This document shows positions 1 through 64,000 of a DNA stretch of 64,000 nucleotides, one piece after another. The position numbers and the translations under genes are program-made. This DNA is from Bacteroidaceae bacterium (GTDB taxonomy: Bacteria > Bacteroidota > Bacteroidia > Bacteroidales > Bacteroidaceae): assembly GCA_017408685.1 (NCBI GenBank), contig JAFQUE010000092.1, forward strand, positions 1 through 64,000, read 5' to 3'. The notes beneath the pieces were generated by a model that worked only from the letters and a program-made list of their open reading frames with translations, was not told the origin of the DNA and did not search any database. The stretch's first letter is position 1. Every line of letters begins with the position of its first letter.

Positions 1-469
1 AACCTCCGGCACTATCTAAAACACAGCAAACAACCGTCCAGACAGCGGAAACTGGATAAAAGCTGTTTGAGCGGTGCATATTAGCGTTGCTGTTATTGCG
101 TGGAAAGCGAGTTCTTTTATCCCCGATGGCTGAACGAAAAGTTGTTTGCGGCAAATTTTGTGTGACTGAAGGATGTTGTTTACAACTCCTGAGCAAAACA
201 CAAAATGACTGTTTTTGCAGTGCCGGGACCTTTTGCGTACTTTTCAGTCATGAAAAGTATGTGATAGAACGACAACAAGAAGAATAAACGACAACAGATT
301 AAGGGTAAGTTTGTTGAAGAATACAAAAATTCTCATTCCTGTTCATATACTATCTCAAGAAGTATCCCCCCCAATTTTTGCTAGTGAGCCTAGAATTGGG
401 CGCTTTTGAAGCAAAAAGTTTGCGGGTAGATATTTTTGCACTATATTTGCACTGGAGCATGGGACTTCT
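1..469. other. Left-edge region without a convincing gene
   Basis: No reading frame here has protein-like character or a recognisable family; the open frames are short and cysteine- or leucine-rich in the way chance frames are. A direct repeat of ACGACAACA lies near 271-295. The only structured signal is a promoter near 419-449 for the next gene. A gene may end just left of the window, but nothing in the sequence shows one. Confidence 0.5.
419..449 (+). promoter_or_regulatory. Bacteroidales-type promoter for the first gene
   Basis: TTTG at 419-422, a 19-nt spacer, then TATATTTG at 442-449 match the -33/-7 consensus of the Bacteroidales primary sigma factor (TTTG, 19-20 nt, TAnnTTTG). Transcription should start near 456. 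Confidence 0.7.
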
Positions 470-562
470 GTGCTTTGTCAAAAAACTTTTTCCATGAAAT
501 TCACTCTGTGCCGTGGGGCAGGGGTGGATTGTTTTTTTTGTTCAACCTTTAATCGGTTTTTT

Positions 563-928
563 ATGGAAAAGGTTCCCTTTTATGAGTGTGTAGCCCGCTG
601 CAGTGCCGGCGGCAAGTTGGTAATGAGTGACAGCATGGTGAATGCTGCCATCAGGTGGCGTAGCGAATATATCCATGGTCTCAGCGGGGCCGAGCGCTAT
701 CGCGAACTGCTGTCATTGGGCGATTTCTGCATTGAGCAACGTCGTGACCGTGAGGCAATGGACGCCTACATAGACGTACTCGACTATGTGCTACGCGACG
801 GAAGTGTGGCAAAACGTAACCGTGAGCGGTTCTACCGACAGGCAGCCGATGGTATAATGTACCTTAGCGGCAGTGCGGACGAGGTGGTGTGGGAAATATG
901 CTCGCAGATGTGTGACAGATGGAGGTGA
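563..928 (+). CDS. Hypothetical small helical protein
   Basis: About 121 residues, not assigned to a family. The C-terminal two thirds reads like soluble helices, with a stretch on alternating hydrophobic and charged residues (AMDAYIDVLDYVLRDG, then ERFYRQAADGIMYL) that resembles a tetratricopeptide-type helical pair, though no full repeat is visible. The frame stays open upstream to a GTG at 470, but that extension is rich in Cys and Phe and looks non-coding; ATG at 563 or ATG at 623 are the likelier starts. A good promoter at 419-449 supports expression. It is convergent with the DUF2007 gene, with a hairpin between them. No function is proposed. Confidence 0.5.
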   Translation: MEKVPFYECVARCSAGGKLVMSDSMVNAAIRWRSEYIHGLSGAERYRELLSLGDFCIEQRRDREAMDAYIDVLDYVLRDGSVAKRNRERFYRQAADGIMYLSGSADEVVWEICSQMCDRWR

Positions 929-941
929 CTGCAAGGTCAAG

Positions 942-971
942 ACGGGTGGCAATGTCTCAGTTGCCGCCCGT
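942..971. terminator. Hairpin between convergent genes
   Basis: An 11-bp stem (942-952 with 961-971, one T-G wobble) with an 8-nt loop lies between the first gene and the DUF2007 gene and encodes the last residues of the latter. The T-run is poor on both strands, so termination is inferred mainly from position. Confidence 0.45.
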
Positions 972-1214
972 TTGGGTATTTTCAGGATTTGTATTCTCCT
1001 TGATTACTTTCAATGCCTTTTCCCTGTTCTCTTCTGTTACAACTACGTACACGTCACCTATGTTGGGTGCATACTGCGAGATTACAGCGCCCACGGTCTC
1101 GTCATTTATTGCACACTGAATGCCGTTTGCGTCAAGCAGTCCCTTTACAAGCTGTGCCTGCCACACATTGCCGGCAAACACCTGTACAAGTCTCTCTTCG
1201 TTTACGCTGTTCAT
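957..1214 (-). CDS. DUF2007 family protein (putative signal-transducing protein)
   Basis: An 85-residue protein matching the DUF2007 pattern. It opens with VQVFAGNVWQAQLVKGLLDANGIQ (the typical strand-helix with a helix that selects 'which subunit to act on'), then a strand with NIGDVYVVV, and a final helix (EENREKALKVIKE). The family is small, ferredoxin-like in fold and found widely in Bacteroidetes, sometimes as a tail on enzymes; its biochemical role is not established. It is transcribed alone from a good promoter at 1275-1305, divergently from frr. The last residues fall within the hairpin at 942-971. Confidence 0.8.
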   Translation of the reverse strand: MNSVNEERLVQVFAGNVWQAQLVKGLLDANGIQCAINDETVGAVISQYAPNIGDVYVVVTEENREKALKVIKENTNPENTQTGGN

Positions 1215-1274
1215 GGTTGTTTCTTTTTGTTGTTAAACAATGAGTGTCATGCCTTTGTTGCATGGTATGTGTGA

Positions 1275-1305
1275 CGAATTTACCTGCTTGACGGGTAAAA
1301 TCAAA
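1275..1305 (-). promoter_or_regulatory. Promoter of the DUF2007 gene
   Basis: On the minus strand TTTG (1302-1305), a 19-nt spacer, then TAAATTCG (1275-1282; one mismatch to TAnnTTTG). The leader would be about 54 nt. Confidence 0.6.
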
Positions 1306-1367
1306 TAGCAAGCATGGTTCTAATTATTAAAATTTCTTAAAAATACTATAGGTTCGTTCATATTGCC

Positions 1368-1375
1368 TATTTTTG
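1368..1375 (+). promoter_or_regulatory. Probable -7 element of frr
   Basis: TATTTTTG matches TAnnTTTG and lies 58 nt upstream of the frr ATG. No TTTG is seen at the proper distance, so only half of the promoter is supported. Confidence 0.4.
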
Positions 1376-1432
1376 TAAAAAGAGGTCGTGTGCATACACA
1401 CCTGACAGATTGACTAATTTAATATTTTGACT

Positions 1433-1993
1433 ATGATAGATGTAAAAGCATGCCTCAATGAGGCCGAAGAGATGATGCAGATGAGTATCATGCACCTTGA
1501 GGACGAGTATTCTCACATACGTGCCGGCAAGGCAAACGTACACATTCTTGACTGTGTAAGGGTACACTCATATGGCTCGGACATGCCGTTGAACAATGTG
1601 GCGACAATAACAACCCCCGACCTGCGTACAATTGCCATCAAACCTTGGGACAAGAACATGATTGCCCCAATAGAGAAGGCTATCATTGATTCTCCCGTAG
1701 GCATTATGCCCACAAATAACGGCGAGGTAATCATCATTGCCATTCCGCCTTTGACAGGTGAGCGCCGCAAGGACCTTGTAAAGCAGTGCTCTCATGAACT
1801 GGAAACTGCAAAGATAAGTATCCGCAATGCACGCCGTGACGGTATCGATATCTTGAAGAAATCGGTGAAGGACGGTACTCCCGAGGATGTTGCAAAGGAC
1901 GGCGAGGAGAGTCTGCAGAAGATTCACGATAAGTACATAAAGAAGGCCGAGGAGATTTTCGCAGCCAAGGAAAAGGAAATCATGACTGTATAA
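1433..1993 (+). CDS. frr: Ribosome recycling factor
   Basis: Frees the 70S ribosome from mRNA after termination, together with EF-G. The 186-residue length from the ATG at 1433 is exactly the family size; an in-frame TTG two codons earlier is less likely. Family landmarks are visible: the N-terminal long helix ending in the SHIRAGKAN stretch, the beta-rich domain II with LNNVATITTPD and IKPWDK, and the C-terminal helices with RRKDLVKQ, IRNARRDG and KIHDKYIKKAEEIFAAKEKEI. It is followed 14 nt later by rsgA, so two ribosome-maturation/recycling functions probably share one transcript. Confidence 0.97.
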   Translation: MIDVKACLNEAEEMMQMSIMHLEDEYSHIRAGKANVHILDCVRVHSYGSDMPLNNVATITTPDLRTIAIKPWDKNMIAPIEKAIIDSPVGIMPTNNGEVIIIAIPPLTGERRKDLVKQCSHELETAKISIRNARRDGIDILKKSVKDGTPEDVAKDGEESLQKIHDKYIKKAEEIFAAKEKEIMTV

Positions 1994-2007
1994 TACCCTT
2001 GTAGAGA

Positions 2008-2940
2008 GTGCTGGGTACGGTTATAAGAAGTTCGGGCAGTGTTTACGGCGTGCGCGCCGCTGACGGCACGCTTGTCGACTGCAGGGTGAAGGGGCATTTC
2101 CGCCTTAAGGGCATAAGGAGTACCAACCCTGTTGCCGTGGGTGACCATGTGCGGTTTGATGTGCGCGAAGACGGTACTGCGTATATCGTTGAGATTCTTG
2201 AACGGAAGAACTGCATTGTGCGCAAAGCCTCTAACCTTTCCAAGCAGTCGCATATCCTTGCTGCCAATCTTGACCTTTGCTTTCTCATTGTGACAATCAA
2301 TCACCCGGCAACGGCAACAACGTTCATAGACCGCTTTTTGGCGGCAGCCGAGGCGTACCGTGTTCCGGTTGTACTGGTGTTCAACAAGATTGACCTTTAC
2401 AACGAGACTGAACGTGAGGAACTGGAGTACCTTACGGCGCTCTATGAGAGCATAGGTTACAGATGTCTGCATACAAGCGCCACGGAGTGCAACGGCATTG
2501 AGGAACTCAAGGCGGTTATGCAAGGTAAGGTTTCCTTGCTTGCCGGTAATTCGGGCGTGGGAAAGTCGAGTATAGTGAATGCCATTGCTCCTGAGATTGC
2601 AGCGCGTGTGGGCGAGATTTCAAGGATTCACGGTACAGGAATGCACACCACGACATATACCGAGATGTTCGAATTCATGCCCGGCAGTTATATTGTGGAT
2701 ACTCCGGGAGTGAAGGGTTTCGGTACGTATGACATGGAGGTGGAGGAAATTTCGCACTATTTTGTGGAGTTCTTCGAACTATCCAAGGATTGCCGTTACG
2801 GCAACTGTACCCACACGCATGAGCCCGGATGTGCTGTGCTCGAGGCGTTGGAGAACGGGCGGTTGGCTCCTTCGCGCTACCAATCGTACTTGAGCATGCT
2901 CGAGGACAAAGATGAGGGAAAATATCGGGCCTCGGAGTAG
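2008..2940 (+). CDS. rsgA: Small ribosomal subunit biogenesis GTPase RsgA
   Basis: Circularly permuted GTPase that tests and matures the 30S subunit. Order of parts in the 310 residues: N-terminal OB fold (about 1-72), G4 NKID at 126-129, G1 P-loop GNSGVGKSS at 180-188, G3 DTPG at 231-234, and a C-terminal zinc site made by C262, C267, a histidine of the THTH stretch and C275. The switch I region HTTTYTEM is also present. The start is a GTG at 2008, which gives the normal family N-terminus. The gene ends just before the strong hairpin at 2948-2996. Confidence 0.96.
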   Translation: MLGTVIRSSGSVYGVRAADGTLVDCRVKGHFRLKGIRSTNPVAVGDHVRFDVREDGTAYIVEILERKNCIVRKASNLSKQSHILAANLDLCFLIVTINHPATATTFIDRFLAAAEAYRVPVVLVFNKIDLYNETEREELEYLTALYESIGYRCLHTSATECNGIEELKAVMQGKVSLLAGNSGVGKSSIVNAIAPEIAARVGEISRIHGTGMHTTTYTEMFEFMPGSYIVDTPGVKGFGTYDMEVEEISHYFVEFFELSKDCRYGNCTHTHEPGCAVLEALENGRLAPSRYQSYLSMLEDKDEGKYRASE

Positions 2941-2947
2941 ATTTTGG

Positions 2948-2996
2948 GTATATAAAAACATAGCCGCGGCATTGCCGCGGCTATGTTTTTATATAC
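2948..2996. terminator. Perfect bidirectional terminator hairpin
   Basis: A perfect 23-bp stem (2948-2970 with 2974-2996) with a 3-nt loop; the GC-rich core GCCGCGGC is flanked by A-rich and T-rich arms, so both strands end in a T-run. It lies between convergent rsgA and the last gene of the capsule operon and can end both transcripts. Confidence 0.95.
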
Positions 2997-3011
2997 GATA
3001 TCAGTTTTCTT

Positions 3012-4082
3012 TCAATAAAGTGCCTCGTACTGTTTTGCTATCTTTTTCCAGGTGTAGTGTTCCCGGGCAAGTTCCTTCATTACTGCACCGTCAAGGTCAT
3101 CTCTTTTTATAAGTTCTGCAAGTTCCTCTCCGTTCCGGTAGTAGTATGCCTTGCCGCAAGTGGTCTCACGGTTGTACACAACATCGTAGGCCAGTATCGG
3201 GCGCCCTGAAAACATCGCTTCCACAAGCGATGGGTTGGTGCCGCCGGCACTGTGTCCGTGAATATAAGTCCTCGCATTCTTTCGCAACACAAACAGTATG
3301 TCAAGGTCATATATGCTGTCGGCAAGGATAATGTTGCTGTACTTGCCTTTGTATTCTTCCTTAAGTTTGCGACTGTATCCGTTGCGGTCCCAGTTGCCTA
3401 CAAAAATCAGTTTTTCGTGGCTCTTGGCGAAGGTCTCCAAAGTTATGTGGCAGTTGTTCTCCGGTTCAATGCGGCACACACTCATGCAGTAACCGTTTGC
3501 TGTGAGTCCGTAGTGTTCAAGAACCTCTTTTTCACGTTCCGCAGCAACGTCCATAATGGCATGGTCGCCACCGTATGTGATGAGTGTGGTCTCTTTCTTG
3601 TACAACTCCTTGGCATAATCCTGTATACCTTTGTTGTCGGTGATGACAACATCGGCAAAACGTACGGCAAGACTTTCCGACTTTTTTAGAATCCAGCGTA
3701 CCCAGTTCTTCCACTTTGCACGCCGGTGTTCAAGTCCATCGATGTTTACAATTATTTTGCTGCGGCTGAAGAGTTTGAGTACAGGCATGAACATGCAGCC
3801 CGAAACGCCAAGCACAAGTATTGCGTCGTATCCTCTGAAACAACGTATCATCGATATTATATCGTATGGGATACTGTGTGCCCCGTTGGCGTGCAAGGGA
3901 ATGTACTTGAGGTTTGCGCCCTTGTATTCCTTTGCTTTTGGCGGGATATCCTTGCTGCTGCAGAATACGGTGTAATGGATATCATCGGAGCAGTTCTCTC
4001 CGATAATATTCTCCACAAGCGTCTCGAAACCTCCGTATTTTGCAGGAACACCCTGCGTGCCTATTATAGCAATATTTTTCAT
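3012..4082 (-). CDS. GT4 glycosyltransferase with DUF1972 N-terminus (rhamnosyltransferase WchF-like)
   Basis: Cytoplasmic or membrane-associated sugar transferase for the surface polysaccharide. The N-terminus IGTQGVPAKYGGFETLVE (residues 7-24) is the hallmark of DUF1972, found in the GT4 group that includes streptococcal WchF-type rhamnosyltransferases. The C-terminal Rossmann half carries HGHSAGGTNPSLVEAMFSGRPILAYD, the donor-binding segment. The 356-residue length is typical. It is the last gene of the operon, 15 nt downstream of a second GT4 and immediately before the bidirectional terminator. The sugar specificity cannot be read from sequence; rhamnose is only a suggestion from the family. 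Confidence 0.88.
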   Translation of the reverse strand: MKNIAIIGTQGVPAKYGGFETLVENIIGENCSDDIHYTVFCSSKDIPPKAKEYKGANLKYIPLHANGAHSIPYDIISMIRCFRGYDAILVLGVSGCMFMPVLKLFSRSKIIVNIDGLEHRRAKWKNWVRWILKKSESLAVRFADVVITDNKGIQDYAKELYKKETTLITYGGDHAIMDVAAEREKEVLEHYGLTANGYCMSVCRIEPENNCHITLETFAKSHEKLIFVGNWDRNGYSRKLKEEYKGKYSNIILADSIYDLDILFVLRKNARTYIHGHSAGGTNPSLVEAMFSGRPILAYDVVYNRETTCGKAYYYRNGEELAELIKRDDLDGAVMKELAREHYTWKKIAKQYEALY

Positions 4083-4097
4083 CTTTTCATGCAGGCA

Positions 4098-5177
4098 TTA
4101 TCCAATTACCTGCCCAATCATCTTCAACATGTTCTTTTCGCTGTACCCAGCCGAGCATTCCAATGCATTCTTTGCCAAAGATAGGAATAACTTTTCATCT
4201 GTTAAAATATCTTGAATGCAATATTCTACTTTTTCAAGATTATCCACATCAATCCTGTATCCGTTCTTCCCGTCCTCAACCATTTCGGCAATTCCGCCCA
4301 CAGTGGGCACAATCACAGGCAGGCCTGCAGTCATGGCCTCAAGTGCCGTAAGTCCGAAAGTTTCAATGGCCAATTTTTTATTTGTGAGGTTCAGTACAAC
4401 CGAAGCCCTGTTATAGAAGGGGACAACATCGTCCTGTCTTGGGTGGACTGCAAGGTTGCCGGGTATTGCAGTCTTGCAATTCTTAAGATATTTTGCAATA
4501 CTCTCCTCACTCTCGTTAAGTACCAGCTCAAAATTGAAGCACGTGAGCCTGCGGGCAAGTTCAATGAATTCGTCTGTTCCCTTGTACCTTTTCAGTGACC
4601 CTAACATCAGTACCCTTTTGTCTGCAAATGCTCTCTTTGCGTCGGGTTCAACCCTCTTGGCAAACCCAGCCCGCAGGGCATTGGGTATAATGTGGACCCT
4701 CTTCCTGCGCCTCAAAAAGGAGCGTTGGTACTTCGAAACGCATATTATGTCACTTGCCACAAACTGCATTATCTTTGCCAGAACACGGTAGGCCGTGCTT
4801 TTTGCCTTTGCATTTTCGTGGTAATGGTATATTACCCGCTTACAGGCTATGCGCCCGCCCAGGGCAGCGCCCACAGGAAGAATTGTATTTATGTATATTA
4901 CGGTGTCCCTTTTGAACACGTACCCAAGGGCTATGAAAAAGACCTGCAACTGTATCCAGGCGTAACGCATGCTCCTTACAAGGATGTTGCGGGAGAAGGT
5001 ATAGTTGTATTGTCTCATGCGCAGGCCTTGCATTCCTTTTAACCGGTCGAGCACCCCGCCACGTGAAGTTATAAGGTCCACTTGGTGTCCTTCCTCTATG
5101 AGTCCGCTCACCACGCTCCTCAGCACCTTTGGGCTGCCGCTGTAGTCATTGAACAGATGAAAGCAGGCTATTCTCAT
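4098..5177 (-). CDS. GT4 family glycosyltransferase
   Basis: Retaining GT-B glycosyltransferase of about 359 residues. The N-terminal acceptor half opens MRIACFHLFNDYSGSPKVL; the C-terminal half has LMLGSLKRYKGTDEFIELA and the EX7E motif (E in ETFGLTALE) followed by AMTAGLPVIVP. The frame is open upstream to a TTG at 5219, but ATG at 5177 gives the usual N-terminus and is preferred. It sits between the APH-like kinase and the DUF1972 enzyme and presumably adds one sugar to the lipid-linked repeat unit. Substrates are unknown. Confidence 0.87.
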   Translation of the reverse strand: MRIACFHLFNDYSGSPKVLRSVVSGLIEEGHQVDLITSRGGVLDRLKGMQGLRMRQYNYTFSRNILVRSMRYAWIQLQVFFIALGYVFKRDTVIYINTILPVGAALGGRIACKRVIYHYHENAKAKSTAYRVLAKIMQFVASDIICVSKYQRSFLRRRKRVHIIPNALRAGFAKRVEPDAKRAFADKRVLMLGSLKRYKGTDEFIELARRLTCFNFELVLNESEESIAKYLKNCKTAIPGNLAVHPRQDDVVPFYNRASVVLNLTNKKLAIETFGLTALEAMTAGLPVIVPTVGGIAEMVEDGKNGYRIDVDNLEKVEYCIQDILTDEKLFLSLAKNALECSAGYSEKNMLKMIGQVIG

Positions 5178-5290
5178 TTTCGTGTGTTTATTTATGGTAA
5201 TTGTTTGTTTTGAATTCAATACCCCTGTCTGCTTTTTAAATTCCTACTCTGAGTGGAGGTGGTCTTCAGGCCAGAGAGGTATTGTTCAAT

Positions 5291-6382
5291 TTATATTAGT
5301 TTTTCTAGCAACTTACCCCATAGTGCAAACGGAGTAGTTGCTTCGCCAGTCACTTTTTTGCCTTCGCGCACCGTAAAGCGCGAAATAATGTCCAACAGGT
5401 AGAGAGTATATTCCTGTTTCTTAATCCATGCCCCCTCCTTGCTGTTCATGAATGCGGTAATCTCCTTTGCACCCCAACCCCTCTCAAAAACGGCAGTTTG
5501 GGTAAAGAAATGGTAACGGTCGAGCCCGGGAGGATAACTCTTGGCGGCATATTCAAAATCGAAGACAAAAAGCATGTTCTTCTCCACGAACATGTTCCAT
5601 GGCGTGAAATCGCCATGATAGGCCGAGAATTCGACCTCACGGCCACTGAATATCTCTTTTATGTTTGCAGCGACCCTGGCAATGACTGCCGGCTCAACAT
5701 TATCGGGTAACCAATCCAGGTGCTTTTCAAGTAAGTCAAGCGTGCGGCAATAATCGCTCTCCTCAAAGCATACAGCCTGTTTGGTTTTTTCGTGAAGCTT
5801 TGCAAGGAACCTTTCCTGCAATGCTCCCCATTCATGTATAACTGCCGATGACCGTGTTTTCACAGTACTCTGTACAAAAATGTGCACGCCGCTATCCAAC
5901 ATGCCGCAATGCAGGACTTGCGGAATACCTTTCATTCCCTTGCTGCCCAACCATGCAAGCATTTTGTTCTCTTTGTCAAAGAGTGCCTTTATATCACTGC
6001 TTGTACTCAACTTGCAGTACCCCAGAATGTGCCTGCCGCTCGACAACTGCATTGTAATCTTGCGGTGCACGCTTGGTGTACCTTCAAAAACACTGAATTC
6101 AACTTCAGTGCCGAACATATTGCACAGCAGTGCGTGTAACTCTTTTCCCAGTGAACAATGCAGCGTTGTGGCATGTATTGCCTTGCGCACCGGGGAAATC
6201 CCGTGCAACATAGGCAACAGCGCCTTAACCATTTTCCCCTTGATACCGCTCGGCTGGTACAGGTTCATTGCTGTGCGCATGTCCCGTGCCGGCATAATCC
6301 AGTACTTGCCGTCACTGTTCCCAAAACGGTAGAATTTCTCTCCGCTTGTGAAGTCAAGGGTTTTATCAAGGATATTTTTCAT
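5291..6382 (-). CDS. APH/choline-kinase-fold phosphotransferase-like protein
   Basis: About 363 residues. The catalytic-loop motif YHGDFTPWNMF (HxDxxxxN) and the metal-binding segment VFDFEYA near residues 255-285 are those of the aminoglycoside-phosphotransferase/choline-kinase fold. The N-terminal lobe is divergent and no clear glycine-rich loop is visible. In this setting, within a capsule operon, the protein may phosphorylate a small molecule or sugar used to decorate the polymer, but it could also be a kinase-fold protein of another use. ATG at 6382 is preferred over the in-frame TTG at 6394. The gene's upstream gap is one of the three octamer-repeat gaps. Confidence 0.7.
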   Translation of the reverse strand: MKNILDKTLDFTSGEKFYRFGNSDGKYWIMPARDMRTAMNLYQPSGIKGKMVKALLPMLHGISPVRKAIHATTLHCSLGKELHALLCNMFGTEVEFSVFEGTPSVHRKITMQLSSGRHILGYCKLSTSSDIKALFDKENKMLAWLGSKGMKGIPQVLHCGMLDSGVHIFVQSTVKTRSSAVIHEWGALQERFLAKLHEKTKQAVCFEESDYCRTLDLLEKHLDWLPDNVEPAVIARVAANIKEIFSGREVEFSAYHGDFTPWNMFVEKNMLFVFDFEYAAKSYPPGLDRYHFFTQTAVFERGWGAKEITAFMNSKEGAWIKKQEYTLYLLDIISRFTVREGKKVTGEATTPFALWGKLLEKLI

Positions 6383-6389
6383 ATTTTTA

Positions 6390-6449
6390 AACAAAAGAAC
6401 ATAAGTACATAAGTTTAATATTGTGCATTTGTACTTCTGTCTTAAATAA
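6390..6449. repeat. Octamer inverted-repeat element A
   Basis: Left arm: three consecutive octamers AACAAAAG, AACATAAG, TACATAAG at 6390-6413. Right arm: CTTCTGTC then TTAAATAA at 6434-6449, in inverted orientation. The stretch 6399-6432 is nearly identical to 14513-14546 in element C. It fills the gap between two capsule genes almost completely. Confidence 0.8.
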
Positions 6450-6450
6450 A

Positions 6451-7686
6451 TTATATCTTGCTCTTCAGCAAATCCCTGTACTCAATGCCGCGGGCTTCCC
6501 AAAGGAACTGCTCGCCGGCATGCTTTGCATTCTCCCCAAGACGCTTGCGTTCCTCCTTACAGGTGAGGCGCTGCATTGCCGTTGACATGTTTGCAATAAC
6601 CTTATCGCGTGAGGTACGCGGTACAATAATTGCATATTCATTGGAGAAGTAGCGTGTGTAGCCTGTGGTGTCAATGCATATCAGAGGTTTGCCCATTGCC
6701 ATTGTGTCAAAAGAAACTGTTACGGCACCCTCCTTGAGCGAAGCGTTCACAACCACATCGGCACGACCAAGCAGACTGTAATATTCTTCCATTGAAACAT
6801 TGCCTGTGAAAGTGACCTGTTCCTGAATCTTCAATCTTTTGACAAATTCCGTCAACCTTACCTTGTCGCTCCCCTTGCCAACAATGGTAAGGTGCAAGCG
6901 GTTGTCGTCCTTTGCTGCACGTGCAAAACTCTCGATTACTAAGTCAAAGCCCCGCCAAGCGTCAAGGCGTCCCACGGTAATGAACTCTATTCTGTTGTTA
7001 TCGGTGTCAAGTGCCGTTACGGCATGCTCGCTCTTTTCAACTGCAACATCGGTAAAAAGCACGCTTTTATCGCGGTATTTTGCCGGTAACAGGTCACGTG
7101 TAATTTCGGTTTTGCAAAGTATGAGGTTGGCATTACGGCAACGCTTTTTCAGTCCAAGGTTTATCGGAAGCATTTTAATAGTTGCGCGGCGCACCCATTC
7201 AATAAGGCGGTTTTTGTGTGCATAATGCTTGCTGTATTCTGCCGGTATGGTCTCGAGGCCGCCCGCCGGGCCCCACACAAAGAACTGCTTTTGCCCGTAT
7301 GAACTTACCTTCCATAGCACGTTGCCGTATGTCAGGTGATGGAACACCTTTATTCCATTCTCGCGCATTGTGCGCTTTACAATGCTGTTGGTGCAGTATT
7401 GCCATATATTGTAATATGTGCGCACACCACGCAATCCCTTCTTCCAGAACCTTGCCCATTTGGGCAGGTCAAAGTAGATGAAATGTATTCCCGCAAATTC
7501 AGGGTGCGCAGCTATCCATGGCTCAATGGTGCCTCGGTTGCTCTCGCGTGTGAGTACCCACAACTCAAAATGCTTCGACATCTCAAGCACCCAGTGCCAC
7601 CCAACGCCAATCTCGCTGCCGAGTCCCGGCTCGCAGGCATAGGCTGAAACAAAGATTTTAAGTTTTTCTTTAACTTCTTTAGACAT
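6451..7686 (-). CDS. GT4 family glycosyltransferase
   Basis: About 411 residues with the GT-B layout. The N-terminal half has IFVSAYACEPGLGSEIGVGWHWV, the pattern common in lipopolysaccharide and capsule GT4 enzymes; the C-terminal half has FITVGRLDAWRGFDLVIESFA and a donor-site segment KEGAVTVSFDTMAMGKPLI. That segment has Asp where the second Glu of EX7E is usual, so the motif reads EX7D. The start ATG at 7686 lies inside a CTTATGTC octamer; the frame is open ten codons further up. The gene is bracketed by octamer elements A and B, as if it were a single-gene module. Confidence 0.86.
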   Translation of the reverse strand: MSKEVKEKLKIFVSAYACEPGLGSEIGVGWHWVLEMSKHFELWVLTRESNRGTIEPWIAAHPEFAGIHFIYFDLPKWARFWKKGLRGVRTYYNIWQYCTNSIVKRTMRENGIKVFHHLTYGNVLWKVSSYGQKQFFVWGPAGGLETIPAEYSKHYAHKNRLIEWVRRATIKMLPINLGLKKRCRNANLILCKTEITRDLLPAKYRDKSVLFTDVAVEKSEHAVTALDTDNNRIEFITVGRLDAWRGFDLVIESFARAAKDDNRLHLTIVGKGSDKVRLTEFVKRLKIQEQVTFTGNVSMEEYYSLLGRADVVVNASLKEGAVTVSFDTMAMGKPLICIDTTGYTRYFSNEYAIIVPRTSRDKVIANMSTAMQRLTCKEERKRLGENAKHAGEQFLWEARGIEYRDLLKSKI

Positions 7687-7703
7687 AAGTCTGATATATT
7701 TTA

Positions 7704-7807
7704 GACATAAGAACATAAACCAGCGTTCCGTTGGTTACATAAGGTTGTATAATATATACAGAAGCAAGTTTGATGTTTGGCAGTATATGTTCTTTTGTCT
7801 TAAATAA
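7704..7807. repeat. Octamer inverted-repeat element B
   Basis: Left arm GACATAAG, AACATAAA at 7704-7719; right arm TATATGTT, CTTTTGTC, TTAAATAA at 7784-7807, inverted relative to the left arm. About 65 nt of unrelated sequence lie between the arms. A further GACATAAG at 7682-7689 covers the start codon of the neighbouring GT4. Confidence 0.75.
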
Positions 7808-7849
7808 TTAAATCATTGCGTGGCTTGACTTCTGTTTAATCTCATGAGC

Positions 7850-8839
7850 CTACGCACCTTTTTGCGGTAGTTTAATCAAATCCTTCTGTGCCACGAACCA
7901 TGGAATCAGTTTTTTGCATACAGGAATGCATGCGGCCGATAGCAGCAATGTTATTATTGCAATGCTCCAGTTGCTACTCAATATCTCAATCCCTGTCTTG
8001 GGCAAGAGAACCATTAGCGGGCGATATATCATGTGGTGTACGCAGAGCAGGACAATGGAGTATCGACCGCAGTATGATACAAATGGAACATGTTTAATAG
8101 TCTTGCATAGGAACAATATCGCAAGCACAGAAGTAATGCTTATAAAGTATGTGCTCCAACCTTCCAAACCATTGTAATGCAGCGAAAGACGGTAATCGGT
8201 TGTAATGGTAAGAATATATGCAATACCCCAGAATGCCATTGCAAACAGGATGTTGTATCTGTCATATCTGTTGGGATAAAGAATGTCACTCTTTTTCAAA
8301 TAGTAACCGAATGCAAAGAATGGCAGCGCTGTGAATGCCACATCAATGAACAGAGGAATGAAAATACCACTCCTTCCTAAACATACTCCTGACACTCCCA
8401 ATGCAATCACGGTTATTATGCGTAGCCATTCTCTTTTTATGTGTATGGTTATCTGACAGAAGATGATGTTGCACCAGAAAAGACACAGCAGAAACCATAT
8501 CGGTCCATTGAAGAATTGTCTGTTGTTGAATACATCAAGAATACCTCCTGCTCTTGTTATCAGAAGCTGCGGTGCAAGAAACTTTATTCCGTAGTATGCC
8601 ATGCACCCAAGCAGGTAAAAGAATATAAAGGGAATAAGTATCTTGTTTGTCTTTCTTATAAAGAAATTATACCCGCCGCCATAGTCTTTGAAGAATAATC
8701 CTGAAAGGATAAAATAAAGGGGCATCCTGACAATCTCAAGTCCTGGCAGGTTAATTCTTGCGCCACAATGCCCTAAAACAACAAGAATTATACAGATACC
8801 TTTTGCAAGGTCTATGAACTCTATTCTTTTTTGTGACAT
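7850..8839 (-). CDS. Membrane acyltransferase, family 3 (OafA/NodX type)
   Basis: About 329 residues with roughly ten hydrophobic segments. The N-terminus RIEFIDLAKGICIILVVLGHCG has the family's catalytic histidine at the end of the first transmembrane helix, and the end of the protein is a short basic tail. Members of this family move acetyl or other acyl groups across the inner membrane onto polysaccharide sugars. The ATG at 8839 is chosen because it gives the standard N-terminus and avoids overlapping the preceding gene's stop at 8844. One of two acyltransferases in the operon, so the polymer is probably acylated at two sites. Confidence 0.87.
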   Translation of the reverse strand: MSQKRIEFIDLAKGICIILVVLGHCGARINLPGLEIVRMPLYFILSGLFFKDYGGGYNFFIRKTNKILIPFIFFYLLGCMAYYGIKFLAPQLLITRAGGILDVFNNRQFFNGPIWFLLCLFWCNIIFCQITIHIKREWLRIITVIALGVSGVCLGRSGIFIPLFIDVAFTALPFFAFGYYLKKSDILYPNRYDRYNILFAMAFWGIAYILTITTDYRLSLHYNGLEGWSTYFISITSVLAILFLCKTIKHVPFVSYCGRYSIVLLCVHHMIYRPLMVLLPKTGIEILSSNWSIAIITLLLSAACIPVCKKLIPWFVAQKDLIKLPQKGA

Positions 8840-8843
8840 GTTG

Positions 8844-9860
8844 TTACTTGTTGTGTTTAAAATTCCTTGCTGTTTGTTTTCGGTGTACATATCTTGCCAT
8901 TCTAAAAACAGGTACAAGGCAGTTACTTGCTATTGCAAAAAGTGTAGGATGTTTGGTTGCAAATTTTACAAGACTGTATTGTGAATTTTTGTATTTAACG
9001 TAACCAATAATCTCTTTCTTTGTCTTAATTGAAGAAAATAGTCCAAACAGGTATGAGATAGTACGGTTATAATAACTGTCGGCTAAGTTTATTGCTGATT
9101 GATAGTTTGGGGAGTTCTTATATAGAGTTTCTGCATGTCCTAAAACTCTGTTTGCTGCTTCAATGTTGTCGATTAAGGTTGTTTTGTTCTTGTACATAGT
9201 ATCGCTGGTGCCACTCTCTCCCTTGATATAATGTACCAATAGAGTTGGTTGATATTGTATTTTCTTTACGTAGAACATCATTCTTACCCCCCAGTCAACA
9301 TCTTCTACCCTAGTACCTTCGACAAATTCTATTCTGTTCTTGTTGTAGAAGTCTCTATCGAAGCATAAACGCCATGGTGCAATGGCAAATCCATTTCTCT
9401 GTATGAATGTCTCACCGTCAGTTTTTTCTCGGTATGGTAGATTTAATTGAAGATTGTCATGTGGGTGTCCTTTGAATTGGTATGCCGAATCGCTTACAAG
9501 AATTTCAAGGTCACTATCTTGCAATATCTCATAAATTTTTGCAATACTATTCTCATGGAAGTAATCATCAGAATCTATGAATAAGATATATTTGCCTTTT
9601 GCAATTCTTACCCCCTTGTTCCTGCTTGCCCCTTGACGTATATTTGTTTCATTCTTAATGATTCTTAGGTTACTGCGTGCTTGTTGTTGCTCCTGTAAGT
9701 ACTTATATGTGTTGTCGGTGCTACAATCGTCAATACATATGACCTCATACAGGTTCTTGTCAAGTGGTTGTTGCCAAATACTCTCAAGGCATATCGGAAG
9801 GTCGTTGGTTACTCCATTGTATACCGGAATTATAATTGAGAAGAATGGTCTTTCTATCAT
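8844..9860 (-). CDS. GT2 family glycosyltransferase
   Basis: Inverting GT-A enzyme of 338 residues. The N-terminal strand SIIIPVYNG (8-16), the nucleotide-binding IDDCSTDN (43-50), and the metal-binding DSDD (96-99) are all intact, and an ED pair (VEDVDWGVRM, about residue 184) may supply the catalytic base. It ends in a basic segment. The gene is 1 nt away from the kinase-fusion gene upstream, so the two are translationally coupled. Donor and acceptor unknown. Confidence 0.9.
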   Translation of the reverse strand: MIERPFFSIIIPVYNGVTNDLPICLESIWQQPLDKNLYEVICIDDCSTDNTYKYLQEQQQARSNLRIIKNETNIRQGASRNKGVRIAKGKYILFIDSDDYFHENSIAKIYEILQDSDLEILVSDSAYQFKGHPHDNLQLNLPYREKTDGETFIQRNGFAIAPWRLCFDRDFYNKNRIEFVEGTRVEDVDWGVRMMFYVKKIQYQPTLLVHYIKGESGTSDTMYKNKTTLIDNIEAANRVLGHAETLYKNSPNYQSAINLADSYYNRTISYLFGLFSSIKTKKEIIGYVKYKNSQYSLVKFATKHPTLFAIASNCLVPVFRMARYVHRKQTARNFKHNK

Positions 9861-9861
9861 A

Positions 9862-11181
9862 TTATTTCAGTCTTTTCAGATTCTTTCTGTGTTGCTCACT
9901 GAATACATGGTTCAGTATCTCGTACACTGCTGCCTGTGGGGTTGTTTCATTAAGAACCTTAGTGTACCCCTTTTTGCCTGCGAGGTAATCTATCTTCGCA
10001 TTGATTGTGTTTATACCCTCTTCATCTAGTTCCCGCTTGCGGGCAAGGATGGTCTCGCTGCTTGCTGTGAGCAGTATATTGTAGTCAAGCGATGGAATAA
10101 ATAGTTTACCCCACCAATATAGGAACTTGGGGCTCAGATAAATCCTCGAGCGGCGGCTGTCACATATTATATCGGTAAAATAGCGGTCAAAGACAACCAC
10201 GCGCGTAATGCGTGTGACTGACTTTACCTTGACAAAGTAGCCTATTATATAGTCAATGGAGTAGTAGCAAAGGCGCAGTAATGAACTCAACTTGCCTGTC
10301 TTGCCGCCGCGGTGCGGGTCGCTGTAGTTACGGTCGACTTCCTTCTTTATTCCTGCCGAGTGTGCCACTTCGCCCAGGTTACCGAAGAGGGCTGGGCGGA
10401 AGTGATAGTATTTGTGTGCGGTCTTGAACACAGGTGCAATGCGCTCGAGTATGGTGTCGATGACTGTTGTCTTGCCGCTACCGTCGGGCCCTGTAAAACC
10501 TATACTGAAACCTGTGCGTGAACACAGGTAGTTGCCAATGAATGTATAAAGGAAATGCAATATGCTTACGACCAAACCAAAAGGCCTGCGTTTAAGGTTG
10601 CTCCACAGTGCTTTTAAGAGGAGTTTTTTACCGCGCCTTTTCTCGCATTCCTCAACAGAACGGCAACCGAATATCTGCTTCAGTTTCCTTTTTACTATCT
10701 TGCTGTTCTCGGCAGCCTCCTTAGTCGCCCTGTACTTCTCGGGATATTTACTGCCTACTGCGTTGTTGTAAAGTATCTTGTCCAGGAATTGGCACTCAAT
10801 ACCAACGTAGTAGAGAAAACCATTGAACTGCTTGTACCCAAGGAACTCCTCGGCGCTCATCAACTGCACGCCCCACACCGATGTGTCAAAGAAAAAGTCC
10901 CACTGTACAATCTCGGTTTTCTCCTTGCTGGTTGCCGCGCAGACATAAGTGATTAAACGGTCGCTGTTGAGGTATGTGATGATATTCCAACCGCTGCGGT
11001 CAATGAGTTCAATAAGTGCTTTCTTTATTTTCTTGTAACTCTGGCGCGTGATTATGATGTCGATGTCGCGGCTGTTGTTTTTGTCGGGCAGTCCCTCAAA
11101 GTTACGCAACACGGCATAATCGGCATTCTCGTTCAAGAAACCGATTATTACTTTTATATGTTCTGTAGTATTGTTTGACAT
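9862..11181 (-). CDS. Nucleotidyltransferase-like / thymidylate-kinase-like fusion protein
   Basis: A 439-residue two-part protein. Residues 1-150 resemble an uncharacterised nucleotidyltransferase-fold module (YAVLRNFEGLPDKNN, then RDIDIII with the Asp-x-Asp pair expected to hold metal). A basic linker and a hydrophobic stretch follow. From about residue 225 there is a P-loop NTPase: GFTGPDGSGKTT, then VVFDRYFTDI (the DRY motif of thymidylate-kinase-like proteins) and a lid-like ARKRELDEEG. Its position, 1 nt from a GT2 in the capsule operon, suggests sugar or alditol phosphorylation and transfer rather than dTMP synthesis, but that is inference; no substrate can be assigned. Confidence 0.72.
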   Translation of the reverse strand: MSNNTTEHIKVIIGFLNENADYAVLRNFEGLPDKNNSRDIDIIITRQSYKKIKKALIELIDRSGWNIITYLNSDRLITYVCAATSKEKTEIVQWDFFFDTSVWGVQLMSAEEFLGYKQFNGFLYYVGIECQFLDKILYNNAVGSKYPEKYRATKEAAENSKIVKRKLKQIFGCRSVEECEKRRGKKLLLKALWSNLKRRPFGLVVSILHFLYTFIGNYLCSRTGFSIGFTGPDGSGKTTVIDTILERIAPVFKTAHKYYHFRPALFGNLGEVAHSAGIKKEVDRNYSDPHRGGKTGKLSSLLRLCYYSIDYIIGYFVKVKSVTRITRVVVFDRYFTDIICDSRRSRIYLSPKFLYWWGKLFIPSLDYNILLTASSETILARKRELDEEGINTINAKIDYLAGKKGYTKVLNETTPQAAVYEILNHVFSEQHRKNLKRLK

Positions 11182-11203
11182 AAGTATACCTTTTTGGTAT
11201 TTC

Positions 11204-12175
11204 TTATTTCTTTTTGATGAAGTTATGCCTCAGTTTGTCAAAAATGTAACCCGGGCGGTAATATATTGATTTCATTATTTCCCAGGCCCCCTTGAATATA
11301 TTTTTGCGTTTCAGGTAGAACACTCCATTGCGCAAGGAGTCGGCTGCCTTTGCGTCATTTTTAAGTTTTTTCAGTTCTTTATCCGATAGTGAATTATAGA
11401 ACTCAATGAATGTTAGTTCTTTTTTGCCATCCCTGCGTAGCAGAAGGTTGCGCTTGGTGTAGCGCATTTTTATTATCATGTTAAATGAATTTGAGGAGAG
11501 TCCATTGCCAATTTTCCTATACTTGCACAGTACCTCGGGGACTACAATAATTGCCTTACCATCCTTGTAAAGGTCGCTCATGCGTGTCCACAAGTCAAGG
11601 TCCTCGCAATAATCCTGATAGCGTGGCTTTCCTTCGGGATAACCGTCTATTATATAACCGCCAACTGATAGAGCGAGTGCTCTGTCATATATTGCAGTCG
11701 GTTGCATGAATATGAGTTTCTTGTTTGCCGCCTTCTTGTAGAATCTTTCTTTTGTTGTTTCCCCCAAGAAAATACCGCCGCCAATCTTTTTGCTCTTTTC
11801 ATTTACATATTCAAGATAGCAGCCCACAGCCATCAAGTCTTTGTCGCTTTTTATTTTGCGGTACATTGTCTCAATGGCATTGGGGTACAATATGTCATCG
11901 GCATCATGAAACATCATGTATTTTGTTGTTGCCTTGCGCTCGGCAAAATGTCTTGCATAGCCAATGCCGTGGTTTTCTTCGAAATTGACTATTTCATACT
12001 GCCTTGGGTGTAGTGTAAAGAACTCTTCAATGACGGCAATGCTGTCGTCGGTGCTGCAATCGTTGACAATGAGCAGGTAAAAATCCTGCATTGTCTGGGC
12101 AATGACACTTTTAAGAGTTTCTTTTATGTATTTCTCTGCATTGTACATGCAGATTGCAAGAGTGAGGTCCTTCAT
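11204..12175 (-). CDS. GT2 family glycosyltransferase
   Basis: A 323-residue GT-A enzyme: LAICMYNAEKYI (6-17), VNDCSTDD (37-44), and DADD (91-94) as the metal-binding motif, followed by a conserved EDLDLW region near residue 200 that fits the catalytic-base ED motif. The C-terminal part is strongly basic (KKLKNDAKAADS, RKNIFKGAW), as in membrane-surface GT2s. It lies between the polymerase gene and the kinase-fusion gene with short gaps. Specificity unknown. Confidence 0.9.
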   Translation of the reverse strand: MKDLTLAICMYNAEKYIKETLKSVIAQTMQDFYLLIVNDCSTDDSIAVIEEFFTLHPRQYEIVNFEENHGIGYARHFAERKATTKYMMFHDADDILYPNAIETMYRKIKSDKDLMAVGCYLEYVNEKSKKIGGGIFLGETTKERFYKKAANKKLIFMQPTAIYDRALALSVGGYIIDGYPEGKPRYQDYCEDLDLWTRMSDLYKDGKAIIVVPEVLCKYRKIGNGLSSNSFNMIIKMRYTKRNLLLRRDGKKELTFIEFYNSLSDKELKKLKNDAKAADSLRNGVFYLKRKNIFKGAWEIMKSIYYRPGYIFDKLRHNFIKKK

Positions 12176-12209
12176 AAATTATACTTCAATAGTATGCTGT
12201 TCTGCATTA

Positions 12210-13433
12210 CTACCGTTCTACAGGAGTGGGCAGAGGTGAGACTTCTTCTTCCTCGTAAATCTCAGGGTTATAACGGTTCTTGTAAAAATACTTCACACAT
12301 GTCATAACCATCATAAGTGCCCATAAATATTGAACATTTCCACCAGCTCCGCCGCCGACTCCGGCAAACATAAATATAGTACCAAGTGACCAGAAATTAT
12401 ATGCACACGAAAAGCACAATATTAGTGATATAATATAGTGTATAAAACCGTAATCATGGAACATTGTTCTATTATACTTGTCCTTTATGCCCGAATCAAT
12501 ACCATATCCAAACCATGTTTCTTTTTTGGTGAAATCTGCGGTCAGTGAATTTAATAATGGGGTAATACGTGCCGAAGCAGAACCATCATTTTCAATTACA
12601 GCATCTTTGTCAAACGTCGTGGTTGCTTCAATTGTACTGGTCGCTCTGTCGAGCTGCTCAATTCCTAATTCTTGTATAAGACCATAGCAAATAATAAGCA
12701 TTGGGATTATGTAGTACCAGTTATGCCAGCGTACAAAATAGAGTGAGAATAGTATAAGACAAACGAATGCAGTTCCACTACCCATTGTGAGCATCATCCA
12801 AAGGAAACGTATTGTAACCCATTTATGTTCTCCGCTGAAAAGTTCGCTCAATGTAAATGGACCTTCATCGCGTTTGTATTCGCAGCACTTTATATATGCA
12901 TAATAGAAAACAAGCATAAAACGCCCAAAGGTACTCGGTTCCATTGATAAGGACTGACAACCCAATCCGCGGTCAAGGTTTGTCATCATGTTGAATAGAG
13001 GGAAGTATCCTATTCCCATGAGTGTAAGCACCTGTTGTATTATACAAACAACAAAGTACAACATCATGAACCATTTGCATATGTTTATGAAATGGTCTAT
13101 TGTGAAGACCTTTTCAATGAATATAAGGTTATAGAAACTGACGTATGTTAGTACAAGCAAAATAGAGTATATGTATGTACTCCAACGGAAACTCTCGGGA
13201 TGGAAACTTGCAACAATATATTGATAAAGAAGATAAATGACGCCAATGAGCACAGCCTTGGATGCTTTGAACGAGTAAAAGAACATAACTACGATGGAGG
13301 ATACCATCAATGTCATCTTTATCGGCGCGTTCATGCCGAAAGAGTCCACAGGCATGTAATATATGCCGTAGAATATAATCAGTATCGTTGCAAAGAGTGT
13401 AAGGCCTTTCTGCCCTTTGAATATATCAAACAT
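12210..13433 (-). CDS. wzy: Wzy-like polysaccharide polymerase (O-antigen ligase/polymerase type)
   Basis: About 407 residues with ten or more hydrophobic helices and one long hydrophilic loop near residues 270-330 (ERATSTIEATTTFDKDAV-like region, then TWFGYGIDSG), which fits the periplasmic loop of Wzy proteins. It is the only polytopic protein in the operon of this type, and flippase and chain-length proteins are present, so the assignment rests on topology and context; Wzy sequences are poorly conserved. ATG at 13433 avoids overlap with the upstream gene; a start at 13454 would overlap its stop by 11 nt. Ends in an acidic, proline-containing tail. Confidence 0.75.
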   Translation of the reverse strand: MFDIFKGQKGLTLFATILIIFYGIYYMPVDSFGMNAPIKMTLMVSSIVVMFFYSFKASKAVLIGVIYLLYQYIVASFHPESFRWSTYIYSILLVLTYVSFYNLIFIEKVFTIDHFINICKWFMMLYFVVCIIQQVLTLMGIGYFPLFNMMTNLDRGLGCQSLSMEPSTFGRFMLVFYYAYIKCCEYKRDEGPFTLSELFSGEHKWVTIRFLWMMLTMGSGTAFVCLILFSLYFVRWHNWYYIIPMLIICYGLIQELGIEQLDRATSTIEATTTFDKDAVIENDGSASARITPLLNSLTADFTKKETWFGYGIDSGIKDKYNRTMFHDYGFIHYIISLILCFSCAYNFWSLGTIFMFAGVGGGAGGNVQYLWALMMVMTCVKYFYKNRYNPEIYEEEEVSPLPTPVER

Positions 13434-13443
13434 CGTTTTTGTT

Positions 13444-14454
13444 CTATTTACCAATCATGAATTTTAGTTTCCCATTGAACAGATTGACCAATGGGTAAGT
13501 AAGCAGTATGCATACTGCAAAATATAGTATTGTAACAGGTCCTTCAAAAACAGGGTGGTGCAACACATATTTGTCAAAAGCCATAAGTATCTCCATTGTT
13601 ATGCTGAAGTGTGTGCACATGAGTATGAGTGAGTTTACCCCCCAGAACGTAAAGAATCTTGTTATGATACTTTTCGAGAATGCTGTAAATATGCACATGA
13701 ATGCAATGGCAGGCAGTGTGTTGCAAAGCAGTCCATTGATGTAGTAAATGCTGAATGGCGGTGCTGCAACAAGTATAATGCTTATACCCAACAGCACAAC
13801 TGCTATAGTAAACAACATAACCTTGTTTGCTTTAGGTATACTATGTCCCCATCTTTTGGCAATGATGTACCCCAGAGCAACGATGGGCCACGCATATAAT
13901 CCTCTTACAATAGTCTGCATGGGTGCGTCAATCAATTTGTTAAGTTCACTCAACTCACGCATTGGCAACCATAAGTTGTTATATGTATAATTTGCAGCCA
14001 ATGTTATTGCCATGAATATTGCAGCAATCAGCCATTTCCTTTTGTTGCTCCTCACAACAGCAAATATGTATTCTCCAATTATCAGTACAGGCAAGAACCA
14101 CAATGTTCCAATGCCACGTAAAACGATGGTCTTATATATATCGCGTAAAAGTATTCCGCTATCCATTAAACCAAACAGGACCCAAAGAACATCAAAGAGA
14201 ATAACGAGCAGGCTGAACCAAAGATAAGGGATTCCTAACTGTTTTATTCTCTTTTTAAGCAGTTCATTCGGTTTTACCGCCCTGTCATTTATACCGCTCA
14301 CCCAACCCGATGTAAAGTAGAATGTACTTATCATGAACATCCCAATCCACGTGTTCAGCCACGCCGGAATAACCCCTTTTTCAAAATGTAGGAATGTTAT
14401 GCATAGTATTGCAATGCCCTTTGTGGCGTCAATATAATCTAATCTTTTGGTCAT
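13444..14454 (-). CDS. Membrane acyltransferase, family 3
   Basis: A 336-residue polytopic protein whose N-terminus KRLDYIDATKGIAILCITFLHFEKG carries the family histidine at the end of the first helix. Roughly ten transmembrane segments follow. Same family as the gene at 7850-8839 but clearly different in sequence, so it probably acylates a different position of the repeat unit. Its start is 50 nt from octamer element C. Confidence 0.87.
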   Translation of the reverse strand: MTKRLDYIDATKGIAILCITFLHFEKGVIPAWLNTWIGMFMISTFYFTSGWVSGINDRAVKPNELLKKRIKQLGIPYLWFSLLVILFDVLWVLFGLMDSGILLRDIYKTIVLRGIGTLWFLPVLIIGEYIFAVVRSNKRKWLIAAIFMAITLAANYTYNNLWLPMRELSELNKLIDAPMQTIVRGLYAWPIVALGYIIAKRWGHSIPKANKVMLFTIAVVLLGISIILVAAPPFSIYYINGLLCNTLPAIAFMCIFTAFSKSIITRFFTFWGVNSLILMCTHFSITMEILMAFDKYVLHHPVFEGPVTILYFAVCILLTYPLVNLFNGKLKFMIGK

Positions 14455-14503
14455 TCTTTAATGTTTCTTAAAATATATCTAACATTATTCTGTTATATTT
14501 TTA

Positions 14504-14707
14504 GACATAAGGACATAAGTACATAAGTTTAATATTGCGCATTTGTATGGAACTTTTCAACAATTTTATTGTTGTAATGCACCTTGTGCATTTGGATAAA
14601 CATATTAGAAAAGCCTTGTATGCAATTGCTTGTATACAATGATTTTCAAATATGTTTATCATTCAGTTCCTTAATATCCATAAGTGAGTTTCTTTTGTTC
14701 TTCTGTC
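14504..14707. repeat. Octamer inverted-repeat element C, with inner inverted repeat
   Basis: Left arm: three octamers GACATAAG, GACATAAG, TACATAAG at 14504-14527. Right arm: CTTTTGTT, CTTCTGTC at 14692-14707, inverted. Between them, 14595-14606 and 14649-14660 form a perfect 12-bp inverted repeat (GATAAACATATT / AATATGTTTATC) with a 42-nt spacer, and CAACAA/TTGTTG arms form a small hairpin near 14559-14575. The left part (14513-14546) repeats element A. The 255-nt gap holds no gene. Confidence 0.8.
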
Positions 14708-14709
14708 TA

Positions 14710-15564
14710 TTATTTTTTTATAATGTTGTATAATGTAAAAACCATTACATACATCCTCATTGAGAACTTGGCTATCTGTTTGCCAAACCATGAGTCATTG
14801 CTGTAGCGGTCAATGAAGTAGCAGCGCGACTTCCCCCACGTTCTGAATCGTTTTACAGGGTCTCCCTTGTCGCTTTTCACATGGCGGTGCACTGCCCGTG
14901 CAGTGGCAAGGTAATACATCTTCTTGCCGGCAATCTCTACCTGCCGTGAGAGTATTGCCTCCTCACAGTATAAAAAGACCTTTTCATCGAAGAAATTTAT
15001 CTGTTTAAGGAAGTCTGTCTTTATCATGAAGCAGCACCCGCTTACCTTGTGGCAGTAATGACTCTCTTTGTAATTATCAATGAAGTCGTATGCTTCGCCT
15101 TGCTTCTTACGGTGCAAGATATCCTTTATCCAACCAAATGACCTGCGCCAATTGCCCTCTTTCCCCATCGGGCTCTGGTGTATGCCGTCGGCACCTATGA
15201 TATCGCTGCCGCATATAACAATCTCCTCATCGTCTTGCATTTTCTCCGCAAGTCTTAACAGGTAGTCCTTTTGCGGGAACTCCATGTCCGGGTTCGCAAT
15301 GAGTGCATATTCATACCCCTTTTCTGCAGCATAACGCAACCCCACATTGTTACCTGCATTATAGCCCTTGTTCTCATTGTTGGCAATAAATGTGCAACCT
15401 TGTTCCTTGCACAATACTTCAACGACTTTGCGGTCATTCTCACGCGAGCAGTTGTCGACAACAACAATCTCGGCCTCAACGCCTTGCTGTTGCTTCAGGA
15501 AGCCTATACACTTGCGGCAGTCGGCACTGCTGTTGTAGTTGAGTATGACAATGGCAAGTCTCAT
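14710..15564 (-). CDS. GT2 family glycosyltransferase, rhamnosyltransferase-like
   Basis: A 284-residue GT-A enzyme of the rhamnosyltransferase-type subgroup: VILNYNSSADC (6-16), VVDNCSREND (35-44), NKGYNAGNNVG (65-75), and the metal-binding segment NPDMEF (91-96) where most GT2s have DxD. The lower half has GCCFMIKTDFLKQINFFDE and FLYCEEAILSRQ, as usual in this subgroup. The stop codon abuts the right arm of octamer element C. The 1-nt junction with the next gene upstream implies coupling. Confidence 0.9.
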   Translation of the reverse strand: MRLAIVILNYNSSADCRKCIGFLKQQQGVEAEIVVVDNCSRENDRKVVEVLCKEQGCTFIANNENKGYNAGNNVGLRYAAEKGYEYALIANPDMEFPQKDYLLRLAEKMQDDEEIVICGSDIIGADGIHQSPMGKEGNWRRSFGWIKDILHRKKQGEAYDFIDNYKESHYCHKVSGCCFMIKTDFLKQINFFDEKVFLYCEEAILSRQVEIAGKKMYYLATARAVHRHVKSDKGDPVKRFRTWGKSRCYFIDRYSNDSWFGKQIAKFSMRMYVMVFTLYNIIKK

Positions 15565-16323
15565 TTAATTTTTTATAAAGAATCGTATAATACCTTTCAA
15601 ACGTTTTTTTAGATACTCCCATATTTGTAACTTTAGTGCGGGCCTTTGAGTCCAAGAAGCATTAAAGCGGTGGATGCAGAATGTTTGGGGATTGCGTTTG
15701 TATTTGTCAATATTATTTTTCTCTGTTGAATAACATTTTTCAATATCATACTCAATGGGTGAAAAGTAACATGCAGGACATAGAAGTAGTTCGCCATCAT
15801 TTATATTCATCTCTGTTTCAACAGGCTTGAATATTACATCAGGATATGCCTTCTCTATTGACTGTTTTATTATACTAGGTGCTAACAGTCCGTTTTCTCT
15901 AACATATTCCATTGAGAAATCCTTGTCTTTGTAAAAGTCCATTGCATTTTTACACCATTTCATGCCTGGTCTTGAAGCCATAATGGCTGCCTCAATATCT
16001 TTCGTGGAATTCTCGAATCCTATAAATGAGTCGTAATTTAGGAGTGGATTAAAAGTCTTTAGCATTTCTACATCAGAATCCAGGTAAATGCCTCCTTCGG
16101 TGAATAACGCGTATACACGTATATAGTCGGCTGCAAAAGCATATTTCTTCGTTTCAAAGGCTTCTTTAACCCATTGTACCGAATTAATATTGAATCGATG
16201 AGTATCCCATTTGATAATCTCATAGTCGGGAAGTACCTTATGCCAGGTATCAATACAATGTTTTATTAGGGGTGGGTATTCATCATCGCTTAGCCAGCAG
16301 AAATGGATTTTCTTTGGTATCAT
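15565..16323 (-). CDS. GT32 family glycosyltransferase (DXD sugar-binding region)
   Basis: About 252 residues from the ATG at 16323. The start IPKKIHFCWLS, the segment KYAFAADYIRVYALFTEGGIYLDSDVEML with DSD at 82-84, and the end FCIHRFNASWT are the typical order for the small bacterial capsular GT32 enzymes, which use mannose, galactose or related donors. The frame is open ten codons further up, without homology. It is 1 nt from the GT2 downstream and 155 nt from the next gene upstream. Confidence 0.9.
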   Translation of the reverse strand: MIPKKIHFCWLSDDEYPPLIKHCIDTWHKVLPDYEIIKWDTHRFNINSVQWVKEAFETKKYAFAADYIRVYALFTEGGIYLDSDVEMLKTFNPLLNYDSFIGFENSTKDIEAAIMASRPGMKWCKNAMDFYKDKDFSMEYVRENGLLAPSIIKQSIEKAYPDVIFKPVETEMNINDGELLLCPACYFSPIEYDIEKCYSTEKNNIDKYKRNPQTFCIHRFNASWTQRPALKLQIWEYLKKRLKGIIRFFIKN

Positions 16324-16478
16324 ATTGTTTTCTGTTTTAGGAATCTTTGCCACTTGAACTGGTCATATTTTCGCATTGGAAGTATCTTGTGGAAACGGTA
16401 ACGTTGGCAATAGAACATTATTTTTCGCAATTTTCATTGAAGATTATTCCACTTAATAGATAAACACAATCTCATGAG

Positions 16479-17459
16479 TTAGTTTAGTTCTTTAATTCTA
16501 TGAATTATGCGTAATATGTAGGGGTATATGCCGATGTTTGCCAGAAAAAAGATTATTCGTAAGCTACGCCTTATTCCTGATGTAAATGGATATGTATTGT
16601 TTATCTCTGGGTATATTGAGCGCCACAGTTTGCGGTATTTTTGTGGCTCACGCATATATAGGGGCCAAACAAAAACGCGTGCATTGTTTTTCAATACCAC
16701 AATTTCATGCCTATATTTATATTCCAGTTTGTTTTCCCTTAGGAAGTTTGTAATACTATTGATATTTACACTAGCCTGCCTACATCTCTCTATGCATGAT
16801 TCATCACTTGGATGATGGCATACCGATTGGTCATTGTGATAGTAATAGTATAATGGTACTGGCAGATATCCGAATCTAGCCTTGCTGTTTATGTGAAGTT
16901 GGATAGAATAGTTGACATCCTCCATCATATGGGCTTGAGGAAACTCTTTTATTTCTTGATAAAGAGTGCGCGCCGCCATCCTATAGCACAAACTGCCACT
17001 GACTGAGCGGTTAATGAGTCTCTTCAGTATGTCTGTACACTTGTCGAGCCTTTGATAAATGGGATTATGGTTTGTGCCGTCAGTTTCATAAAAATCACAG
17101 ATAATAATATCAAGTTTCTCCTCTTTGGCCTTTTTATACATCATACGGTACATGTCGGCGTCAACCCAATCATCACTATCGCAATGGATTATATATTCTC
17201 CAGTTGCGGCTTTTATTCCCGTCTCGCGAGCATACGCAGCACCCATATTTCTTGGAAGGTCTATAATTCTTGTCTGCTTTTGTCTTTCTGGGTATAGGCT
17301 TGCGACTCTTCTCAGTACTGCCATTGACTGGTCGGGTGTACAGTCATTGATAAATATATACTCAATATCATCAAGTGTCTGCTCAAATAAAGAACGTGCG
17401 CAGCGTTCTATATATGGTTCAGTTTTGTAAACAAGAATGATGACGGAAACTTTTGGCAT
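16479..17459 (-). CDS. GT2 family glycosyltransferase
   Basis: A 326-residue GT-A enzyme with SVIILVYKTEPYIERC (5-20), INDCTPDQ (37-44) and DSDD (94-97). MMEDVNYSIQ near residue 178 may be the ED catalytic motif. The C-terminal 60 residues are basic and hydrophobic and may sit on the membrane. One of three GT2 genes in tandem in an AT-rich part of the operon. Donor unknown. Confidence 0.9.
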   Translation of the reverse strand: MPKVSVIILVYKTEPYIERCARSLFEQTLDDIEYIFINDCTPDQSMAVLRRVASLYPERQKQTRIIDLPRNMGAAYARETGIKAATGEYIIHCDSDDWVDADMYRMMYKKAKEEKLDIIICDFYETDGTNHNPIYQRLDKCTDILKRLINRSVSGSLCYRMAARTLYQEIKEFPQAHMMEDVNYSIQLHINSKARFGYLPVPLYYYYHNDQSVCHHPSDESCIERCRQASVNINSITNFLRENKLEYKYRHEIVVLKNNARVFVWPLYMREPQKYRKLWRSIYPEINNTYPFTSGIRRSLRIIFFLANIGIYPYILRIIHRIKELN

Positions 17460-17477
17460 ATTAATGTGATATATGAA

Positions 17478-18335
17478 CTACAGGTTCCTTAATTTCATTT
17501 TGATTCTATTCTTTATGGCTATTGGAGAATAAAGTAGTATTGCAAAATACGAAATGATATTATATATAACTCCTTTATGATTTAATCGTGATGATATTCG
17601 TTCAATATAAGTTTCTCCGAATGCAACTCTATTGAGGTCTATTAAAATACGTGGTGGTATGGAGTTGCTGATAAAACGTGTTTTTTCTTGTTGTACAGCA
17701 TTTTGCTCTATACTACTTATACCATTAATATCATATCTTGATATAAAAATATCTGTTTTTCCATATTTCGCATTTCTTAGTACAATATCCTCATAGAAGA
17801 ATTTTGCGTCGGCTGTAATCTTGTAGTTTATATCGTATCCACCGAACTCTTGAAGCCTCTTGGTCCTAATAAACGTGCTTTGATGACATAGGGTGTCCAA
17901 AAAGAAGAATCTGGCGGTAATGCTGGCTGGAGATGTGCATTTCCCAGTAACCTTGTTGCTTGTTACTGTGTATGTGTTTCCAGCAATGTAGTCAACTTTG
18001 CCAAATAAAGGTTCATTAATAATTTTTTCTATCACAGATTCATTATTGAATGCATCACCTGCGTTCATAAATATTGTGTATTCTCCTTTGGCTACTGCAA
18101 TTCCTTTATTCATCCCATCGTATCTTCCCTTGTCCGGCTCACTTACTGTATATGTTGTATATTTTTTGTATCTTTCAAGAATGTTTTTTGTACCATCTTT
18201 ACTGTCTGCATCAATGATAATCCATTCTGCTTTGTCAAGGGCTGATTGCGAAACAATGCTTTTTGCAGTAATTTCAAATCCTTCTTTGTTATTGTATACA
18301 ATTGTGATAATAGATATTAGTGGGTTCTTCGTCAT
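17478..18335 (-). CDS. GT2 family glycosyltransferase (WcaA-like subgroup)
   Basis: A 285-residue enzyme with SIITIVYNNKEGFE (8-21), IIDADSKDGT (40-49), SEPDKGRYDGMNKG (65-78) and a NAGD motif at 91-94 replacing DxD. The SEPDxGxYDAMNKG-type stretch is characteristic of a GT2 subgroup common in colanic-acid and capsule loci. HQSTFIRTK and INYKITADAKFF in the middle are also typical. Located between Wzx and another GT2 with short gaps. Confidence 0.9.
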   Translation of the reverse strand: MTKNPLISIITIVYNNKEGFEITAKSIVSQSALDKAEWIIIDADSKDGTKNILERYKKYTTYTVSEPDKGRYDGMNKGIAVAKGEYTIFMNAGDAFNNESVIEKIINEPLFGKVDYIAGNTYTVTSNKVTGKCTSPASITARFFFLDTLCHQSTFIRTKRLQEFGGYDINYKITADAKFFYEDIVLRNAKYGKTDIFISRYDINGISSIEQNAVQQEKTRFISNSIPPRILIDLNRVAFGETYIERISSRLNHKGVIYNIISYFAILLYSPIAIKNRIKMKLRNL

Positions 18336-18386
18336 AATCTAAAGTTGTTTGAAATCTTTCGCTTAATAGTGCTCTTGTTTGCTATT

Positions 18387-19943
18387 TCAGTTTTTTATTT
18401 TGAATTTAGTTCTGCCAACAATGTCTCTGAATCCTTTTGATGTCACGTAGAAGGCTGCAAAGGTTAACGTTATAATAGTAATCATGTATAATAAGCCCTC
18501 AATAATCAATTCAATCCAACCAGTAGCAGTTACAAATGGCCTGATTACTTGATTGCAAATATATGCCGTCACTAAATATGCTGCTATTGCCGCAACCAGA
18601 TGAATAATGAAGGTTCTCCAGTGCATAAAAACACTAATTTTAAATCCTCTTGAGAATAGATAATATGGTTTCCAGACGTAGTTTATCGTAATAGTTGAAA
18701 TTAGTGAACCAAGCAATATTCCTGATAATCCCAATATGTGACCTCCTACAATTGAGGAGGCAATCGTTATTATGCATTCAATATATGGTGCCCAAATATC
18801 GCCATATAGTCCAAAAGCGTGGTTGAACTGATCAATTGCGCCTCGAGCAATATTCAATCCGCAGAGTATGGCAATTAGAGTTACTGTTGCATTATCAAGA
18901 ACATATTGTTCGCCAAGCCATACCTCTATTAATTGTGACGAGAAGTTATAAACGCATGCGGTAACGATTGAGGTTATAAATATTCTGAAAGCAAATAGTT
19001 CTTGAAATACTTTTAATGTCTTTTCTTTATCACCTTCTGCAATTAGGTTGCCTATGGCTGCTCCAGCACTGTTTATCACTGCTGATACAAGATTTTCTAT
19101 CTTTTGTGTAAGCAAAGTATAGTTGGTGTATAGCGCGACGACAGGCAGAGTTGCAAAAGAATATATAAGGATTGGAGATAATTGACCATGTACTACCCAA
19201 CCAACCTTGTGCGCAAAGATTTGTTTTATGTATGTTGTTATCTCCGGGTATTTCTTGAGTAATTTGTTACCCAACTTAACTTCGTTCATTAGCCAAGGAT
19301 AAGTCTTGCTAATCTTCCAGTTGAGAATTATGGAGTTAATGATGCCGAAGAGCAGTTCTATTAGGAAATATACAATAAAACTCTGTACAAATATTGCAAG
19401 CACCATTTGCAATATGACTTTGGATGTTGTTGTCAACTGAAAATATCCTGTAACAATGTAATTGCGTTGGTCGGCCGATAGAAGTGTTGCTTTGTAATTG
19501 GCAAAATATCCAATAAGTGAGGAAGTGAGATAGGCATAAAAACCAAAGTATATTACTACCCAAGAGAATGTTGTGCTTGGGAAGATAAGGGGAAGAAAAA
19601 ACGAGGTGATAATACCGATACTCAAGATGGCGTATCCGATTTTACGGTACAAATAACCGAGTACGGATATAATTTCGTTAATTTTGAACCTGTCTCCATC
19701 GGCAATTGGCTTGTACAGTACATAGCCAATGGCTGTTCCAATGCCAAGTTCTGCAAGATTAAGAAAAGAGAGAAGGCTACCCACGGTGCCTGTGAATCCA
19801 ATAAACTCAGCACCTAATTGGTCGAGCAGTATTTTGCGGGTAAAAAATGCAGTAATGAATGATGCAAAGTAGCAGATGAGATTCATCTTTGCGTTGAGCA
19901 TTGTTTTTTTTGTCCTTGATTCTCCTTTCATGTTAGTTTGCAT
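18387..19943 (-). CDS. wzx: Wzx-type polysaccharide flippase (MOP superfamily)
   Basis: A 518-residue protein with about 12-14 transmembrane segments. The first helices (NLICYFASFITAFFTRKILLDQLGAEFIGFTG) have the form of polysaccharide-type MOP flippases, and the repeat halves with LLSFLNLAELGIGTAIGYVLY and IARGAIDQFNHAFGLYGDIW fit. It would move the lipid-linked repeat unit across the inner membrane, upstream of Wzy and the Wza/Wzc machine in this operon. Distinct from the drug-type MATE protein at 52204-53592. Confidence 0.9.
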   Translation of the reverse strand: MQTNMKGESRTKKTMLNAKMNLICYFASFITAFFTRKILLDQLGAEFIGFTGTVGSLLSFLNLAELGIGTAIGYVLYKPIADGDRFKINEIISVLGYLYRKIGYAILSIGIITSFFLPLIFPSTTFSWVVIYFGFYAYLTSSLIGYFANYKATLLSADQRNYIVTGYFQLTTTSKVILQMVLAIFVQSFIVYFLIELLFGIINSIILNWKISKTYPWLMNEVKLGNKLLKKYPEITTYIKQIFAHKVGWVVHGQLSPILIYSFATLPVVALYTNYTLLTQKIENLVSAVINSAGAAIGNLIAEGDKEKTLKVFQELFAFRIFITSIVTACVYNFSSQLIEVWLGEQYVLDNATVTLIAILCGLNIARGAIDQFNHAFGLYGDIWAPYIECIITIASSIVGGHILGLSGILLGSLISTITINYVWKPYYLFSRGFKISVFMHWRTFIIHLVAAIAAYLVTAYICNQVIRPFVTATGWIELIIEGLLYMITIITLTFAAFYVTSKGFRDIVGRTKFKIKN

Positions 19944-19965
19944 CTGCTGTGAGTATTCTTGACTG

Positions 19966-20985
19966 TCAGAATCTTATTCTTTTAAATTGCTTGTTATAAA
20001 TTCTTGACGCAGCATATGGGTATCCGCTGTTCCACATTTTGCCTGTTTGTAGAAGATATATTTTTTCGGCATTGGCTATCATGAAAAAGTCGAGGAATGT
20101 TTTCTCGTGTGTTTCATAGTTGTTGTCAACATCTTTTGCGTCAACATGTGTGATGTTTCCTTTAATTGTGTACACATATTGCAGCTCTGTGGCGCGTTGT
20201 AGGAAAGTTTTGCTGTCGGAGTTTACAAGAATCGTTTGCTGGGGGTGTCTTTTGTGTAATTGCTTTATTTGTTGTATACATTTGGATATCATAGTTTCCT
20301 TTTCCTCGTTTGATTGTATTACACCTACTCCGGCAGTTTCATTGAAATCTCCAAGCAGGTTCATGAAGCGGAATGAAGTGCTGATATAGGAGTTGCCAAG
20401 TTTAGCCTTGATTCTGTTTATAGATATTTGTAATCTTGGTGATAACTTGAATAGTTCATGAAAGTACTCTGAATAATTCCCGTTGTATGAGAAGTGGGCA
20501 TTGGTTCTCACATGGAATTCCTTATATGGCTTGTTAAATTCTTCTTCAAAGAATTTTCTTTGCCTTACCCCTTCCGCATTATTGCCTTTGTGGGTGTTTA
20601 TGTAGCATATGTCTGTAACGCTTGTGTTATAGTTCAGTTCATCATCTGATATTTGCCAGTTCACAACATTGGGCAAGAGAAACTGGCTTAATTCAAAGGG
20701 GGAGTTGAATATCAACTTGAAATCCATTCCTTTACGCTTGCATATTTCGTATGTAGAAACTATTCCACGCAACCGGTCGGCAAGTCCATTGCTGCTGATT
20801 TTATTATCATATATGCACACAGCACGTTTTTTGCATTCAATTATCGGGCGGTGAGGACCATATTCTTCCATTGGGATGATTTTCCCGTTTTTGAAGTCGT
20901 GGTTCTTTTTTAACACTTCTCTCCAATAGAGGAATTTGTGTTCAATATTGAATCGTATATTCTTTAATAGTAGTTTTAATGGCAT
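19966..20985 (-). CDS. Fucosyltransferase-superfamily-like glycosyltransferase
   Basis: A 339-residue protein. The motif SSNGLADRLRGIVSTYE (64-80) resembles the glycine-rich, donor-binding start of NodZ/alpha-1,2-fucosyltransferase and protein O-fucosyltransferase-like enzymes. A middle segment TILVNSDSKTFLQRA and an end segment DFFMIANAEKIYLLQTG followed by SGYPYAASRI match the usual order of that superfamily's later motifs. The donor may be GDP-fucose, but no fucose pathway gene is in the window. The gene lies 3 nt from the CpsB-type phosphatase and 22 nt from wzx. Confidence 0.68.
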   Translation of the reverse strand: MPLKLLLKNIRFNIEHKFLYWREVLKKNHDFKNGKIIPMEEYGPHRPIIECKKRAVCIYDNKISSNGLADRLRGIVSTYEICKRKGMDFKLIFNSPFELSQFLLPNVVNWQISDDELNYNTSVTDICYINTHKGNNAEGVRQRKFFEEEFNKPYKEFHVRTNAHFSYNGNYSEYFHELFKLSPRLQISINRIKAKLGNSYISTSFRFMNLLGDFNETAGVGVIQSNEEKETMISKCIQQIKQLHKRHPQQTILVNSDSKTFLQRATELQYVYTIKGNITHVDAKDVDNNYETHEKTFLDFFMIANAEKIYLLQTGKMWNSGYPYAASRIYNKQFKRIRF

Positions 20986-20988
20986 GGT

Positions 20989-21786
20989 TTATAAGATCAA
21001 ACTTTGAATTTGACTTAGATTTACGAGTTCTTTCTCTTTAATCCTTGCTGCCAACAGATATTCCACTCCCTCTTCGCAATGTGTGTCGCTGCCTATGACG
21101 TCATAGAGTCCTTTATTAAGCAGCCACTGTGCACGTTTCTTTACGGTGTTGCCGTAACCGCCGCAGATTGAGGGGAGGTTCAACTGGAGTTTCACTCCTT
21201 CCTGGTGCAGCCGGATGTATTCTTCTTTATCCATGTACATGTAGCGCTCGGGGTGGGCGAGCAGGGGGTGGTAGCCCAGGGATTTTATCTGCCGGAGTGT
21301 CTCATGCAGGCGCATGGGCGGGTTGTAGTATGATGTTTCTACAAGCAGGTGGTTGTGTTTTTTGCCTATGGTGAGCAATTTCTCTTTGGTTGTTGAGATT
21401 TCTCCCTTCGGTTCAAAATGACATGATGTCGTTTCTTGAACCCTCTCCTCTGGTCTGTCGGCTACTTCGCTCAGCAGGTTGCGCAGGTGGTTGTCTATCA
21501 TGTATTCTGCTGCAAGGTGCAGGGTAATGCTGCCTGTGTATGCCGCCTGCAGTTCTGCAAAGTGTGTCAGGAGTTTTTCGGGGGTGTTGGGGATATCCTC
21601 CATTATGTGGGGGGTGAGCCATAGTTCCTTCACTCCGGCGGCTTCGTATGTGGCAAGTATGCGCAGGGCTTCGTCCATGCTCTCTACGCCGTCGTCTACC
21701 CCCGGCAGTATGTGGGAGTGGTGGTCTGTAGCACCGCGGAGGATTCCGCTTTGGAAAATTGTCGTTTTTTTACTGAAAGGCCACAT
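20989..21786 (-). CDS. CpsB/YwqE-type PHP tyrosine-protein phosphatase with a repeat-derived insertion
   Basis: Manganese-dependent phosphatase that should dephosphorylate the tail of the neighbouring tyrosine kinase. About 265 residues: metal ligands in DHHSHILPGVDDG (21-33), LTPH (57-60), AAEYMIDN (92-99), LAHPERY (176-182) and GSDTH (232-236). Between residues 108 and 135 lies a segment (ERVQETTSCHFEPKGEIS) absent from what I know of the family, encoded by a palindromic repeat; the flanking conserved parts are in frame and intact. ATG at 21786 is preferred, with a purine-rich stretch just upstream; a GTG at 21798 would overlap the kinase stop codon. Confidence 0.92.
   Translation of the reverse strand: MWPFSKKTTIFQSGILRGATDHHSHILPGVDDGVESMDEALRILATYEAAGVKELWLTPHIMEDIPNTPEKLLTHFAELQAAYTGSITLHLAAEYMIDNHLRNLLSEVADRPEERVQETTSCHFEPKGEISTTKEKLLTIGKKHNHLLVETSYYNPPMRLHETLRQIKSLGYHPLLAHPERYMYMDKEEYIRLHQEGVKLQLNLPSICGGYGNTVKKRAQWLLNKGLYDVIGSDTHCEEGVEYLLAARIKEKELVNLSQIQSLIL
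21382..21465. repeat. Palindromic repeat inserted in frame in the phosphatase gene
   Basis: About 84 nt with an imperfect palindrome at 21410-21442: arms GGTTCAA and TTGAACC, with an inner GACAT/ATGTC pair. The adjoining stretch GAGATTTCTCCCTTCGG at 21395-21411 resembles an intergenic repeat familiar from Bacteroidetes genomes. Length is a multiple of three, so the gene remains open. Confidence 0.7.
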
Positions 21787-21794
21787 TTCCCCTT

Positions 21795-24155
21795 TCACTT
21801 TTTAGAGTGGTAGTACCCATATCCGTACCCATACCCGTAACTGTAGGAGTACCCATATTTGTAGCGGTAGCCGGTGCCGCCGCTGTAGGTGCCGTTGAGT
21901 ATCATGGCCATGTTCTTGAGGCGCTTGCTCTCGTAAATATCCTCGAGTTCGTAGAGCATGTCGCGGTTCAGGAGGTTGGCTCGTATGACAAAGATGGTGC
22001 GGTCGGCATGTTCCTCAATAATCTGCGTGTCAGCGACAATGTCAATAGGCGGGCAGTCGATGAATATGTAATCGTACTCCTTGCGCATGGCGGCAATCAG
22101 TTCACCGAACCGTTTGCTGTGCAGCAACTCTGTTGGGTTGGGTGGTGTGCTGCCTATTGGGATTATCTTAAGGGTGGGATACTCTTCGGTGCCGGTAATT
22201 ATGCTTTTTATGTCGCTTGTGCCGCCTGAAAGATAGTCGCTGAGACCTAAGTCGGGCGAGTTTACATAAGCCGATGTTGAGCCATGGCGCATGTCACCGT
22301 CGATTACCAGAACTTTTGCTCCCTTGAGCGCAAGGCTGGCTGCGATGTTCATTGTGAGGAATGTTTTTCCGCTGCCGGGATTGAACGATGTGAGGATTAT
22401 GACGTTGGATGTCTTATCCTTGTCGTTCATGAACTCAAGGTTGGTGCGCAGCACACGGAAGGCCTCGTTTATTATGTTGCGGTTTCCCTCTTTTACAATT
22501 ATCTTCTTCTCTTCGTTCTTGAATTTGAGTTTCTTGCTCTGTTCGTACAATGGTATTTCGCCTATGAAAGGAACATCAATGTTTTCAAGGTCCTTGCGGC
22601 CACGTACCTTGCGGTTGGTCATCTCACGGACAAAAATGACAAGCAACGGCAGCATGACACCGATGGCAAGAGCCAGCATTAATGCCTGGCGTTGCATGGG
22701 CTCGATTGGGGTGTTGCTGCCGCTTACCGGCGTGAGCACGCGGTTGTTGGTGGCTTCAAATTCCTTTGAGAGTTCCGTTTCTTCAAGTTTCTGCAGCAGG
22801 AACAGGTAGAGTGCGTTCTTTACCTTTTGCTGTCTCAACAAGCCTTGCATGTCCTTGACCTGTTCGCTTTGTCTGCTGAATTGTACCTTGCTGCTCTCTT
22901 CCTCTACACTCAGAAGACTTGTCTCTCGGCGAAGGCTTGCAATGTATCCGTCAAGTGCGTCATTGATTGACCTGTACATGGCTGCGAGGTTGTTGTTGCA
23001 GTCTATGATAATGGGGTTTGCCTCGCTGCTGTTCGCAAGGTATTTGTCGCGTTTTATGATTTCCTGGTTGTAACCGGTAATCATGTTCTCTATGCTTGGC
23101 ATGCTTATGCCTGTTTGCGCCGGAAGTATCTCCTTGTTGTCAACATTTTCTATGAGGCATTTCTTAATGAAAAGGGCAAGTTCCAGTTGACTCTCCAACT
23201 CTATGAGTTTGTCGTCGTTCTTGCTGCCCAATTCCTTGTTCAGTTCGCTTATCTGCTTTGCCGTGAGTTTGTTCTTGCTGTTCTGCGCTGCAATTTTCCT
23301 GTCAATCTGGTTCAGCTCAATCTGCAGGGAGTCAATCCTTTGGGATATGAAATCGATGGTCTTTATTGCGCCTTCGTTGTTTCGTTTCAACCACTGCTCG
23401 TTGTATATTGCGATGATGGTGTTCAGTATATCGGTTGCTCTTATTGTGGAGATATCCTTTATGCTCAATCTCACAATGGATGTGTTCTTGTCTACCATGC
23501 CGGTTGACAACTTGGAGACAAATTCGTTGATTGCGGCATTTATGCTCTTCTTTTCAACGTGAATATTATGCCCGGTAAAGTCTTTGTAGAATTCGGTTCC
23601 TTTGACAATGACTCTGCCAATGGGGGAGGTGATTGTATCGCCCAAGTTGCCCTTGGCGGTGCCTGCCAATATTGTTCCGTTACGGCTGAACCCGCTTAAT
23701 GCTATTGTGCTGTCGTTATTAAGTGTCGCTGAAAATGTGGCTGCGTCGCTCTGCCTAAGGTCTATGGTGCTGATAATTATCGGCCGTGTCGAATATATGA
23801 CCCCGTCATAGAATTGTCCTTCGCTTTTGTATTCAATCTCAAGTCCCAGGCGCTCAATCGCTTCGCGTACAATTCCCGGTGAACGGAGTGCCTGCACTTC
23901 AATTGCAGCGTCGGCACTGGATTGCTTTGCCGCAAAATCCTTGAACATGCTGTTGCCGCTGCCTTTGCCCTCTTCCTTGATGAGTATTTCGGCCGAACGT
24001 ACATAGATGGGCGGGGTAGAGAGAATGTATATGACAGCCATGCTCATTGTCACGGCGAGCGAAATGGCAAACCAGTACCATTTGGCAAAGCAGTGGAATA
24101 GCAGGTCTCTTATTGGCAGTACATTCTCGTTTTGCCTTTTTCTCCTTTGGGTCAT
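21795..24155 (-). CDS. Wzz/Wzc-type chain-length regulator and tyrosine autokinase
   Basis: A 786-residue inner-membrane protein that controls chain length and export. N-terminal Wzz domain with a first transmembrane helix (about 28-48), a long coiled-coil periplasmic region (about 250-470, rich in Lys, Glu, Gln), a second helix (about 500-520), then the cytoplasmic BY-kinase: Walker A in FNPGSGKTFLT, Walker A' in VLVIDGDMRHGS, Walker B in YIFIDCPP. The last 27 residues hold 11 tyrosines in a Gly/Ser-Tyr pattern, the autophosphorylation cluster. The gene starts 3 nt after the export lipoprotein gene and ends 8 nt before the phosphatase start. Confidence 0.95.
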   Translation of the reverse strand: MTQRRKRQNENVLPIRDLLFHCFAKWYWFAISLAVTMSMAVIYILSTPPIYVRSAEILIKEEGKGSGNSMFKDFAAKQSSADAAIEVQALRSPGIVREAIERLGLEIEYKSEGQFYDGVIYSTRPIIISTIDLRQSDAATFSATLNNDSTIALSGFSRNGTILAGTAKGNLGDTITSPIGRVIVKGTEFYKDFTGHNIHVEKKSINAAINEFVSKLSTGMVDKNTSIVRLSIKDISTIRATDILNTIIAIYNEQWLKRNNEGAIKTIDFISQRIDSLQIELNQIDRKIAAQNSKNKLTAKQISELNKELGSKNDDKLIELESQLELALFIKKCLIENVDNKEILPAQTGISMPSIENMITGYNQEIIKRDKYLANSSEANPIIIDCNNNLAAMYRSINDALDGYIASLRRETSLLSVEEESSKVQFSRQSEQVKDMQGLLRQQKVKNALYLFLLQKLEETELSKEFEATNNRVLTPVSGSNTPIEPMQRQALMLALAIGVMLPLLVIFVREMTNRKVRGRKDLENIDVPFIGEIPLYEQSKKLKFKNEEKKIIVKEGNRNIINEAFRVLRTNLEFMNDKDKTSNVIILTSFNPGSGKTFLTMNIAASLALKGAKVLVIDGDMRHGSTSAYVNSPDLGLSDYLSGGTSDIKSIITGTEEYPTLKIIPIGSTPPNPTELLHSKRFGELIAAMRKEYDYIFIDCPPIDIVADTQIIEEHADRTIFVIRANLLNRDMLYELEDIYESKRLKNMAMILNGTYSGGTGYRYKYGYSYSYGYGYGYGYYHSKK

Positions 24156-24158
24156 GTC

Positions 24159-24926
24159 TTATCGTGTGAAGAATGTGATTAATGTGAGCAAGAGTGAAAT
24201 TGTGGAGAACCAGAATGATGTCGAGCGCAAGGTGTTGTCGTTTATGGTTGCCTGGCCTGCAGCCTTCCTGTTCGGCTCCACATAGACAATGTCGTTCTGC
24301 TGCAGATAGTATACGGGTGAACTGTAGAGTTGTGCGGCGTTGTTGAGGTCAACGGTGTAACTCTTTTGCATGCCGTTCTCTTCGCGGAGTACCATGACAC
24401 AGTCGCGTTTGCCGGTTATCTTAAGGTCTCCTGCATTGCTTATTGCGTCCAGGATTGTGTATTTGTCCTTTTCAATATCATATTTTCCGGGATTGTTCAC
24501 TTCGCCAAGAACGGATACCTGCAGGTTGTTGAAGTCTACAATGACGGTGGGGTCCTGTACCATCTTCCTGTCGAGCAGTTCCTGCTTGATGTATTTTGCT
24601 ACCTCGTCTCTTGTCATGCCCTCTATCATAATGCTGCCAAGGTAGGGGAACTCAATGTTGCCGTCCTTGTCCACAGTGTAGGCAAGGTCGGTCTGTGAAC
24701 CCATATTTGCCTGGCTGCGGCGCAGGTTGAACGGGGCTACAAGTTCCTCGTCCTTGCTGTTGACATGGATTGAGAGCTTGTCACCCGGCTTGATTTTGAT
24801 TTCCTGTTGCAGGGCAGCCTCAACCGTACCTCCGTTCTTCAGGTCCTGAAAGTAGGCCACCTTCTTCTGTGTTGAGCATGACGCAATGAGCACCAGCGCA
24901 AAAAGCATTAATGGAATCTTTTTCAT
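24159..24926 (-). CDS. Wza-like outer-membrane polysaccharide export lipoprotein
   Basis: A 255-residue protein with a lipoprotein signal (MKKIPLMLFALVLIASC, lipidated Cys at 17). The Poly_export domain is seen in KIKPGDKLSIHVNSKDEELVAPFN and in VDKDGNIEFPYLGSIMIEGMTRDEVAKYIKQEL, and one SLBB-type unit in VSVLGEVNNPGKYDIEKDKYTILDAISNAGD. A final hydrophobic helix (SFWFSTISLLLTLITFF) may cross the outer membrane. It is shorter than E. coli Wza, as in other Bacteroidales. It would form the outer-membrane channel for the polymer made by this operon. Confidence 0.94.
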   Translation of the reverse strand: MKKIPLMLFALVLIASCSTQKKVAYFQDLKNGGTVEAALQQEIKIKPGDKLSIHVNSKDEELVAPFNLRRSQANMGSQTDLAYTVDKDGNIEFPYLGSIMIEGMTRDEVAKYIKQELLDRKMVQDPTVIVDFNNLQVSVLGEVNNPGKYDIEKDKYTILDAISNAGDLKITGKRDCVMVLREENGMQKSYTVDLNNAAQLYSSPVYYLQQNDIVYVEPNRKAAGQATINDNTLRSTSFWFSTISLLLTLITFFTR

Positions 24927-25011
24927 GTTTATCTGTTTTTATTTTGTTGCTTCTTCGCGCGCGCGTATTTAATGATGTTAATTGTAAAATAAATTTACCA
25001 ACGCGCTTTTG

Positions 25012-25587
25012 CTATTCAAGAATCTCTATGAGGTCGTTGCTTATCTCGACCATTGCAACGGCTGCGACATCCTCGATGAGCAGTACAACCTTGCGGCTGC
25101 GTTTGCCTCGTATTTTGACAAATATGCCTTCAGTGCCGTCAAATGTTCCTCCGTGTAGGCGTACTCTTGTGCCTTTCTCAATGTCAACCTCTTCGGGGCG
25201 CAGGTAGATGAGTTTGTCGTTCGCTGCCTGTGTTACGGCTATGAACTGCTGCATTTGCTTGTCCGGCACTGTTATGGGCACGTTCTTGCCGTTCTTGGGT
25301 GTGGTGCGGTATTGAAGGAAGTCGACTCCGCGTTTGAGTTCCTTGATGATGTTCTTTGAACAGTGTACAAAGATGAGGTTGTGTATTGCCGGCACTTGTT
25401 GTCTTTGCTTAATGCCGTTGCGCTTTTCGACAATTGCATTTGTCATTGGAACAAAGCATTCAATGCCTTTCGATGACAGGTACTCTTTGGCTTTGAGCTC
25501 TCTGCGGTAAGGCGCGCTCATCGCAAACCATCGGATGGTGTCATCATTTTCGCCGCACTCTTTGCTGCTTTGTTGGCTATTGAGCAT
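25012..25587 (-). CDS. UpxY-family NusG-like transcription antiterminator
   Basis: A 191-residue NusG paralogue. The NGN domain (about 18-115) begins IRWFAMSAPYRRELKAKEYLSSKGIECFVP, and a KOW-type segment (VDIEKGTRVRLHGGTFDGTEGIFVKIRG) follows at about 132-160. UpxY proteins in Bacteroides let polymerase read through the leader of their own capsule operon, and this gene is the first of the operon. A good promoter lies upstream, with a leader of about 124 nt containing two hairpins, the second touching the AGGAG ribosome site. No UpxZ-like partner follows. Confidence 0.92.
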   Translation of the reverse strand: MLNSQQSSKECGENDDTIRWFAMSAPYRRELKAKEYLSSKGIECFVPMTNAIVEKRNGIKQRQQVPAIHNLIFVHCSKNIIKELKRGVDFLQYRTTPKNGKNVPITVPDKQMQQFIAVTQAANDKLIYLRPEEVDIEKGTRVRLHGGTFDGTEGIFVKIRGKRSRKVVLLIEDVAAVAMVEISNDLIEILE

Positions 25588-25600
25588 ACTTCTGGCTCCT

Positions 25601-25621
25601 CAATGCGTGTATAGCGCATTG
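25601..25621 (-). promoter_or_regulatory. Leader hairpin at the upxY ribosome site
   Basis: CAATGCG / CGCATTG form a 7-bp stem with a 7-nt loop, directly followed on the minus strand by AGGAG, 8 nt before the ATG. A larger, weaker hairpin (ACACCC ... GGGTGT arms, about 25652-25694) lies earlier in the leader. Both could serve pausing, termination or translation control. Confidence 0.55.
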
Positions 25622-25717
25622 ATTTATAATATATTATAAAATATTGCCGCGAATACACCCTGCTACGCCGGTTGCGTTGGCGAATGAAAGGGTGTGGCAT
25701 GTTTTCGCGCTTTAGCG

Positions 25718-25749
25718 CAAAGATATTAAAAATTGTTCTTAAAAACAAA
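25718..25749 (-). promoter_or_regulatory. Promoter of the capsule operon
   Basis: On the minus strand TTTG (25746-25749), 20-nt spacer, TATCTTTG (25718-25725): a full match to the Bacteroidales consensus. The -33 element lies 8 nt from the stop of the methyltransferase gene. I see no inverted repeats around it of the kind that flank the invertible capsule promoters of B. fragilis. Confidence 0.85.
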
Positions 25750-25756
25750 AAAAATG

Positions 25757-26545
25757 TTATTTGGTAAATGCCTCTTTGCTGCGTTGTAAAGTTGTTTTAT
25801 CATTCTCCGTCCTCGGGACTGCTTGTACAATGCGGGCGAGGTAATCGTAATGCTCTCCGTCCATGCATTTCTCGCATTTGAAACCGTGCTCCTCGGCATA
25901 AAAAGCCAGTGTTTCGAAGTCAATGTAAAGCCAATCAAAAGGTTCGCCGGTTGTGTCCTTGTATCGCATTCTGTAGTCTACCTCACCATAGTAGCCGCCG
26001 GCCAGGTCAATCTGCATGGAACCGTCATCGTCCATGAATATGTATTTTATATCCGAAGAGTCGAACAGAATCTGTCCGCCTGGCGCCAAGAGCCTCTTTG
26101 CGCTACGGAAGAAATCGGGCAATGATTCAACCTTGCCGACAATGCCTATACCGTTCATGGCCAAGAGTATCGTGTCGAACTTGTCGGTAAACCTCTCGTC
26201 AAAAAAGTTGATTGCGCGCGCATCGATACCGCGTTCCTTCATTACCTCGACCGAGAGTCTGGAGATGTCTATGGCAACGACTTCCAATCCGCGTTCCATG
26301 AGAACCTTGCTGTGGCAACCGGAACCGGCTCCTACGTCAAGTACTTTTCCGCGGCACAGTTCAATGGCTTCTTTCTCCAGTATCGGCATTTCTTCGAATG
26401 TCCTGAAAAGTGTGTGCACCGGTATTTCATCTTCGTAGAACATGGATGACAGTACTCTTAATTTTGCGGCCTTGCCATATGTGTGGTAGTCAAAAATCGC
26501 CCTTCCCATCGGGTCTTTTTCCTTCTCTGTGGTCTGGTTATCCAT
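25757..26545 (-). CDS. Class I SAM-dependent methyltransferase
   Basis: About 262 residues. The SAM-binding motif VLDVGAGSGCHSKVL, the acidic loop EVVAIDIS, and LLAPGGQILFDSSDI in the later strand are those of class I methyltransferases. Substrate unknown; it resembles small-molecule methyltransferases common in Bacteroides. ATG at 26545 is preferred because the frame further up runs over the divergent pdxB promoter region and the gene's own promoter at 26606-26636. It ends right before the capsule promoter and could read into that operon if not terminated. Confidence 0.88.
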   Translation of the reverse strand: MDNQTTEKEKDPMGRAIFDYHTYGKAAKLRVLSSMFYEDEIPVHTLFRTFEEMPILEKEAIELCRGKVLDVGAGSGCHSKVLMERGLEVVAIDISRLSVEVMKERGIDARAINFFDERFTDKFDTILLAMNGIGIVGKVESLPDFFRSAKRLLAPGGQILFDSSDIKYIFMDDDGSMQIDLAGGYYGEVDYRMRYKDTTGEPFDWLYIDFETLAFYAEEHGFKCEKCMDGEHYDYLARIVQAVPRTENDKTTLQRSKEAFTK

Positions 26546-26605
26546 ACTTTTTCTGTGTTTTCTTTTGCGCGTGACTTTGATGTTGTCGTTCGGGTTTTCT
26601 TTTCG

Positions 26606-26636
26606 CAAAACTAACAAATTCCGTTGTAATGGCAAA
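26606..26636 (-). promoter_or_regulatory. Promoter of the methyltransferase gene
   Basis: Minus strand: TTTG (26633-26636), 19-nt spacer, TAGTTTTG (26606-26613). Leader about 54 nt to the ATG at 26545. Confidence 0.7.
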
Positions 26637-26654
26637 GGTTTCTGCAAAACTCAT

Positions 26655-26662
26655 TATATTTG
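26655..26662 (+). promoter_or_regulatory. Probable -7 element of pdxB
   Basis: TATATTTG, 19 nt before the pdxB ATG. No clear TTTG at the right distance. It lies back to back with the methyltransferase promoter. Confidence 0.45.
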
Positions 26663-26681
26663 CGTAAACAGTTATACGGTA

Positions 26682-27743
26682 ATGAATATTGTTATAGATG
26701 AAAAAATTCCGTTCTTGAAGCAGGCTCTTGAGAAGATGGGACATAATGTGCTCGCCAAACCGGGTGTTGAGATATGTGCGGCCGATGTGAAGGAGGCTCA
26801 GGCCCTTTTCGTGCGCACCAGGACAAAGTGTGGCGCCTCGTTGCTGCATGGCAGCAAAGTCCGCTTTGTGGGTACGGCTACCATTGGTTATGACCACATA
26901 GATTCCGGTTATTGTGCTGCAAACGGTATTGTGTGGGCGAATGCTGCGGGTTGCAATTCGGGTGCGGTGCTGCAGTATATCCAGTCTGTGCTGTATGCCT
27001 GGTCGAAAATAAAGAATCGTTCACTTGAGGGGCTTGTGCTGGGAGTTGTCGGTGTGGGCGAGATTGGGAGCAAGGTTGCCGCATGGGCGCATGAAGCGGG
27101 TATGCGTGTTCTGCTTAATGACCCGCCCAGGGAACGGCGTGACGGCCCGGATGGCTTTGTTCCGCTTTCCCGTATTGCCGAGGAGTGTGACATCGTCACT
27201 TTTCATCCGACTCTCAATCCTTGTGGCGAATTCAAGACTTACCACCTTGCAGGTCCGGTTTTCTTCAGTTCTCTAAGGCGATGTCTGTTGCTTGTCAATG
27301 CGTCACGCGGCCCGGTTGTCGATAATGCGGCACTGAAGGCTGCCATTGAGTCAGGAGTTGTTGGCGATGCAGTGCTTGATGTTTGGGAAGGGGAACCGGA
27401 TATAGATGTCTCTCTATTAAATAAGGTATTTGTCGGTACGCCTCACATTGCCGGATATTCTCTTGAAGGCAAGATGAATGCTACACGTCTGGTATTGGAG
27501 GCTTTTGCTTCATTCACGGGTTTTCAGGGTGAACTTCCGTTGCCGGAACTTGCGCCACCCGCGCAGGAATCGGTTGTCGCGTCATCGCTCTCTGCCGCTC
27601 TGCTTGATATATATGACCCGTTAAAGGATTGCCGTGCGCTGAAGGAGAATCCTGCTGCATTTGAAGAGTTGAGGAATAATTATGCCTTAAGGCGTGAACC
27701 TGTTTCATACAAACTATGTGTTAAAAATGTTGGCAAATGTTAA
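26682..27743 (+). CDS. pdxB: 4-phosphoerythronate dehydrogenase
   Basis: NAD-dependent step of DXP-dependent pyridoxal phosphate synthesis. About 353 residues from the ATG at 26682; the frame further up is leucine- and phenylalanine-rich and overlaps promoters. The N-terminus NIVIDEKIPFLKQALEKMG is typical of PdxB, as are FVGTATIGYDHID, the NAD-binding VVGVGEIGSKVA, LVNASRGPVVDN and the histidine segment PHIAGYSLEGK. The last 80 residues correspond to the PdxB-specific dimerisation tail. Transcribed divergently from the methyltransferase gene. Confidence 0.93.
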   Translation: MNIVIDEKIPFLKQALEKMGHNVLAKPGVEICAADVKEAQALFVRTRTKCGASLLHGSKVRFVGTATIGYDHIDSGYCAANGIVWANAAGCNSGAVLQYIQSVLYAWSKIKNRSLEGLVLGVVGVGEIGSKVAAWAHEAGMRVLLNDPPRERRDGPDGFVPLSRIAEECDIVTFHPTLNPCGEFKTYHLAGPVFFSSLRRCLLLVNASRGPVVDNAALKAAIESGVVGDAVLDVWEGEPDIDVSLLNKVFVGTPHIAGYSLEGKMNATRLVLEAFASFTGFQGELPLPELAPPAQESVVASSLSAALLDIYDPLKDCRALKENPAAFEELRNNYALRREPVSYKLCVKNVGKC

Positions 27744-27821
27744 AATATGGGTGTAGGTATATGATATTTGCACAAAAATGAAGTGATTGTGCAATTTGTG
27801 GATGAATTTTTCTTATACTTT

Positions 27822-27853
27822 CTTGGCAGTTCCTAAAATTTGTCATATTTTTG
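27822..27853 (+). promoter_or_regulatory. Promoter of acpP
   Basis: CTTG (27822-27825; one mismatch), 20-nt spacer, TATTTTTG (27846-27853). Leader about 30 nt. Confidence 0.55.
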
Positions 27854-27889
27854 TGGCAAATAATTTCCAATCTTCAAAAAATTACAACT

Positions 27890-28132
27890 ATGTCAGAAAT
27901 TGAATCAAGAGTAAAGGCTATTATCGTAGAGAAATTTGGTGTATCAGAGTCAGAGGTTACTTCTGAGGCTAACTTTACTAATGACTTGAGCGCAGACTCT
28001 TTGGACAGAGTGGAGCTTATCATGGAGATCGAGGATGAGTTCGGTATCTCTATCCCTGAGGACGCAGCAGAGAAAATCGCAACAGTAGGCGATGCTGTGA
28101 AGTTTGTAGAGGAGATGGTTGCTAACAAGTAA
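27890..28132 (+). CDS. acpP: Acyl carrier protein
   Basis: An 80-residue acidic protein from the ATG at 27890. The phosphopantetheine site is the serine of [20 protein letters not shown]. The earlier in-frame TTG at 27851 lies within the -7 element and is rejected. Carries the growing acyl chain for type II fatty-acid synthesis and donates acyl groups for lipid A, where lpxK in this window acts later. fabF follows after 34 nt, the usual pairing. Confidence 0.98.
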
Positions 28133-28166
28133 ACCTCCCCTTCTTGCACTTCTCTAATAATTCTAT

Positions 28167-29429
28167 ATGAAACAAAGGAGAGTTGTAGTAACAGGTCTTG
28201 GTGCCGTTTCACCAATTGGCAACGATGTTCCCACATTATGGGAAAATGCAGTCAATGGTGTAAGTGGAGCAGGACCTATTACTCGTTTTGACAGTTACCT
28301 TTTCAAGACGCAATTTGCATGTGAAGTCAAAGGCTTTGACCTTGGTGCGGTAATGGACCGCCGTGAAGCACGCAAACTCGACCTTGATACGCATTACGGT
28401 TATGCCTCGGCTGTAGAGGCCATCGCCGACAGCGGACTTGATTTTGAAAAACTCGATTGTAATCGTATCGGGGTTATTTTTGGTGAAGGAATAGGCGGTT
28501 TGATTGCTCTTGAGGATGAAATGCGTGCCTATGCGTTGAATCCGGAGAACGGTCCCCGTTTTTCGCCTTTCCTCATGACAAAACTGATATCTGATATGAC
28601 ATCGGGGTACATTTCAATCCGTTATGGCCTGAAGGGACCGAATTATGTCACGACATCGGCTTGTGCTTCCTCCTCCAACGCCTTGATTGACGCATTTGAC
28701 CAGATACGTCTGGGGCGTGCCGATGTGATTCTGGCTGGAGGTTCCGAGGCTGCAATATGTGTCACCGGAGTAGGCAGTTTCAATGCAATGCATGCCTTGT
28801 CGGTGCGCAATGACGACCCTAAAAGGGCGTCTCGTCCATTCAGCAAGAGCCGCGACGGTTTTGTAATGGCCGAGGGTGCTGCAACGCTTGTACTTGAGGA
28901 GTATGAACATGCTGTAGCGCGTGGAGCAAAGATATATGCCGAGATTGCCGGTACAGGTCTTACTGCCGATGCGTATCACATAACCGCCCCACATCCCGAG
29001 GGTGAGGGTGCCATGAGGGTTATGAAACTGGCTCTTGAAGAAGCCGGTCTTCCTTTGGAGAGTGTCGATTACATTAATGTGCACGGAACTTCTACGCCGG
29101 CAGGGGACGTTGCGGAGGCCAAGGCCATCAAGAACCTCTTCGGTGAACATGCCTATGAACTGAACATCAGTTCAACCAAGTCCATGACAGGTCATCTGCT
29201 GGGTGCTGCCGGTGCCATTGAGGCACTGTTGACTGTGCTTGCTGTCAAGAATGACATCGTCCCCCCGACAATCAATCATGCCGATGGCGATGAGGATGAA
29301 AATATTGACTATCGCATGAACTTTACGTTCAACAAGGCGCAGAAACGCGTGATTAACGTGGCTCTGTCGAATACGTTCGGTTTTGGCGGACACAACGCAA
29401 GCATTGCATTTAGGAAAGTTGAAGGCTGA
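28167..29429 (+). CDS. fabF: 3-oxoacyl-ACP synthase II
   Basis: Condensing enzyme of fatty-acid elongation, 420 residues. The Cys-His-His triad is visible as C166 (TTSACASSSNA), H306 (NVHGTSTPAGD) and H343 (KSMTGHLLGAAGA), with K338 nearby and the FGFGGHN segment at the end. Cotranscribed with acpP, and its last codons overlap the probable start of rnc. Confidence 0.98.
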   Translation: MKQRRVVVTGLGAVSPIGNDVPTLWENAVNGVSGAGPITRFDSYLFKTQFACEVKGFDLGAVMDRREARKLDLDTHYGYASAVEAIADSGLDFEKLDCNRIGVIFGEGIGGLIALEDEMRAYALNPENGPRFSPFLMTKLISDMTSGYISIRYGLKGPNYVTTSACASSSNALIDAFDQIRLGRADVILAGGSEAAICVTGVGSFNAMHALSVRNDDPKRASRPFSKSRDGFVMAEGAATLVLEEYEHAVARGAKIYAEIAGTGLTADAYHITAPHPEGEGAMRVMKLALEEAGLPLESVDYINVHGTSTPAGDVAEAKAIKNLFGEHAYELNISSTKSMTGHLLGAAGAIEALLTVLAVKNDIVPPTINHADGDEDENIDYRMNFTFNKAQKRVINVALSNTFGFGGHNASIAFRKVEG

Positions 29430-30153
29430 CAGGTTATTTAGAAAAATAATTGACAAGATAAGACTGCTGTCCCGCAAGGATAGAGAGTCTTATCTTTTGT
29501 TGTATTCTATCCTTGGGTTTGTGCCCCGTGACATAACCCTCTACAGGCAGGCTATGACCCACAGTTCGTCGGCTTCAGGCTCGCGCAAATTGGGTTGTAA
29601 TGAGCGTCTTGAGTTTCTTGGCGATGCGGTACTCAGTTCTGTAACGGCTGATTTTCTGTTCTCCAATTTCCGCAAGGAACGCGAAGGTTTCCTCACCAAG
29701 TCACGCAGCAATCTTGTGTGCCGCGAACGGTTGAACGGGCTGGCGATTGAAATAGGTATAGACAGGTTTGTGGATTCCTGCGGCGTGCGCGCGCAGCACA
29801 ACAGTTACATCTATGGCAATGCCCTTGAGGCACTCATCGGTGCCATATATATTGATAGGGGGTACAAGCAGTGCCGCCGTTTTCTGCTCGACAGGGTCTT
29901 TTCCCGCCTCGGTGATATTGAGGAGGTGGCAAAGTCGGACAAGAATTACAAGAGCCGTCTTATCGAGTGGGCCCAGAAAAACCATAAAGAGGTGTTGTTC
30001 AGGGTTGTGCATGAGGAAATGCGCAAGGATGGCGCATTCTTTGTGAGCGAAGCAGTCATAGATGGTGAGGTCTGCGGAGCGGGAGAGGGATTCTCGAAAC
30101 GCGAGAGTCAGCAGAAAGCCGCACGTCAGGCTCTGTCCGGTATTGACGGCTGA
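29419..30153 (+). CDS. rnc: Ribonuclease III
   Basis: Cuts double-stranded RNA in rRNA and mRNA processing. The signature NERLEFLGDAVLSSVTADFLF and the second acidic site in GNALEALIGAIYIDRGY are intact; a double-stranded-RNA-binding domain fills the last 70 residues (SRLIEWAQKNHKEVLF to KAARQAL). The start is uncertain: TTG at 29419 overlaps fabF by 11 nt, TTG at 29383 by 47 nt; no ATG is suitable. The order acpP-fabF-rnc is usual in Bacteroidales. Confidence 0.95.
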   Translation: MKADRLFRKIIDKIRLLSRKDRESYLLLYSILGFVPRDITLYRQAMTHSSSASGSRKLGCNERLEFLGDAVLSSVTADFLFSNFRKEREGFLTKSRSNLVCRERLNGLAIEIGIDRFVDSCGVRAQHNSYIYGNALEALIGAIYIDRGYKQCRRFLLDRVFSRLGDIEEVAKSDKNYKSRLIEWAQKNHKEVLFRVVHEEMRKDGAFFVSEAVIDGEVCGAGEGFSKRESQQKAARQALSGIDG

Positions 30154-30162
30154 TTCCTTCTT

Positions 30163-30531
30163 TTATCTTTCACTTTTTATTCTTACAGCCGCTTTCAGTC
30201 TGTCCCCTCCTATCGGTGGGGTGTCTTTTGTCAGTGTAATGTCTATGCTGTTTACCTGGCTGAATTCCTTGTATATCGCCATGTTGATTCTGTGGCACAC
30301 ATTTTCAAGCAATTGCGACGGTATCTTCATCTCTTGTGCAATAATCTTGTATACATCGGCATAACTCACCGTTCCGTCTATGTCGTCGCTCTCAAGGCAC
30401 CCGAAACCGTTTATCCCCAGAGTTATATCCACAGTAAACCATGCTCCGGTTTTTCTCTCCTGTTCCATTACTCCATGGAAGGCATACAGGTGTATATCCT
30501 TGAGTTTTATCATGTACTCTTTTGTCTGCAT
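30163..30531 (-). CDS. folB: Dihydroneopterin aldolase
   Basis: Folate-pathway enzyme, about 122 residues from the ATG at 30531 (ATG at 30513 is also possible). IKLKDIHLYAFHGVMEQERKTG, with the E of the MEQE segment, and the final ITLTKDTPPIGGDRLKAAVRI with the catalytic lysine are typical. Its last codons (RIKSER and stop) lie in a purine-rich heptamer repeat. Convergent with rnc, only 9 nt apart, with no clear terminator. Confidence 0.93.
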   Translation of the reverse strand: MQTKEYMIKLKDIHLYAFHGVMEQERKTGAWFTVDITLGINGFGCLESDDIDGTVSYADVYKIIAQEMKIPSQLLENVCHRINMAIYKEFSQVNSIDITLTKDTPPIGGDRLKAAVRIKSER

Positions 30532-30551
30532 GAGTATTCCTCTTTTTAAGA

Positions 30552-30578
30552 ATAGGGCGACTGTAAAAGCCACCCTAT
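30552..30578 (-). terminator. Hairpin between nrdJ and folB
   Basis: ATAGGG / CCCTAT outer arms extended by GGC/GTC with wobbles to about 10 bp, 7-nt loop. On the minus strand no long T-run follows, so it could be a weak terminator of nrdJ or an attenuator before folB. Confidence 0.45.
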
Positions 30579-30610
30579 CCACGGTTATTGTCTGTCAAGT
30601 ATGAAATCCT

Positions 30611-33142
30611 TTATCCGCACTTTGAGTATCCGCAACCGGGGCAGTGGAGGCAACCCTCCTCAAAAATCAGTTGCTGCTTGCAGTTGGGGCACTTCTCGGC
30701 TGTTGATGTGCCGTCCTTTATATAACGTTTCAGGGCGCGCTCAACTCCGTTCTTCCATGTGTTTATGTTGTCCGATTCAAGTTCAAGCGATGATATCAGT
30801 TTGATAACCTGCTCTATAGGCATTTTGTAGCGGAGCACTCCTGATATCAGTTTCGCGTAGTTCCAGAATTCCGGGTTGAAACGTTCCGAAAGTCCTTCAA
30901 TCGTGGTCTTGTAACCGATTTTGTTCTCGAACTGGAAATCATATCGCTTGCTGCCGTCCTCGTTGGTGTGCTTGATTATTATACCCCGTGTAACGTTCTT
31001 TGGCAATGGAATTCCGTCTTCGTCGTCCTGCTGTCCTGTGAAAATCTCGTATGGTTCGCCGTCAAGCAATCCAATGAATGCCACCCACTTCTCCTTGTTG
31101 TTCTGGAAACGTACCACATCTGCCTCCAGTATAGTCGGGCGTACCTCTGTTATTGCCGGTTTTGCCACTTCCTGTTCTTTCTTCTCCTTCTTGCTCTCTG
31201 TAGATACCAGAACGCCTGCTCGTGAACCGTCGCGGTAAACCGTACAGCCCTTGCAACCGCACTTCCAAGCGGTAACGTATAACTCGTTTACAAGTTTCTC
31301 GTCCACATTGTTCGGCAGGTTTATTGTTACGCTGATAGAGTGGTCAACCCACTTTTGTATGCGGCCCTGCATTTCAACTTTTGCAACCCAGTCGATGTCG
31401 TTAGATGTGGCTTTGGCATAAGGCGAGCGTGCTACAAGTGCGTCAATCTCGGCCTGAGTGTATCGTTTGGTAGTGTCAATACCATTCTTTTTCATCCACT
31501 CGACGAATTTGTGGTGGTAAACTACATACTCCTCGAATGCGTCTCCGTTTTCATCGGTGAAATCAACATGTACGGCGGGGTCATTGGGGTTTACTTTCCT
31601 GCGGCGCTTGTATACAGGCATGAATACGGGTTCTATACCCGATGTCGTCTGTGTCATAATGCTCACCGTGCCTGTGGGAGCAATTGTGAGACAAGCGATA
31701 TTGCGGCGACCGTACTTCTTCATGTTCTCGTATAGTTCGGGGTCAGCCTCACGCAACCTGTTGATGAACGGGTTGTTCTCTTCGCGCTTGATATCGAAAA
31801 TCTCAAATGCACCGCGTTCCTGGGCAAGTTTTACCGATGAACCGTAGGCGGCAAGTGCGAGTGTCTTGTGTACCTTCTCCGAGAACTCCACTGCCTCCTT
31901 GCTTCCGTATCGCAGTCCCATTGCCGCGAGCATGTCGCCTTCGGCGGTGATTCCCACGCCGGTACGGCGGCCCATGCTGCTCTTGCGTGCAATCTTTTCC
32001 CACAGTTTCTTTTCCGCCCCTTTGACCTCTTCGCTTTCAGGGTCGCTCTCAATTTTTTCCTGAATGGCCTTGATTTTCTCAAGTTCAAGGTCAATGATGT
32101 CGTCCATCATGCGCTGTGTCTTTGCCGCATGCTCTTTGAATAGGTCGAAATCAAAATATGCTTCCGGTGTGAACGGGTTTACAACGTATGCATAAAGATT
32201 TATTGCTATCAGTCGGCATGAATCGTATGGGCAGAGCGGAATTTCGCCGCACGGGTTGGTCGACACGGTCTCGAAACCGAGGTCGGCGTAACAATCCGGA
32301 ATTGATTCTCTTTGTATAGTGTCCCAGAAGAGCACGCCCGGTTCTGCCGATTTCCATGCGTTGTGGATAATCTTGTTCCACAATTCTACGGCGTTTATCT
32401 CCTTGCTGTATAATGGTGAGTCCGATTTTATCGGGTACTGTTGTGTGTATGGCTTCTGTCCGATAACTGCTTTCATGAACTCATCGTCAATCTTTACCGA
32501 TACATTGGCGCCGGTAACCTTGCCTTCGGTCATCTTTGCGTCAATGAAAGATTCTGCGTCGGGGTGCTTGATTGAGACGCTGAGCATGAGCGCACCGCGG
32601 CGACCGTCCTGTGCAACCTCGCGTGTGGAATTTGAGTAGCGCTCCATGAACGGAACAAGACCGGTCGATGTGAGGGCGGAGTTCTTTACCGGTGAACCCT
32701 TGGGGCGTATGTGTGAGAGGTCGTGTCCCACGCCGCCGCGTCGTTTCATCAGTTGTACCTGCTCTTCGTCAATGCGTATTATGCCGCCGTATGAGTCGGC
32801 CTTGCCTTCCATGCCTATTACAAAGCAGTTGGACAATGAAGCAATCTGGAATTCGTTGCCGATACCTGTCATTGGGCTGCCTGAAGGCACTATGTATTTG
32901 AAGTGGTCAAGAAGCGCGAAAATCTCCTCTGCGCTCATAGGGTTGTTGTACTGCGCCTCGATACGGGCAATCTCGTTGGCAATGCGCCAGTGCATTTGCT
33001 CGGGGTCTTTCTCATAAATGTTGCCGAATGAGTCCTTTACGGCATACTTGTTGACCCATACACGGGCGGCAAGTTCGTCACCGCTGAAATATTCAAGGGC
33101 TGCCTTGAACGCTTCGTCAAAGGTGTAAATCTTCTTTTCCAC
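30611..33142 (-). CDS. nrdJ: Adenosylcobalamin-dependent (class II) ribonucleotide reductase
   Basis: Makes deoxyribonucleotides with or without oxygen, using coenzyme B12. The 843-residue protein has SLSNCFVIGMEGKADS, RRGGVGHDLSHIRPKGSPV, STNPCGEIPL (the finger-loop cysteine) and CLTIAPTGTVSIMTQTTSGIEPVF. The C-terminal tail CPNCKQQLIFEEGCLHCPGCGYSKCG-type region is a cysteine-rich zinc or redox tail, and the last C-x-x-x-x-C may shuttle electrons from thioredoxin. Expressed from a full promoter at 33201-33232 with a leader of only about 52 nt, too short for a cobalamin riboswitch. Confidence 0.96.
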   Translation of the reverse strand: MEKKIYTFDEAFKAALEYFSGDELAARVWVNKYAVKDSFGNIYEKDPEQMHWRIANEIARIEAQYNNPMSAEEIFALLDHFKYIVPSGSPMTGIGNEFQIASLSNCFVIGMEGKADSYGGIIRIDEEQVQLMKRRGGVGHDLSHIRPKGSPVKNSALTSTGLVPFMERYSNSTREVAQDGRRGALMLSVSIKHPDAESFIDAKMTEGKVTGANVSVKIDDEFMKAVIGQKPYTQQYPIKSDSPLYSKEINAVELWNKIIHNAWKSAEPGVLFWDTIQRESIPDCYADLGFETVSTNPCGEIPLCPYDSCRLIAINLYAYVVNPFTPEAYFDFDLFKEHAAKTQRMMDDIIDLELEKIKAIQEKIESDPESEEVKGAEKKLWEKIARKSSMGRRTGVGITAEGDMLAAMGLRYGSKEAVEFSEKVHKTLALAAYGSSVKLAQERGAFEIFDIKREENNPFINRLREADPELYENMKKYGRRNIACLTIAPTGTVSIMTQTTSGIEPVFMPVYKRRRKVNPNDPAVHVDFTDENGDAFEEYVVYHHKFVEWMKKNGIDTTKRYTQAEIDALVARSPYAKATSNDIDWVAKVEMQGRIQKWVDHSISVTINLPNNVDEKLVNELYVTAWKCGCKGCTVYRDGSRAGVLVSTESKKEKKEQEVAKPAITEVRPTILEADVVRFQNNKEKWVAFIGLLDGEPYEIFTGQQDDEDGIPLPKNVTRGIIIKHTNEDGSKRYDFQFENKIGYKTTIEGLSERFNPEFWNYAKLISGVLRYKMPIEQVIKLISSLELESDNINTWKNGVERALKRYIKDGTSTAEKCPNCKQQLIFEEGCLHCPGCGYSKCG

Positions 33143-33200
33143 TTTTTTAAGTTGTTGTTATGGTTGGTTATTTTTTATCTGCTTTTTATTTGGAGCACCG

Positions 33201-33232
33201 CAAATTTATAATGCAATTTTAAATTTACCAAA
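33201..33232 (-). promoter_or_regulatory. Promoter of nrdJ
   Basis: Minus strand: TTTG (33229-33232), 20-nt spacer, TAAATTTG (33201-33208): full consensus match. Confidence 0.8.
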
Positions 33233-33414
33233 TAAATTCTTTGCAACTTATCATTGTAGGATGAAGTTTTCCAGAAAAATTTTTAATTCGCTGTTAATCA
33301 ATGATATAAAAATTTTAACTTTGTAAAAAGTTTTCCAAAAAGAAAATTGTTATCCCTTCTTTGGCGATTATTGTTTGTTTTTTTTGTGTATTTGTATAGG
33401 GTAACGGCAATAAA

Positions 33415-33438
33415 AAAGTAGAGCGTTTGCTCTACTTT
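33415..33438 (-). terminator. Rho-independent terminator of dnaA
   Basis: AAAGTAGAGC (33415-33424) pairs perfectly with GCTCTACTTT (33429-33438), 4-nt loop; on the minus strand it runs into TTTTTT. It lies 24 nt after the dnaA stop. Confidence 0.9.
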
Positions 33439-33462
33439 ACTGTGGTATATGTTTTGTTCCCG

Positions 33463-34854
33463 TTAAGCACTCTGGAGTGCCAGGTCTATCTCGTTGAGTT
33501 CGTTGCGGAACTGCTTGTCGGTTTCGGCAAGGTTTGTAACGGCCTTGCATGCGTGGAGCACTGTCGCGTGGTCCCTGTCGCCTATGTACTGTCCAATCTT
33601 TGAGGTTGACATGTCGAGGTATTTCTTTGCAAGGAACATTGCCACTTGGCGCACAAGTACAACCTCGCGTTTGCGTGAACGGGTGTTTATTGCGCTCACC
33701 TCAACACCATAATAACTTGAAACTGTCTTTATTATATCGTCGATTGATATGCTCTTTTTCTCGTAGTTGGAGAGTTCGCCCACAATCCTGCGCGCCAAAT
33801 TGATATCTACATCGGTGTTGTTGATGGTGGAGTGTGCCATGAGTGACACAACAATACCCTCAAGGTCTCTTATGCTGGCATTGACATGCTCGGCAATGTA
33901 TGATATCACCTCTTCGGGGAAGTTCAGACCGTCGCGGTAAACCTTGTATCTGAGGATGTTCTTCCTTAATTCAAGGTCTGGCTTTTCTATCTCGGCTGTC
34001 ATGCCCCACTTGAAACGTGTGATGAGGCGTTCCTCCATGCCTTGCAGTTGTGCGGGTGAACGGTCTGATGTCATAATCAACTGCTTGCCGTTCAGGTGCA
34101 GATGGTTGAATATGTGGAAGAATGCATTCTGCGTCTTCTGAAGACCTGCAAATTCCTGAATATCGTCAATGATGAGTACGTCAATGCTCTGGTAGAATCT
34201 CATGAAATCATTGAAATTCTTTTGCAGAATGGAGTCGGTGTATTGTACCTGGAACAGATGTGCCGACACATAGAGGACTCTCAATTCCGGGTGAAGTTCC
34301 TTTATTCTTACACCTATGGCATTTATGAGGTGTGTTTTGCCCACGCCCGATGAACCGTGTATGAACAGGGGGTTGAATGCGCGTCCCGGTTTGTCGGCAA
34401 CGCTCATGGCAACCGAACGCGACAGACGGTTACTTATACCTTCGACATAGTTATCAAAGGTGTAGCGGCTAATGAGCATGGAGTCAAGTTCCTGAACTGT
34501 TTCCTGCATGGCCTTTGGTGCGCTGTTGCCGCTGTTGCCTGTACCTTTGTTTGTGTGACTGTAGTTTTCAGTGCTTACCTCTACGCTCAGGTTGTTGTCC
34601 TTGTCGGTGAGTACACTGTACATCAACTGGGTGCCTTTGCCCATGACCTTGAAAAGGGTAGTGCGCAACAGGTCCACATAGTTGCCCTCAAGAAACTCAT
34701 AAACAAAGTTGCTCTTCACCTGTATTGTCAAGGTGCCGGCCTCGTATCTGAGTGGCGTTATGTCCGCGAACCAGGTCGTAAAGGTTGCCTCCGAGACATT
34801 GTCACGGATAATCTCAAGGCATCTGTTCCACTTTGTTGTCAGGTTTGAACTCAT
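33463..34854 (-). CDS. dnaA: Chromosomal replication initiator DnaA
   Basis: 463 residues with the four DnaA domains: N-terminal DnaB-interaction domain (1-80), a variable linker (about 85-120), AAA+ core with Walker [11 protein letters not shown] (166-175) and Walker B VLIIDDIQ (about 226-233), and the C-terminal helix-turn-helix with the signature [15 protein letters not shown]. Opens oriC and regulates replication. A 659-nt AT-rich gap lies upstream; only one poor match to the DnaA box is seen there, so oriC is not called. Confidence 0.98.
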
Positions 34855-35006
34855 TGTTTTAACTTTGTCTCTTTTTTTAGGGCGAAAAAATTAAAGAATT
34901 CCATTTGCAGATTATTGTCTCTTGTTGAAATGGATTCTTTATAACTCTTGGCTTTCGTTGCACTTTGCCTGTGACTCTGTGCATGGCCGTTCTGTTATTT
35001 CTATTG

Positions 35007-35038
35007 CAAATATCTCTAAATAAAAATGAAAATGCAAG
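35007..35038 (-). promoter_or_regulatory. Candidate dnaA promoter
   Basis: Minus strand: CTTG (35035-35038), 20-nt spacer, GATATTTG (35007-35014); one mismatch in each box. Leader would be about 146 nt. Confidence 0.35.
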
Positions 35039-35433
35039 CAAAGAAAATCACCCGTAAATTTGTCCTTAGATAATATGCTGTATATCAGTGTCTTAGCAAA
35101 TGGGTGAAACTGACGTTTTGTTGTTTTGCGTTATTTTTTTTGGACATTGGAGTTCAATGAGTTAGGTTTCGCGTTCTCTTTTCCTCATCTTCTCGGTGTG
35201 CCCGATAAATCTTGTTTCCGTGCCTTACAGGTGCTTTTGAGGCAGTCATCCTTGTTGGCAATTTCTTTGTTTATTATTTAGAATCATTCTATATAACCGT
35301 AAAAATTTTGTTATTAAAAAAAATCTCCAATGGCTAAAAGAATGGATAATTTTGTGTCAAAAATGATTGTTTTTTCCAAATTGCCTGCTTAACTTAATAG
35401 GGCGTGGAACAATCAAATGCGTGGAACATGGGA

Positions 35434-35493
35434 GTTGAAAACTGGAAACGGAAAGTGGAAAGATGAAATGTGAAAACGGGAAAGTAAAAACGG
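35434..35493. repeat. Purine-rich heptamer array
   Basis: Seven- to eight-nt units ending in GAAA (for example GTGGAAA, GATGAAA, TGTGAAA) in a row. A 19-mer inside it (GGAAAGTGGAAAGATGAAA) is shared with the interior of mnmA at about 54079-54097. Confidence 0.65.
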
Positions 35494-35513
35494 AGAACTG
35501 TTTATAGTTTGCA

Positions 35514-37367
35514 TTATCTTACCAACTCAAGACCGAGTTCCACTCTCATTTTCTCTAAAAGAGGGTTCTTCTCCTTCAGAATCTCGTATTGCTTGGTGCG
35601 GTCACTCACGTGTCTCTCCACTACAACCTTGTTCACGTTCACTTTCATGTACGGGATGGTGCCATTGAGATATTCACTCATGCCGTTGCATATCCTTTTG
35701 CTCTCTTTCTCAAACAGTTCTGCAGCCAGTTGGTTGTCCACCGATATTGTGAATGATTTGCCTCCGTCGAATGACGGTGTCATTATCTTCATTCTGTCGG
35801 CAAGCGCCCTCTCGTTTTCCGGCAGTTTGAGCGCGAACGACATCCATGCTGTGGAGAGCGTTCCGGCGTTTATCTCTACAGTCTTGGGTGCAGTATCTGC
35901 CGGTTCAGGCATTTCGGGTTTAGCGGTGTCCTGAACCGGTTTTGTCTCATTTTGTTGTGCTGCCGAAGGAACTGTTGCCGACATTGCGCGTGAACCGCCG
36001 AACAGCCCGCCTGCGCGCTTTGCCTGCATTGCCGCGGGTCTTCCCTGCAGAACGGGACCCGGGGCTCCTGTTGCTGTCTGCTGCTGCGGTTGCGTTGCGG
36101 TTGCAGTTGTGCTTGCTGCCGTATTGCCGGCAATGGCGTTACTGTTCCCGGCGGCATTCTGATTGGTCGTTGCCGTGTGTTGTGCAGGGGTGTGGTTCTC
36201 TTCTACTTTGCTGCTCAGTCTATTGAATATGGGTTTTAACATCTTGGGGCTACGCCCCGCTCCCTCCTCGCTGTCATCCGACAACTGGGAGAGTTCTATG
36301 ATGGTCAACTCTACCAGCAAACGTTTGTTGCGGCTTGTCCTGTAGTTCATGCTGCAGTTGTTGCACAACTTTATTGCATTGAATATGAACTTGGCCTTGC
36401 ACCTTGCCGCCTGGTTCGCGTAGCGCGTACGCAACTCGTCGCTTCCTTCGAAGAGCGGTGCTGTTGCCGGGTCTCCGTTTACCAAAAGGTCTCTGAAGTG
36501 TGCCGCGGCGCCCTCGATGAATATATTGCCTTCAAATCCTTTGGTAAGGACTTCGTTGAATAGCAGCAGGGCCTGTGGTGTCTTCCCCTCAAGTACAAGG
36601 TCTGTAAACCTGAAGTAGTATTCGTAGTCCAGGACATTGAGGCTGCTTATGACTTTTGAATATGTGAGGTCTCCTTGGGTGAAACTTACCATCTGGTCGA
36701 ACAGCGAGAGCGCGTCGCGCATGCAGCCGTCCGATTTCTGTGCAATAATGCGCAGAGCCTCATGTTCGGTCTTTATACCCTCTTTTGTGGCAATTCCTTG
36801 CAGGTGAGCCATTATGTCGGCAACCTCAATGCGGCTGAAGTCGTAAATCTGGCAACGTGAAAGGATGGTGGGTATAATCTTGTGCTTTTCGGTCGTGGCA
36901 AGTATGAATATTGCGTGTGCAGGCGGTTCTTCAAGGGTCTTGAGGAATGCGTTGAATGCCGCTTGCGAAAGCATGTGTACCTCATCTATTATATATACCT
37001 TGTAGCGGCCAATCTGTGGCGGTATGCGCACCTGCTCATTGAGCGAGCGTATGTCCTCGACCGAGTTGTTGCTTGCTGCGTCCAGTTCATATATCGAGTA
37101 TGAGCGCTGTTGGTTGAACGATTGGCACGACTCGCATTGGTTGCACGGTTCTCCGTCGCTTGTGGGGTGGGTGCAGTTTATTGTCTTTGCGAAAATGCGT
37201 GCACATGTGGTCTTTCCCACGCCTCTTGGGCCGCAGAAAAGATATGCATGAGCCAGTTTCCCGTTCTGTATCGCATTCTTAAGCGTTGTTGTCAGTGACT
37301 TCTGTGCAACCACCGACTCGAAGGTGTCGGGGCGGTACTTTCTTGCCGAAACTATGTAATTCTCCAT
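35514..37367 (-). CDS. dnaX: DNA polymerase III subunits gamma/tau
   Basis: Clamp-loader ATPase, 617 residues. Walker A CGPRGVGKTTCA (45-56), a zinc site from C65, C74, C77 and C80 region (CTHPTSDGEPCNQCESC), Walker B YIIDEVHML, and sensor 1 FILATTEKHKI are clear. Residues 370-500 are an Ala/Gln/Thr-rich linker (with runs such as TTATATQPQQQ), followed by a tau-type C-terminal domain. Own promoter at 37442-37472. Confidence 0.97.
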   Translation of the reverse strand: MENYIVSARKYRPDTFESVVAQKSLTTTLKNAIQNGKLAHAYLFCGPRGVGKTTCARIFAKTINCTHPTSDGEPCNQCESCQSFNQQRSYSIYELDAASNNSVEDIRSLNEQVRIPPQIGRYKVYIIDEVHMLSQAAFNAFLKTLEEPPAHAIFILATTEKHKIIPTILSRCQIYDFSRIEVADIMAHLQGIATKEGIKTEHEALRIIAQKSDGCMRDALSLFDQMVSFTQGDLTYSKVISSLNVLDYEYYFRFTDLVLEGKTPQALLLFNEVLTKGFEGNIFIEGAAAHFRDLLVNGDPATAPLFEGSDELRTRYANQAARCKAKFIFNAIKLCNNCSMNYRTSRNKRLLVELTIIELSQLSDDSEEGAGRSPKMLKPIFNRLSSKVEENHTPAQHTATTNQNAAGNSNAIAGNTAASTTATATQPQQQTATGAPGPVLQGRPAAMQAKRAGGLFGGSRAMSATVPSAAQQNETKPVQDTAKPEMPEPADTAPKTVEINAGTLSTAWMSFALKLPENERALADRMKIMTPSFDGGKSFTISVDNQLAAELFEKESKRICNGMSEYLNGTIPYMKVNVNKVVVERHVSDRTKQYEILKEKNPLLEKMRVELGLELVR

Positions 37368-37441
37368 GTGTTAGGTTGGCTTGCGGTTGTTGTGCCCTAA
37401 CGCCCCGGCGGGCTCTTTGGGCATGTAACTATAATACTATA

Positions 37442-37472
37442 CAAAGATAGTACAAACTGCTTGCCGAACAAA
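37442..37472 (-). promoter_or_regulatory. Promoter of dnaX
   Basis: Minus strand: TTTG (37469-37472), 19-nt spacer, TATCTTTG (37442-37449): full consensus match, leader about 68 nt. Confidence 0.8.
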
Positions 37473-37514
37473 ATTGTTGCGCTGTTTTCTCTGCGGCAGC
37501 AGTTCATTTCTGCA

Positions 37515-38090
37515 TTACTTTATCTTGTTGGGGTTCTTGGCCGCAAAGTCGGCCCATGATGAATATTTCTTGTCGCCAGTTGGTTTGCCCCGTTGTATGA
37601 AATGGCAGAATGCAGCGCCAAGCGCGTCGGTGGCGTCCATGAACTGCGGCATTTCTTCGCCCGAGATGTTGAGCATGCGGCGCAGCATGTCGGCAACCTG
37701 CTCCTTGGAGGCAGAACCGTTGCCGGTGATAGCCATTTTAATTTTCATGGGGGCATATTCGTGTATGGGTACCTGCCGGCTGATGGCAGCAGCGATGGCA
37801 ACACCTTGGGCGCGCCCCAGTTTGAGCATGCTTTGCACGTTTTTGCCGAAGAACGGTGCCTCAATGGCAAGTTCGTCGGGAAGGAATGAGTTTATGAGTC
37901 CCTGTACACGGTTGAATATTTCACCCAGTTTCATGTACATGTCCTTGCATTTGCGCAGGTCGATGACGCCCATTGCGATGAGGCGTGCACGGTTACCGTT
38001 CACGCCTATGAAAGCATAGCCCATGATGTTTGTGCCCGGGTCAATGCCCATTATTACCCTGTCGTCTGTGGGGTGGTAGCCGTTTGTCAT
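37515..38090 (-). CDS. ruvC: Holliday junction resolvase RuvC
   Basis: Resolves recombination intermediates with RuvAB. About 191 residues from the ATG at 38090, which overlaps the stop of the phosphatase gene by 4 nt (ATGA), a strong reason for this start. Catalytic acids: D of [14 protein letters not shown] of [11 protein letters not shown], and the D pair of [14 protein letters not shown]. The C-terminal extension beyond the fold is short and basic. The operon order cdd-phosphatase-ruvC is on one transcript. Confidence 0.97.
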
Positions 38091-38557
38091 AGGTTCAAAT
38101 AATTGAACAGGGCCTTGCACCCTTTTTCTATCTCCTTGTATGTCTTGTCGAAATTGCCGTGATACCATGGGTCCGATATGTCGGCGCCGGAGCAGCGCTG
38201 TGGTTCGTCGGCTGCAAAATCGAGAAGTTTCCATACTTTCCCTTCACAGTCGCACCCGATTATGCGCATGAGGTTACGTACATTGTACTCTTCCATTACA
38301 ATAACCATGTCGAAGTTATTGTAGTCATCAATGGTGAAGCGTCTTGCACGGTGTCCGCTGCAGGGGATTCCGTGTTGCGACAGTGTGTACCCGGCAGGAT
38401 GGTATATTCCGTTGCCAATCTCCTCGCTGCTTGTGGCAGACGATTCGATATGCACCCTATCGTGGCACTGTGCCTTGCGCACAGTCTCTTTCATTATGAA
38501 TTCTGCCATTGGCGAACGGCAAATGTTGCCATGGCACACGAACATTATCTTTTTCAT
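38087..38557 (-). CDS. Low-molecular-weight protein tyrosine phosphatase
   Basis: 156 residues. The P-loop [10 protein letters not shown] (C8, R14) and the general-acid segment [10 protein letters not shown] are intact, so the enzyme should be active. In capsule clusters such proteins reverse Wzc-type kinases, but this one is 13 kb away within a housekeeping operon; its target is unknown. Separated by 5 nt from cdd and overlapping ruvC by 4 nt. Confidence 0.94.
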
Positions 38558-38562
38558 TTCTC

Positions 38563-39045
38563 TTATTCCAAAAATGCCGAATCAAAAGAGAGCGGCAACA
38601 GAGCCTTGATACCATCCTCGATAATATAACATTGCTTTGCTCCGTAAAGGATTATCCTTATTGTGTTGCCGAATCGTTTTTCAGTTTCCAGAATTACCTG
38701 GCGGCATGCGCCACATGGCGGTATGGGCATTTCAAGTTCACCTTGTGCAGTGCGGGCGGCAATGGCAAGTGTCTCTACGGCCTCGTTAGGGTATTGGGAG
38801 TTTGCCCAAAAGAGCGTAGTGCGCTCGGCGCACAATCCCGATGGGTAGGCGGCATTCTCCTGATTGCTGCCGCTTACAATGGTTCCGTTGCTCAGTCTCA
38901 CTGCTGCGCCCACGTTGAAATTAGAGTAAACGGCATAACTGTTGGCTGTGGCGGCACGTGCTGCGTCAACCACTTCTCTGTCTGCTGTCTGCAACTCGTC
39001 GTATGTGCAAACGGCAACCTTTGTCTGCAGAATCATCTCCTTCAT
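38563..39045 (-). CDS. cdd: Cytidine deaminase
   Basis: Pyrimidine salvage enzyme, 160 residues, the tetrameric zinc type. Zinc and catalysis: C72-A-E74 (SGLCAERTTLF) and PCGACRQ (C111, C114). The segment YSNFNVGAAV with the substrate-binding residues is present. First gene of the operon with the phosphatase and ruvC. Confidence 0.95.
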   Translation of the reverse strand: MKEMILQTKVAVCTYDELQTADREVVDAARAATANSYAVYSNFNVGAAVRLSNGTIVSGSNQENAAYPSGLCAERTTLFWANSQYPNEAVETLAIAARTAQGELEMPIPPCGACRQVILETEKRFGNTIRIILYGAKQCYIIEDGIKALLPLSFDSAFLE

Positions 39046-39073
39046 AATGCGTCGGTTTATGTTTTTATTACTG

Positions 39074-39081
39074 CGAAGATA
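39074..39081 (-). promoter_or_regulatory. Possible -7 element of cdd
   Basis: TATCTTCG on the minus strand, one mismatch to TAnnTTTG, with TTGA 19 nt upstream. Weak. Confidence 0.35.
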
Positions 39082-39200
39082 AGCAAATAGTTGCTCAAAA
39101 TCAATTCGGAAACTCTTTTTTATATCTAAAAATGTATGTTTTCTTTTTCCTCCCGACTACATAGCCCGCTATGTGTTCTTCGTAAAATAAAAAAACATCC

Positions 39201-39208
39201 TATCTTTG
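39201..39208 (+). promoter_or_regulatory. -7 element of the glucosaminidase gene
   Basis: TATCTTTG, a full match; the -33 box is not clear. It is 62 nt upstream of the ATG. Confidence 0.5.
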
Positions 39209-39270
39209 CGATATGAATTCAAACAACTTCATGTTCATTTTTTATTGTAAACGATTGATAAATTCTGCAA

Positions 39271-40161
39271 ATGAGAAACTATAATATATTCATACTTGCG
39301 GCACTTCTCCTTTTTACAGGTTGTGTGTCGTTCAAAGGACAACAGGTTACAGAATACAGGGGCAGCGACGATTATGACAGTTATGTGCGCACATACTATC
39401 CCCTTGCGGTGGAACAGATGAAGAAGTACGGTATTCCGGCAAGCATTACCCTTGCCCAGGGATTGCTGGAGAGCGGTGCAGGCAAGAGTGAACTGTCGCG
39501 CAAGTCGAACAACCATTTCGGCATAAAGGCCGACAAGAGTTGGAAAGGCCGTACGGTCTCTTCGATGGACAACGGGCGCATGTGCAAGTTCCGCAAGTAC
39601 AGCGATGTCAGCGGTTCTTATGAGGACCACTCCAAATTTCTTGTGGGCAGGCAGCGTTATGCGTTCCTGTTCGAACTGGCACCGGACGATTACAAAGGTT
39701 GGGCAAAGGGCCTTAAACAGGCCGGGTATGCCGAGGACAGCAAGTATCCGCAGAAACTCATAAACCTCATCGAGAGATATAATCTGCAACGTTTCGACGC
39801 TCCCTCTCCAATAGGCGGCGGCAGGGTAGTGCGTGATGTCAACGGAGTACCGTACATTATTGCCGAGGTGGGGGACAGAATGACCCTGCTGGCAGGCGAA
39901 CTTGGTCTGTCGGTTAGGAAACTCAGGAAATATAACGACATACACGATAAACGTGAACCGGTTCCCGGCGAGAGACTCTTTTTGAAGAAAAAGAGGAGCA
40001 AGGCTGCAAAAGGCAGCAATTTCCACACTACTGCAAGCGGCGAGAGCCTCTATACAATATCACAAGAATATGGTATAAGACTAATGAAACTGTATGACCT
40101 TAATCCGCAATACAGGAGTTATACCAAACTGAAGGTCGGGGACATAATAAGACTGAGGTAA
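39271..40161 (+). CDS. Glucosaminidase (GH73) lipoprotein with LysM domains
   Basis: 296 residues. A lipoprotein signal ends LLLFTGC (Cys at 18). The glucosaminidase domain (about 36-168) has SITLAQGLLESGAGKSELSRKSNNHFGIK with the catalytic Glu, and SYEDHSKFL. Two LysM-like units follow: one at about 196-238 (YIIAEVGDRMTLLAGELGLSVRKLRKYN) and a clear one at the end (HTTASGESLYTISQEYGIRLMKLYDLNPQ). It should cut N-acetylglucosaminyl bonds of peptidoglycan and hold the wall through LysM. Confidence 0.95.
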   Translation: MRNYNIFILAALLLFTGCVSFKGQQVTEYRGSDDYDSYVRTYYPLAVEQMKKYGIPASITLAQGLLESGAGKSELSRKSNNHFGIKADKSWKGRTVSSMDNGRMCKFRKYSDVSGSYEDHSKFLVGRQRYAFLFELAPDDYKGWAKGLKQAGYAEDSKYPQKLINLIERYNLQRFDAPSPIGGGRVVRDVNGVPYIIAEVGDRMTLLAGELGLSVRKLRKYNDIHDKREPVPGERLFLKKKRSKAAKGSNFHTTASGESLYTISQEYGIRLMKLYDLNPQYRSYTKLKVGDIIRLR

Positions 40162-40172
40162 AAAACAGCCTG

Positions 40173-40508
40173 TTATTTATTCTTTTCAATCTCTGCCGGA
40201 ATGCGGTAGGCAGTGTAGAGTTCCATGAGTGCACCGCATAGCATAACCGCAATCCACTCATTGTTGTGCAGTGTGAGCATGAGCACTCCTGCTGTCACAA
40301 GCAGCAATGCACCAATCTGCTGCTGGTTAACAAGTCTGCGCACGGTAAAGGTCTTGTGCCTTGGTCTCAGAATGAACTGCGTTACAGCGAACACAACGGC
40401 TCCCGTAGTGTAGATATATGCATAAATCCCGGGCAGGAACAAGCGTGAAACTGCGCCGAATAGCAGCACTGCCGCCGCAATCATGTATATGAATCTTATT
40501 GCTTTCAT
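40173..40508 (-). CDS. Small integral membrane protein
   Basis: 111 residues with four hydrophobic segments (about 5-25, 28-47, 66-83, 86-103) and a basic loop RPRHKTFTVRRLVNQQ in the middle. I do not recognise a characterised family; homologues appear as conserved hypothetical proteins in Bacteroidales as far as I recall. It follows the DivIC-like gene by 6 nt, so the pair is co-transcribed, and a link to the cell envelope or division is possible but not shown. Confidence 0.75.
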   Translation of the reverse strand: MKAIRFIYMIAAAVLLFGAVSRLFLPGIYAYIYTTGAVVFAVTQFILRPRHKTFTVRRLVNQQQIGALLLVTAGVLMLTLHNNEWIAVMLCGALMELYTAYRIPAEIEKNK

Positions 40509-40514
40509 CTTGAC

Positions 40515-40820
40515 TTAATCCTCAATTATAAACACATCCTCGTCGGCAGTGTGCATGTTATACTTGTCACGGCAAATCTTCTCGATTTCCCTGATATCGC
40601 CGTTCGGTCCAATACGGTCGTTCTTGCGCTCAATTTCAAGCGAGTCGCGTTTCATCCGGGCAATCTCATCTTCAAGTTCGGCAATCTTGTGTCTGTTCTC
40701 AAAATGCCTTATCATGCTCTTGTCATCTATGAGTACCACAATGACAAGAAAAATGATTGTCACAAAAAGATATTTGTGACTTTTTATCCAGTTGAATATT
40801 TTTGTGAATCTTGCGAACAT
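40515..40820 (-). CDS. FtsB/DivIC-like septum formation initiator protein
   Basis: About 101 residues: a short basic N-terminus, one transmembrane helix (YLFVTIIFLVIVVLI, about 18-32), then a coiled coil (RHKIAELEDEIARMKRDSLEIERKNDRI) and a conserved end with IREIEKICRDKYNMHTADEDVFII. This is the layout of FtsB/DivIC proteins, which bridge early and late divisome proteins. ATG at 40820 is preferred over the TTG at 40826. Confidence 0.9.
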   Translation of the reverse strand: MFARFTKIFNWIKSHKYLFVTIIFLVIVVLIDDKSMIRHFENRHKIAELEDEIARMKRDSLEIERKNDRIGPNGDIREIEKICRDKYNMHTADEDVFIIED

Positions 40821-40950
40821 AACCAATCAGTTTCAATGTGCGAAGATAATAAAAAAAGGATACAAAACAGAGAGCGGTTCAAATATAAAAATACCTATTA
40901 TATAATAAAACACTCTTTTTTGAGTTATAATATCGATAAACAGGTATTCC

Positions 40951-42939
40951 GTGAACAGAAACGTATGCTACATATCACTATTTCTCCTGCTGCTCGCCGT
41001 TGTGTCGTGCAGTAGCGAAAAGGCCATAAAGAAAGGTGATAAACTCGCCGCCATTATGGAGTACCATGAGGCTGCCAAGGAGTACAAGAAGGCCTACAGG
41101 AAGGTTTCACCCAAAGAGCGGGCGAAGCGTGCCGAGGTTGCGTGGAAACTTGCCGAATGTTATCGCAAGAGCAATAGTCCGGTGTTTGCGGCCGCTGCCT
41201 ACCAGAATGCGGTACGTTACGGTTACCCCGATTCCACAGCGCTCCTTCACCTTGCCGGAACACAGTTGCAGAAGGGCGACTACAAGGCATCGGAGAAGAG
41301 TTATCGTCAATTCCTTGAGATTGCTCCCGATAATCGCATGGCACAGGTTGGTCTGCAATCGGCAATCCAATCGGTGGACTGGAAAAAGAATCCCAACCGT
41401 TATATTGTAAAGAAATCAAAGGATCTCAACGGCCAGCGCAGTGACTTCTGTCCCATGTTCGTGGGCGAGGACACCACTATGATAATAACCACCACAACCC
41501 GCAAGGACGCAAGCGGCGAGGACCTCAACGGAATAACCGGGCAAAAGTATGCCGACCTCTTCTTGACAAAACTCGATGAGAAAGGCCGTTGGCAAAAGAG
41601 CGAGAAGATTGAGAGCGATGTGAACAGCGAGTTCGAGGACGGCGCATGTGCTTTCACCCCCGACGGCAAGGTAATGTACTTCACCCGTTGCGTTACCGAC
41701 CCACAGTATCCCCGTTACGCAGCCATATACAAGAGTAACCGCAGCGACGCCTCTTGGAGCAAACCCGAACAGGTCGTCATCTCCCGTGACACCCTCTCGC
41801 TCTATGCCCACCCGGCGGTATCGCCTGACGGTAACTGGCTCTACTTTACATCCAATATGGCGGGTGGCTTCGGAGGGCTTGACCTTTGGCGTTTCTACAT
41901 AGGTGCAAGTCGTGCCATGGAGGGCGTGGTTGAGAACCTTGGTCCCATGATTAATACCGAGGGTAACGAACAGTTCCCCACTTTTGGTCCCAAAGGAGAA
42001 CTCTTCTTCTCGTCCGACGGTTATCCCGGAATGGGCGGTCTTGACATCTATTATGCTACAGTGCAGAACGATACGGTGTGGACGGTTGCAAATATGGGTG
42101 CCCCCGTCAATTCCAACGGCGATGACTTCGGCATGACGTTTGCTCCGGGACTCTATCGCGGGTTCTTCTCATCCAACCGTGGCGATGCCCGCGGGTGGGA
42201 CCACATATACTCTTTCTTCCTGCCCGAAACCGTGCATATGCTTCGTGGCTGGATATATGAGAAGGATGGTTATGAACTTCCCGAAGGCGTCATATACATG
42301 ATTGGCGATGACGGCACGAACAGCAGTTTCGGTGTAATGAACGACGGTTCCTACAGCGTGCGTGTGACTCCCGGCGTCAAGTATGTGTTGTTGGGAACCT
42401 GCAAGGGTTATCTGAATGCCATGCAGGAACTTGCTGCTGACAGCGTCGAGGGGAACATGGAGTACCAACTCGACTTTGCCCTTGCCTCAATAACCAAACC
42501 GGTGCTCATTGATAATATCTTCTACGAATATGACAAGGCGACTCTGACGCCCGAGTCTACTGCCTCGCTCGACGAACTTGTGAGGTTGCTTGGCCTCAAT
42601 CCCAATGTCACAATAGAACTTGGTTCTCATTGCGACTTGCGCGGTAGCGACAAATATAACCAACGGCTTTCCCAAGCACGTGCCGAATCGGTGGTCGAGT
42701 ATCTTGTAAGCAAGGGTGTGGAAAAGGAGCGCCTGACTGCAACTGGTTATGGCGAAGGTGCCCCCAAGGTCGTGACAAAGAAGTTGGGCGAGAAGTACAC
42801 TTTCCTAAAAGAGGGTGATGTGCTCGATGAGGCCTTTATCAACGCTCTTGAAAGCGAAGAGCAGAAGGAGGCTTGCCATGCTCTCAACCGCCGTACCGAA
42901 TTCCAGGTACTGCGCACCACTTATAGATTGTATGAGTAA
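40951..42939 (+). CDS. PorE-like type IX secretion lipoprotein (TPR, PD40 propeller, OmpA)
   Basis: 662 residues. A signal with lipobox VVSC (Cys at 20) is followed by a TPR-like region (about 30-130, AAKEYKKAYRK and AAAYQNAVRYGYPDS), a PD40/WD40-like propeller (about 165-430, with repeats such as AVSPDGNWLYFTSNMAGGFGG and TFGPKGELFFSSDGYPGMGG), a small carboxypeptidase-regulatory-like domain (about 435-500), and a C-terminal OmpA domain (FYEYDKATLTPES, ELGSHCDLRGSDKYNQRLSQARAE). This order is that of P. gingivalis PG1058/PorE. GTG start. A strong hairpin follows. Confidence 0.87.
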   Translation: MNRNVCYISLFLLLLAVVSCSSEKAIKKGDKLAAIMEYHEAAKEYKKAYRKVSPKERAKRAEVAWKLAECYRKSNSPVFAAAAYQNAVRYGYPDSTALLHLAGTQLQKGDYKASEKSYRQFLEIAPDNRMAQVGLQSAIQSVDWKKNPNRYIVKKSKDLNGQRSDFCPMFVGEDTTMIITTTTRKDASGEDLNGITGQKYADLFLTKLDEKGRWQKSEKIESDVNSEFEDGACAFTPDGKVMYFTRCVTDPQYPRYAAIYKSNRSDASWSKPEQVVISRDTLSLYAHPAVSPDGNWLYFTSNMAGGFGGLDLWRFYIGASRAMEGVVENLGPMINTEGNEQFPTFGPKGELFFSSDGYPGMGGLDIYYATVQNDTVWTVANMGAPVNSNGDDFGMTFAPGLYRGFFSSNRGDARGWDHIYSFFLPETVHMLRGWIYEKDGYELPEGVIYMIGDDGTNSSFGVMNDGSYSVRVTPGVKYVLLGTCKGYLNAMQELAADSVEGNMEYQLDFALASITKPVLIDNIFYEYDKATLTPESTASLDELVRLLGLNPNVTIELGSHCDLRGSDKYNQRLSQARAESVVEYLVSKGVEKERLTATGYGEGAPKVVTKKLGEKYTFLKEGDVLDEAFINALESEEQKEACHALNRRTEFQVLRTTYRLYE

Positions 42940-42951
42940 GGGGCGCAAAAA

Positions 42952-42981
42952 AATCCCTTTCCCATGGATGGGGAAGGGATT
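42952..42981 (-). terminator. Terminator of mutAB (also between convergent genes)
   Basis: AATCCCTTTCCC pairs with GGGGAAGGGATT (12 bp with one wobble), 6-nt loop. On the minus strand TTTTTTT follows the stem, so it ends the mutB transcript; on the plus strand the T-run is poor. Confidence 0.88.
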
Positions 42982-43002
42982 CTATAGATAAACCTAATTG
43001 TC

Positions 43003-45147
43003 TTACTCTTCGCCGAGCAGTATCTCCATCAGTTGGCAAGCGGCTTTTGAAACACTTGTACCGGGGCCGAAGATTCCGACAACGCCTGCCTTGTACAGGA
43101 AATCGTAGTCCTGTGCGGGGATTACACCGCCGGCAAAAACCATGATGTCGCTACGCCCTAACTTGTCAAGTTCCTCAATGAGTTGTGGCACAAGTGTCTT
43201 GTGTCCTGCCGCAAGTGACGACACGCCCACGGCATGTACGTCATTCTCCACTGCCTGGCGGGCAACCTCGGAAGGTGTCTGGAACAGCATGCCCATGTCC
43301 ACGTCGAAACCGCAGTCGGCATAGCCGGTGGCTACAACCTTGGCGCCGCGGTCGTGCCCGTCCTGGCCCATCTTGGCAATCATTACTCGGGGACGGCGTC
43401 CCTCTCTCTTCGCAAACTCTTCGGTCAAACGGCAGGCTTTCTCAAAGTTCCCGTCGTTTCTGCTTTCTGCTGAATACACGCCTGAAATGGTTCTTATTAT
43501 TGCCTTGTAGCGTCCTGCTACCTCTTCACATGCGTCGGAAATCTCGCCCAGTGTGGCACGTACGTGCGCTGCCTCAACGGCTGCTTCAAGCAGGTTGCCT
43601 TCGCCGGTGCGGGCATACTCCGTGATTTTCTCAAGTGCGGCTTTCACTGCGTTCTCATTGCGCCCGGCACGGTTGCGCTCAATGGCTGCAAGTTGCTCCT
43701 GGCGCACTGCGGTGTTGTCAATCTCAAGGATATCGATAGGCTCTTCCTCGGCAAGGCAATAGGCGTTTGTGCCCACAATAACCTGCTTGCCGCTGTCAAT
43801 GCGTGCCTGGGTGCGGGCTGCAGCCTCCTCAATGCGCATTTTGGGAATGCCGGTCTCAATGGCTTTTGCCATGCCGCCGAGTTCCTCAATTTCCTGTATC
43901 AGTTTCCAAGCCTTGTCGGCAATCTCCTGTGTCAGGCTCTCGACATAGTAGGAACCTCCCCACGGGTCTACAACGCGGCAGATGTTTGTCTCCTCCTGCA
44001 GGTAAATCTGGGTATTGCGGGCAATACGTGCCGAGAAGTCGGTGGGCAGTGCAATGGCCTCGTCGAGCGCGTTGGTGTGCAGCGATTGGGTGTGTCCCAT
44101 TGCTGCGCTCATGGCCTCTATCACCGTGCGCCCCACATTGTTGAATGGGTCTTGCTCGGTGAGTGACCAACCCGATGTCTGGCAGTGTGTGCGCAACGCC
44201 ATCGACTTGGGGTTCTTGGGGTTGAACTGCTTTATAATCTTTGCCCACAACATACGTGCTGCGCGCATTTTTGCAATCTCCATGAACGGGTTCATGCCAA
44301 TGCCCCAGAAAAAAGAGAGGCGCGGAGCGAATGCGTCGATGTCAATGCCGGCCTCGACTCCTGTGCGCACATACTCGAGTCCGTCGGCAAGAGTGTAGGC
44401 GAGTTCAATGTCGGCCGACGCGCCTGCTTCCTGCATGTGGTAACCGCTGATTGATATCGAGTTGAACTTTGGCATTTTCTGCGATGTATATGCGAAAATG
44501 TCGCCTATTATACGCATTGAGAATGCAGGTGGGTAGATGTATGTATTGCGCACCATGAACTCCTTGAGGATGTCGTTCTGTATGGTACCGGCCATCTCCT
44601 CCAACTTTGCGCCCTGCTCAAGCGCTGCGTTTATGTAGAATGCGAGCACGGGGAGAACTGCTCCGTTCATGGTCATTGAGACTGACATTTTGTTCAAGGG
44701 TATGCCATCGAACAACTGTTCCATGTTCTCCATGCAGCAGATTGATACTCCGGCCTTGCCCACATCGCCCACAACGCGTTCATTGTCGGGGTTGTAACCG
44801 CGGTGCGTGGGGAGGTCGAATGCCACAGAAAGGCCTTTCTGCCCCGAGGCGAGGTTACGGCGGTAGAACGCGTTGCTCTCCTCGGCTGTGGAGAATCCCG
44901 CATACTGGCGTATTGTCCATGGACGGAAAACGTACATCATGGAGTAAGGACCGCGCAGGAATGGCGGAATGCCGGCTGCATAGTCAAGATGTTCCATCTC
45001 TTTGAGGTCGTCGGCCGTGTATACAGGCTTTACCTTAATCTGCTCGGGAGTCTCCCATATATCGTTGCTGTTCCCTGTCGCAGTTGTGCAGCATGCGGCG
45101 TTTGCCCCTGCACCGAATATATCTATGTTTCTGAAATCTTTTCTCAT
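43003..45147 (-). CDS. mutB: Methylmalonyl-CoA mutase, large (catalytic) subunit
   Basis: Converts succinyl-CoA to methylmalonyl-CoA in the succinate-to-propionate pathway of Bacteroidales, or the reverse. 714 residues: an N-terminal substrate barrel with [35 protein letters not shown] and [19 protein letters not shown]; a C-terminal cobalamin domain with DGHDRG (596-601; His ligates cobalt), SSLAAGH and [11 protein letters not shown]. It follows mutA after 11 nt and ends before a terminator. Confidence 0.98.
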
Positions 45148-45158
45148 GGCTATGCTTC

Positions 45159-47006
45159 TTACTTGATACCCAATTTTTCATTCAATGCCTTGAGTGTCTC
45201 AAGTACATTGACTCTCACATGTATGAAGTTCTCAATGCCGGCTTTCTGCAGTTCTTCGCTGCATGCCGGGGCACCGGCAACAATGAATATTGCCTTGCCT
45301 GCAACGGCGTTGAAAGCGGGGATTGCATATTCGGCATACTCGTCGTCGCTCGAGCATATCACAACAATGTCGGCTTTGGCTTCCATGGCTGCCTTTACAC
45401 CCTCTTCGACACTCTTGAACCCGAGGTTGTCAATTACTTCATAGCCTGCTGCCGCAAGGAAGTTGCATGAGAACTGTGCTCTTGCTTGGCGCATTGCAAG
45501 GTTACCTATTGTGAGCATGAATGCCTTTGGACGGCGTCCGCTCTCTTCGGTCGCCAGGCGCAACTGCTCGAACTCCTCGCCCAGGCGTTGTGCCACCAAT
45601 TTGCTGTCATTGTCGCAGTGGTTATGGCAACCGCACCCGCATGTTGCCTCCAACGGGCGGCGCCCCTCGCTCTGTTCGCTGAAATTGGGGTACTGGTTTG
45701 TGCCGAGCAAAATCTCCTTGCGCTTTGCCAAGGCTGTGCGGCGCTTGTTGCCCGAGGCTTCGACCTCGTTCTTTATACGACCCTCCTTCACGGCCTTGTG
45801 GAAACCGCCGGCCTCCTCAATGGCAAGGAACTGTTTCCATGCCTCGGCGGCAATGGAGGCGGTAAGGTTCTCTATGTAATATGAACCGCCCGCGGGGTCG
45901 GCAACCTTGTCGAGGTGGCTCTCGTGTTTGAGTATAAGTTGCTGGTTCTTTGCTATGCGTTCGGCAAATTCGGTTGGTGTTTCGTATACAGAATCGAACG
46001 GTGATACGGTTATTGCCTCAACGCCTGCTATTGCCGCACTCATGGCCTCGGTCTGTGTGCGGAGCATGTTCACATAGGGGTCGAAAAGTGTGAGGTTGAA
46101 CCTCGATGTCTCGGCATGTATAATCATCTTGCATGCGCATTTGCACTCGGGAGCGTACTGCTCGACAATCTTTGCCCATAGCATGCGTGCCGCACGGAAC
46201 TTGGCAATTTCCATGAAGAAATTGCTTGAAATGCCCATGTTGAACCTTATGCTCTTGGCAATTCTGTCAACGGGTATCCCTGCTTCAGTGGCAGCGTTCA
46301 GGTATTCGTTGCCCCAGGCAAGCGCGCACGCGAGTTCCTGTGTGATGTATGCGCCGGCATTGCACACTCCTGCGCTGTTCACTGCAATGCAACGGTAGCG
46401 TGGCAGTTCCTCAAGGATGTCCATGAGTTCCTTTACTGTATCGATGTACCCTTCAATGACCTTGCCGGCATAGAGTTCTTTGCCTATCGGGTCATATTCT
46501 ACCGAACCTCTTGTTGCCGAGAGGTCGAAACCGCGTTGCTTGTAATAGTCGACCAACTGTGCAGCGAACACCTTTACCTTGCCCACGCATACGTTGAAGT
46601 TCAGTTCGGTCTTTTCTGCGTCAATGCCGTCGAGAAGTGTCGGTATATATTCGGGAGTGACCATCTTCCCGTGTACCCTGAAGACAATGGATGTTACACC
46701 GTCCTCAATCATCTTCTTTGCCTTGGCGTTGGCCTCCTCGGCTGTGGGCACATCAATGCTCTGGCGTATGAGCCAGTTGTTGCAGTCACTGTTGCCACGT
46801 GTGTAGGGGAACTTGCCGGGCACGGCACCGGTGCAACCGGCGGGAAGGTCTTCTTTGCGGTAGAACGGGTTTACGTTGAAACCCTCATCTGTTCTCCAAA
46901 TCATCTTCTTGTCATAGTCGGCGCCTTTGAGGTCCTCGACTATCTTCTCTTTCCAGTTCTCTGATGATACCGGCGAGAATTCGCTGAATAGCCTCTCTTT
47001 TTCCAT
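45159..47006 (-). CDS. mutA: Methylmalonyl-CoA mutase, small subunit
   Basis: Non-catalytic partner of MutB, about 615 residues from the ATG at 47006; the frame further up crosses the promoter. Same barrel-plus-cobalamin-fold outline, but the DxHxxG cobalt motif is replaced by [10 protein letters not shown], as expected for the subunit that does not bind B12. The linker between the halves contains the run [12 protein letters not shown] (about residues 470-481), a possible metal site I do not know from this family. Promoter at 47039-47069. Confidence 0.95.
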
Positions 47007-47038
47007 ATTATGAATGTTGTAAGTTTCTCTCGATAGGG

Positions 47039-47069
47039 CAAACATACAACATTTTTTGAACAAAGCAAA
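47039..47069 (-). promoter_or_regulatory. Promoter of mutAB, overlapping the topB terminator
   Basis: Minus strand: TTTG (47066-47069), 19-nt spacer, TATGTTTG (47039-47046). The -33 box is made by the T-run of the upstream terminator stem. Leader about 26 nt. Confidence 0.75.
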
Positions 47070-47095
47070 AAAAACGGAAAAGCCTTTCCGTTTTT
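47070..47095 (-). terminator. Rho-independent terminator of topB
   Basis: AAAAACGGAAA / TTTCCGTTTTT, 11-bp stem (47070-47080 with 47085-47095), 4-nt loop, T-run on the minus strand. It lies 13 nt after the topB stop. Confidence 0.85.
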
Positions 47096-47107
47096 CGTTT
47101 TCATCTT

Positions 47108-48880
47108 TTACAATGTTTTATTGTCGCGGAGCACGTCATTCACAACCTCGTGCAACATGACCTTGAGTTCTTCAATGAATGCCTTGGCCTCGTACTGCCT
47201 CTTTTCGATATCACGCAGTTTCTTCTCCCAGCGGCCTGTCAGTTCGGCACTCTTGAGCAGTTCGTTCCTTATTAGACCCACAAGTTCAATGCCCGTGCTT
47301 GTGGCGGCGATGTTCTTCTTCTCCTTGCGTATGTAGTTGCGTTTGTAGAGTGTTTCTATGATGGCTGCACGTGTTGAGGGGCGTCCGATACCGTTTTCCT
47401 TCATCGCCTCGCGCAGTTCCTCGTCATCGACCAATTTGCCGGCTGTTTCCATTGCGCGCAGCAGTGTGGCCTCAGTGTAAGGCTTGGGTGGCTGGGTCCA
47501 TTTTTCGGCAAGTCCCGGGGTGTGCGGGCCGCTCTCGCCTGCTGTGAATGATGGCAGGACCTTCTCCTTCTCGCCCTCTTTGTCTTCGTTCTGCTCCCCG
47601 GCAAATACAGCGCGCCATCCTTGTTCGGTGATTTCCTTTCCTGTCACCTTGAATTTCACCCCTGCGCTCTCGCCAAGAACGGTGGTGGAGTTGAATTTGC
47701 AGTCGGGGTAGAAGACTGCAATGAAATGTCTTGCCACAAGGTCATATACCTTTCTTTCAAGGTCTGTGAGGCCTTGGGGGTACACTCCGGTGGGTATGAT
47801 TGCATGGTGGTCGGTCACTTTCTTGTTGTCGAACACCTTTTTTGATTTTGCGAGCGGCTTGCCTGCAAGCGGCATTATGAGCGGCTGGTAATCGCGCAGT
47901 CCCTTGAGAATGTTGGCGCATTTGGGATAGATGTCGTCACTAAGGTATGTGGTGTCCACGCGCGGGTAGGTTGTGACTTTCTTCTCGTAGAGTGACTGTA
48001 TCGTCTGCAAGGTGACGTCGGCCGAGAGACCGAACTTCTTGTTGCAGTCGACCTGCAGCGATGTAAGGTCATATAACCTTGGTGGCAGTTCGGTGCCTTT
48101 CTTGGCTGTCACATCGGTAACGGTGAACGGTTGTCCTGTAATCCTTTCAAGTGCTTCACGGCCCTTCTCCTCGCTGTCGTAACGTCCTTCGGTGACGCTG
48201 AATGTGGTGTCGCGGTATACTGTCTTCAATTCCCAATAGGGCTGTGGAACGAAATTCTCAATCTCGAGATGGCGTTTTACTATGAGTGCCAATGTGGGTG
48301 TCTGTACACGTCCAATCGAGAGTACCTGGCGGTTCTTGCCATATTTGAGCGTGTATAGTCTTGTGGCGTTCATACCCAAGAGCCAGTCGCCTATGGCGCG
48401 GCTTAGCCCTGCTTCGTAGAGCGGCTGGTATTCTGTCTGGTCCTTGAGGGTGGCGAATCCTTCGCGTATGGCCTCTTCGGTGAGCGAAGATACCCAAAGG
48501 CGTTTCACGGGGCATTTGGCCCGTGCCTTTTGCATTACCCATCGTTGTATGAGTTCTCCCTCCTGTCCTGCATCACCGCAGTTCACAATGGCGTCGGCTG
48601 CCTGCATTAGGCGTTCGATTATGCCGAACTGTTTCTCGATACCTTTGTCGTCGATGAGTTTTATTCCGAACTTCGGCGGTATCATAGGTAGGCTGCCAAG
48701 ACTCCAGCGCTGCCACATGGGGGTGTAGTCGTGTGGTTCCTTGAGGGTACATAGGTGACCGAAGGTCCAGGTTACTTGGTAACCGTTTCCTTCGTAGTAA
48801 CCGTCATGGCGGCTGCGGGCCCCCACGACATCGGCAATCTCCTTTGCTACACTCGGTTTCTCGGCAATGCAGACAATCAT
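47108..48880 (-). CDS. topB: DNA topoisomerase III (type IA)
   Basis: 590 residues. Toprim domain (1-140) with IAEKPSVAKEIA and NCGDAGQEGELIQRWV; GDWLLGMNATRLYT; the catalytic tyrosine in KKVTTYPRVDTTYLSDD; and the late GIGRPSTRAAIIETLYKRNYI. The protein ends soon after the core, without zinc fingers, as usual for short chromosomal TopB forms. Resolves single-stranded interlinks. It is 12 nt downstream of the secreted nuclease gene and followed by a strong terminator. Confidence 0.95.
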   Translation of the reverse strand: MIVCIAEKPSVAKEIADVVGARSRHDGYYEGNGYQVTWTFGHLCTLKEPHDYTPMWQRWSLGSLPMIPPKFGIKLIDDKGIEKQFGIIERLMQAADAIVNCGDAGQEGELIQRWVMQKARAKCPVKRLWVSSLTEEAIREGFATLKDQTEYQPLYEAGLSRAIGDWLLGMNATRLYTLKYGKNRQVLSIGRVQTPTLALIVKRHLEIENFVPQPYWELKTVYRDTTFSVTEGRYDSEEKGREALERITGQPFTVTDVTAKKGTELPPRLYDLTSLQVDCNKKFGLSADVTLQTIQSLYEKKVTTYPRVDTTYLSDDIYPKCANILKGLRDYQPLIMPLAGKPLAKSKKVFDNKKVTDHHAIIPTGVYPQGLTDLERKVYDLVARHFIAVFYPDCKFNSTTVLGESAGVKFKVTGKEITEQGWRAVFAGEQNEDKEGEKEKVLPSFTAGESGPHTPGLAEKWTQPPKPYTEATLLRAMETAGKLVDDEELREAMKENGIGRPSTRAAIIETLYKRNYIRKEKKNIAATSTGIELVGLIRNELLKSAELTGRWEKKLRDIEKRQYEAKAFIEELKVMLHEVVNDVLRDNKTL

Positions 48881-48892
48881 CTTCTCTGTTGC

Positions 48893-50962
48893 TTATCTTA
48901 TAAGGACTTTCTTGCTGTCAATGATGTATATGCCCGGCTGCAGGCCTGTTGTGGCACCGGCGCGACTCACGTCCTTGCGTAGGAGGGTGCCGGTCAGCGA
49001 GTATACGTTGACGTTCTTTCCCTCTGCTACGGTCACATCAATACCTGTGGCAACGGGTGACTTTGCATATATGTTCACGCTCTTCTGTGTGCCGGTGTAG
49101 CAGGAGAAACGTGGAGAACCTGTGTTGTACTGCAATGTGTTGTGTGTCTTGTCGCCCTGTGACTTGATGACTGCAAGTGCCTCGCTGCCTATTGTTATTG
49201 TCCAGCTGCCGTTGGCGTCAATTTCTGTTGCCGTTGTAATGTAGTTGCTGCTGCTTGACTTGGCTGCAAGGTATCCGTCGCCCACATTGAAGGCGAATGT
49301 GCCTTCGACAACACCGGCCTCAAGAAGAATCTTCTGTGCGTCGGCGGCGAGGTAGGTCACTTTGCCGTTGCTTGTCATCATGTCGGTCTTGTAGCGGTAG
49401 TTGCCGGCGTCGGCCCCCATAACGAAGTTTTCATATGCAATGAGGATTGAATCGCCCACGGTGAGTTGTGCCGCGTCGGTAACAAGGGTGAACGAACCGT
49501 CGGTGAAGTTCCCGTCGTTGCCTTCTGTTCCACCGGTGTTGCCGCCGTCGCCCTCATCGCTACCTCCGCCATTTTCTGTATTGCCGTCGTTCTCGCCTTC
49601 GACTGCAACGAGCTTGAAGTTGTCGACCTCGAATGTCCCGGCCTGTGCAGACGTACCTATGTACTTGAATGCGAACACGACAGCCTTGTCACCCATATAT
49701 GATTCAGGTATTGCAATTTCGTCGGTTGTGGTCTTGTCCCAATTTACGGTATTCTGCGCAGCGGCAAAATCAATGACATCCCATGTGGCGTCGGCAATGT
49801 TGCCGGTGTAGTCACGGCTGATGAGCAGCTGGTTGTATTCCTTCACCTTGCCGGTTGTGCAGTAGCGTATTACGTAGTCGAATGTCAACTTGGCATTTTT
49901 GTCCTTGGTGAAGTCTGCCGGTGCCGAAATGAGCCAACTTTCGGCGTCATGTGCCACGTCGTTATCATCATATGCTGTAACCTCTGCGCACTGGTACTCG
50001 AAAATCCACGGGAAATCCCCTTTCACATTCTTCGGGGTGAAACTTATTGTCTCCTGTTCGAAGTCCTCGAATATCTTCAAATAATAGCCTTCGGGAACTT
50101 CCGGCGTTGTATCATCATCGCCGCCGGTGCTGCCGCCGGTGCCGTCCTCAACATCCCCGTTGAGGTGGAATACATAATTTACGGAATCGCCCCATACATA
50201 GTCGGCCAATTGAGGGTAATCGACATAGGGGTTACGGTTTCCTTGAACAGCATATACTGCATTATTGCGGTTTACCTCCTTCTCGCTTACAGGGTCCTGC
50301 TTGTGCCATTTGAGAAGCAATTCCACAGCCCAAGGCTTAAGGGTGGGGTAGGAACTCTTCTCATAATTCATCCAGGTGTATTCCCAAGTGAGGTCCTGAT
50401 AGCATGTGAACATGTACATGAATACGCGGGCAAAGTCTCCCTTGTATTCGTCGCATGGTTCATAGGCATTCTGGCTGCTGCCGTCGATGTTCGCTTTACC
50501 TACGAACGTTACACCATTGTCCCAACTTACGCTTGTGAGTTCGCCCAGTGGGTAGTTGCTTTTGCGGCTGTTGGCATTCTGGTCCGAAGGGTTCAGGTGG
50601 TGAAGGTCGCAGTAGGCGTTGTTCTTTTCTCCGCCCCACCAACTCTTTGCCACGCTGTGTTCAATGTTCATGCCCGAAACGGCGCTGCCTTTGCTGCCGA
50701 AGTAGCGCTTTTCGTTTGAGTACATGTCAAGCACGCGGCGCTGCCCGTTTTCAATGGCGGCGTCGGTGGTGTAGAACGCACCCCATGTGCTGTTTGTGCC
50801 GCTGCCGTAACTTATCTGCTTGTGGTCCTTGACAAGGTTGTATAGCGCAGTCTTCAATGCCGCTCCTCCCTTTGTACCGTCAATGTCGGTGTAATACTCG
50901 CTTTGAGCCATTGCTGTCACAGCAAGCAACAGCATGAACATTTGTGTAAATAGCCTTTTCAT
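48893..50962 (-). CDS. Secreted endonuclease I family protein with sorting-like C-terminus
   Basis: 689 residues. Signal peptide MKRLFTQMFMLLLAVTAMAQ. Endonuclease I domain about 20-260: NIEHSVAKSWWGGEKNNAYCDLHHLNPSD has the metal and catalytic histidines (the EHxxxxSWW form), then CDEYKGDFARVFMYMFTCY. A beta-sandwich region (about 290-450, EDFEQETISFTPKN, LISAPADFTKDKNA) resembles choice-of-anchor or cleaved-adhesin modules. After a Gly/Glu/Asn-rich linker a second beta domain follows. The end NVYSLTGTLLRKDVSRAGATTGLQPGIYII then KKVLIR looks like a type-A type IX sorting domain. Confidence 0.9.
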   Translation of the reverse strand: MKRLFTQMFMLLLAVTAMAQSEYYTDIDGTKGGAALKTALYNLVKDHKQISYGSGTNSTWGAFYTTDAAIENGQRRVLDMYSNEKRYFGSKGSAVSGMNIEHSVAKSWWGGEKNNAYCDLHHLNPSDQNANSRKSNYPLGELTSVSWDNGVTFVGKANIDGSSQNAYEPCDEYKGDFARVFMYMFTCYQDLTWEYTWMNYEKSSYPTLKPWAVELLLKWHKQDPVSEKEVNRNNAVYAVQGNRNPYVDYPQLADYVWGDSVNYVFHLNGDVEDGTGGSTGGDDDTTPEVPEGYYLKIFEDFEQETISFTPKNVKGDFPWIFEYQCAEVTAYDDNDVAHDAESWLISAPADFTKDKNAKLTFDYVIRYCTTGKVKEYNQLLISRDYTGNIADATWDVIDFAAAQNTVNWDKTTTDEIAIPESYMGDKAVVFAFKYIGTSAQAGTFEVDNFKLVAVEGENDGNTENGGGSDEGDGGNTGGTEGNDGNFTDGSFTLVTDAAQLTVGDSILIAYENFVMGADAGNYRYKTDMMTSNGKVTYLAADAQKILLEAGVVEGTFAFNVGDGYLAAKSSSSNYITTATEIDANGSWTITIGSEALAVIKSQGDKTHNTLQYNTGSPRFSCYTGTQKSVNIYAKSPVATGIDVTVAEGKNVNVYSLTGTLLRKDVSRAGATTGLQPGIYIIDSKKVLIR

Positions 50963-51006
50963 TATAGTATTCTTGTCTGTATTTGCCTTATTGTTGTCAC
51001 GCCTTG

Positions 51007-51037
51007 CAAAGGTACGTTTTTATTGTCTTATATTAAA
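51007..51037 (-). promoter_or_regulatory. Promoter of the secreted nuclease gene
   Basis: Minus strand: TTTA (51034-51037; one mismatch), 19-nt spacer, TACCTTTG (51007-51014). Leader about 38 nt. Confidence 0.6.
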
Positions 51038-51075
51038 ATTATAAGAGGCGGTTTAAATTCCTAAAAAAGTTTTTC

Positions 51076-51576
51076 TTAAGGAAACATTTGTGAAAGTTCA
51101 ATCACTTCAAGGTCTTTAATATCCTTGCCGTCAATGGTGAACTTGACCAATGTGCGTACTTGTTGCCAACCTTGTCGCCCTGCTGCGCCGGGGTTTATGT
51201 GAAGGCAACCGACGGTCTTGTCATACATTATCTTGAGTATGTGCGAGTGCCCCGAAATGAAAAGTTGCGGGCGCTCATTGTAGATATCCTTCCGTATCTT
51301 GGACTCATATCGGCCGGGATAACCGCCGATATGAGTCATAATGACATTGCACTCCTCAATCCTGAACTTGAGAACACCGCTGAAACGTAAACTGAGTTCG
51401 CGCCCGTCGATGTTGCCGCATACGGCGCGTACCGGGCAGTGTGCTTCAAGTTGTTTTATGATTACTTCGCTGCCGATGTCGCCGGCATGCCATATCTCGT
51501 CGCAGTCGGCAAAATGTGTGAGGTATCTGTCGTCCCACCAACTGTGGGTGTCCGAAAGCAACCCAATCCGTTTCAT
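51076..51576 (-). CDS. YfcE/MJ0936-type metallophosphoesterase
   Basis: 166 residues with the calcineurin-like motifs: LLSDTH (6-11), HAGDIGS (30-36), CGNID (53-57), MTHIGG (79-84) and GHSHI (108-112) with NPGA at 127-130. Such small enzymes cleave phosphodiesters in vitro; the natural substrate is unknown. The start overlaps the stop of the cytidylate-kinase-like gene by 4 nt, so it is translationally coupled to it. Last gene of the MATE operon. Confidence 0.92.
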   Translation of the reverse strand: MKRIGLLSDTHSWWDDRYLTHFADCDEIWHAGDIGSEVIIKQLEAHCPVRAVCGNIDGRELSLRFSGVLKFRIEECNVIMTHIGGYPGRYESKIRKDIYNERPQLFISGHSHILKIMYDKTVGCLHINPGAAGRQGWQQVRTLVKFTIDGKDIKDLEVIELSQMFP

Positions 51577-52193
51577 AGTCCGAAACGCTGTCTTATGTAG
51601 TCACAGATGAATTCCGCTGTGCCGTCAATGCCCATGTGCGATGAGTTGATACAAAGGTTGTAACTCTTTGCCTCGCCCCATTTGCCTGTTGAGTAGTAGT
51701 CGTGGTAGTTACGGCGGCGTTTGTCACCTTTTTCTATTGTCTCTATGGCTTGAGCGCGCTCTACATTGTCGTGCTTCATCACATATTTTATACGGTCCTC
51801 ATAGTCGGCCGTTATGAAAATACTTGCCATGCGACGGTGGTCGCGCAGTACATATTCGGCACAGCGTCCAACAATAACACATCCCTCGCGTTCGGCAAGG
51901 TTGCGTATAGCCTCGCTCTGTATCGCAAACAACTGGTCGGAATCCATGCAACTGCCGCCCATGAACAGGTCGGTTATGGCACCGTGTATGCTGAAAATGT
52001 TGCCGGCAAAGGCATTCGATTCGCGTTCGTCGGCATTCTCGAAAATAGTAGTGTCGAGCCCGCTTTCACGCGCGGCAACCTCAAGCAGTTTCTTGTCGTA
52101 GAACTTAATGCCAAGGCGCTTTGCCACTTTCTCGGCTATCTCCTTGCCGCCGCTGCCGAGCTCGCGGCCTATTGCTATTACGAAATTCTCCAT
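51573..52193 (-). CDS. Cytidylate kinase-like family protein
   Basis: 206 residues. The P-loop is the GRELGSGGKEIAEKVAKRLG form (9-28), and VIVGRCAEYVLRD and FITADYEDRIKYVM follow, as in the cytidylate-kinase-like (AAA_26) family, which differs from the true Cmk. The usual DxxD and lid residues are present in part (RRRNYHDYYSTGKWGEAKSYNLCINSS). Substrate unknown; a nucleoside-monophosphate-like molecule is likely. Confidence 0.88.
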   Translation of the reverse strand: MENFVIAIGRELGSGGKEIAEKVAKRLGIKFYDKKLLEVAARESGLDTTIFENADERESNAFAGNIFSIHGAITDLFMGGSCMDSDQLFAIQSEAIRNLAEREGCVIVGRCAEYVLRDHRRMASIFITADYEDRIKYVMKHDNVERAQAIETIEKGDKRRRNYHDYYSTGKWGEAKSYNLCINSSHMGIDGTAEFICDYIRQRFGL

Positions 52194-52203
52194 AATGTCA
52201 TGG

Positions 52204-53592
52204 TTAACTGTTGGTTGTTCCTATGCCTTCCCTTTTCCACTGGCGGAACTGCAAAATGAGCATTATCACAGTGAGCAGGGCTGCTATGATATCTGAAATG
52301 GGCATGCTGTACCAAACTCCTTTTTCACCGATGAAAAGGGGAAGAATGAGCAAAAGAGGTATGAGCAGCAACACCTGTCGGGTGAGCGAGAGGAATATTG
52401 ACTTGTTCACCAGTCCCACGCTCTGGAAGAAGTTGGTTGTCACCAACTGGAATCCTATGAAAGGCATGAATGTACACATAATCCTCATTGCCCATGCCGC
52501 ATGCTCAATGAGTCTTGGGTCGGTGGTGAAGGCATGTGCTACGGTCTCCGGCATGAATTCGCATATGAGGAATCCTATGGTGGTCACCAGTGTGGCCCAG
52601 AATATTGTGAGCATTAGTGTACTCTTGACCCTGTCGTGGCGTTTGGCACCATAGTTGTAGCCTACTATCGGCTGCATGCCTTGTGTGAGGCCCAGGACAA
52701 CCATCACAAAGATGAACTGCATGCGGTTGGCAATACCGTAGGCGGCAATGGAGATATCTCCATCCTCGCCATAATTGCGCAGTCCTTTGTTTATAATGAT
52801 TACAACAATACATGCGGCTGCATTTATGAAGAATGGTGACATGCCGATACTGAGTATTCCCTTGACAATGCCGGCTTTCAGCTTGTATATGCCCTTTTGC
52901 AGGTGCAGCAATTCGTCGGGGTTGCTGAGCAGTTTGATTTGCCACATCAGCGTAGTGCATTGCGCCAATATGGTAGCAAGGGCGGCGCCCCTTATTCCCC
53001 AACCGAGGACGTAGATGAAAAGCGGTGCAAGGATAATGTTCATCACCACCGTTATTATTGTGGCATACATGGCTTGCTTGGGGTGCCCCGATGAACGCAA
53101 TGCCGCGTTTATACCGAAATAGAGGTGTGTGACTACATTTCCAAGCAGGATAATCTCCATGAAGTCTCTTGCAAAAGGCAACGTGGCCTCGCTGGCGCCG
53201 AAGAAGAAGAGAATGTCATCAAGGAAAATGAATGAGACGGCGGCAAAGAGTACGCCCACAATAATGTTCAGGGTAACCAGGTTGCCAAGTATGTGCTTGG
53301 CCGAATCGTAGTCTCTCTGCCCCAGACGCACCGACAACTGCGTGGCACCTCCCACTCCTACCATGGCACCGAACGCGGCCGAAAGGTTCATGAAGGGAAA
53401 TGTTGTGGCAAGGCCGGATATGGCCTCGGCGCCAACATCGGGAATGTGTCCTATGAACACGCTGTCAATCATGTTGTAGATTGAAGCCGCTGTCTGCGCA
53501 ATGATGGCCGGAATGGCATATTGCATGAGCAGTTTGCTCACTTTTTCTGTCCCCAGTTCGGTAGGGACTCTTCGTACACTGTTATTGCTCAT
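52204..53592 (-). CDS. MATE family efflux transporter
   Basis: 462 residues, twelve transmembrane segments in two repeats (LMQYAIPAIIAQTAASIYNMIDSVFIG and IVKGILSIGMSPFFINAAACIVVIIIN). Sequence features (GAEAISGLATTFPFMNLSAAFGAMVGVGGATQLS; GLTQGMQPIVGYNYGAKRHDRV) place it in the DinF/NorM-type drug and metabolite exporters rather than polysaccharide flippases. Starts a minus-strand operon with the kinase-like and phosphoesterase genes. Confidence 0.94.
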   Translation of the reverse strand: MSNNSVRRVPTELGTEKVSKLLMQYAIPAIIAQTAASIYNMIDSVFIGHIPDVGAEAISGLATTFPFMNLSAAFGAMVGVGGATQLSVRLGQRDYDSAKHILGNLVTLNIIVGVLFAAVSFIFLDDILFFFGASEATLPFARDFMEIILLGNVVTHLYFGINAALRSSGHPKQAMYATIITVVMNIILAPLFIYVLGWGIRGAALATILAQCTTLMWQIKLLSNPDELLHLQKGIYKLKAGIVKGILSIGMSPFFINAAACIVVIIINKGLRNYGEDGDISIAAYGIANRMQFIFVMVVLGLTQGMQPIVGYNYGAKRHDRVKSTLMLTIFWATLVTTIGFLICEFMPETVAHAFTTDPRLIEHAAWAMRIMCTFMPFIGFQLVTTNFFQSVGLVNKSIFLSLTRQVLLLIPLLLILPLFIGEKGVWYSMPISDIIAALLTVIMLILQFRQWKREGIGTTNS

Positions 53593-53631
53593 AAAAAACT
53601 GTAAAACGGACTGTCATATTGCAAAAATGAC

Positions 53632-53639
53632 TATTTTTG
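53632..53639 (+). promoter_or_regulatory. Probable -7 element of mnmA
   Basis: TATTTTTG, full match, 75 nt before the ATG; no clear -33 box. Confidence 0.45.
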
Positions 53640-53668
53640 CGTTGGATATGACATTTGTATATCTGTTG

Positions 53669-53676
53669 CAAAGTTA
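53669..53676 (-). promoter_or_regulatory. Probable -7 element of the MATE gene
   Basis: TAACTTTG on the minus strand, full match; TTTC is found 17 nt upstream. It lies beyond the mnmA -7 element, so the two transcripts overlap at their 5' ends. Confidence 0.5.
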
Positions 53677-53714
53677 GGAATTTTTTTTGACAGGAAACGG
53701 TTGTTGCAGTATTT

Positions 53715-54815
53715 ATGTTTGAGGAAAAGAGTGTTCTTGTGGGAATGAGCGGCGGTATCGACAGTACTGCCGTATGCTGTATGTTGCTTGAGCAGGGTTA
53801 CAGGGTCGAGGGACTGACCTTCGTCACTTGCGACAGCGGTCTTAAGGCGGTGGAGTCCGCGGCTGCGCTTGCTGCGCGTTTGGGTATACCGCACCATGTG
53901 GCTGATGTGCGTGGACGTTTCAGAGAGACTGTGGTGCAACCGTTCATAGAGAGTTATCTTTCGGGTTCTACACCCAATCCTTGTGTCAACTGTAATCCGC
54001 TTGTAAAGTTTGCCTTGCTCGAGGAGTGGGCCGACAGACTGGGCTGTACCGGAATTGCCACGGGACACTATGTGAAAGTGGAAAGTGGAAAGATGAAAGA
54101 TGACAGTGAACGGAGATTTTATATTGTAACTGGTGATGATGACCGCAAGGACCAGAGTTATTTCTTGTGGAGGCTTACCCAGCAGCAACTTTCGCGGGTC
54201 ATCTTCCCGCTTGGGGGTATGGAAAAGACGCAGGTGGTGGAGTATTTGAAGGAGCATGGCTATGAGTGTGTGGCTTCGGGTGGCGAGAGTATGGAGGTCT
54301 GTTTCATCCCCGGCGATTACCGCGATTTTCTGCGGTCTAATGTCCCGGATATCGACACTCGTTTCAAAGGTGGTGCATTTGTCGACAGCAGCGGGCGTGT
54401 GCTCGGCAACCATGCAGGTTTCCCCTTCTACACCATAGGTCAGCGCAAAGGTCTCGGGATAGCCTTGGGATATCCGGCGTATGTGCTCAAGATAAATGCT
54501 GCCAAGAATACGGTAATGCTCGGTACCGAAGAGCAGTTGCTTGCGCGCCACATGCTTGTCGATGAACCACAGTGGGTGGGTGATGTTCCTGAAAATCTCA
54601 CAGTTCGTGTACGCTACCGCAGCCGTCTTGTTGCCTGCGGTGCACCGCAGGCAACAGGCGACGGGCGCTGGTTAGTGAAACTGCACGAGGCGGTCTCTGC
54701 AATAACTCCCGGGCAATCGGCTGTGTTCTACGAGGGAAACAGGGTCGTTGGCGGTGCGTTCATAGCCAATCAGCGTGGAATAAACCAATGGATAAACGAC
54801 AGGACCGATGAATAG
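53715..54815 (+). CDS. mnmA: tRNA-specific 2-thiouridylase
   Basis: Puts sulfur on U34 of tRNA for Lys, Glu and Gln. 366 residues: PP-loop [12 protein letters not shown] (9-20), catalytic cysteines C90 ([10 protein letters not shown]) and C196 ([10 protein letters not shown]), and [13 protein letters not shown]. Residues 121-134 ([14 protein letters not shown]) look inserted; their DNA is the purine-rich heptamer repeat. One long frame is open on the opposite strand but is a shadow. Overlaps xseA by 8 nt. Confidence 0.95.
54072..54105. repeat. Purine-rich heptamer repeat inside mnmA
   Basis: GTGAAA, GTGGAAA, GTGGAAA, GATGAAA, GATG units in frame with mnmA; 19 nt are identical to part of the array at 35434-35493. 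Confidence 0.6.
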
Positions 54816-56061
54816 CATAGAAGAACCGCTTACGTTATATGCCCTCAATAATATGGTGCGTGGTGCCGTCAGCGAGGGTATGCCTTCGCGCTACTGGGTT
54901 ACCGGTGAATTGAGCGAAGTGCGTGAGGCCTCGAACGGTCATTGTTACATTGAACTTGTACAGCGCGATGAGGTCACTGATGAACTTGTTGCCAAGGCAC
55001 GCGGAACAGTGTGGTCGCGTGTATATACCTTGTTGCGCCCTTATTTCCTTGAGCAGACGGGTCAACCTTTTGCTCCCGGACTCAAGGTTTTGCTGCAGGT
55101 GAGTGTGGGTTTCCACGAACTCTATGGTTATGCGCTCGATGTGTGCGATATTGAACCTGCATATACGATAGGCGACATGGCGCGCCGTCGCATGCTTGTA
55201 ATAAAGCGCCTTACCGATGAGGGTGTGATTGACCTGAACAAGGAGCTGCCCTTCCCTCTTCTGCCGCAGCGGGTGGCTGTGATATCTTCGTCTACGGCGG
55301 CGGGTTACGGCGACTTCTGCGACCAGTTGCTCGGTAACCGCTATGGTTTTGTGTTCTACCCCCATCTGTTTCCCTCGCCCATGCAGGGAGGTGGGGTGGA
55401 ACAGGGTATAATTGACGCTCTTGACCGCATAGCACAGAATTTGGACATGTGGGATGTGGTAGTGATAATACGTGGCGGTGGAGCAACAAGCGAACTTAGT
55501 TGCTTCGATACGTATGACCTTGCCAACAATTGTGCGCAGTTTCCTCTTCCAATAATAACGGGAATAGGGCACCAACGTGATGAGAGTGTACTCGATATTG
55601 TGGCACATACAAGGGCAAAGACTCCCACGGCTGTAGCCGAACTGCTTATACATTCAATGCTTGAGCAGAGTGCCTTTGTGGATAATGCAAGACTGTCGGT
55701 TGCCAATGCGGTGCGCGCACGTGTCGACACCGAGAAACAGCGTGCCGCTGCGTTTGCGTCACGTATGCCGGTGTGCACAACGTTGTGTCTGCAAAACAGC
55801 AGGATGAGGCTTCAACCGCTTGTACAAAGGTTGTCCTCGGCAACGGAAATATATCTGAAGGAGCAGCGCCACAGATTGGATATGATAAAGGAAAAGACCG
55901 AAGCGGCTTCGCCGCAGCATATACTTGCATTGGGTTATAGTATTACCCGCGTGAACGGCAAGGCAGTACGTTCTATCAGCGAGGTGGTGCCGGGTGATGA
56001 GGTGACTACTGTTGTTGCCGGCGGAGAGTTTACAAGTACGGTAAAAGATAAGTTACAATAA
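54808..56061 (+). CDS. xseA: Exodeoxyribonuclease VII large subunit
   Basis: 417 residues. The OB-type N-terminus [27 protein letters not shown], the [29 protein letters not shown] segment, and the catalytic-core [37 protein letters not shown] and [14 protein letters not shown] are all present; a coiled-coil region and a short end domain follow. Degrades single-stranded DNA with XseB. Translationally coupled to mnmA and followed by xseB after 1 nt. Confidence 0.97.
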
Positions 56062-56062
56062 T

Positions 56063-56257
56063 ATGGAAAATATGACTTATACAGCGGCGGTTGCACGCCT
56101 TGAGGAGATTATGACGGCCGTTCAGGACGGCAGGGTAGACATTGACGAACTGTCGGGTCTTTTGAAAGAGGCAACAGAACTGCTCCATTTCTGCAACGAC
56201 AGACTTTATAAGGTCGACGAGGAGGTAAAGCGCTTGCTTGACGAAATGGAAGGTTAA
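56063..56257 (+). CDS. xseB: Exodeoxyribonuclease VII small subunit
   Basis: 64 residues with the family pattern: MTYTAAVARLEEIMTAVQDGRVDIDELSGLLKEATELLHFCNDRL, two helices forming the small coiled subunit that binds the tail of XseA. One nucleotide separates it from xseA. It ends before a likely ilvE promoter. Confidence 0.95.
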   Translation: MENMTYTAAVARLEEIMTAVQDGRVDIDELSGLLKEATELLHFCNDRLYKVDEEVKRLLDEMEG

Positions 56258-56259
56258 AT

Positions 56260-56290
56260 TTTCTCTTGTCGGGCAAAATGTGTATCTTCG
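56260..56290 (+). promoter_or_regulatory. Probable ilvE promoter
   Basis: TTTC (56260-56263), 19-nt spacer, TATCTTCG (56283-56290); one mismatch per box. Leader about 19 nt. Confidence 0.5.
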
Positions 56291-56315
56291 CGGCACAAAA
56301 GAAAACAATACAGGA

Positions 56316-57335
56316 ATGGAAACATTAGATTGGTCTAATATCGGCTTCGGCTATCGCAAGACCGACGCCAATGTACGTTGCGTTTATAAGGACGGCGCAT
56401 GGGGTGAGGTACAGGTGTGTACCGATGAGAACATAACACTGCACATGGCAGCGACTTGTCTGCACTACGGACAGGACGCTTTTGAGGGTCTTAAGGCCTT
56501 CCGTGGCAAGGACGGCAAGGTGCGCATATTCCGCCTTGAGGCAAATGCAGAGCGTTTGCAGAGCAGTTGCGACGGTATAATGATGCCTCGTGTGAGTACG
56601 GAACTGTTCCGTGAAATGGTGACAAAGGTAGTTGCGCTCAACGAGCGTTTTGTGCCGCCTTACGAGAGCGGTGCGTCGCTGTATATCCGTCCTCTGCTCA
56701 TTGGTACGAGTGCCCAAGTGGGGGTTAATCCGGCAAAGGAGTATCTGTTTGTGATTTTCGTTACTCCGGTGGGCCCTTATTACAAGGCCGGATTTGCTGT
56801 CAACAACTGCGTGATTTTCCGCGACATTGACCGTGCGGCACCGCTCGGTACAGGCCGTTTCAAGGTGGGCGGCAACTATGCTGCCGGCATGAGGGCAAGT
56901 TTTGCTGCGCATGAACAGGGTTACGCTTGCGAGATTTATCTCGACGCCAAGGAGAAGAAGTATATCGATGAGTGCGGTGCAGCCAATTTCATAGGAATAA
57001 AGGACAACTGCTATATAACTCCAAAGTCAACATCAATTCTTCCGTCGATAACCAACAACAGCCTTATGCAGATTGCACGCGACATGGGCATGACGGTAGA
57101 GCAGCGCCCTGTGCCCGAGGAGGAACTGTCTACCTTTGAAGAGGCGGGCGCATGCGGAACGGCGGCTGTCATTTCGCCCATAGGCCGCATTGACGATGTG
57201 GAGCAGGGCAAGAGTTATGTGATTGCCAAAGACGGCAAACCGGGACCGGTACTCACGGCGCTCTATAACCGCCTGCGTGCGATACAGTATGGCGATGTGG
57301 CCGACCCATACGGTTGGGTAACTGTTATTGAATAA
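56316..57335 (+). CDS. ilvE: Branched-chain amino acid aminotransferase
   Basis: PLP enzyme of fold type IV, about 339 residues from the ATG at 56316; the open frame further up overlaps xseB and the promoter. HYGQDAFEGLKAFRGKDGKVRIFR, SLYIRPLLIGTSAQVGV, and GRFKVGGNYAAGMRA with the PLP lysine are typical of the longer BCAT form, and ACGTAAVISPIGRI near the end is also conserved. Final step of Leu, Ile and Val synthesis. Confidence 0.97.
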   Translation: METLDWSNIGFGYRKTDANVRCVYKDGAWGEVQVCTDENITLHMAATCLHYGQDAFEGLKAFRGKDGKVRIFRLEANAERLQSSCDGIMMPRVSTELFREMVTKVVALNERFVPPYESGASLYIRPLLIGTSAQVGVNPAKEYLFVIFVTPVGPYYKAGFAVNNCVIFRDIDRAAPLGTGRFKVGGNYAAGMRASFAAHEQGYACEIYLDAKEKKYIDECGAANFIGIKDNCYITPKSTSILPSITNNSLMQIARDMGMTVEQRPVPEEELSTFEEAGACGTAAVISPIGRIDDVEQGKSYVIAKDGKPGPVLTALYNRLRAIQYGDVADPYGWVTVIE

Positions 57336-57350
57336 TATGTGATTGCAGAT

Positions 57351-58109
57351 ATGGGAAAAGGTAAACTGAAGAAATTTGCCGACATGGCGTCTTACCCCAA
57401 TGTCATCGAGCACCCATATTCGGTGGTCGATGAGGTGGAGTTTCCATTGCGGGGTAATTGGAATAGGGATTTTTTCAAGAACGGGAATCCTATAGTCCTT
57501 GAACTCGGTTGCGGCAGGGGAGAATATACTGTGGCGCTTGCACGCCGTTTCCCCGAAAAGAACTTCATTGGCGTTGATATAAAGGGCGCACGCATGTGGA
57601 CAGGTGCAACCGAGGCTATGGAAGAGGGACTGGAGAATGTCTGTTTCCTGCGTACTAACATCGAAATTATCGACCGTCTGTTTGCTGCCGGTGAGGTGAG
57701 CGAGATTTGGCTCACGTTCCCTGACCCGCAGATGAAGAAGTATACAAAGAGGCTTACTTCGTCGCTTTTCCTTGCACGTTACAGGAACATATTGTCAACC
57801 GACGCCGTTGTTCATCTGAAGACCGACAGTAACTTTATGTTCACATACACAAGGTATATTACCGAGGTCAATGCTCTTCCGGTGGTGGAGTGCATTGAGG
57901 ATGTGCATGGGCAAGAGGAGGTAAGTGAAGTATTGCAGATACGTACGTATTACGAATCGCAGTGGCTCTCCCGCGGAATAACAATCAAGTACATCGCATT
58001 CAATCTGCCCGCAAAGGAGAAATATGATGAACCTGATGTCGAGATTGAGATGGACGAGTACCGCAGTTACGGGCGTAGCAAGCGGAGCAGTCTTGAAACA
58101 AGCAAATAA
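57351..58109 (+). CDS. trmB: tRNA (guanine-N7-)-methyltransferase
   Basis: Methylates G46 in the variable loop of tRNA. About 252 residues: SAM motif [29 protein letters not shown], and [20 protein letters not shown] with the catalytic Asp and KKRL-type segment. ATG at 57351 is preferred over GTG at 57339. The last 30 residues are an acidic then basic tail, common in Bacteroidetes members. It lies 15 nt after ilvE. Confidence 0.95.
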
Positions 58110-58124
58110 TTCAAACAGATTATT

Positions 58125-58427
58125 ATGTTCAAACATGTTGTGATGTGGCGCTTCATTGATGGCGCAAACGGGAAAAGCAAAAAGGAGCATGCTCTTTGGG
58201 TAAAGGAGAATCTTGAGGCTCTTGTTGGCGTGGTTCCCGAGATACGTTCGCTCGAGGTGGGCGTGAATGTGTGCGTGGCAGGTACTGCATATGACGCTGT
58301 GCTTGTGTCGGCCTTTGACAGCGCCGAGGCAATGGAGCGTTACAAGGTGCACCCGGCTCATGTTGCGGTGGCCGAATATTTCAAAGGTATAACCGAGGGT
58401 CGTGCCGAAGCAGACTATACGATGTGA
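58125..58427 (+). CDS. Dabb family (stress-responsive A/B barrel) protein
   Basis: 100 residues. MFKHVVMWRFIDG at the start, a middle segment IRSLEVGVNVCVAGTAYDAVLVSAFDSAEAMERYKVHPAHVAVAEYF, and a length near 100 match the Dabb ferredoxin-like dimeric barrel. Role not established in bacteria. 15 nt after trmB. A heptamer repeat follows the stop. Confidence 0.92.
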   Translation: MFKHVVMWRFIDGANGKSKKEHALWVKENLEALVGVVPEIRSLEVGVNVCVAGTAYDAVLVSAFDSAEAMERYKVHPAHVAVAEYFKGITEGRAEADYTM

Positions 58428-58492
58428 AAAGTTAAAGGTGAAAGCTGCGAGTAAGCGAGAACTGGTTCGACGAATTCAAAAAGGGAAAAATT

Positions 58493-59599
58493 ATGGCATT
58501 ATATCCAAAACTTATACTTGACGCGCTGGAGAAGGTGCGTTATCCGGGCAACGGAAAAAATCTTGTCGAGGCCGGAATGGTTGATGACAATATACGCATA
58601 GACGGGAACAAGGTGAGTTTCTCGCTCATTTTTGACAAACCTACAGACCCTTTCATACGCTCGGTGGTAAAGTCTGCCGAGACGGCAATCCTTACCTATG
58701 TGGGCAAGGAGGTTGAGATTGCCGGAAATATAAGTGTTGTGAGCCGTCAGGCTGCACGTCCCGAGGTGGGCAAGTTTCTGCCACAGGTGAAGAACGTGAT
58801 TGCAATCTCTTCGGGCAAAGGCGGTGTGGGCAAGTCTACCGTGTCGGCCAATCTTGCCATTGCACTTGCACGCTTGGGTTACAAGGTCGGTCTGCTCGAC
58901 GCGGATATTTTCGGTCCGTCTATCCCAAAGATGTTCAGTGTCGAAGATGAACGCCCTTACAGCGAGAATATCGACGGGCGCGACCTTATACTCCCGATTG
59001 AGAAATTCGGTGTAAAGATTCTTTCTATCGGTTTTTTTGTTGACCCCGAGCAGGCTATCCTGTGGCGCGGCGGCATGGCAAGCAATGCTCTTAAACAACT
59101 CATTGCCGACGCGGCCTGGGGTGAACTCGATTATTTCCTCATTGACCTGCCGCCGGGAACGAGCGACATTCATCTTACTATAGTGCAGTGCCTTGCGCTT
59201 ACAGGTGCCGTGGTTGTGACAACTCCCCAGGAGGTGTCATTGGCGGCGGCCATAAAGGGCGTGAACATGTTCGTGAATGAGAAGGTGGGTGTGCCCATCC
59301 TTGGGGTGGTGGAGAACATGGCATGGTTCACTCCCGCCGAATTGCCTGAAAACAGGTATTATATCTTCGGCAAGGATGGCGGCAAGCGCATGGCAGAGGC
59401 TTTCAATATTCCCCTGATTGGTCAGATACCTCTTGTGCAGAGCATTTGCGAGAGCGGTGACGAGGGTGTTCCCATTGCAATGCGTGCCGACAGTCCCGAT
59501 GGACAGGCGTTCATACAACTTGCGGCAAGGTTGGTTGAGAAGACCGAAAAACGCAATGCCGAACTGCCCGAGACCAAGATTGTGGGGACACATAGGTGA
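58493..59599 (+). CDS. mrp: Mrp/NBP35-type iron-sulfur carrier ATPase
   Basis: 368 residues. An N-terminal MIP18-like domain (about 1-85), then the P-loop with [18 protein letters not shown] (102-119), [17 protein letters not shown], and [17 protein letters not shown]. Handles Fe-S clusters as a dimer in characterised homologues. The CxxC that usually follows the NM segment is not present here ([20 protein letters not shown]), so cluster binding may differ. The stop codon touches the perfect hairpin at 59599-59636. Confidence 0.94.
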
Positions 59600-59636
59600 T
59601 AACATGAGGGCGACTAAACAGTCGCCCTCATGTTAT
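59599..59636. terminator. Perfect bidirectional terminator hairpin
   Basis: A 17-bp perfect stem (59599-59615 with 59620-59636), loop AAAC, core GGGCGACT/AGTCGCCC. It lies between convergent mrp and the Imm17-like gene; the last residues of the latter are encoded in the stem. Confidence 0.92.
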
Positions 59637-59844
59637 CTATCCGGTAATAGAAATATATTGCCGCGGCAATGAAAATGACTCCGATTGCCCCATAGACCCA
59701 ACGTGCACCTTTCCGTCCCAAACGGGTTACAAGGAAACTTGCATTGTCGGTTGCAAAGAACCACTCCCAATCGAGCAGTGAGGCAAGCAGGGAAATAATG
59801 CCGGCCACCATGAAGATTGCCTGTACAATGTTGTGCAGAATCAT
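59614..59844 (-). CDS. Imm17-like small membrane protein
   Basis: About 76 residues from the ATG at 59844. Two transmembrane helices (IVQAIFMVAGIISLLASLL and GAIGVIFIAAAIYFYYR) flank a segment DWEWFFATDNASFLVTRLGRKGARWVYG. From memory this pattern is that of proteins annotated as immunity 17 family in Bacteroidetes; no toxin gene is nearby, so an immunity role is doubtful here. Coupled to thiL: 1 nt separates the stop and start. The end overlaps the terminator stem. Confidence 0.72.
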   Translation of the reverse strand: MILHNIVQAIFMVAGIISLLASLLDWEWFFATDNASFLVTRLGRKGARWVYGAIGVIFIAAAIYFYYRIDNMRATV

Positions 59845-59845
59845 T

Positions 59846-60883
59846 TTATTCTCCCTGTGGCGTCCAACCTTGTGCCTTGAGTTCCATTTCCACACCGTCG
59901 CGTGTGATGAGAGCCAGCCCCATGCTGTCGCTTACAATGTGACCTATGACACGCACGTCCTTCATTGCTGCAACTTTTTCGTGGTCGGCAATGGGCACGG
60001 TGAAAAGCAGTTCATAGTCCTCGCCGCCGTTCAGGGCGCAGGTAACGACATTCATGTTTAGTTCTTCGGCCATAATGGCTGTCTGGTAATCGATGGGTAT
60101 GCGCTCCTCGTATATGCGGCAACCTGTTCCGCTCTGTTTGCATATGTGCATGAGTTCCGACGAGAGGCCGTCGCTTACATCAATCATGGCAGTCGGTCTC
60201 ACACCTTCTTCGCGCAATTTCTCAACTACCTCTTTGCGGGCTTCTGGTTTCAACTGGCGTTCAAGGATGTATTCTTTGCCTTGAAAATCGGGCTGTATGT
60301 CCTTGCCGGCTGTCGCAATCTTTTCACGCTCGAGCAGTTGAAGACCCATATATGCTGCACCAAGGTTGCCTGTGACGCATATGAGGTCGGTCTCTTTGGC
60401 TCCGCTACGCTTAATGGCTGTTCCTTTGGGTGCAGTGCCTATGGCTGTTATGCCAATGGCAAGGCCGGTGAGCGACGATGTTGTGTCGCCACCGATGATG
60501 TCGACACCGTATTGTTGGCATGCGAGCCTTATTCCTGCATACAGTTCCTCAACGTCCTCAATGCAGAACTTGCGGCTCAGGGCAAGCGATACGGTAATCT
60601 GCTTGGGGGTACCGTTCATTGCATATATGTCGGAGATGTTGGCAACAACAGTCTTGTAACCAAGGTGCTTCAAGGGGAAATAGGTGAGGTCGAAGTGTAC
60701 GCCTTCCATAAACAGGTCGGTGGTGACGAGGGTCTCCTCGTCACCGCTGAACTGCAGTATGGCGGCGTCGTCGCCAACGCCTTTTACCGTCTCCTTGTTT
60801 GTTATGGGAATATCTTTTGTTATCCTGTCAATGAGGCCGAACTCGCCCAATGATGAGATTTCGGTTCGTTTTGTCGTGTTCAT
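59846..60883 (-). CDS. thiL: Thiamine-monophosphate kinase
   Basis: Last step of thiamine diphosphate synthesis. 345 residues: SSLGEFGLIDRITKD, GVGDDAAIL, TTDLFMEGVHFDL, VVANISDIYAMNGTPKQITVSLAL, IIGGDTTSS, and ALNGGEDYELLFTVP are all typical of the ThiL/PurM fold. Third gene of the lpxK operon, 4 nt after the phosphorylase. Confidence 0.96.
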   Translation of the reverse strand: MNTTKRTEISSLGEFGLIDRITKDIPITNKETVKGVGDDAAILQFSGDEETLVTTDLFMEGVHFDLTYFPLKHLGYKTVVANISDIYAMNGTPKQITVSLALSRKFCIEDVEELYAGIRLACQQYGVDIIGGDTTSSLTGLAIGITAIGTAPKGTAIKRSGAKETDLICVTGNLGAAYMGLQLLEREKIATAGKDIQPDFQGKEYILERQLKPEARKEVVEKLREEGVRPTAMIDVSDGLSSELMHICKQSGTGCRIYEERIPIDYQTAIMAEELNMNVVTCALNGGEDYELLFTVPIADHEKVAAMKDVRVIGHIVSDSMGLALITRDGVEMELKAQGWTPQGE

Positions 60884-60887
60884 CTTC

Positions 60888-61697
60888 TTATGCTCTATTG
60901 ATGATTTCGCGGAATATTGTCGTCATCTTGGGTTGTGCCTCGTCGGCTGCCTTCTGAACCTCTTCATGGCTGCACTCAACCACAATGCCTTCAACGCCAA
61001 GGTCGGTTATTACCGAAATGCCGAACACGCGTATGCCGCAGTGGCGTGCCACAATGACTTCGGGTACTGTTGACATTCCTACAGCGTCGCCGCCCATGCG
61101 GTGGAACATGCGGTATTCGGCCGGTGTCTCGAATGTGGGGCCCTGTGTGCCAAGGTAAACGCCTTCAACAACGCGTATACCCTTTTCGGCAGCAATATCC
61201 TTTGCCATGCTTATGAGGTCTTTGTCATATGCTGCGCTCATGTCGGGGAAACGGTCGCCGTAGGGGATGTTCTTGCCGCGCAAGGGGTGCTCGGGGAAGA
61301 AGTTGATGTGGTCATTGATTATCATGAGGTCGCCGATGATGAAGTCGGGGTTCATGCCGCCTGCGGCGTTAGATACAAAAAGGGTCTTTATGCCCAGTTC
61401 GCGCATAACGCGCACGGGGAATGTCACCTCTTTCATTGAATAGCCTTCGTAGAAATGGAAACGGCCCTGCATTGCCATTATTTCCTTGTTGCCCAATTTG
61501 CCGAAAATGAGTTTGCCAGAGTGCCCTTCTACAGTAGAGAGAGGAAAATTAGGAATGTCCTTGTACTCAATCTCGTACTTGTCGGTTATCTCGTTTACAA
61601 GACTGCCGAGTCCGGTGCCAAGGATAATGGCTGTCTCGGGTGCTGTTGTCATCTTTCCTCTAAGGAATTCAGCGGTTTCATGAATTTTCTGTAACAT
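60888..61697 (-). CDS. Purine nucleoside phosphorylase (trimeric, inosine/guanosine type)
   Basis: 269 residues: ILGTGLGSLVNEI (25-37), VEGHSGKLIFG, MQGRFHFYEGY, TLFVSNAAGGMNPDF, and GTQGPTFETPAEYRM with MGGDAVGMSTVPEVIVARH. These are the trimeric PNP-I motifs, with Glu and Asn positions suited to 6-oxopurines. Salvage of purine nucleosides. It overlaps lpxK by 20 nt. Confidence 0.95.
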   Translation of the reverse strand: MLQKIHETAEFLRGKMTTAPETAIILGTGLGSLVNEITDKYEIEYKDIPNFPLSTVEGHSGKLIFGKLGNKEIMAMQGRFHFYEGYSMKEVTFPVRVMRELGIKTLFVSNAAGGMNPDFIIGDLMIINDHINFFPEHPLRGKNIPYGDRFPDMSAAYDKDLISMAKDIAAEKGIRVVEGVYLGTQGPTFETPAEYRMFHRMGGDAVGMSTVPEVIVARHCGIRVFGISVITDLGVEGIVVECSHEEVQKAADEAQPKMTTIFREIINRA

Positions 61698-62745
61698 AGT
61701 TCTCTATAATTTGGTTAAACATTTCATTTTCTCCGTCGAGAATCTCTACCTGAATGGGAATTGCATATATATTCTCCCTTACGCATTGTGGCAGGTCGTT
61801 TCTCTGTATTAGTCTTGTCGCGTCCTTCTCGGTGGTTATTATTGCTTTTCTCTTGCCTTTCATGCTGTTGAAACGCTCCGCAATCCCTTGAAGTTCGGTC
61901 GTTGTGAAATTGTGGTGGTCGCCGAAACGTAACATCTCAACCTTTACCCCTTTCTTCTGAATCTCCTCTTTCAGCGGTTCGGGTCGGGCAATGCCTGTTA
62001 CGAGCAGAATTTCATTGCAAGCGGCAATTTCTTCCAATGGTGCAGCCTCCTTGAAGAGCGGGTAGTGTGCGCCGTATTCCATGCATGAGAAGAATACGGG
62101 TATATCCTTGAATCTTTTTATAAAGTTCCTGCACCACTCTTTCTGTCGTGTTGTTATTCCCCGGCATTTCGTTATTATCGCAATGTCGGCTCGTCTTATC
62201 CCGGCAAGGCTTTCGCGCATGCGACCGAACGGGAGCACGCAATCCTGCCATATCGGGCGGTTGCTGTCAATGAGCAGGATGTTCATGCCGGCCTTTACGT
62301 GACGGTGCTGGTATGCGTCGTCAAGCAGTATCACTTCGGGTACATTCTCCTCGGTCAGCAACCTTTCAATGCCGGTTGTACGTTTCTCACATACAGCAAC
62401 GTCGATGTATGGAAATTTGTTCTTTATTTGGAACGGTTCGTCCCCGAATATCTCCATTGGTGTCGCGGGGGTACCTTTGATGTACCCTTTGCTCTTGCGT
62501 CCATAACCGCGGCTTAATACTGCCGTGCGGAACTTCCGGCCCAACAGATTTATAAGGTATTCGGTGTGCGGCGTCTTGCCTGTTCCCCCTACAGAAATGT
62601 TGCCAATGCATATTGTGGGCACTTGAAATGATCTCGACTCCATAACGCCGAAGTCGAAAAGCCTGTTGCGTAATGCTGTAATCCAGCGGTACGGGTTTAT
62701 GGCGTCGCACACTGTTGCGGTTATACCTCTTTTTGCGTCAATCAT
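61678..62745 (-). CDS. lpxK: Tetraacyldisaccharide 4'-kinase
   Basis: Inner-membrane kinase of lipid A synthesis, 355 residues. The P-loop CIGNISVGGTGKTPHTEYL (47-65), VLSRGYGRKSKG, FGDEPFQI, VAVCEKRTTGIERLL, ILLDDAYQHRHVKAGMNILLID, and ITTEKDATRL are all LpxK landmarks. First gene of a four-gene operon with PNP, thiL and the Imm17-like gene; a -7 element lies at 62777-62784. Confidence 0.96.
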   Translation of the reverse strand: MIDAKRGITATVCDAINPYRWITALRNRLFDFGVMESRSFQVPTICIGNISVGGTGKTPHTEYLINLLGRKFRTAVLSRGYGRKSKGYIKGTPATPMEIFGDEPFQIKNKFPYIDVAVCEKRTTGIERLLTEENVPEVILLDDAYQHRHVKAGMNILLIDSNRPIWQDCVLPFGRMRESLAGIRRADIAIITKCRGITTRQKEWCRNFIKRFKDIPVFFSCMEYGAHYPLFKEAAPLEEIAACNEILLVTGIARPEPLKEEIQKKGVKVEMLRFGDHHNFTTTELQGIAERFNSMKGKRKAIITTEKDATRLIQRNDLPQCVRENIYAIPIQVEILDGENEMFNQIIENYVTENS

Positions 62746-62776
62746 ATCTGTGTTCCGCGTATTGTTTTCTTTATTG

Positions 62777-62784
62777 CAAAAATA
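62777..62784 (-). promoter_or_regulatory. Probable -7 element of lpxK
   Basis: TATTTTTG on the minus strand, followed by a leader of about 25 nt. The -33 box is not clear (TTTC 17 nt upstream). Confidence 0.45.
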
Positions 62785-62930
62785 GGCAATTATTCTATAA
62801 AGAAACCTTCTGTCCGCTTTTCTTTTTGTTTATTTTTGACTGAAAATGTTAAAAAAACTTATTTATTCACTTTTTGCACTTCTGCCCAATGATTTTCTTT
62901 GGAAATGTTCATTGATTTGAAAAAAAAAGT

Positions 62931-62938
62931 TACTTTTG
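62931..62938 (+). promoter_or_regulatory. Probable -7 element upstream of tRNA-Ser
   Basis: TACTTTTG, full match to TAnnTTTG, about 70 nt before the tRNA; no TTTG at the usual spacing. Confidence 0.4.
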
Positions 62939-63007
62939 CCGTGAAATAAAGTGCAGTTTACAAAAAATGTTGTAAATTGCATGCCGAATACTATGTGTGC
63001 GGGCCAT

Positions 63008-63095
63008 GGAAAGATGCTCGAGTGGTTGAAGAGGCACGCCTGGAAAGCGTGTATACGCCAAAAGTGTATCGGGGGTTCGAATCCCCCTCTTTCCG
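63008..63095 (+). tRNA. tRNA-Ser(GGA)
   Basis: 88 nt without encoded CCA. Acceptor stem GGAAAGA with TCTTTCC, discriminator G. Anticodon loop CTGGAAA closed by CACGC/GCGTG gives anticodon GGA (serine codons UCC/UCU). A long variable arm (TATAC ... GTGTA) and a T-arm GGGGG TTCGAAT CCCCC complete a class II tRNA. Confidence 0.96.
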
Positions 63096-63145
63096 CTGAT
63101 TTTGAATGAATTAACTTAAAATACTAATTTTAAAAATTACACAAA

Positions 63146-64000
63146 ATGAAAAAACTTTTTGCAATCGTTGCAGTTTTGGGTCTGTTCGGTACAGCTCAGG
63201 TTGCTGCACAAACTGATGAAGTCAACAATGTTCAGCAGACAGAGGCAGTTGCTGATTCTGCTGCAGTAGCAAATGATTCTGTAGCAGTTGAGGAACCCGC
63301 AGTTGAGGAACCTGCTGCCGAAGAGGCTGCGGCACCTGTAGAGGTTGCCGAAGAGGCGGGTCTTGCCGGTGTTCACAAGTCTCTCAAGACAAAGTTTATC
63401 GAGGGTGGTGCCGAGTTTATGGCTCTTGTAGCAATTGCTATGGTTATCGGTCTCGCATTCTGTGTTGAGCGTATCATTTATTTGAGCATGGCTCAGGTTA
63501 ACACAAAGAAACTCATGGCAAGCATTGCTGATGCATTGTCAAAGAACGATGTTGAGGGTGCAAAGGAAATCTGCCGCAATACAGCTGGTCCTGTTGCCGC
63601 TATCTGCTACCAGGGCCTTCTCCGCATAGACGAGGGTCTTGAGACTGTTGAACGTTCAGTAGTTTCTTACGGCAGCCTCCAGTCTTCAATGCTTGAGAAG
63701 AACTGCTCATGGATTACACTGTTCATCGCTATGGCTCCGTCACTCGGATTCTTGGGTACTGTGATCGGTATGGTTATGTCATTCGACGAAATCCAGCAGA
63801 AGGGTGACATTTCTCCAACTATCGTTGCCGGTGGTATGAAGGTGGCTCTTATCACTACTATCTACGGTATTCTTGTAGCTCTTATCCTTCAGGTATTCTA
63901 CAACTTTATCCTTACCAAGATTGAGTCTCTTGTTTCAGACATGGAAGACAGTTCAATCACCCTCCTTGACCTTTTGACAAAGTTTAATTTGAAGAAGTAA
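63146..64000 (+). CDS. MotA/TolQ/ExbB family proton channel protein
   Basis: 284 residues, ending at the last base of the window. A signal peptide (1-21, cut after VAAQ) and an Ala/Glu/Pro/Val-rich acidic stretch (about 30-72, EEPAVEEPAAEEAAAPVEVAEE) precede the family domain: transmembrane helices near 90-110, 190-212 and 235-258, with SLGFLGTVIGMVMSFDEIQQKGDISPTIVAGGMKVALITTIYG as the core. Powers TonB-type or Tol-type processes; exbD and tonB genes are expected just outside. A weak promoter (TTTG 63101-63104, TAATTTTA 63125-63132) lies between the tRNA and the ATG. Confidence 0.94.
   Translation: MKKLFAIVAVLGLFGTAQVAAQTDEVNNVQQTEAVADSAAVANDSVAVEEPAVEEPAAEEAAAPVEVAEEAGLAGVHKSLKTKFIEGGAEFMALVAIAMVIGLAFCVERIIYLSMAQVNTKKLMASIADALSKNDVEGAKEICRNTAGPVAAICYQGLLRIDEGLETVERSVVSYGSLQSSMLEKNCSWITLFIAMAPSLGFLGTVIGMVMSFDEIQQKGDISPTIVAGGMKVALITTIYGILVALILQVFYNFILTKIESLVSDMEDSSITLLDLLTKFNLKK

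Follow-up and report, generated by a model that had tools for sequence, protein, structure and literature searches.

The window, a stretch of 64,000 nt from Bacteroidaceae bacterium GCA_017408685.1 (contig JAFQUE010000092.1, positions 1 to 64,000, forward strand), contains a capsule operon in which three gaps between genes hold arrays of the octamer ACANAAGN. The gene families flanking these gaps are glycosyltransferases, acyltransferases, and an APH-like protein. Element A (6381..6450, minus strand) is the minimal form, placed between the stop of the GT4 gene and the start of the APH-like gene; its arms span 6389-6413 and 6434-6442, and direct reading locates three octamers on the left (6391, 6399, and 6407) and one, CTTCTGT, on the right (6434). 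Element B (7690..7849, minus strand), with arms at 7703-7719 and 7792-7802, separates the GT4 gene from an acyltransferase gene. Its octamers, also read directly, begin at 7705 and 7713 on the left, the latter mismatched, and at 7792 (CTTTTGT) on the right; single octamers are found in its core at 7737 and 7758, and the gap has two extra ones, CTTCTGT at 7829 and CTTATGT at 7683..7689 (minus strand). By reading, the ATG of this CTTATGT is the likely start codon of GT4 (ATG TCT AAA), and an arm octamer of gap B thereby appears to supply the start of the next gene. In one relative (G024), GT4 starts within the octamer as it does here, and in three others (G005, G037, and G043) it starts otherwise. 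Element C occupies 14503-14708 of the third gap (14455..14709, minus strand), with octamers read directly at 14505, 14513, and 14521 on the left and at 14692 and 14700 on the right. Its core contains a long hairpin (14595..14660, minus strand) with 31-nt arms that are 87% complementary, and the predicted structure of the whole consists of an outer octamer stem, an inner stem, and three hairpins.

The first-pass annotation of this DNA had claimed that the three gaps, and no others in the operon, have this architecture, which is confirmed by the counts. Octamers occur in three of the 18 gene junctions between 3012 and 24926 (a number that includes three overlaps and one junction without any gap). 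The doublet ACATAAGNACATAAG has six matches with up to 2 mismatches in the 64-kb window, when 0.61 are expected, and ACAKAAGNACADAAG has seven with up to 1 mismatch, when 0.13 are expected (0 of 100 shuffles); all matches to both patterns fall within the three gaps. The inverted arms it described were found, but a right arm of several octamers holds for C only, where two are exact; in A and in B it is a single octamer. A and C are nearly identical over 53 nt (92%), compared with the 34 nt given earlier, and the greater length of C between the arms, claimed as about 150 nt, comes to about 145 nt. When all elements are compared with each other, the cores of A and C match at 93% across 43 nt and their flanks do not match. 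Outside the octamer gaps, the window also has a perfect 24-nt inverted repeat with a 1-nt spacer at 2948-2996.

Anatomy and predicted folding of the elements

Each element is an imperfect palindrome, with ends formed by inverted arrays of ACANAAGN that follow a T-rich tract of about TTTWRGAC. Reading inward, the ends have the form of about TTTWRGACANAAGNACANAAG, a consensus set by eye from 20 elements whose column counts mix two registers; inverted octamer arms and T-rich outer ends are present in all 20 elements tabulated. The core between the arms is hairpin-rich and variable, and among 28 elements the size ranges from 54 to 359 nt. Because some elements coincide in part with short ORF predictions (60-124 aa), the non-coding nature of every copy is not proven. 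Arms without a partner also occur, C69 and G041_C34 being among the examples. In two genomes, one-sided arms lie downstream of one MATE gene, beside a DUF3791 gene in that of the window (G000:C69; L211 3067-3466) and beside an AAA_14/DUF4143 ATPase gene in the second (G041:C34; L235 3015-4862); in a third (G004, L246), octamers are absent from the 420 bases read beside this gene.

Octamer position 4 mostly differs between the two arms of an element in this genus, one arm having T and its partner G or A. In 13 inverted pairs read by hand among the genus matches listed, the paired letters agree in 4 of 31 cases, when the permutation mean is 39% (p 0.006). An earlier permutation test (5/40 letters agreeing in the genus, 59/136 in other contigs) was biased by the use of a T-only pattern to find the arms. 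Outside the genus, the mismatch does not hold as a rule: 20 of 56 pairs found with the T-only pattern are T-rich on both arms. Relative to C, the C60-type copies have their arm types exchanged around a core of unchanged orientation, for which reason an invertible segment was considered.

Strong folding is predicted for most copies. The median folding z for 28 elements is -5.9 on one strand and -4.95 on the other, compared with -0.25 for 25 random control windows from the same loci, one of which reached -6.5. The first-pass annotation had named RNA structures as one possibility for the repeats. On the transcript strand, strong folding is predicted for B and C (z -3.6 and -5.0) but not for A (z -0.5), and small elements like A are in general not unusual in their folding. 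C and the C60-type elements have one common predicted branched fold, in which an inner stem surrounds three hairpins. In the alignment of five sequences, of which three are closely similar, 14 of 46 pairs of this fold have at least one sequence changed on both sides with pairing kept. The covariance model of the C/C60-type core matches six of the 44 genus genomes, that is, the four source genomes and two weak ones. At the gathering score, Rfam 15 reports nothing but a tRNA in the window; the seven matches with E up to 1 that it gives in six loci all score far below their gathering thresholds.

As the elements are recurrent and mostly foldable, an RNA-structure role is possible on these predictions, and a selected function could lie behind the structure-preserving changes and the uniform order of the arms at those capsule sites that were read. 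One explanation of this kind is that the elements are selected RNA punctuation, meaning intercistronic hairpins that would stabilise, process, or attenuate the long capsule and surface-protein mRNAs. The strong folding of B and C on the transcript strand, the paired changes that preserve the fold common to C and the C60 type, and the tight fit of the elements from stop codon to start codon are in line with it. However, the two strands fold about equally well, the folding of A is no better than that of shuffles, and, judged by eye at the sites read, the arms stand in opposite order with respect to transcription at capsule and surface-protein loci. The element is also missing in relatives with the same neighbouring genes, and the gaps have no terminator-like site: a search for intrinsic terminators (a GC stem and then a T-run) found 12 sites between 5200 and 16500, none of them in the three gaps. 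Taken together, RNA punctuation seems an unlikely primary explanation. Promoters of the Bacteroides type have the consensus TTTG/TAnnTTTG. This pattern has ten exact matches in the window against 2.2 expected, 20251-20284 among them, and none in the three octamer gaps, so neither a terminator nor a promoter of this type was retained as their content. A sigma-70-like pattern has three matches in gap C; the count for the region is 35 compared with 30.1 in shuffles, and the three matches thus reflect the background rate.

Distribution of the octamers and comparison of cores with flanks

The octamer elements are not peculiar to the capsule operon, as the same arms are found at other loci of the same genome (C34, C60, and C69 of G000) and in other genomes. 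C60 carries the element twice, as inverted copies near both contig ends (G000:C60:3219-3421 and 139338-139540); the neighbour gene is inverted along with the element, and either the contig contains a long inverted repeat or it is misassembled. The strict doublet ACATAAGNACATAAG occurs in 11 of 44 same-genus genomes. The looser pattern ACANAAGNACANAAG has 188 matches in these 44 genomes, compared with 17 for the reversed control pattern, and at least one match, chance matches included, in 32 of them. Among the genomes of 84,980 species, the strict triple pattern was found in 83 stretches. Of the 80 stretches listed, 69 have titles from Bacteroidales and 11 do not (for instance, Marinicella, Xenorhabdus, Moritella, and Clostridium), and some genomes contribute many stretches to this tally. 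Three contigs of the viral collection IMG/VR (L136, L137, and L138) also hold the triple octamer, in L136 as an inverted pair. Only two of 393 genomes drawn from the order, G000 included, have the strict triple pattern, which indicates that the octamer family is sporadic. Mobile repeats tend to such a distribution.

The motif is also found in other arrangements. Head-to-tail arrays of octamer doublets or triplets are present in other Bacteroidales (L120 4544-5248, L075 1-343, L100 569-920, and L118 3636-3794), with periods of about 49, 41, and 28 nt, and look like array expansion of the same motif. CRISPR-like arrays were considered and rejected for L120 and L075, whose sequences are tandem repeats that lack unique spacers; L100 and L118 are known from octamer positions alone. 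GC-rich concentric octamer palindromes, nested several shells deep, lie at 820-1114 and 3995-4471 of L067 (Prevotellamassilia timonensis), and about four similar octamer-armed units stand in tandem beside an apparent gene end at 3206-3630 of L086 (Bacteroides mediterraneensis).

To compare the elements with their surroundings, 28 elements and their flanks, from one genome per species, were set all against all, with core matches of at least 35 nt and flank matches of at least 60 nt. Some elements are alike in both core and flank, as orthologues would be (e.g., G000_C60, G005_C78, G020_C21, and G022_C42). Others dissociate, and they do so both ways: like elements stand in unlike places, and one gene junction holds different cores or none. 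Similar elements without a flank match are G022_C2 and G041_C17 (97.7% over 220 nt, with a partial flank comparison as both lie near contig ends), G041_C1 and C18a (89% over 219 nt), G005_C190 and G036_3 (88.6% over 185 nt), element C of the window and gap A of G007 (94% over 68 nt and 95% over 44 nt), and element B and gap A of G020 (83% over 89 nt). Conversely, the pairs G000_C/G024_C13a, G000_A/G037_A, and G000_A/G020_A have like flanks and no core match of at least 35 nt. Gap A has a short element in G000, a C-like one in G007, a minimal one in G043, and a further type in G037 and G020 (83% over 175 nt between both), and no element in G002 and G023. In gap B, G000 has an element, G024 has a gap of about 60 nt that contains one octamer, and the genes abut in G005 and G037. 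In gap C, G000 and G024 have elements with different cores and G023 has none. G002, G005, G023, and G037 each have octamer doublets elsewhere.

These comparisons bear on the earlier suggestion that the repeats frame cassettes, according to which the arms would be recombination sites at cassette borders, as substrates or scars of modular capsule-gene exchange. Gene content between species does vary at gaps A, B, and C as well, the arms downstream of the one MATE gene adjoin different accessory genes in two genomes, and elements often seem to adjoin capsule genes or large, apparently secreted proteins. In 15 GT4 loci, own genome included, octamer doublets lie between GT4 and the APH-like gene in five; in four, the two genes are within 400 nt of each other without doublets; in another four, about 1 kb of other DNA separates them, again without a doublet; and in two, the APH-like gene is out of reach. 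The extra DNA at junction A thus comes without doublets (4/15), the doublets come with five plain adjacencies, and elements occur away from capsule loci too. As gene content at junction A changes without doublets, and octamers come and go without a change of genes, the reading of the repeats as cassette borders or scars is not supported and appears improbable. If the repeats are a dispersed family as proposed below, caution is advisable in interpreting them as capsule-cassette borders. A weaker link to exchange is possible, since gene content varies at these gaps. The neighbours of the other elements include a MATE transporter and proteins that, by eye, seem to be secreted, among others (44 flanking proteins were scanned with Pfam, several of them without a match), and an enrichment of elements near surface genes is at most an impression.

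Possible spread of the elements and related repeat families

The explanation that best accommodates these data, to which we give a probability of roughly 0.7, is that the elements in the three gaps belong to a non-coding, dispersed family of MITE/REP-like repeats, with inverted ACANAAGN arrays and a variable hairpin core. In this model, the copies would spread as non-autonomous units, either moved in trans by some machinery or copied by recombination between dispersed copies, and the arms would be the part that is recognised or the part that pairs. The core may be exchanged, or may collapse by deletion, and A looks like a collapsed C-type copy. Copies lying between the cistrons of the capsule operon would be tolerated there and would give the mRNA additional hairpins. 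If this is correct, then Bacteroidales carry a mobile-like palindrome family with iterated-octamer ends and with cores that differ or are exchanged at fixed sites, which would help to explain species differences in the intergenic gaps of capsule and surface-protein loci; the inverted-pair ACANAAGN arrays could then serve as a search handle for the moving machinery.

Candidates for this machinery were sought in several ways. The RAYT transposase Y1 (PF01797) gave no match in G000, a genome that is 86% complete; it is present in five of the 44 genus genomes and in one of the 11 with the strict doublet (G022). Transposition by RAYT/Y1 is thus unsupported in the genus, Y1 being absent from G000 and from 10 of the 11 strict-doublet genomes. 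A transposase, or a parent transposon beside the arms, was not recognised by eye in the nine recurrent protein clusters common to at least three loci (546 ORFs, L053-L138), and the genes enclosed by two long arm pairs (L057 and L131) seemed ordinary on visual inspection. No target-site duplication was evident by eye in 20 flank pairs. With no transposase, Y1, or target duplication found, copying by recombination is an equally open mechanism. It might also be considered that the arms are a recognition array for a protein by which hairpin DNA with interchangeable cores is copied or moved, in a system unrelated to Y1/RAYT and to DDE MITEs; this seems doubtful. In some viral inverted terminal repeats, the stem contains tandem short repeats and its tip small palindromes. 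The replicating or transposing branched-hairpin element proposed here has a loose analogy to them.

In the literature, no description of the octamer sequence or of like repeats was found, by a search that sequences given only in figures or split would escape. The kind, dispersed palindromic repeats, is known, and the family is a variant of it that is spread over several Bacteroidales lineages. The nearest Bacteroidales element found described is the BrickBuilt MITE of Porphyromonas gingivalis, with TIRs of about 12 nt such as GAGACCTTTGCA, like those of ISPg1/ISPg9, with 23-nt internal repeats, and with TSDs in three of the four copies that have both TIRs (PMC4596501). Both it and the octamer repeats are dispersed non-coding elements of Bacteroidales with inverted termini, tandem direct repeats, and predicted long stem-loops, and without their own transposase. 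In contrast to BrickBuilt as described there, the repeats of the octamer elements are 8 nt long and are themselves the termini, the core is variable, and no TSD was seen. With REP, BIME, and REPIN sequences (PMC3733652), they have in common that they are short, intergenic, imperfect palindromes with many copies and mismatched stems; they differ from REP/REPIN with RAYT in that Y1 was not found in G000 or in 10 of the 11 strict-doublet genomes.

Nearest by place among those found is the 77-bp inverted repeat of the P. gingivalis capsule operon, in which a stem with 77-bp arms lies near the 5' end and an antisense RNA is present (PMC3969353; PMC8757827; for P. gingivalis repeats also PMC5771137). 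Unlike this repeat, as portrayed there, the octamer arrays form several small elements between internal genes and are dispersed beyond capsule loci. That the arms are binding arrays for a DNA-structure protein (e.g., HU) regulating capsule transcription, as was proposed for the 77-bp repeat, is very improbable: the tandem octamers have regular palindrome mismatches (4/31 letters agreeing, p 0.006; 13 pairs among the matches listed), and the HU protein PG0121 is described in PMC3969353 as preferring the bulged DNA of the 77-bp repeat, but binding is putative here, the elements lie inside the operon rather than at its 5' end and also elsewhere in the genome, and outside the genus 20/56 pairs are T-rich on both arms (T-only pattern).

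Small proteins recur near octamer arms in three loci (L072, L100, and L102) and in one locus of the genus (L240 3145-3603), possibly by chance; by eye, they resemble DUF559 or Vsr-type nucleases.
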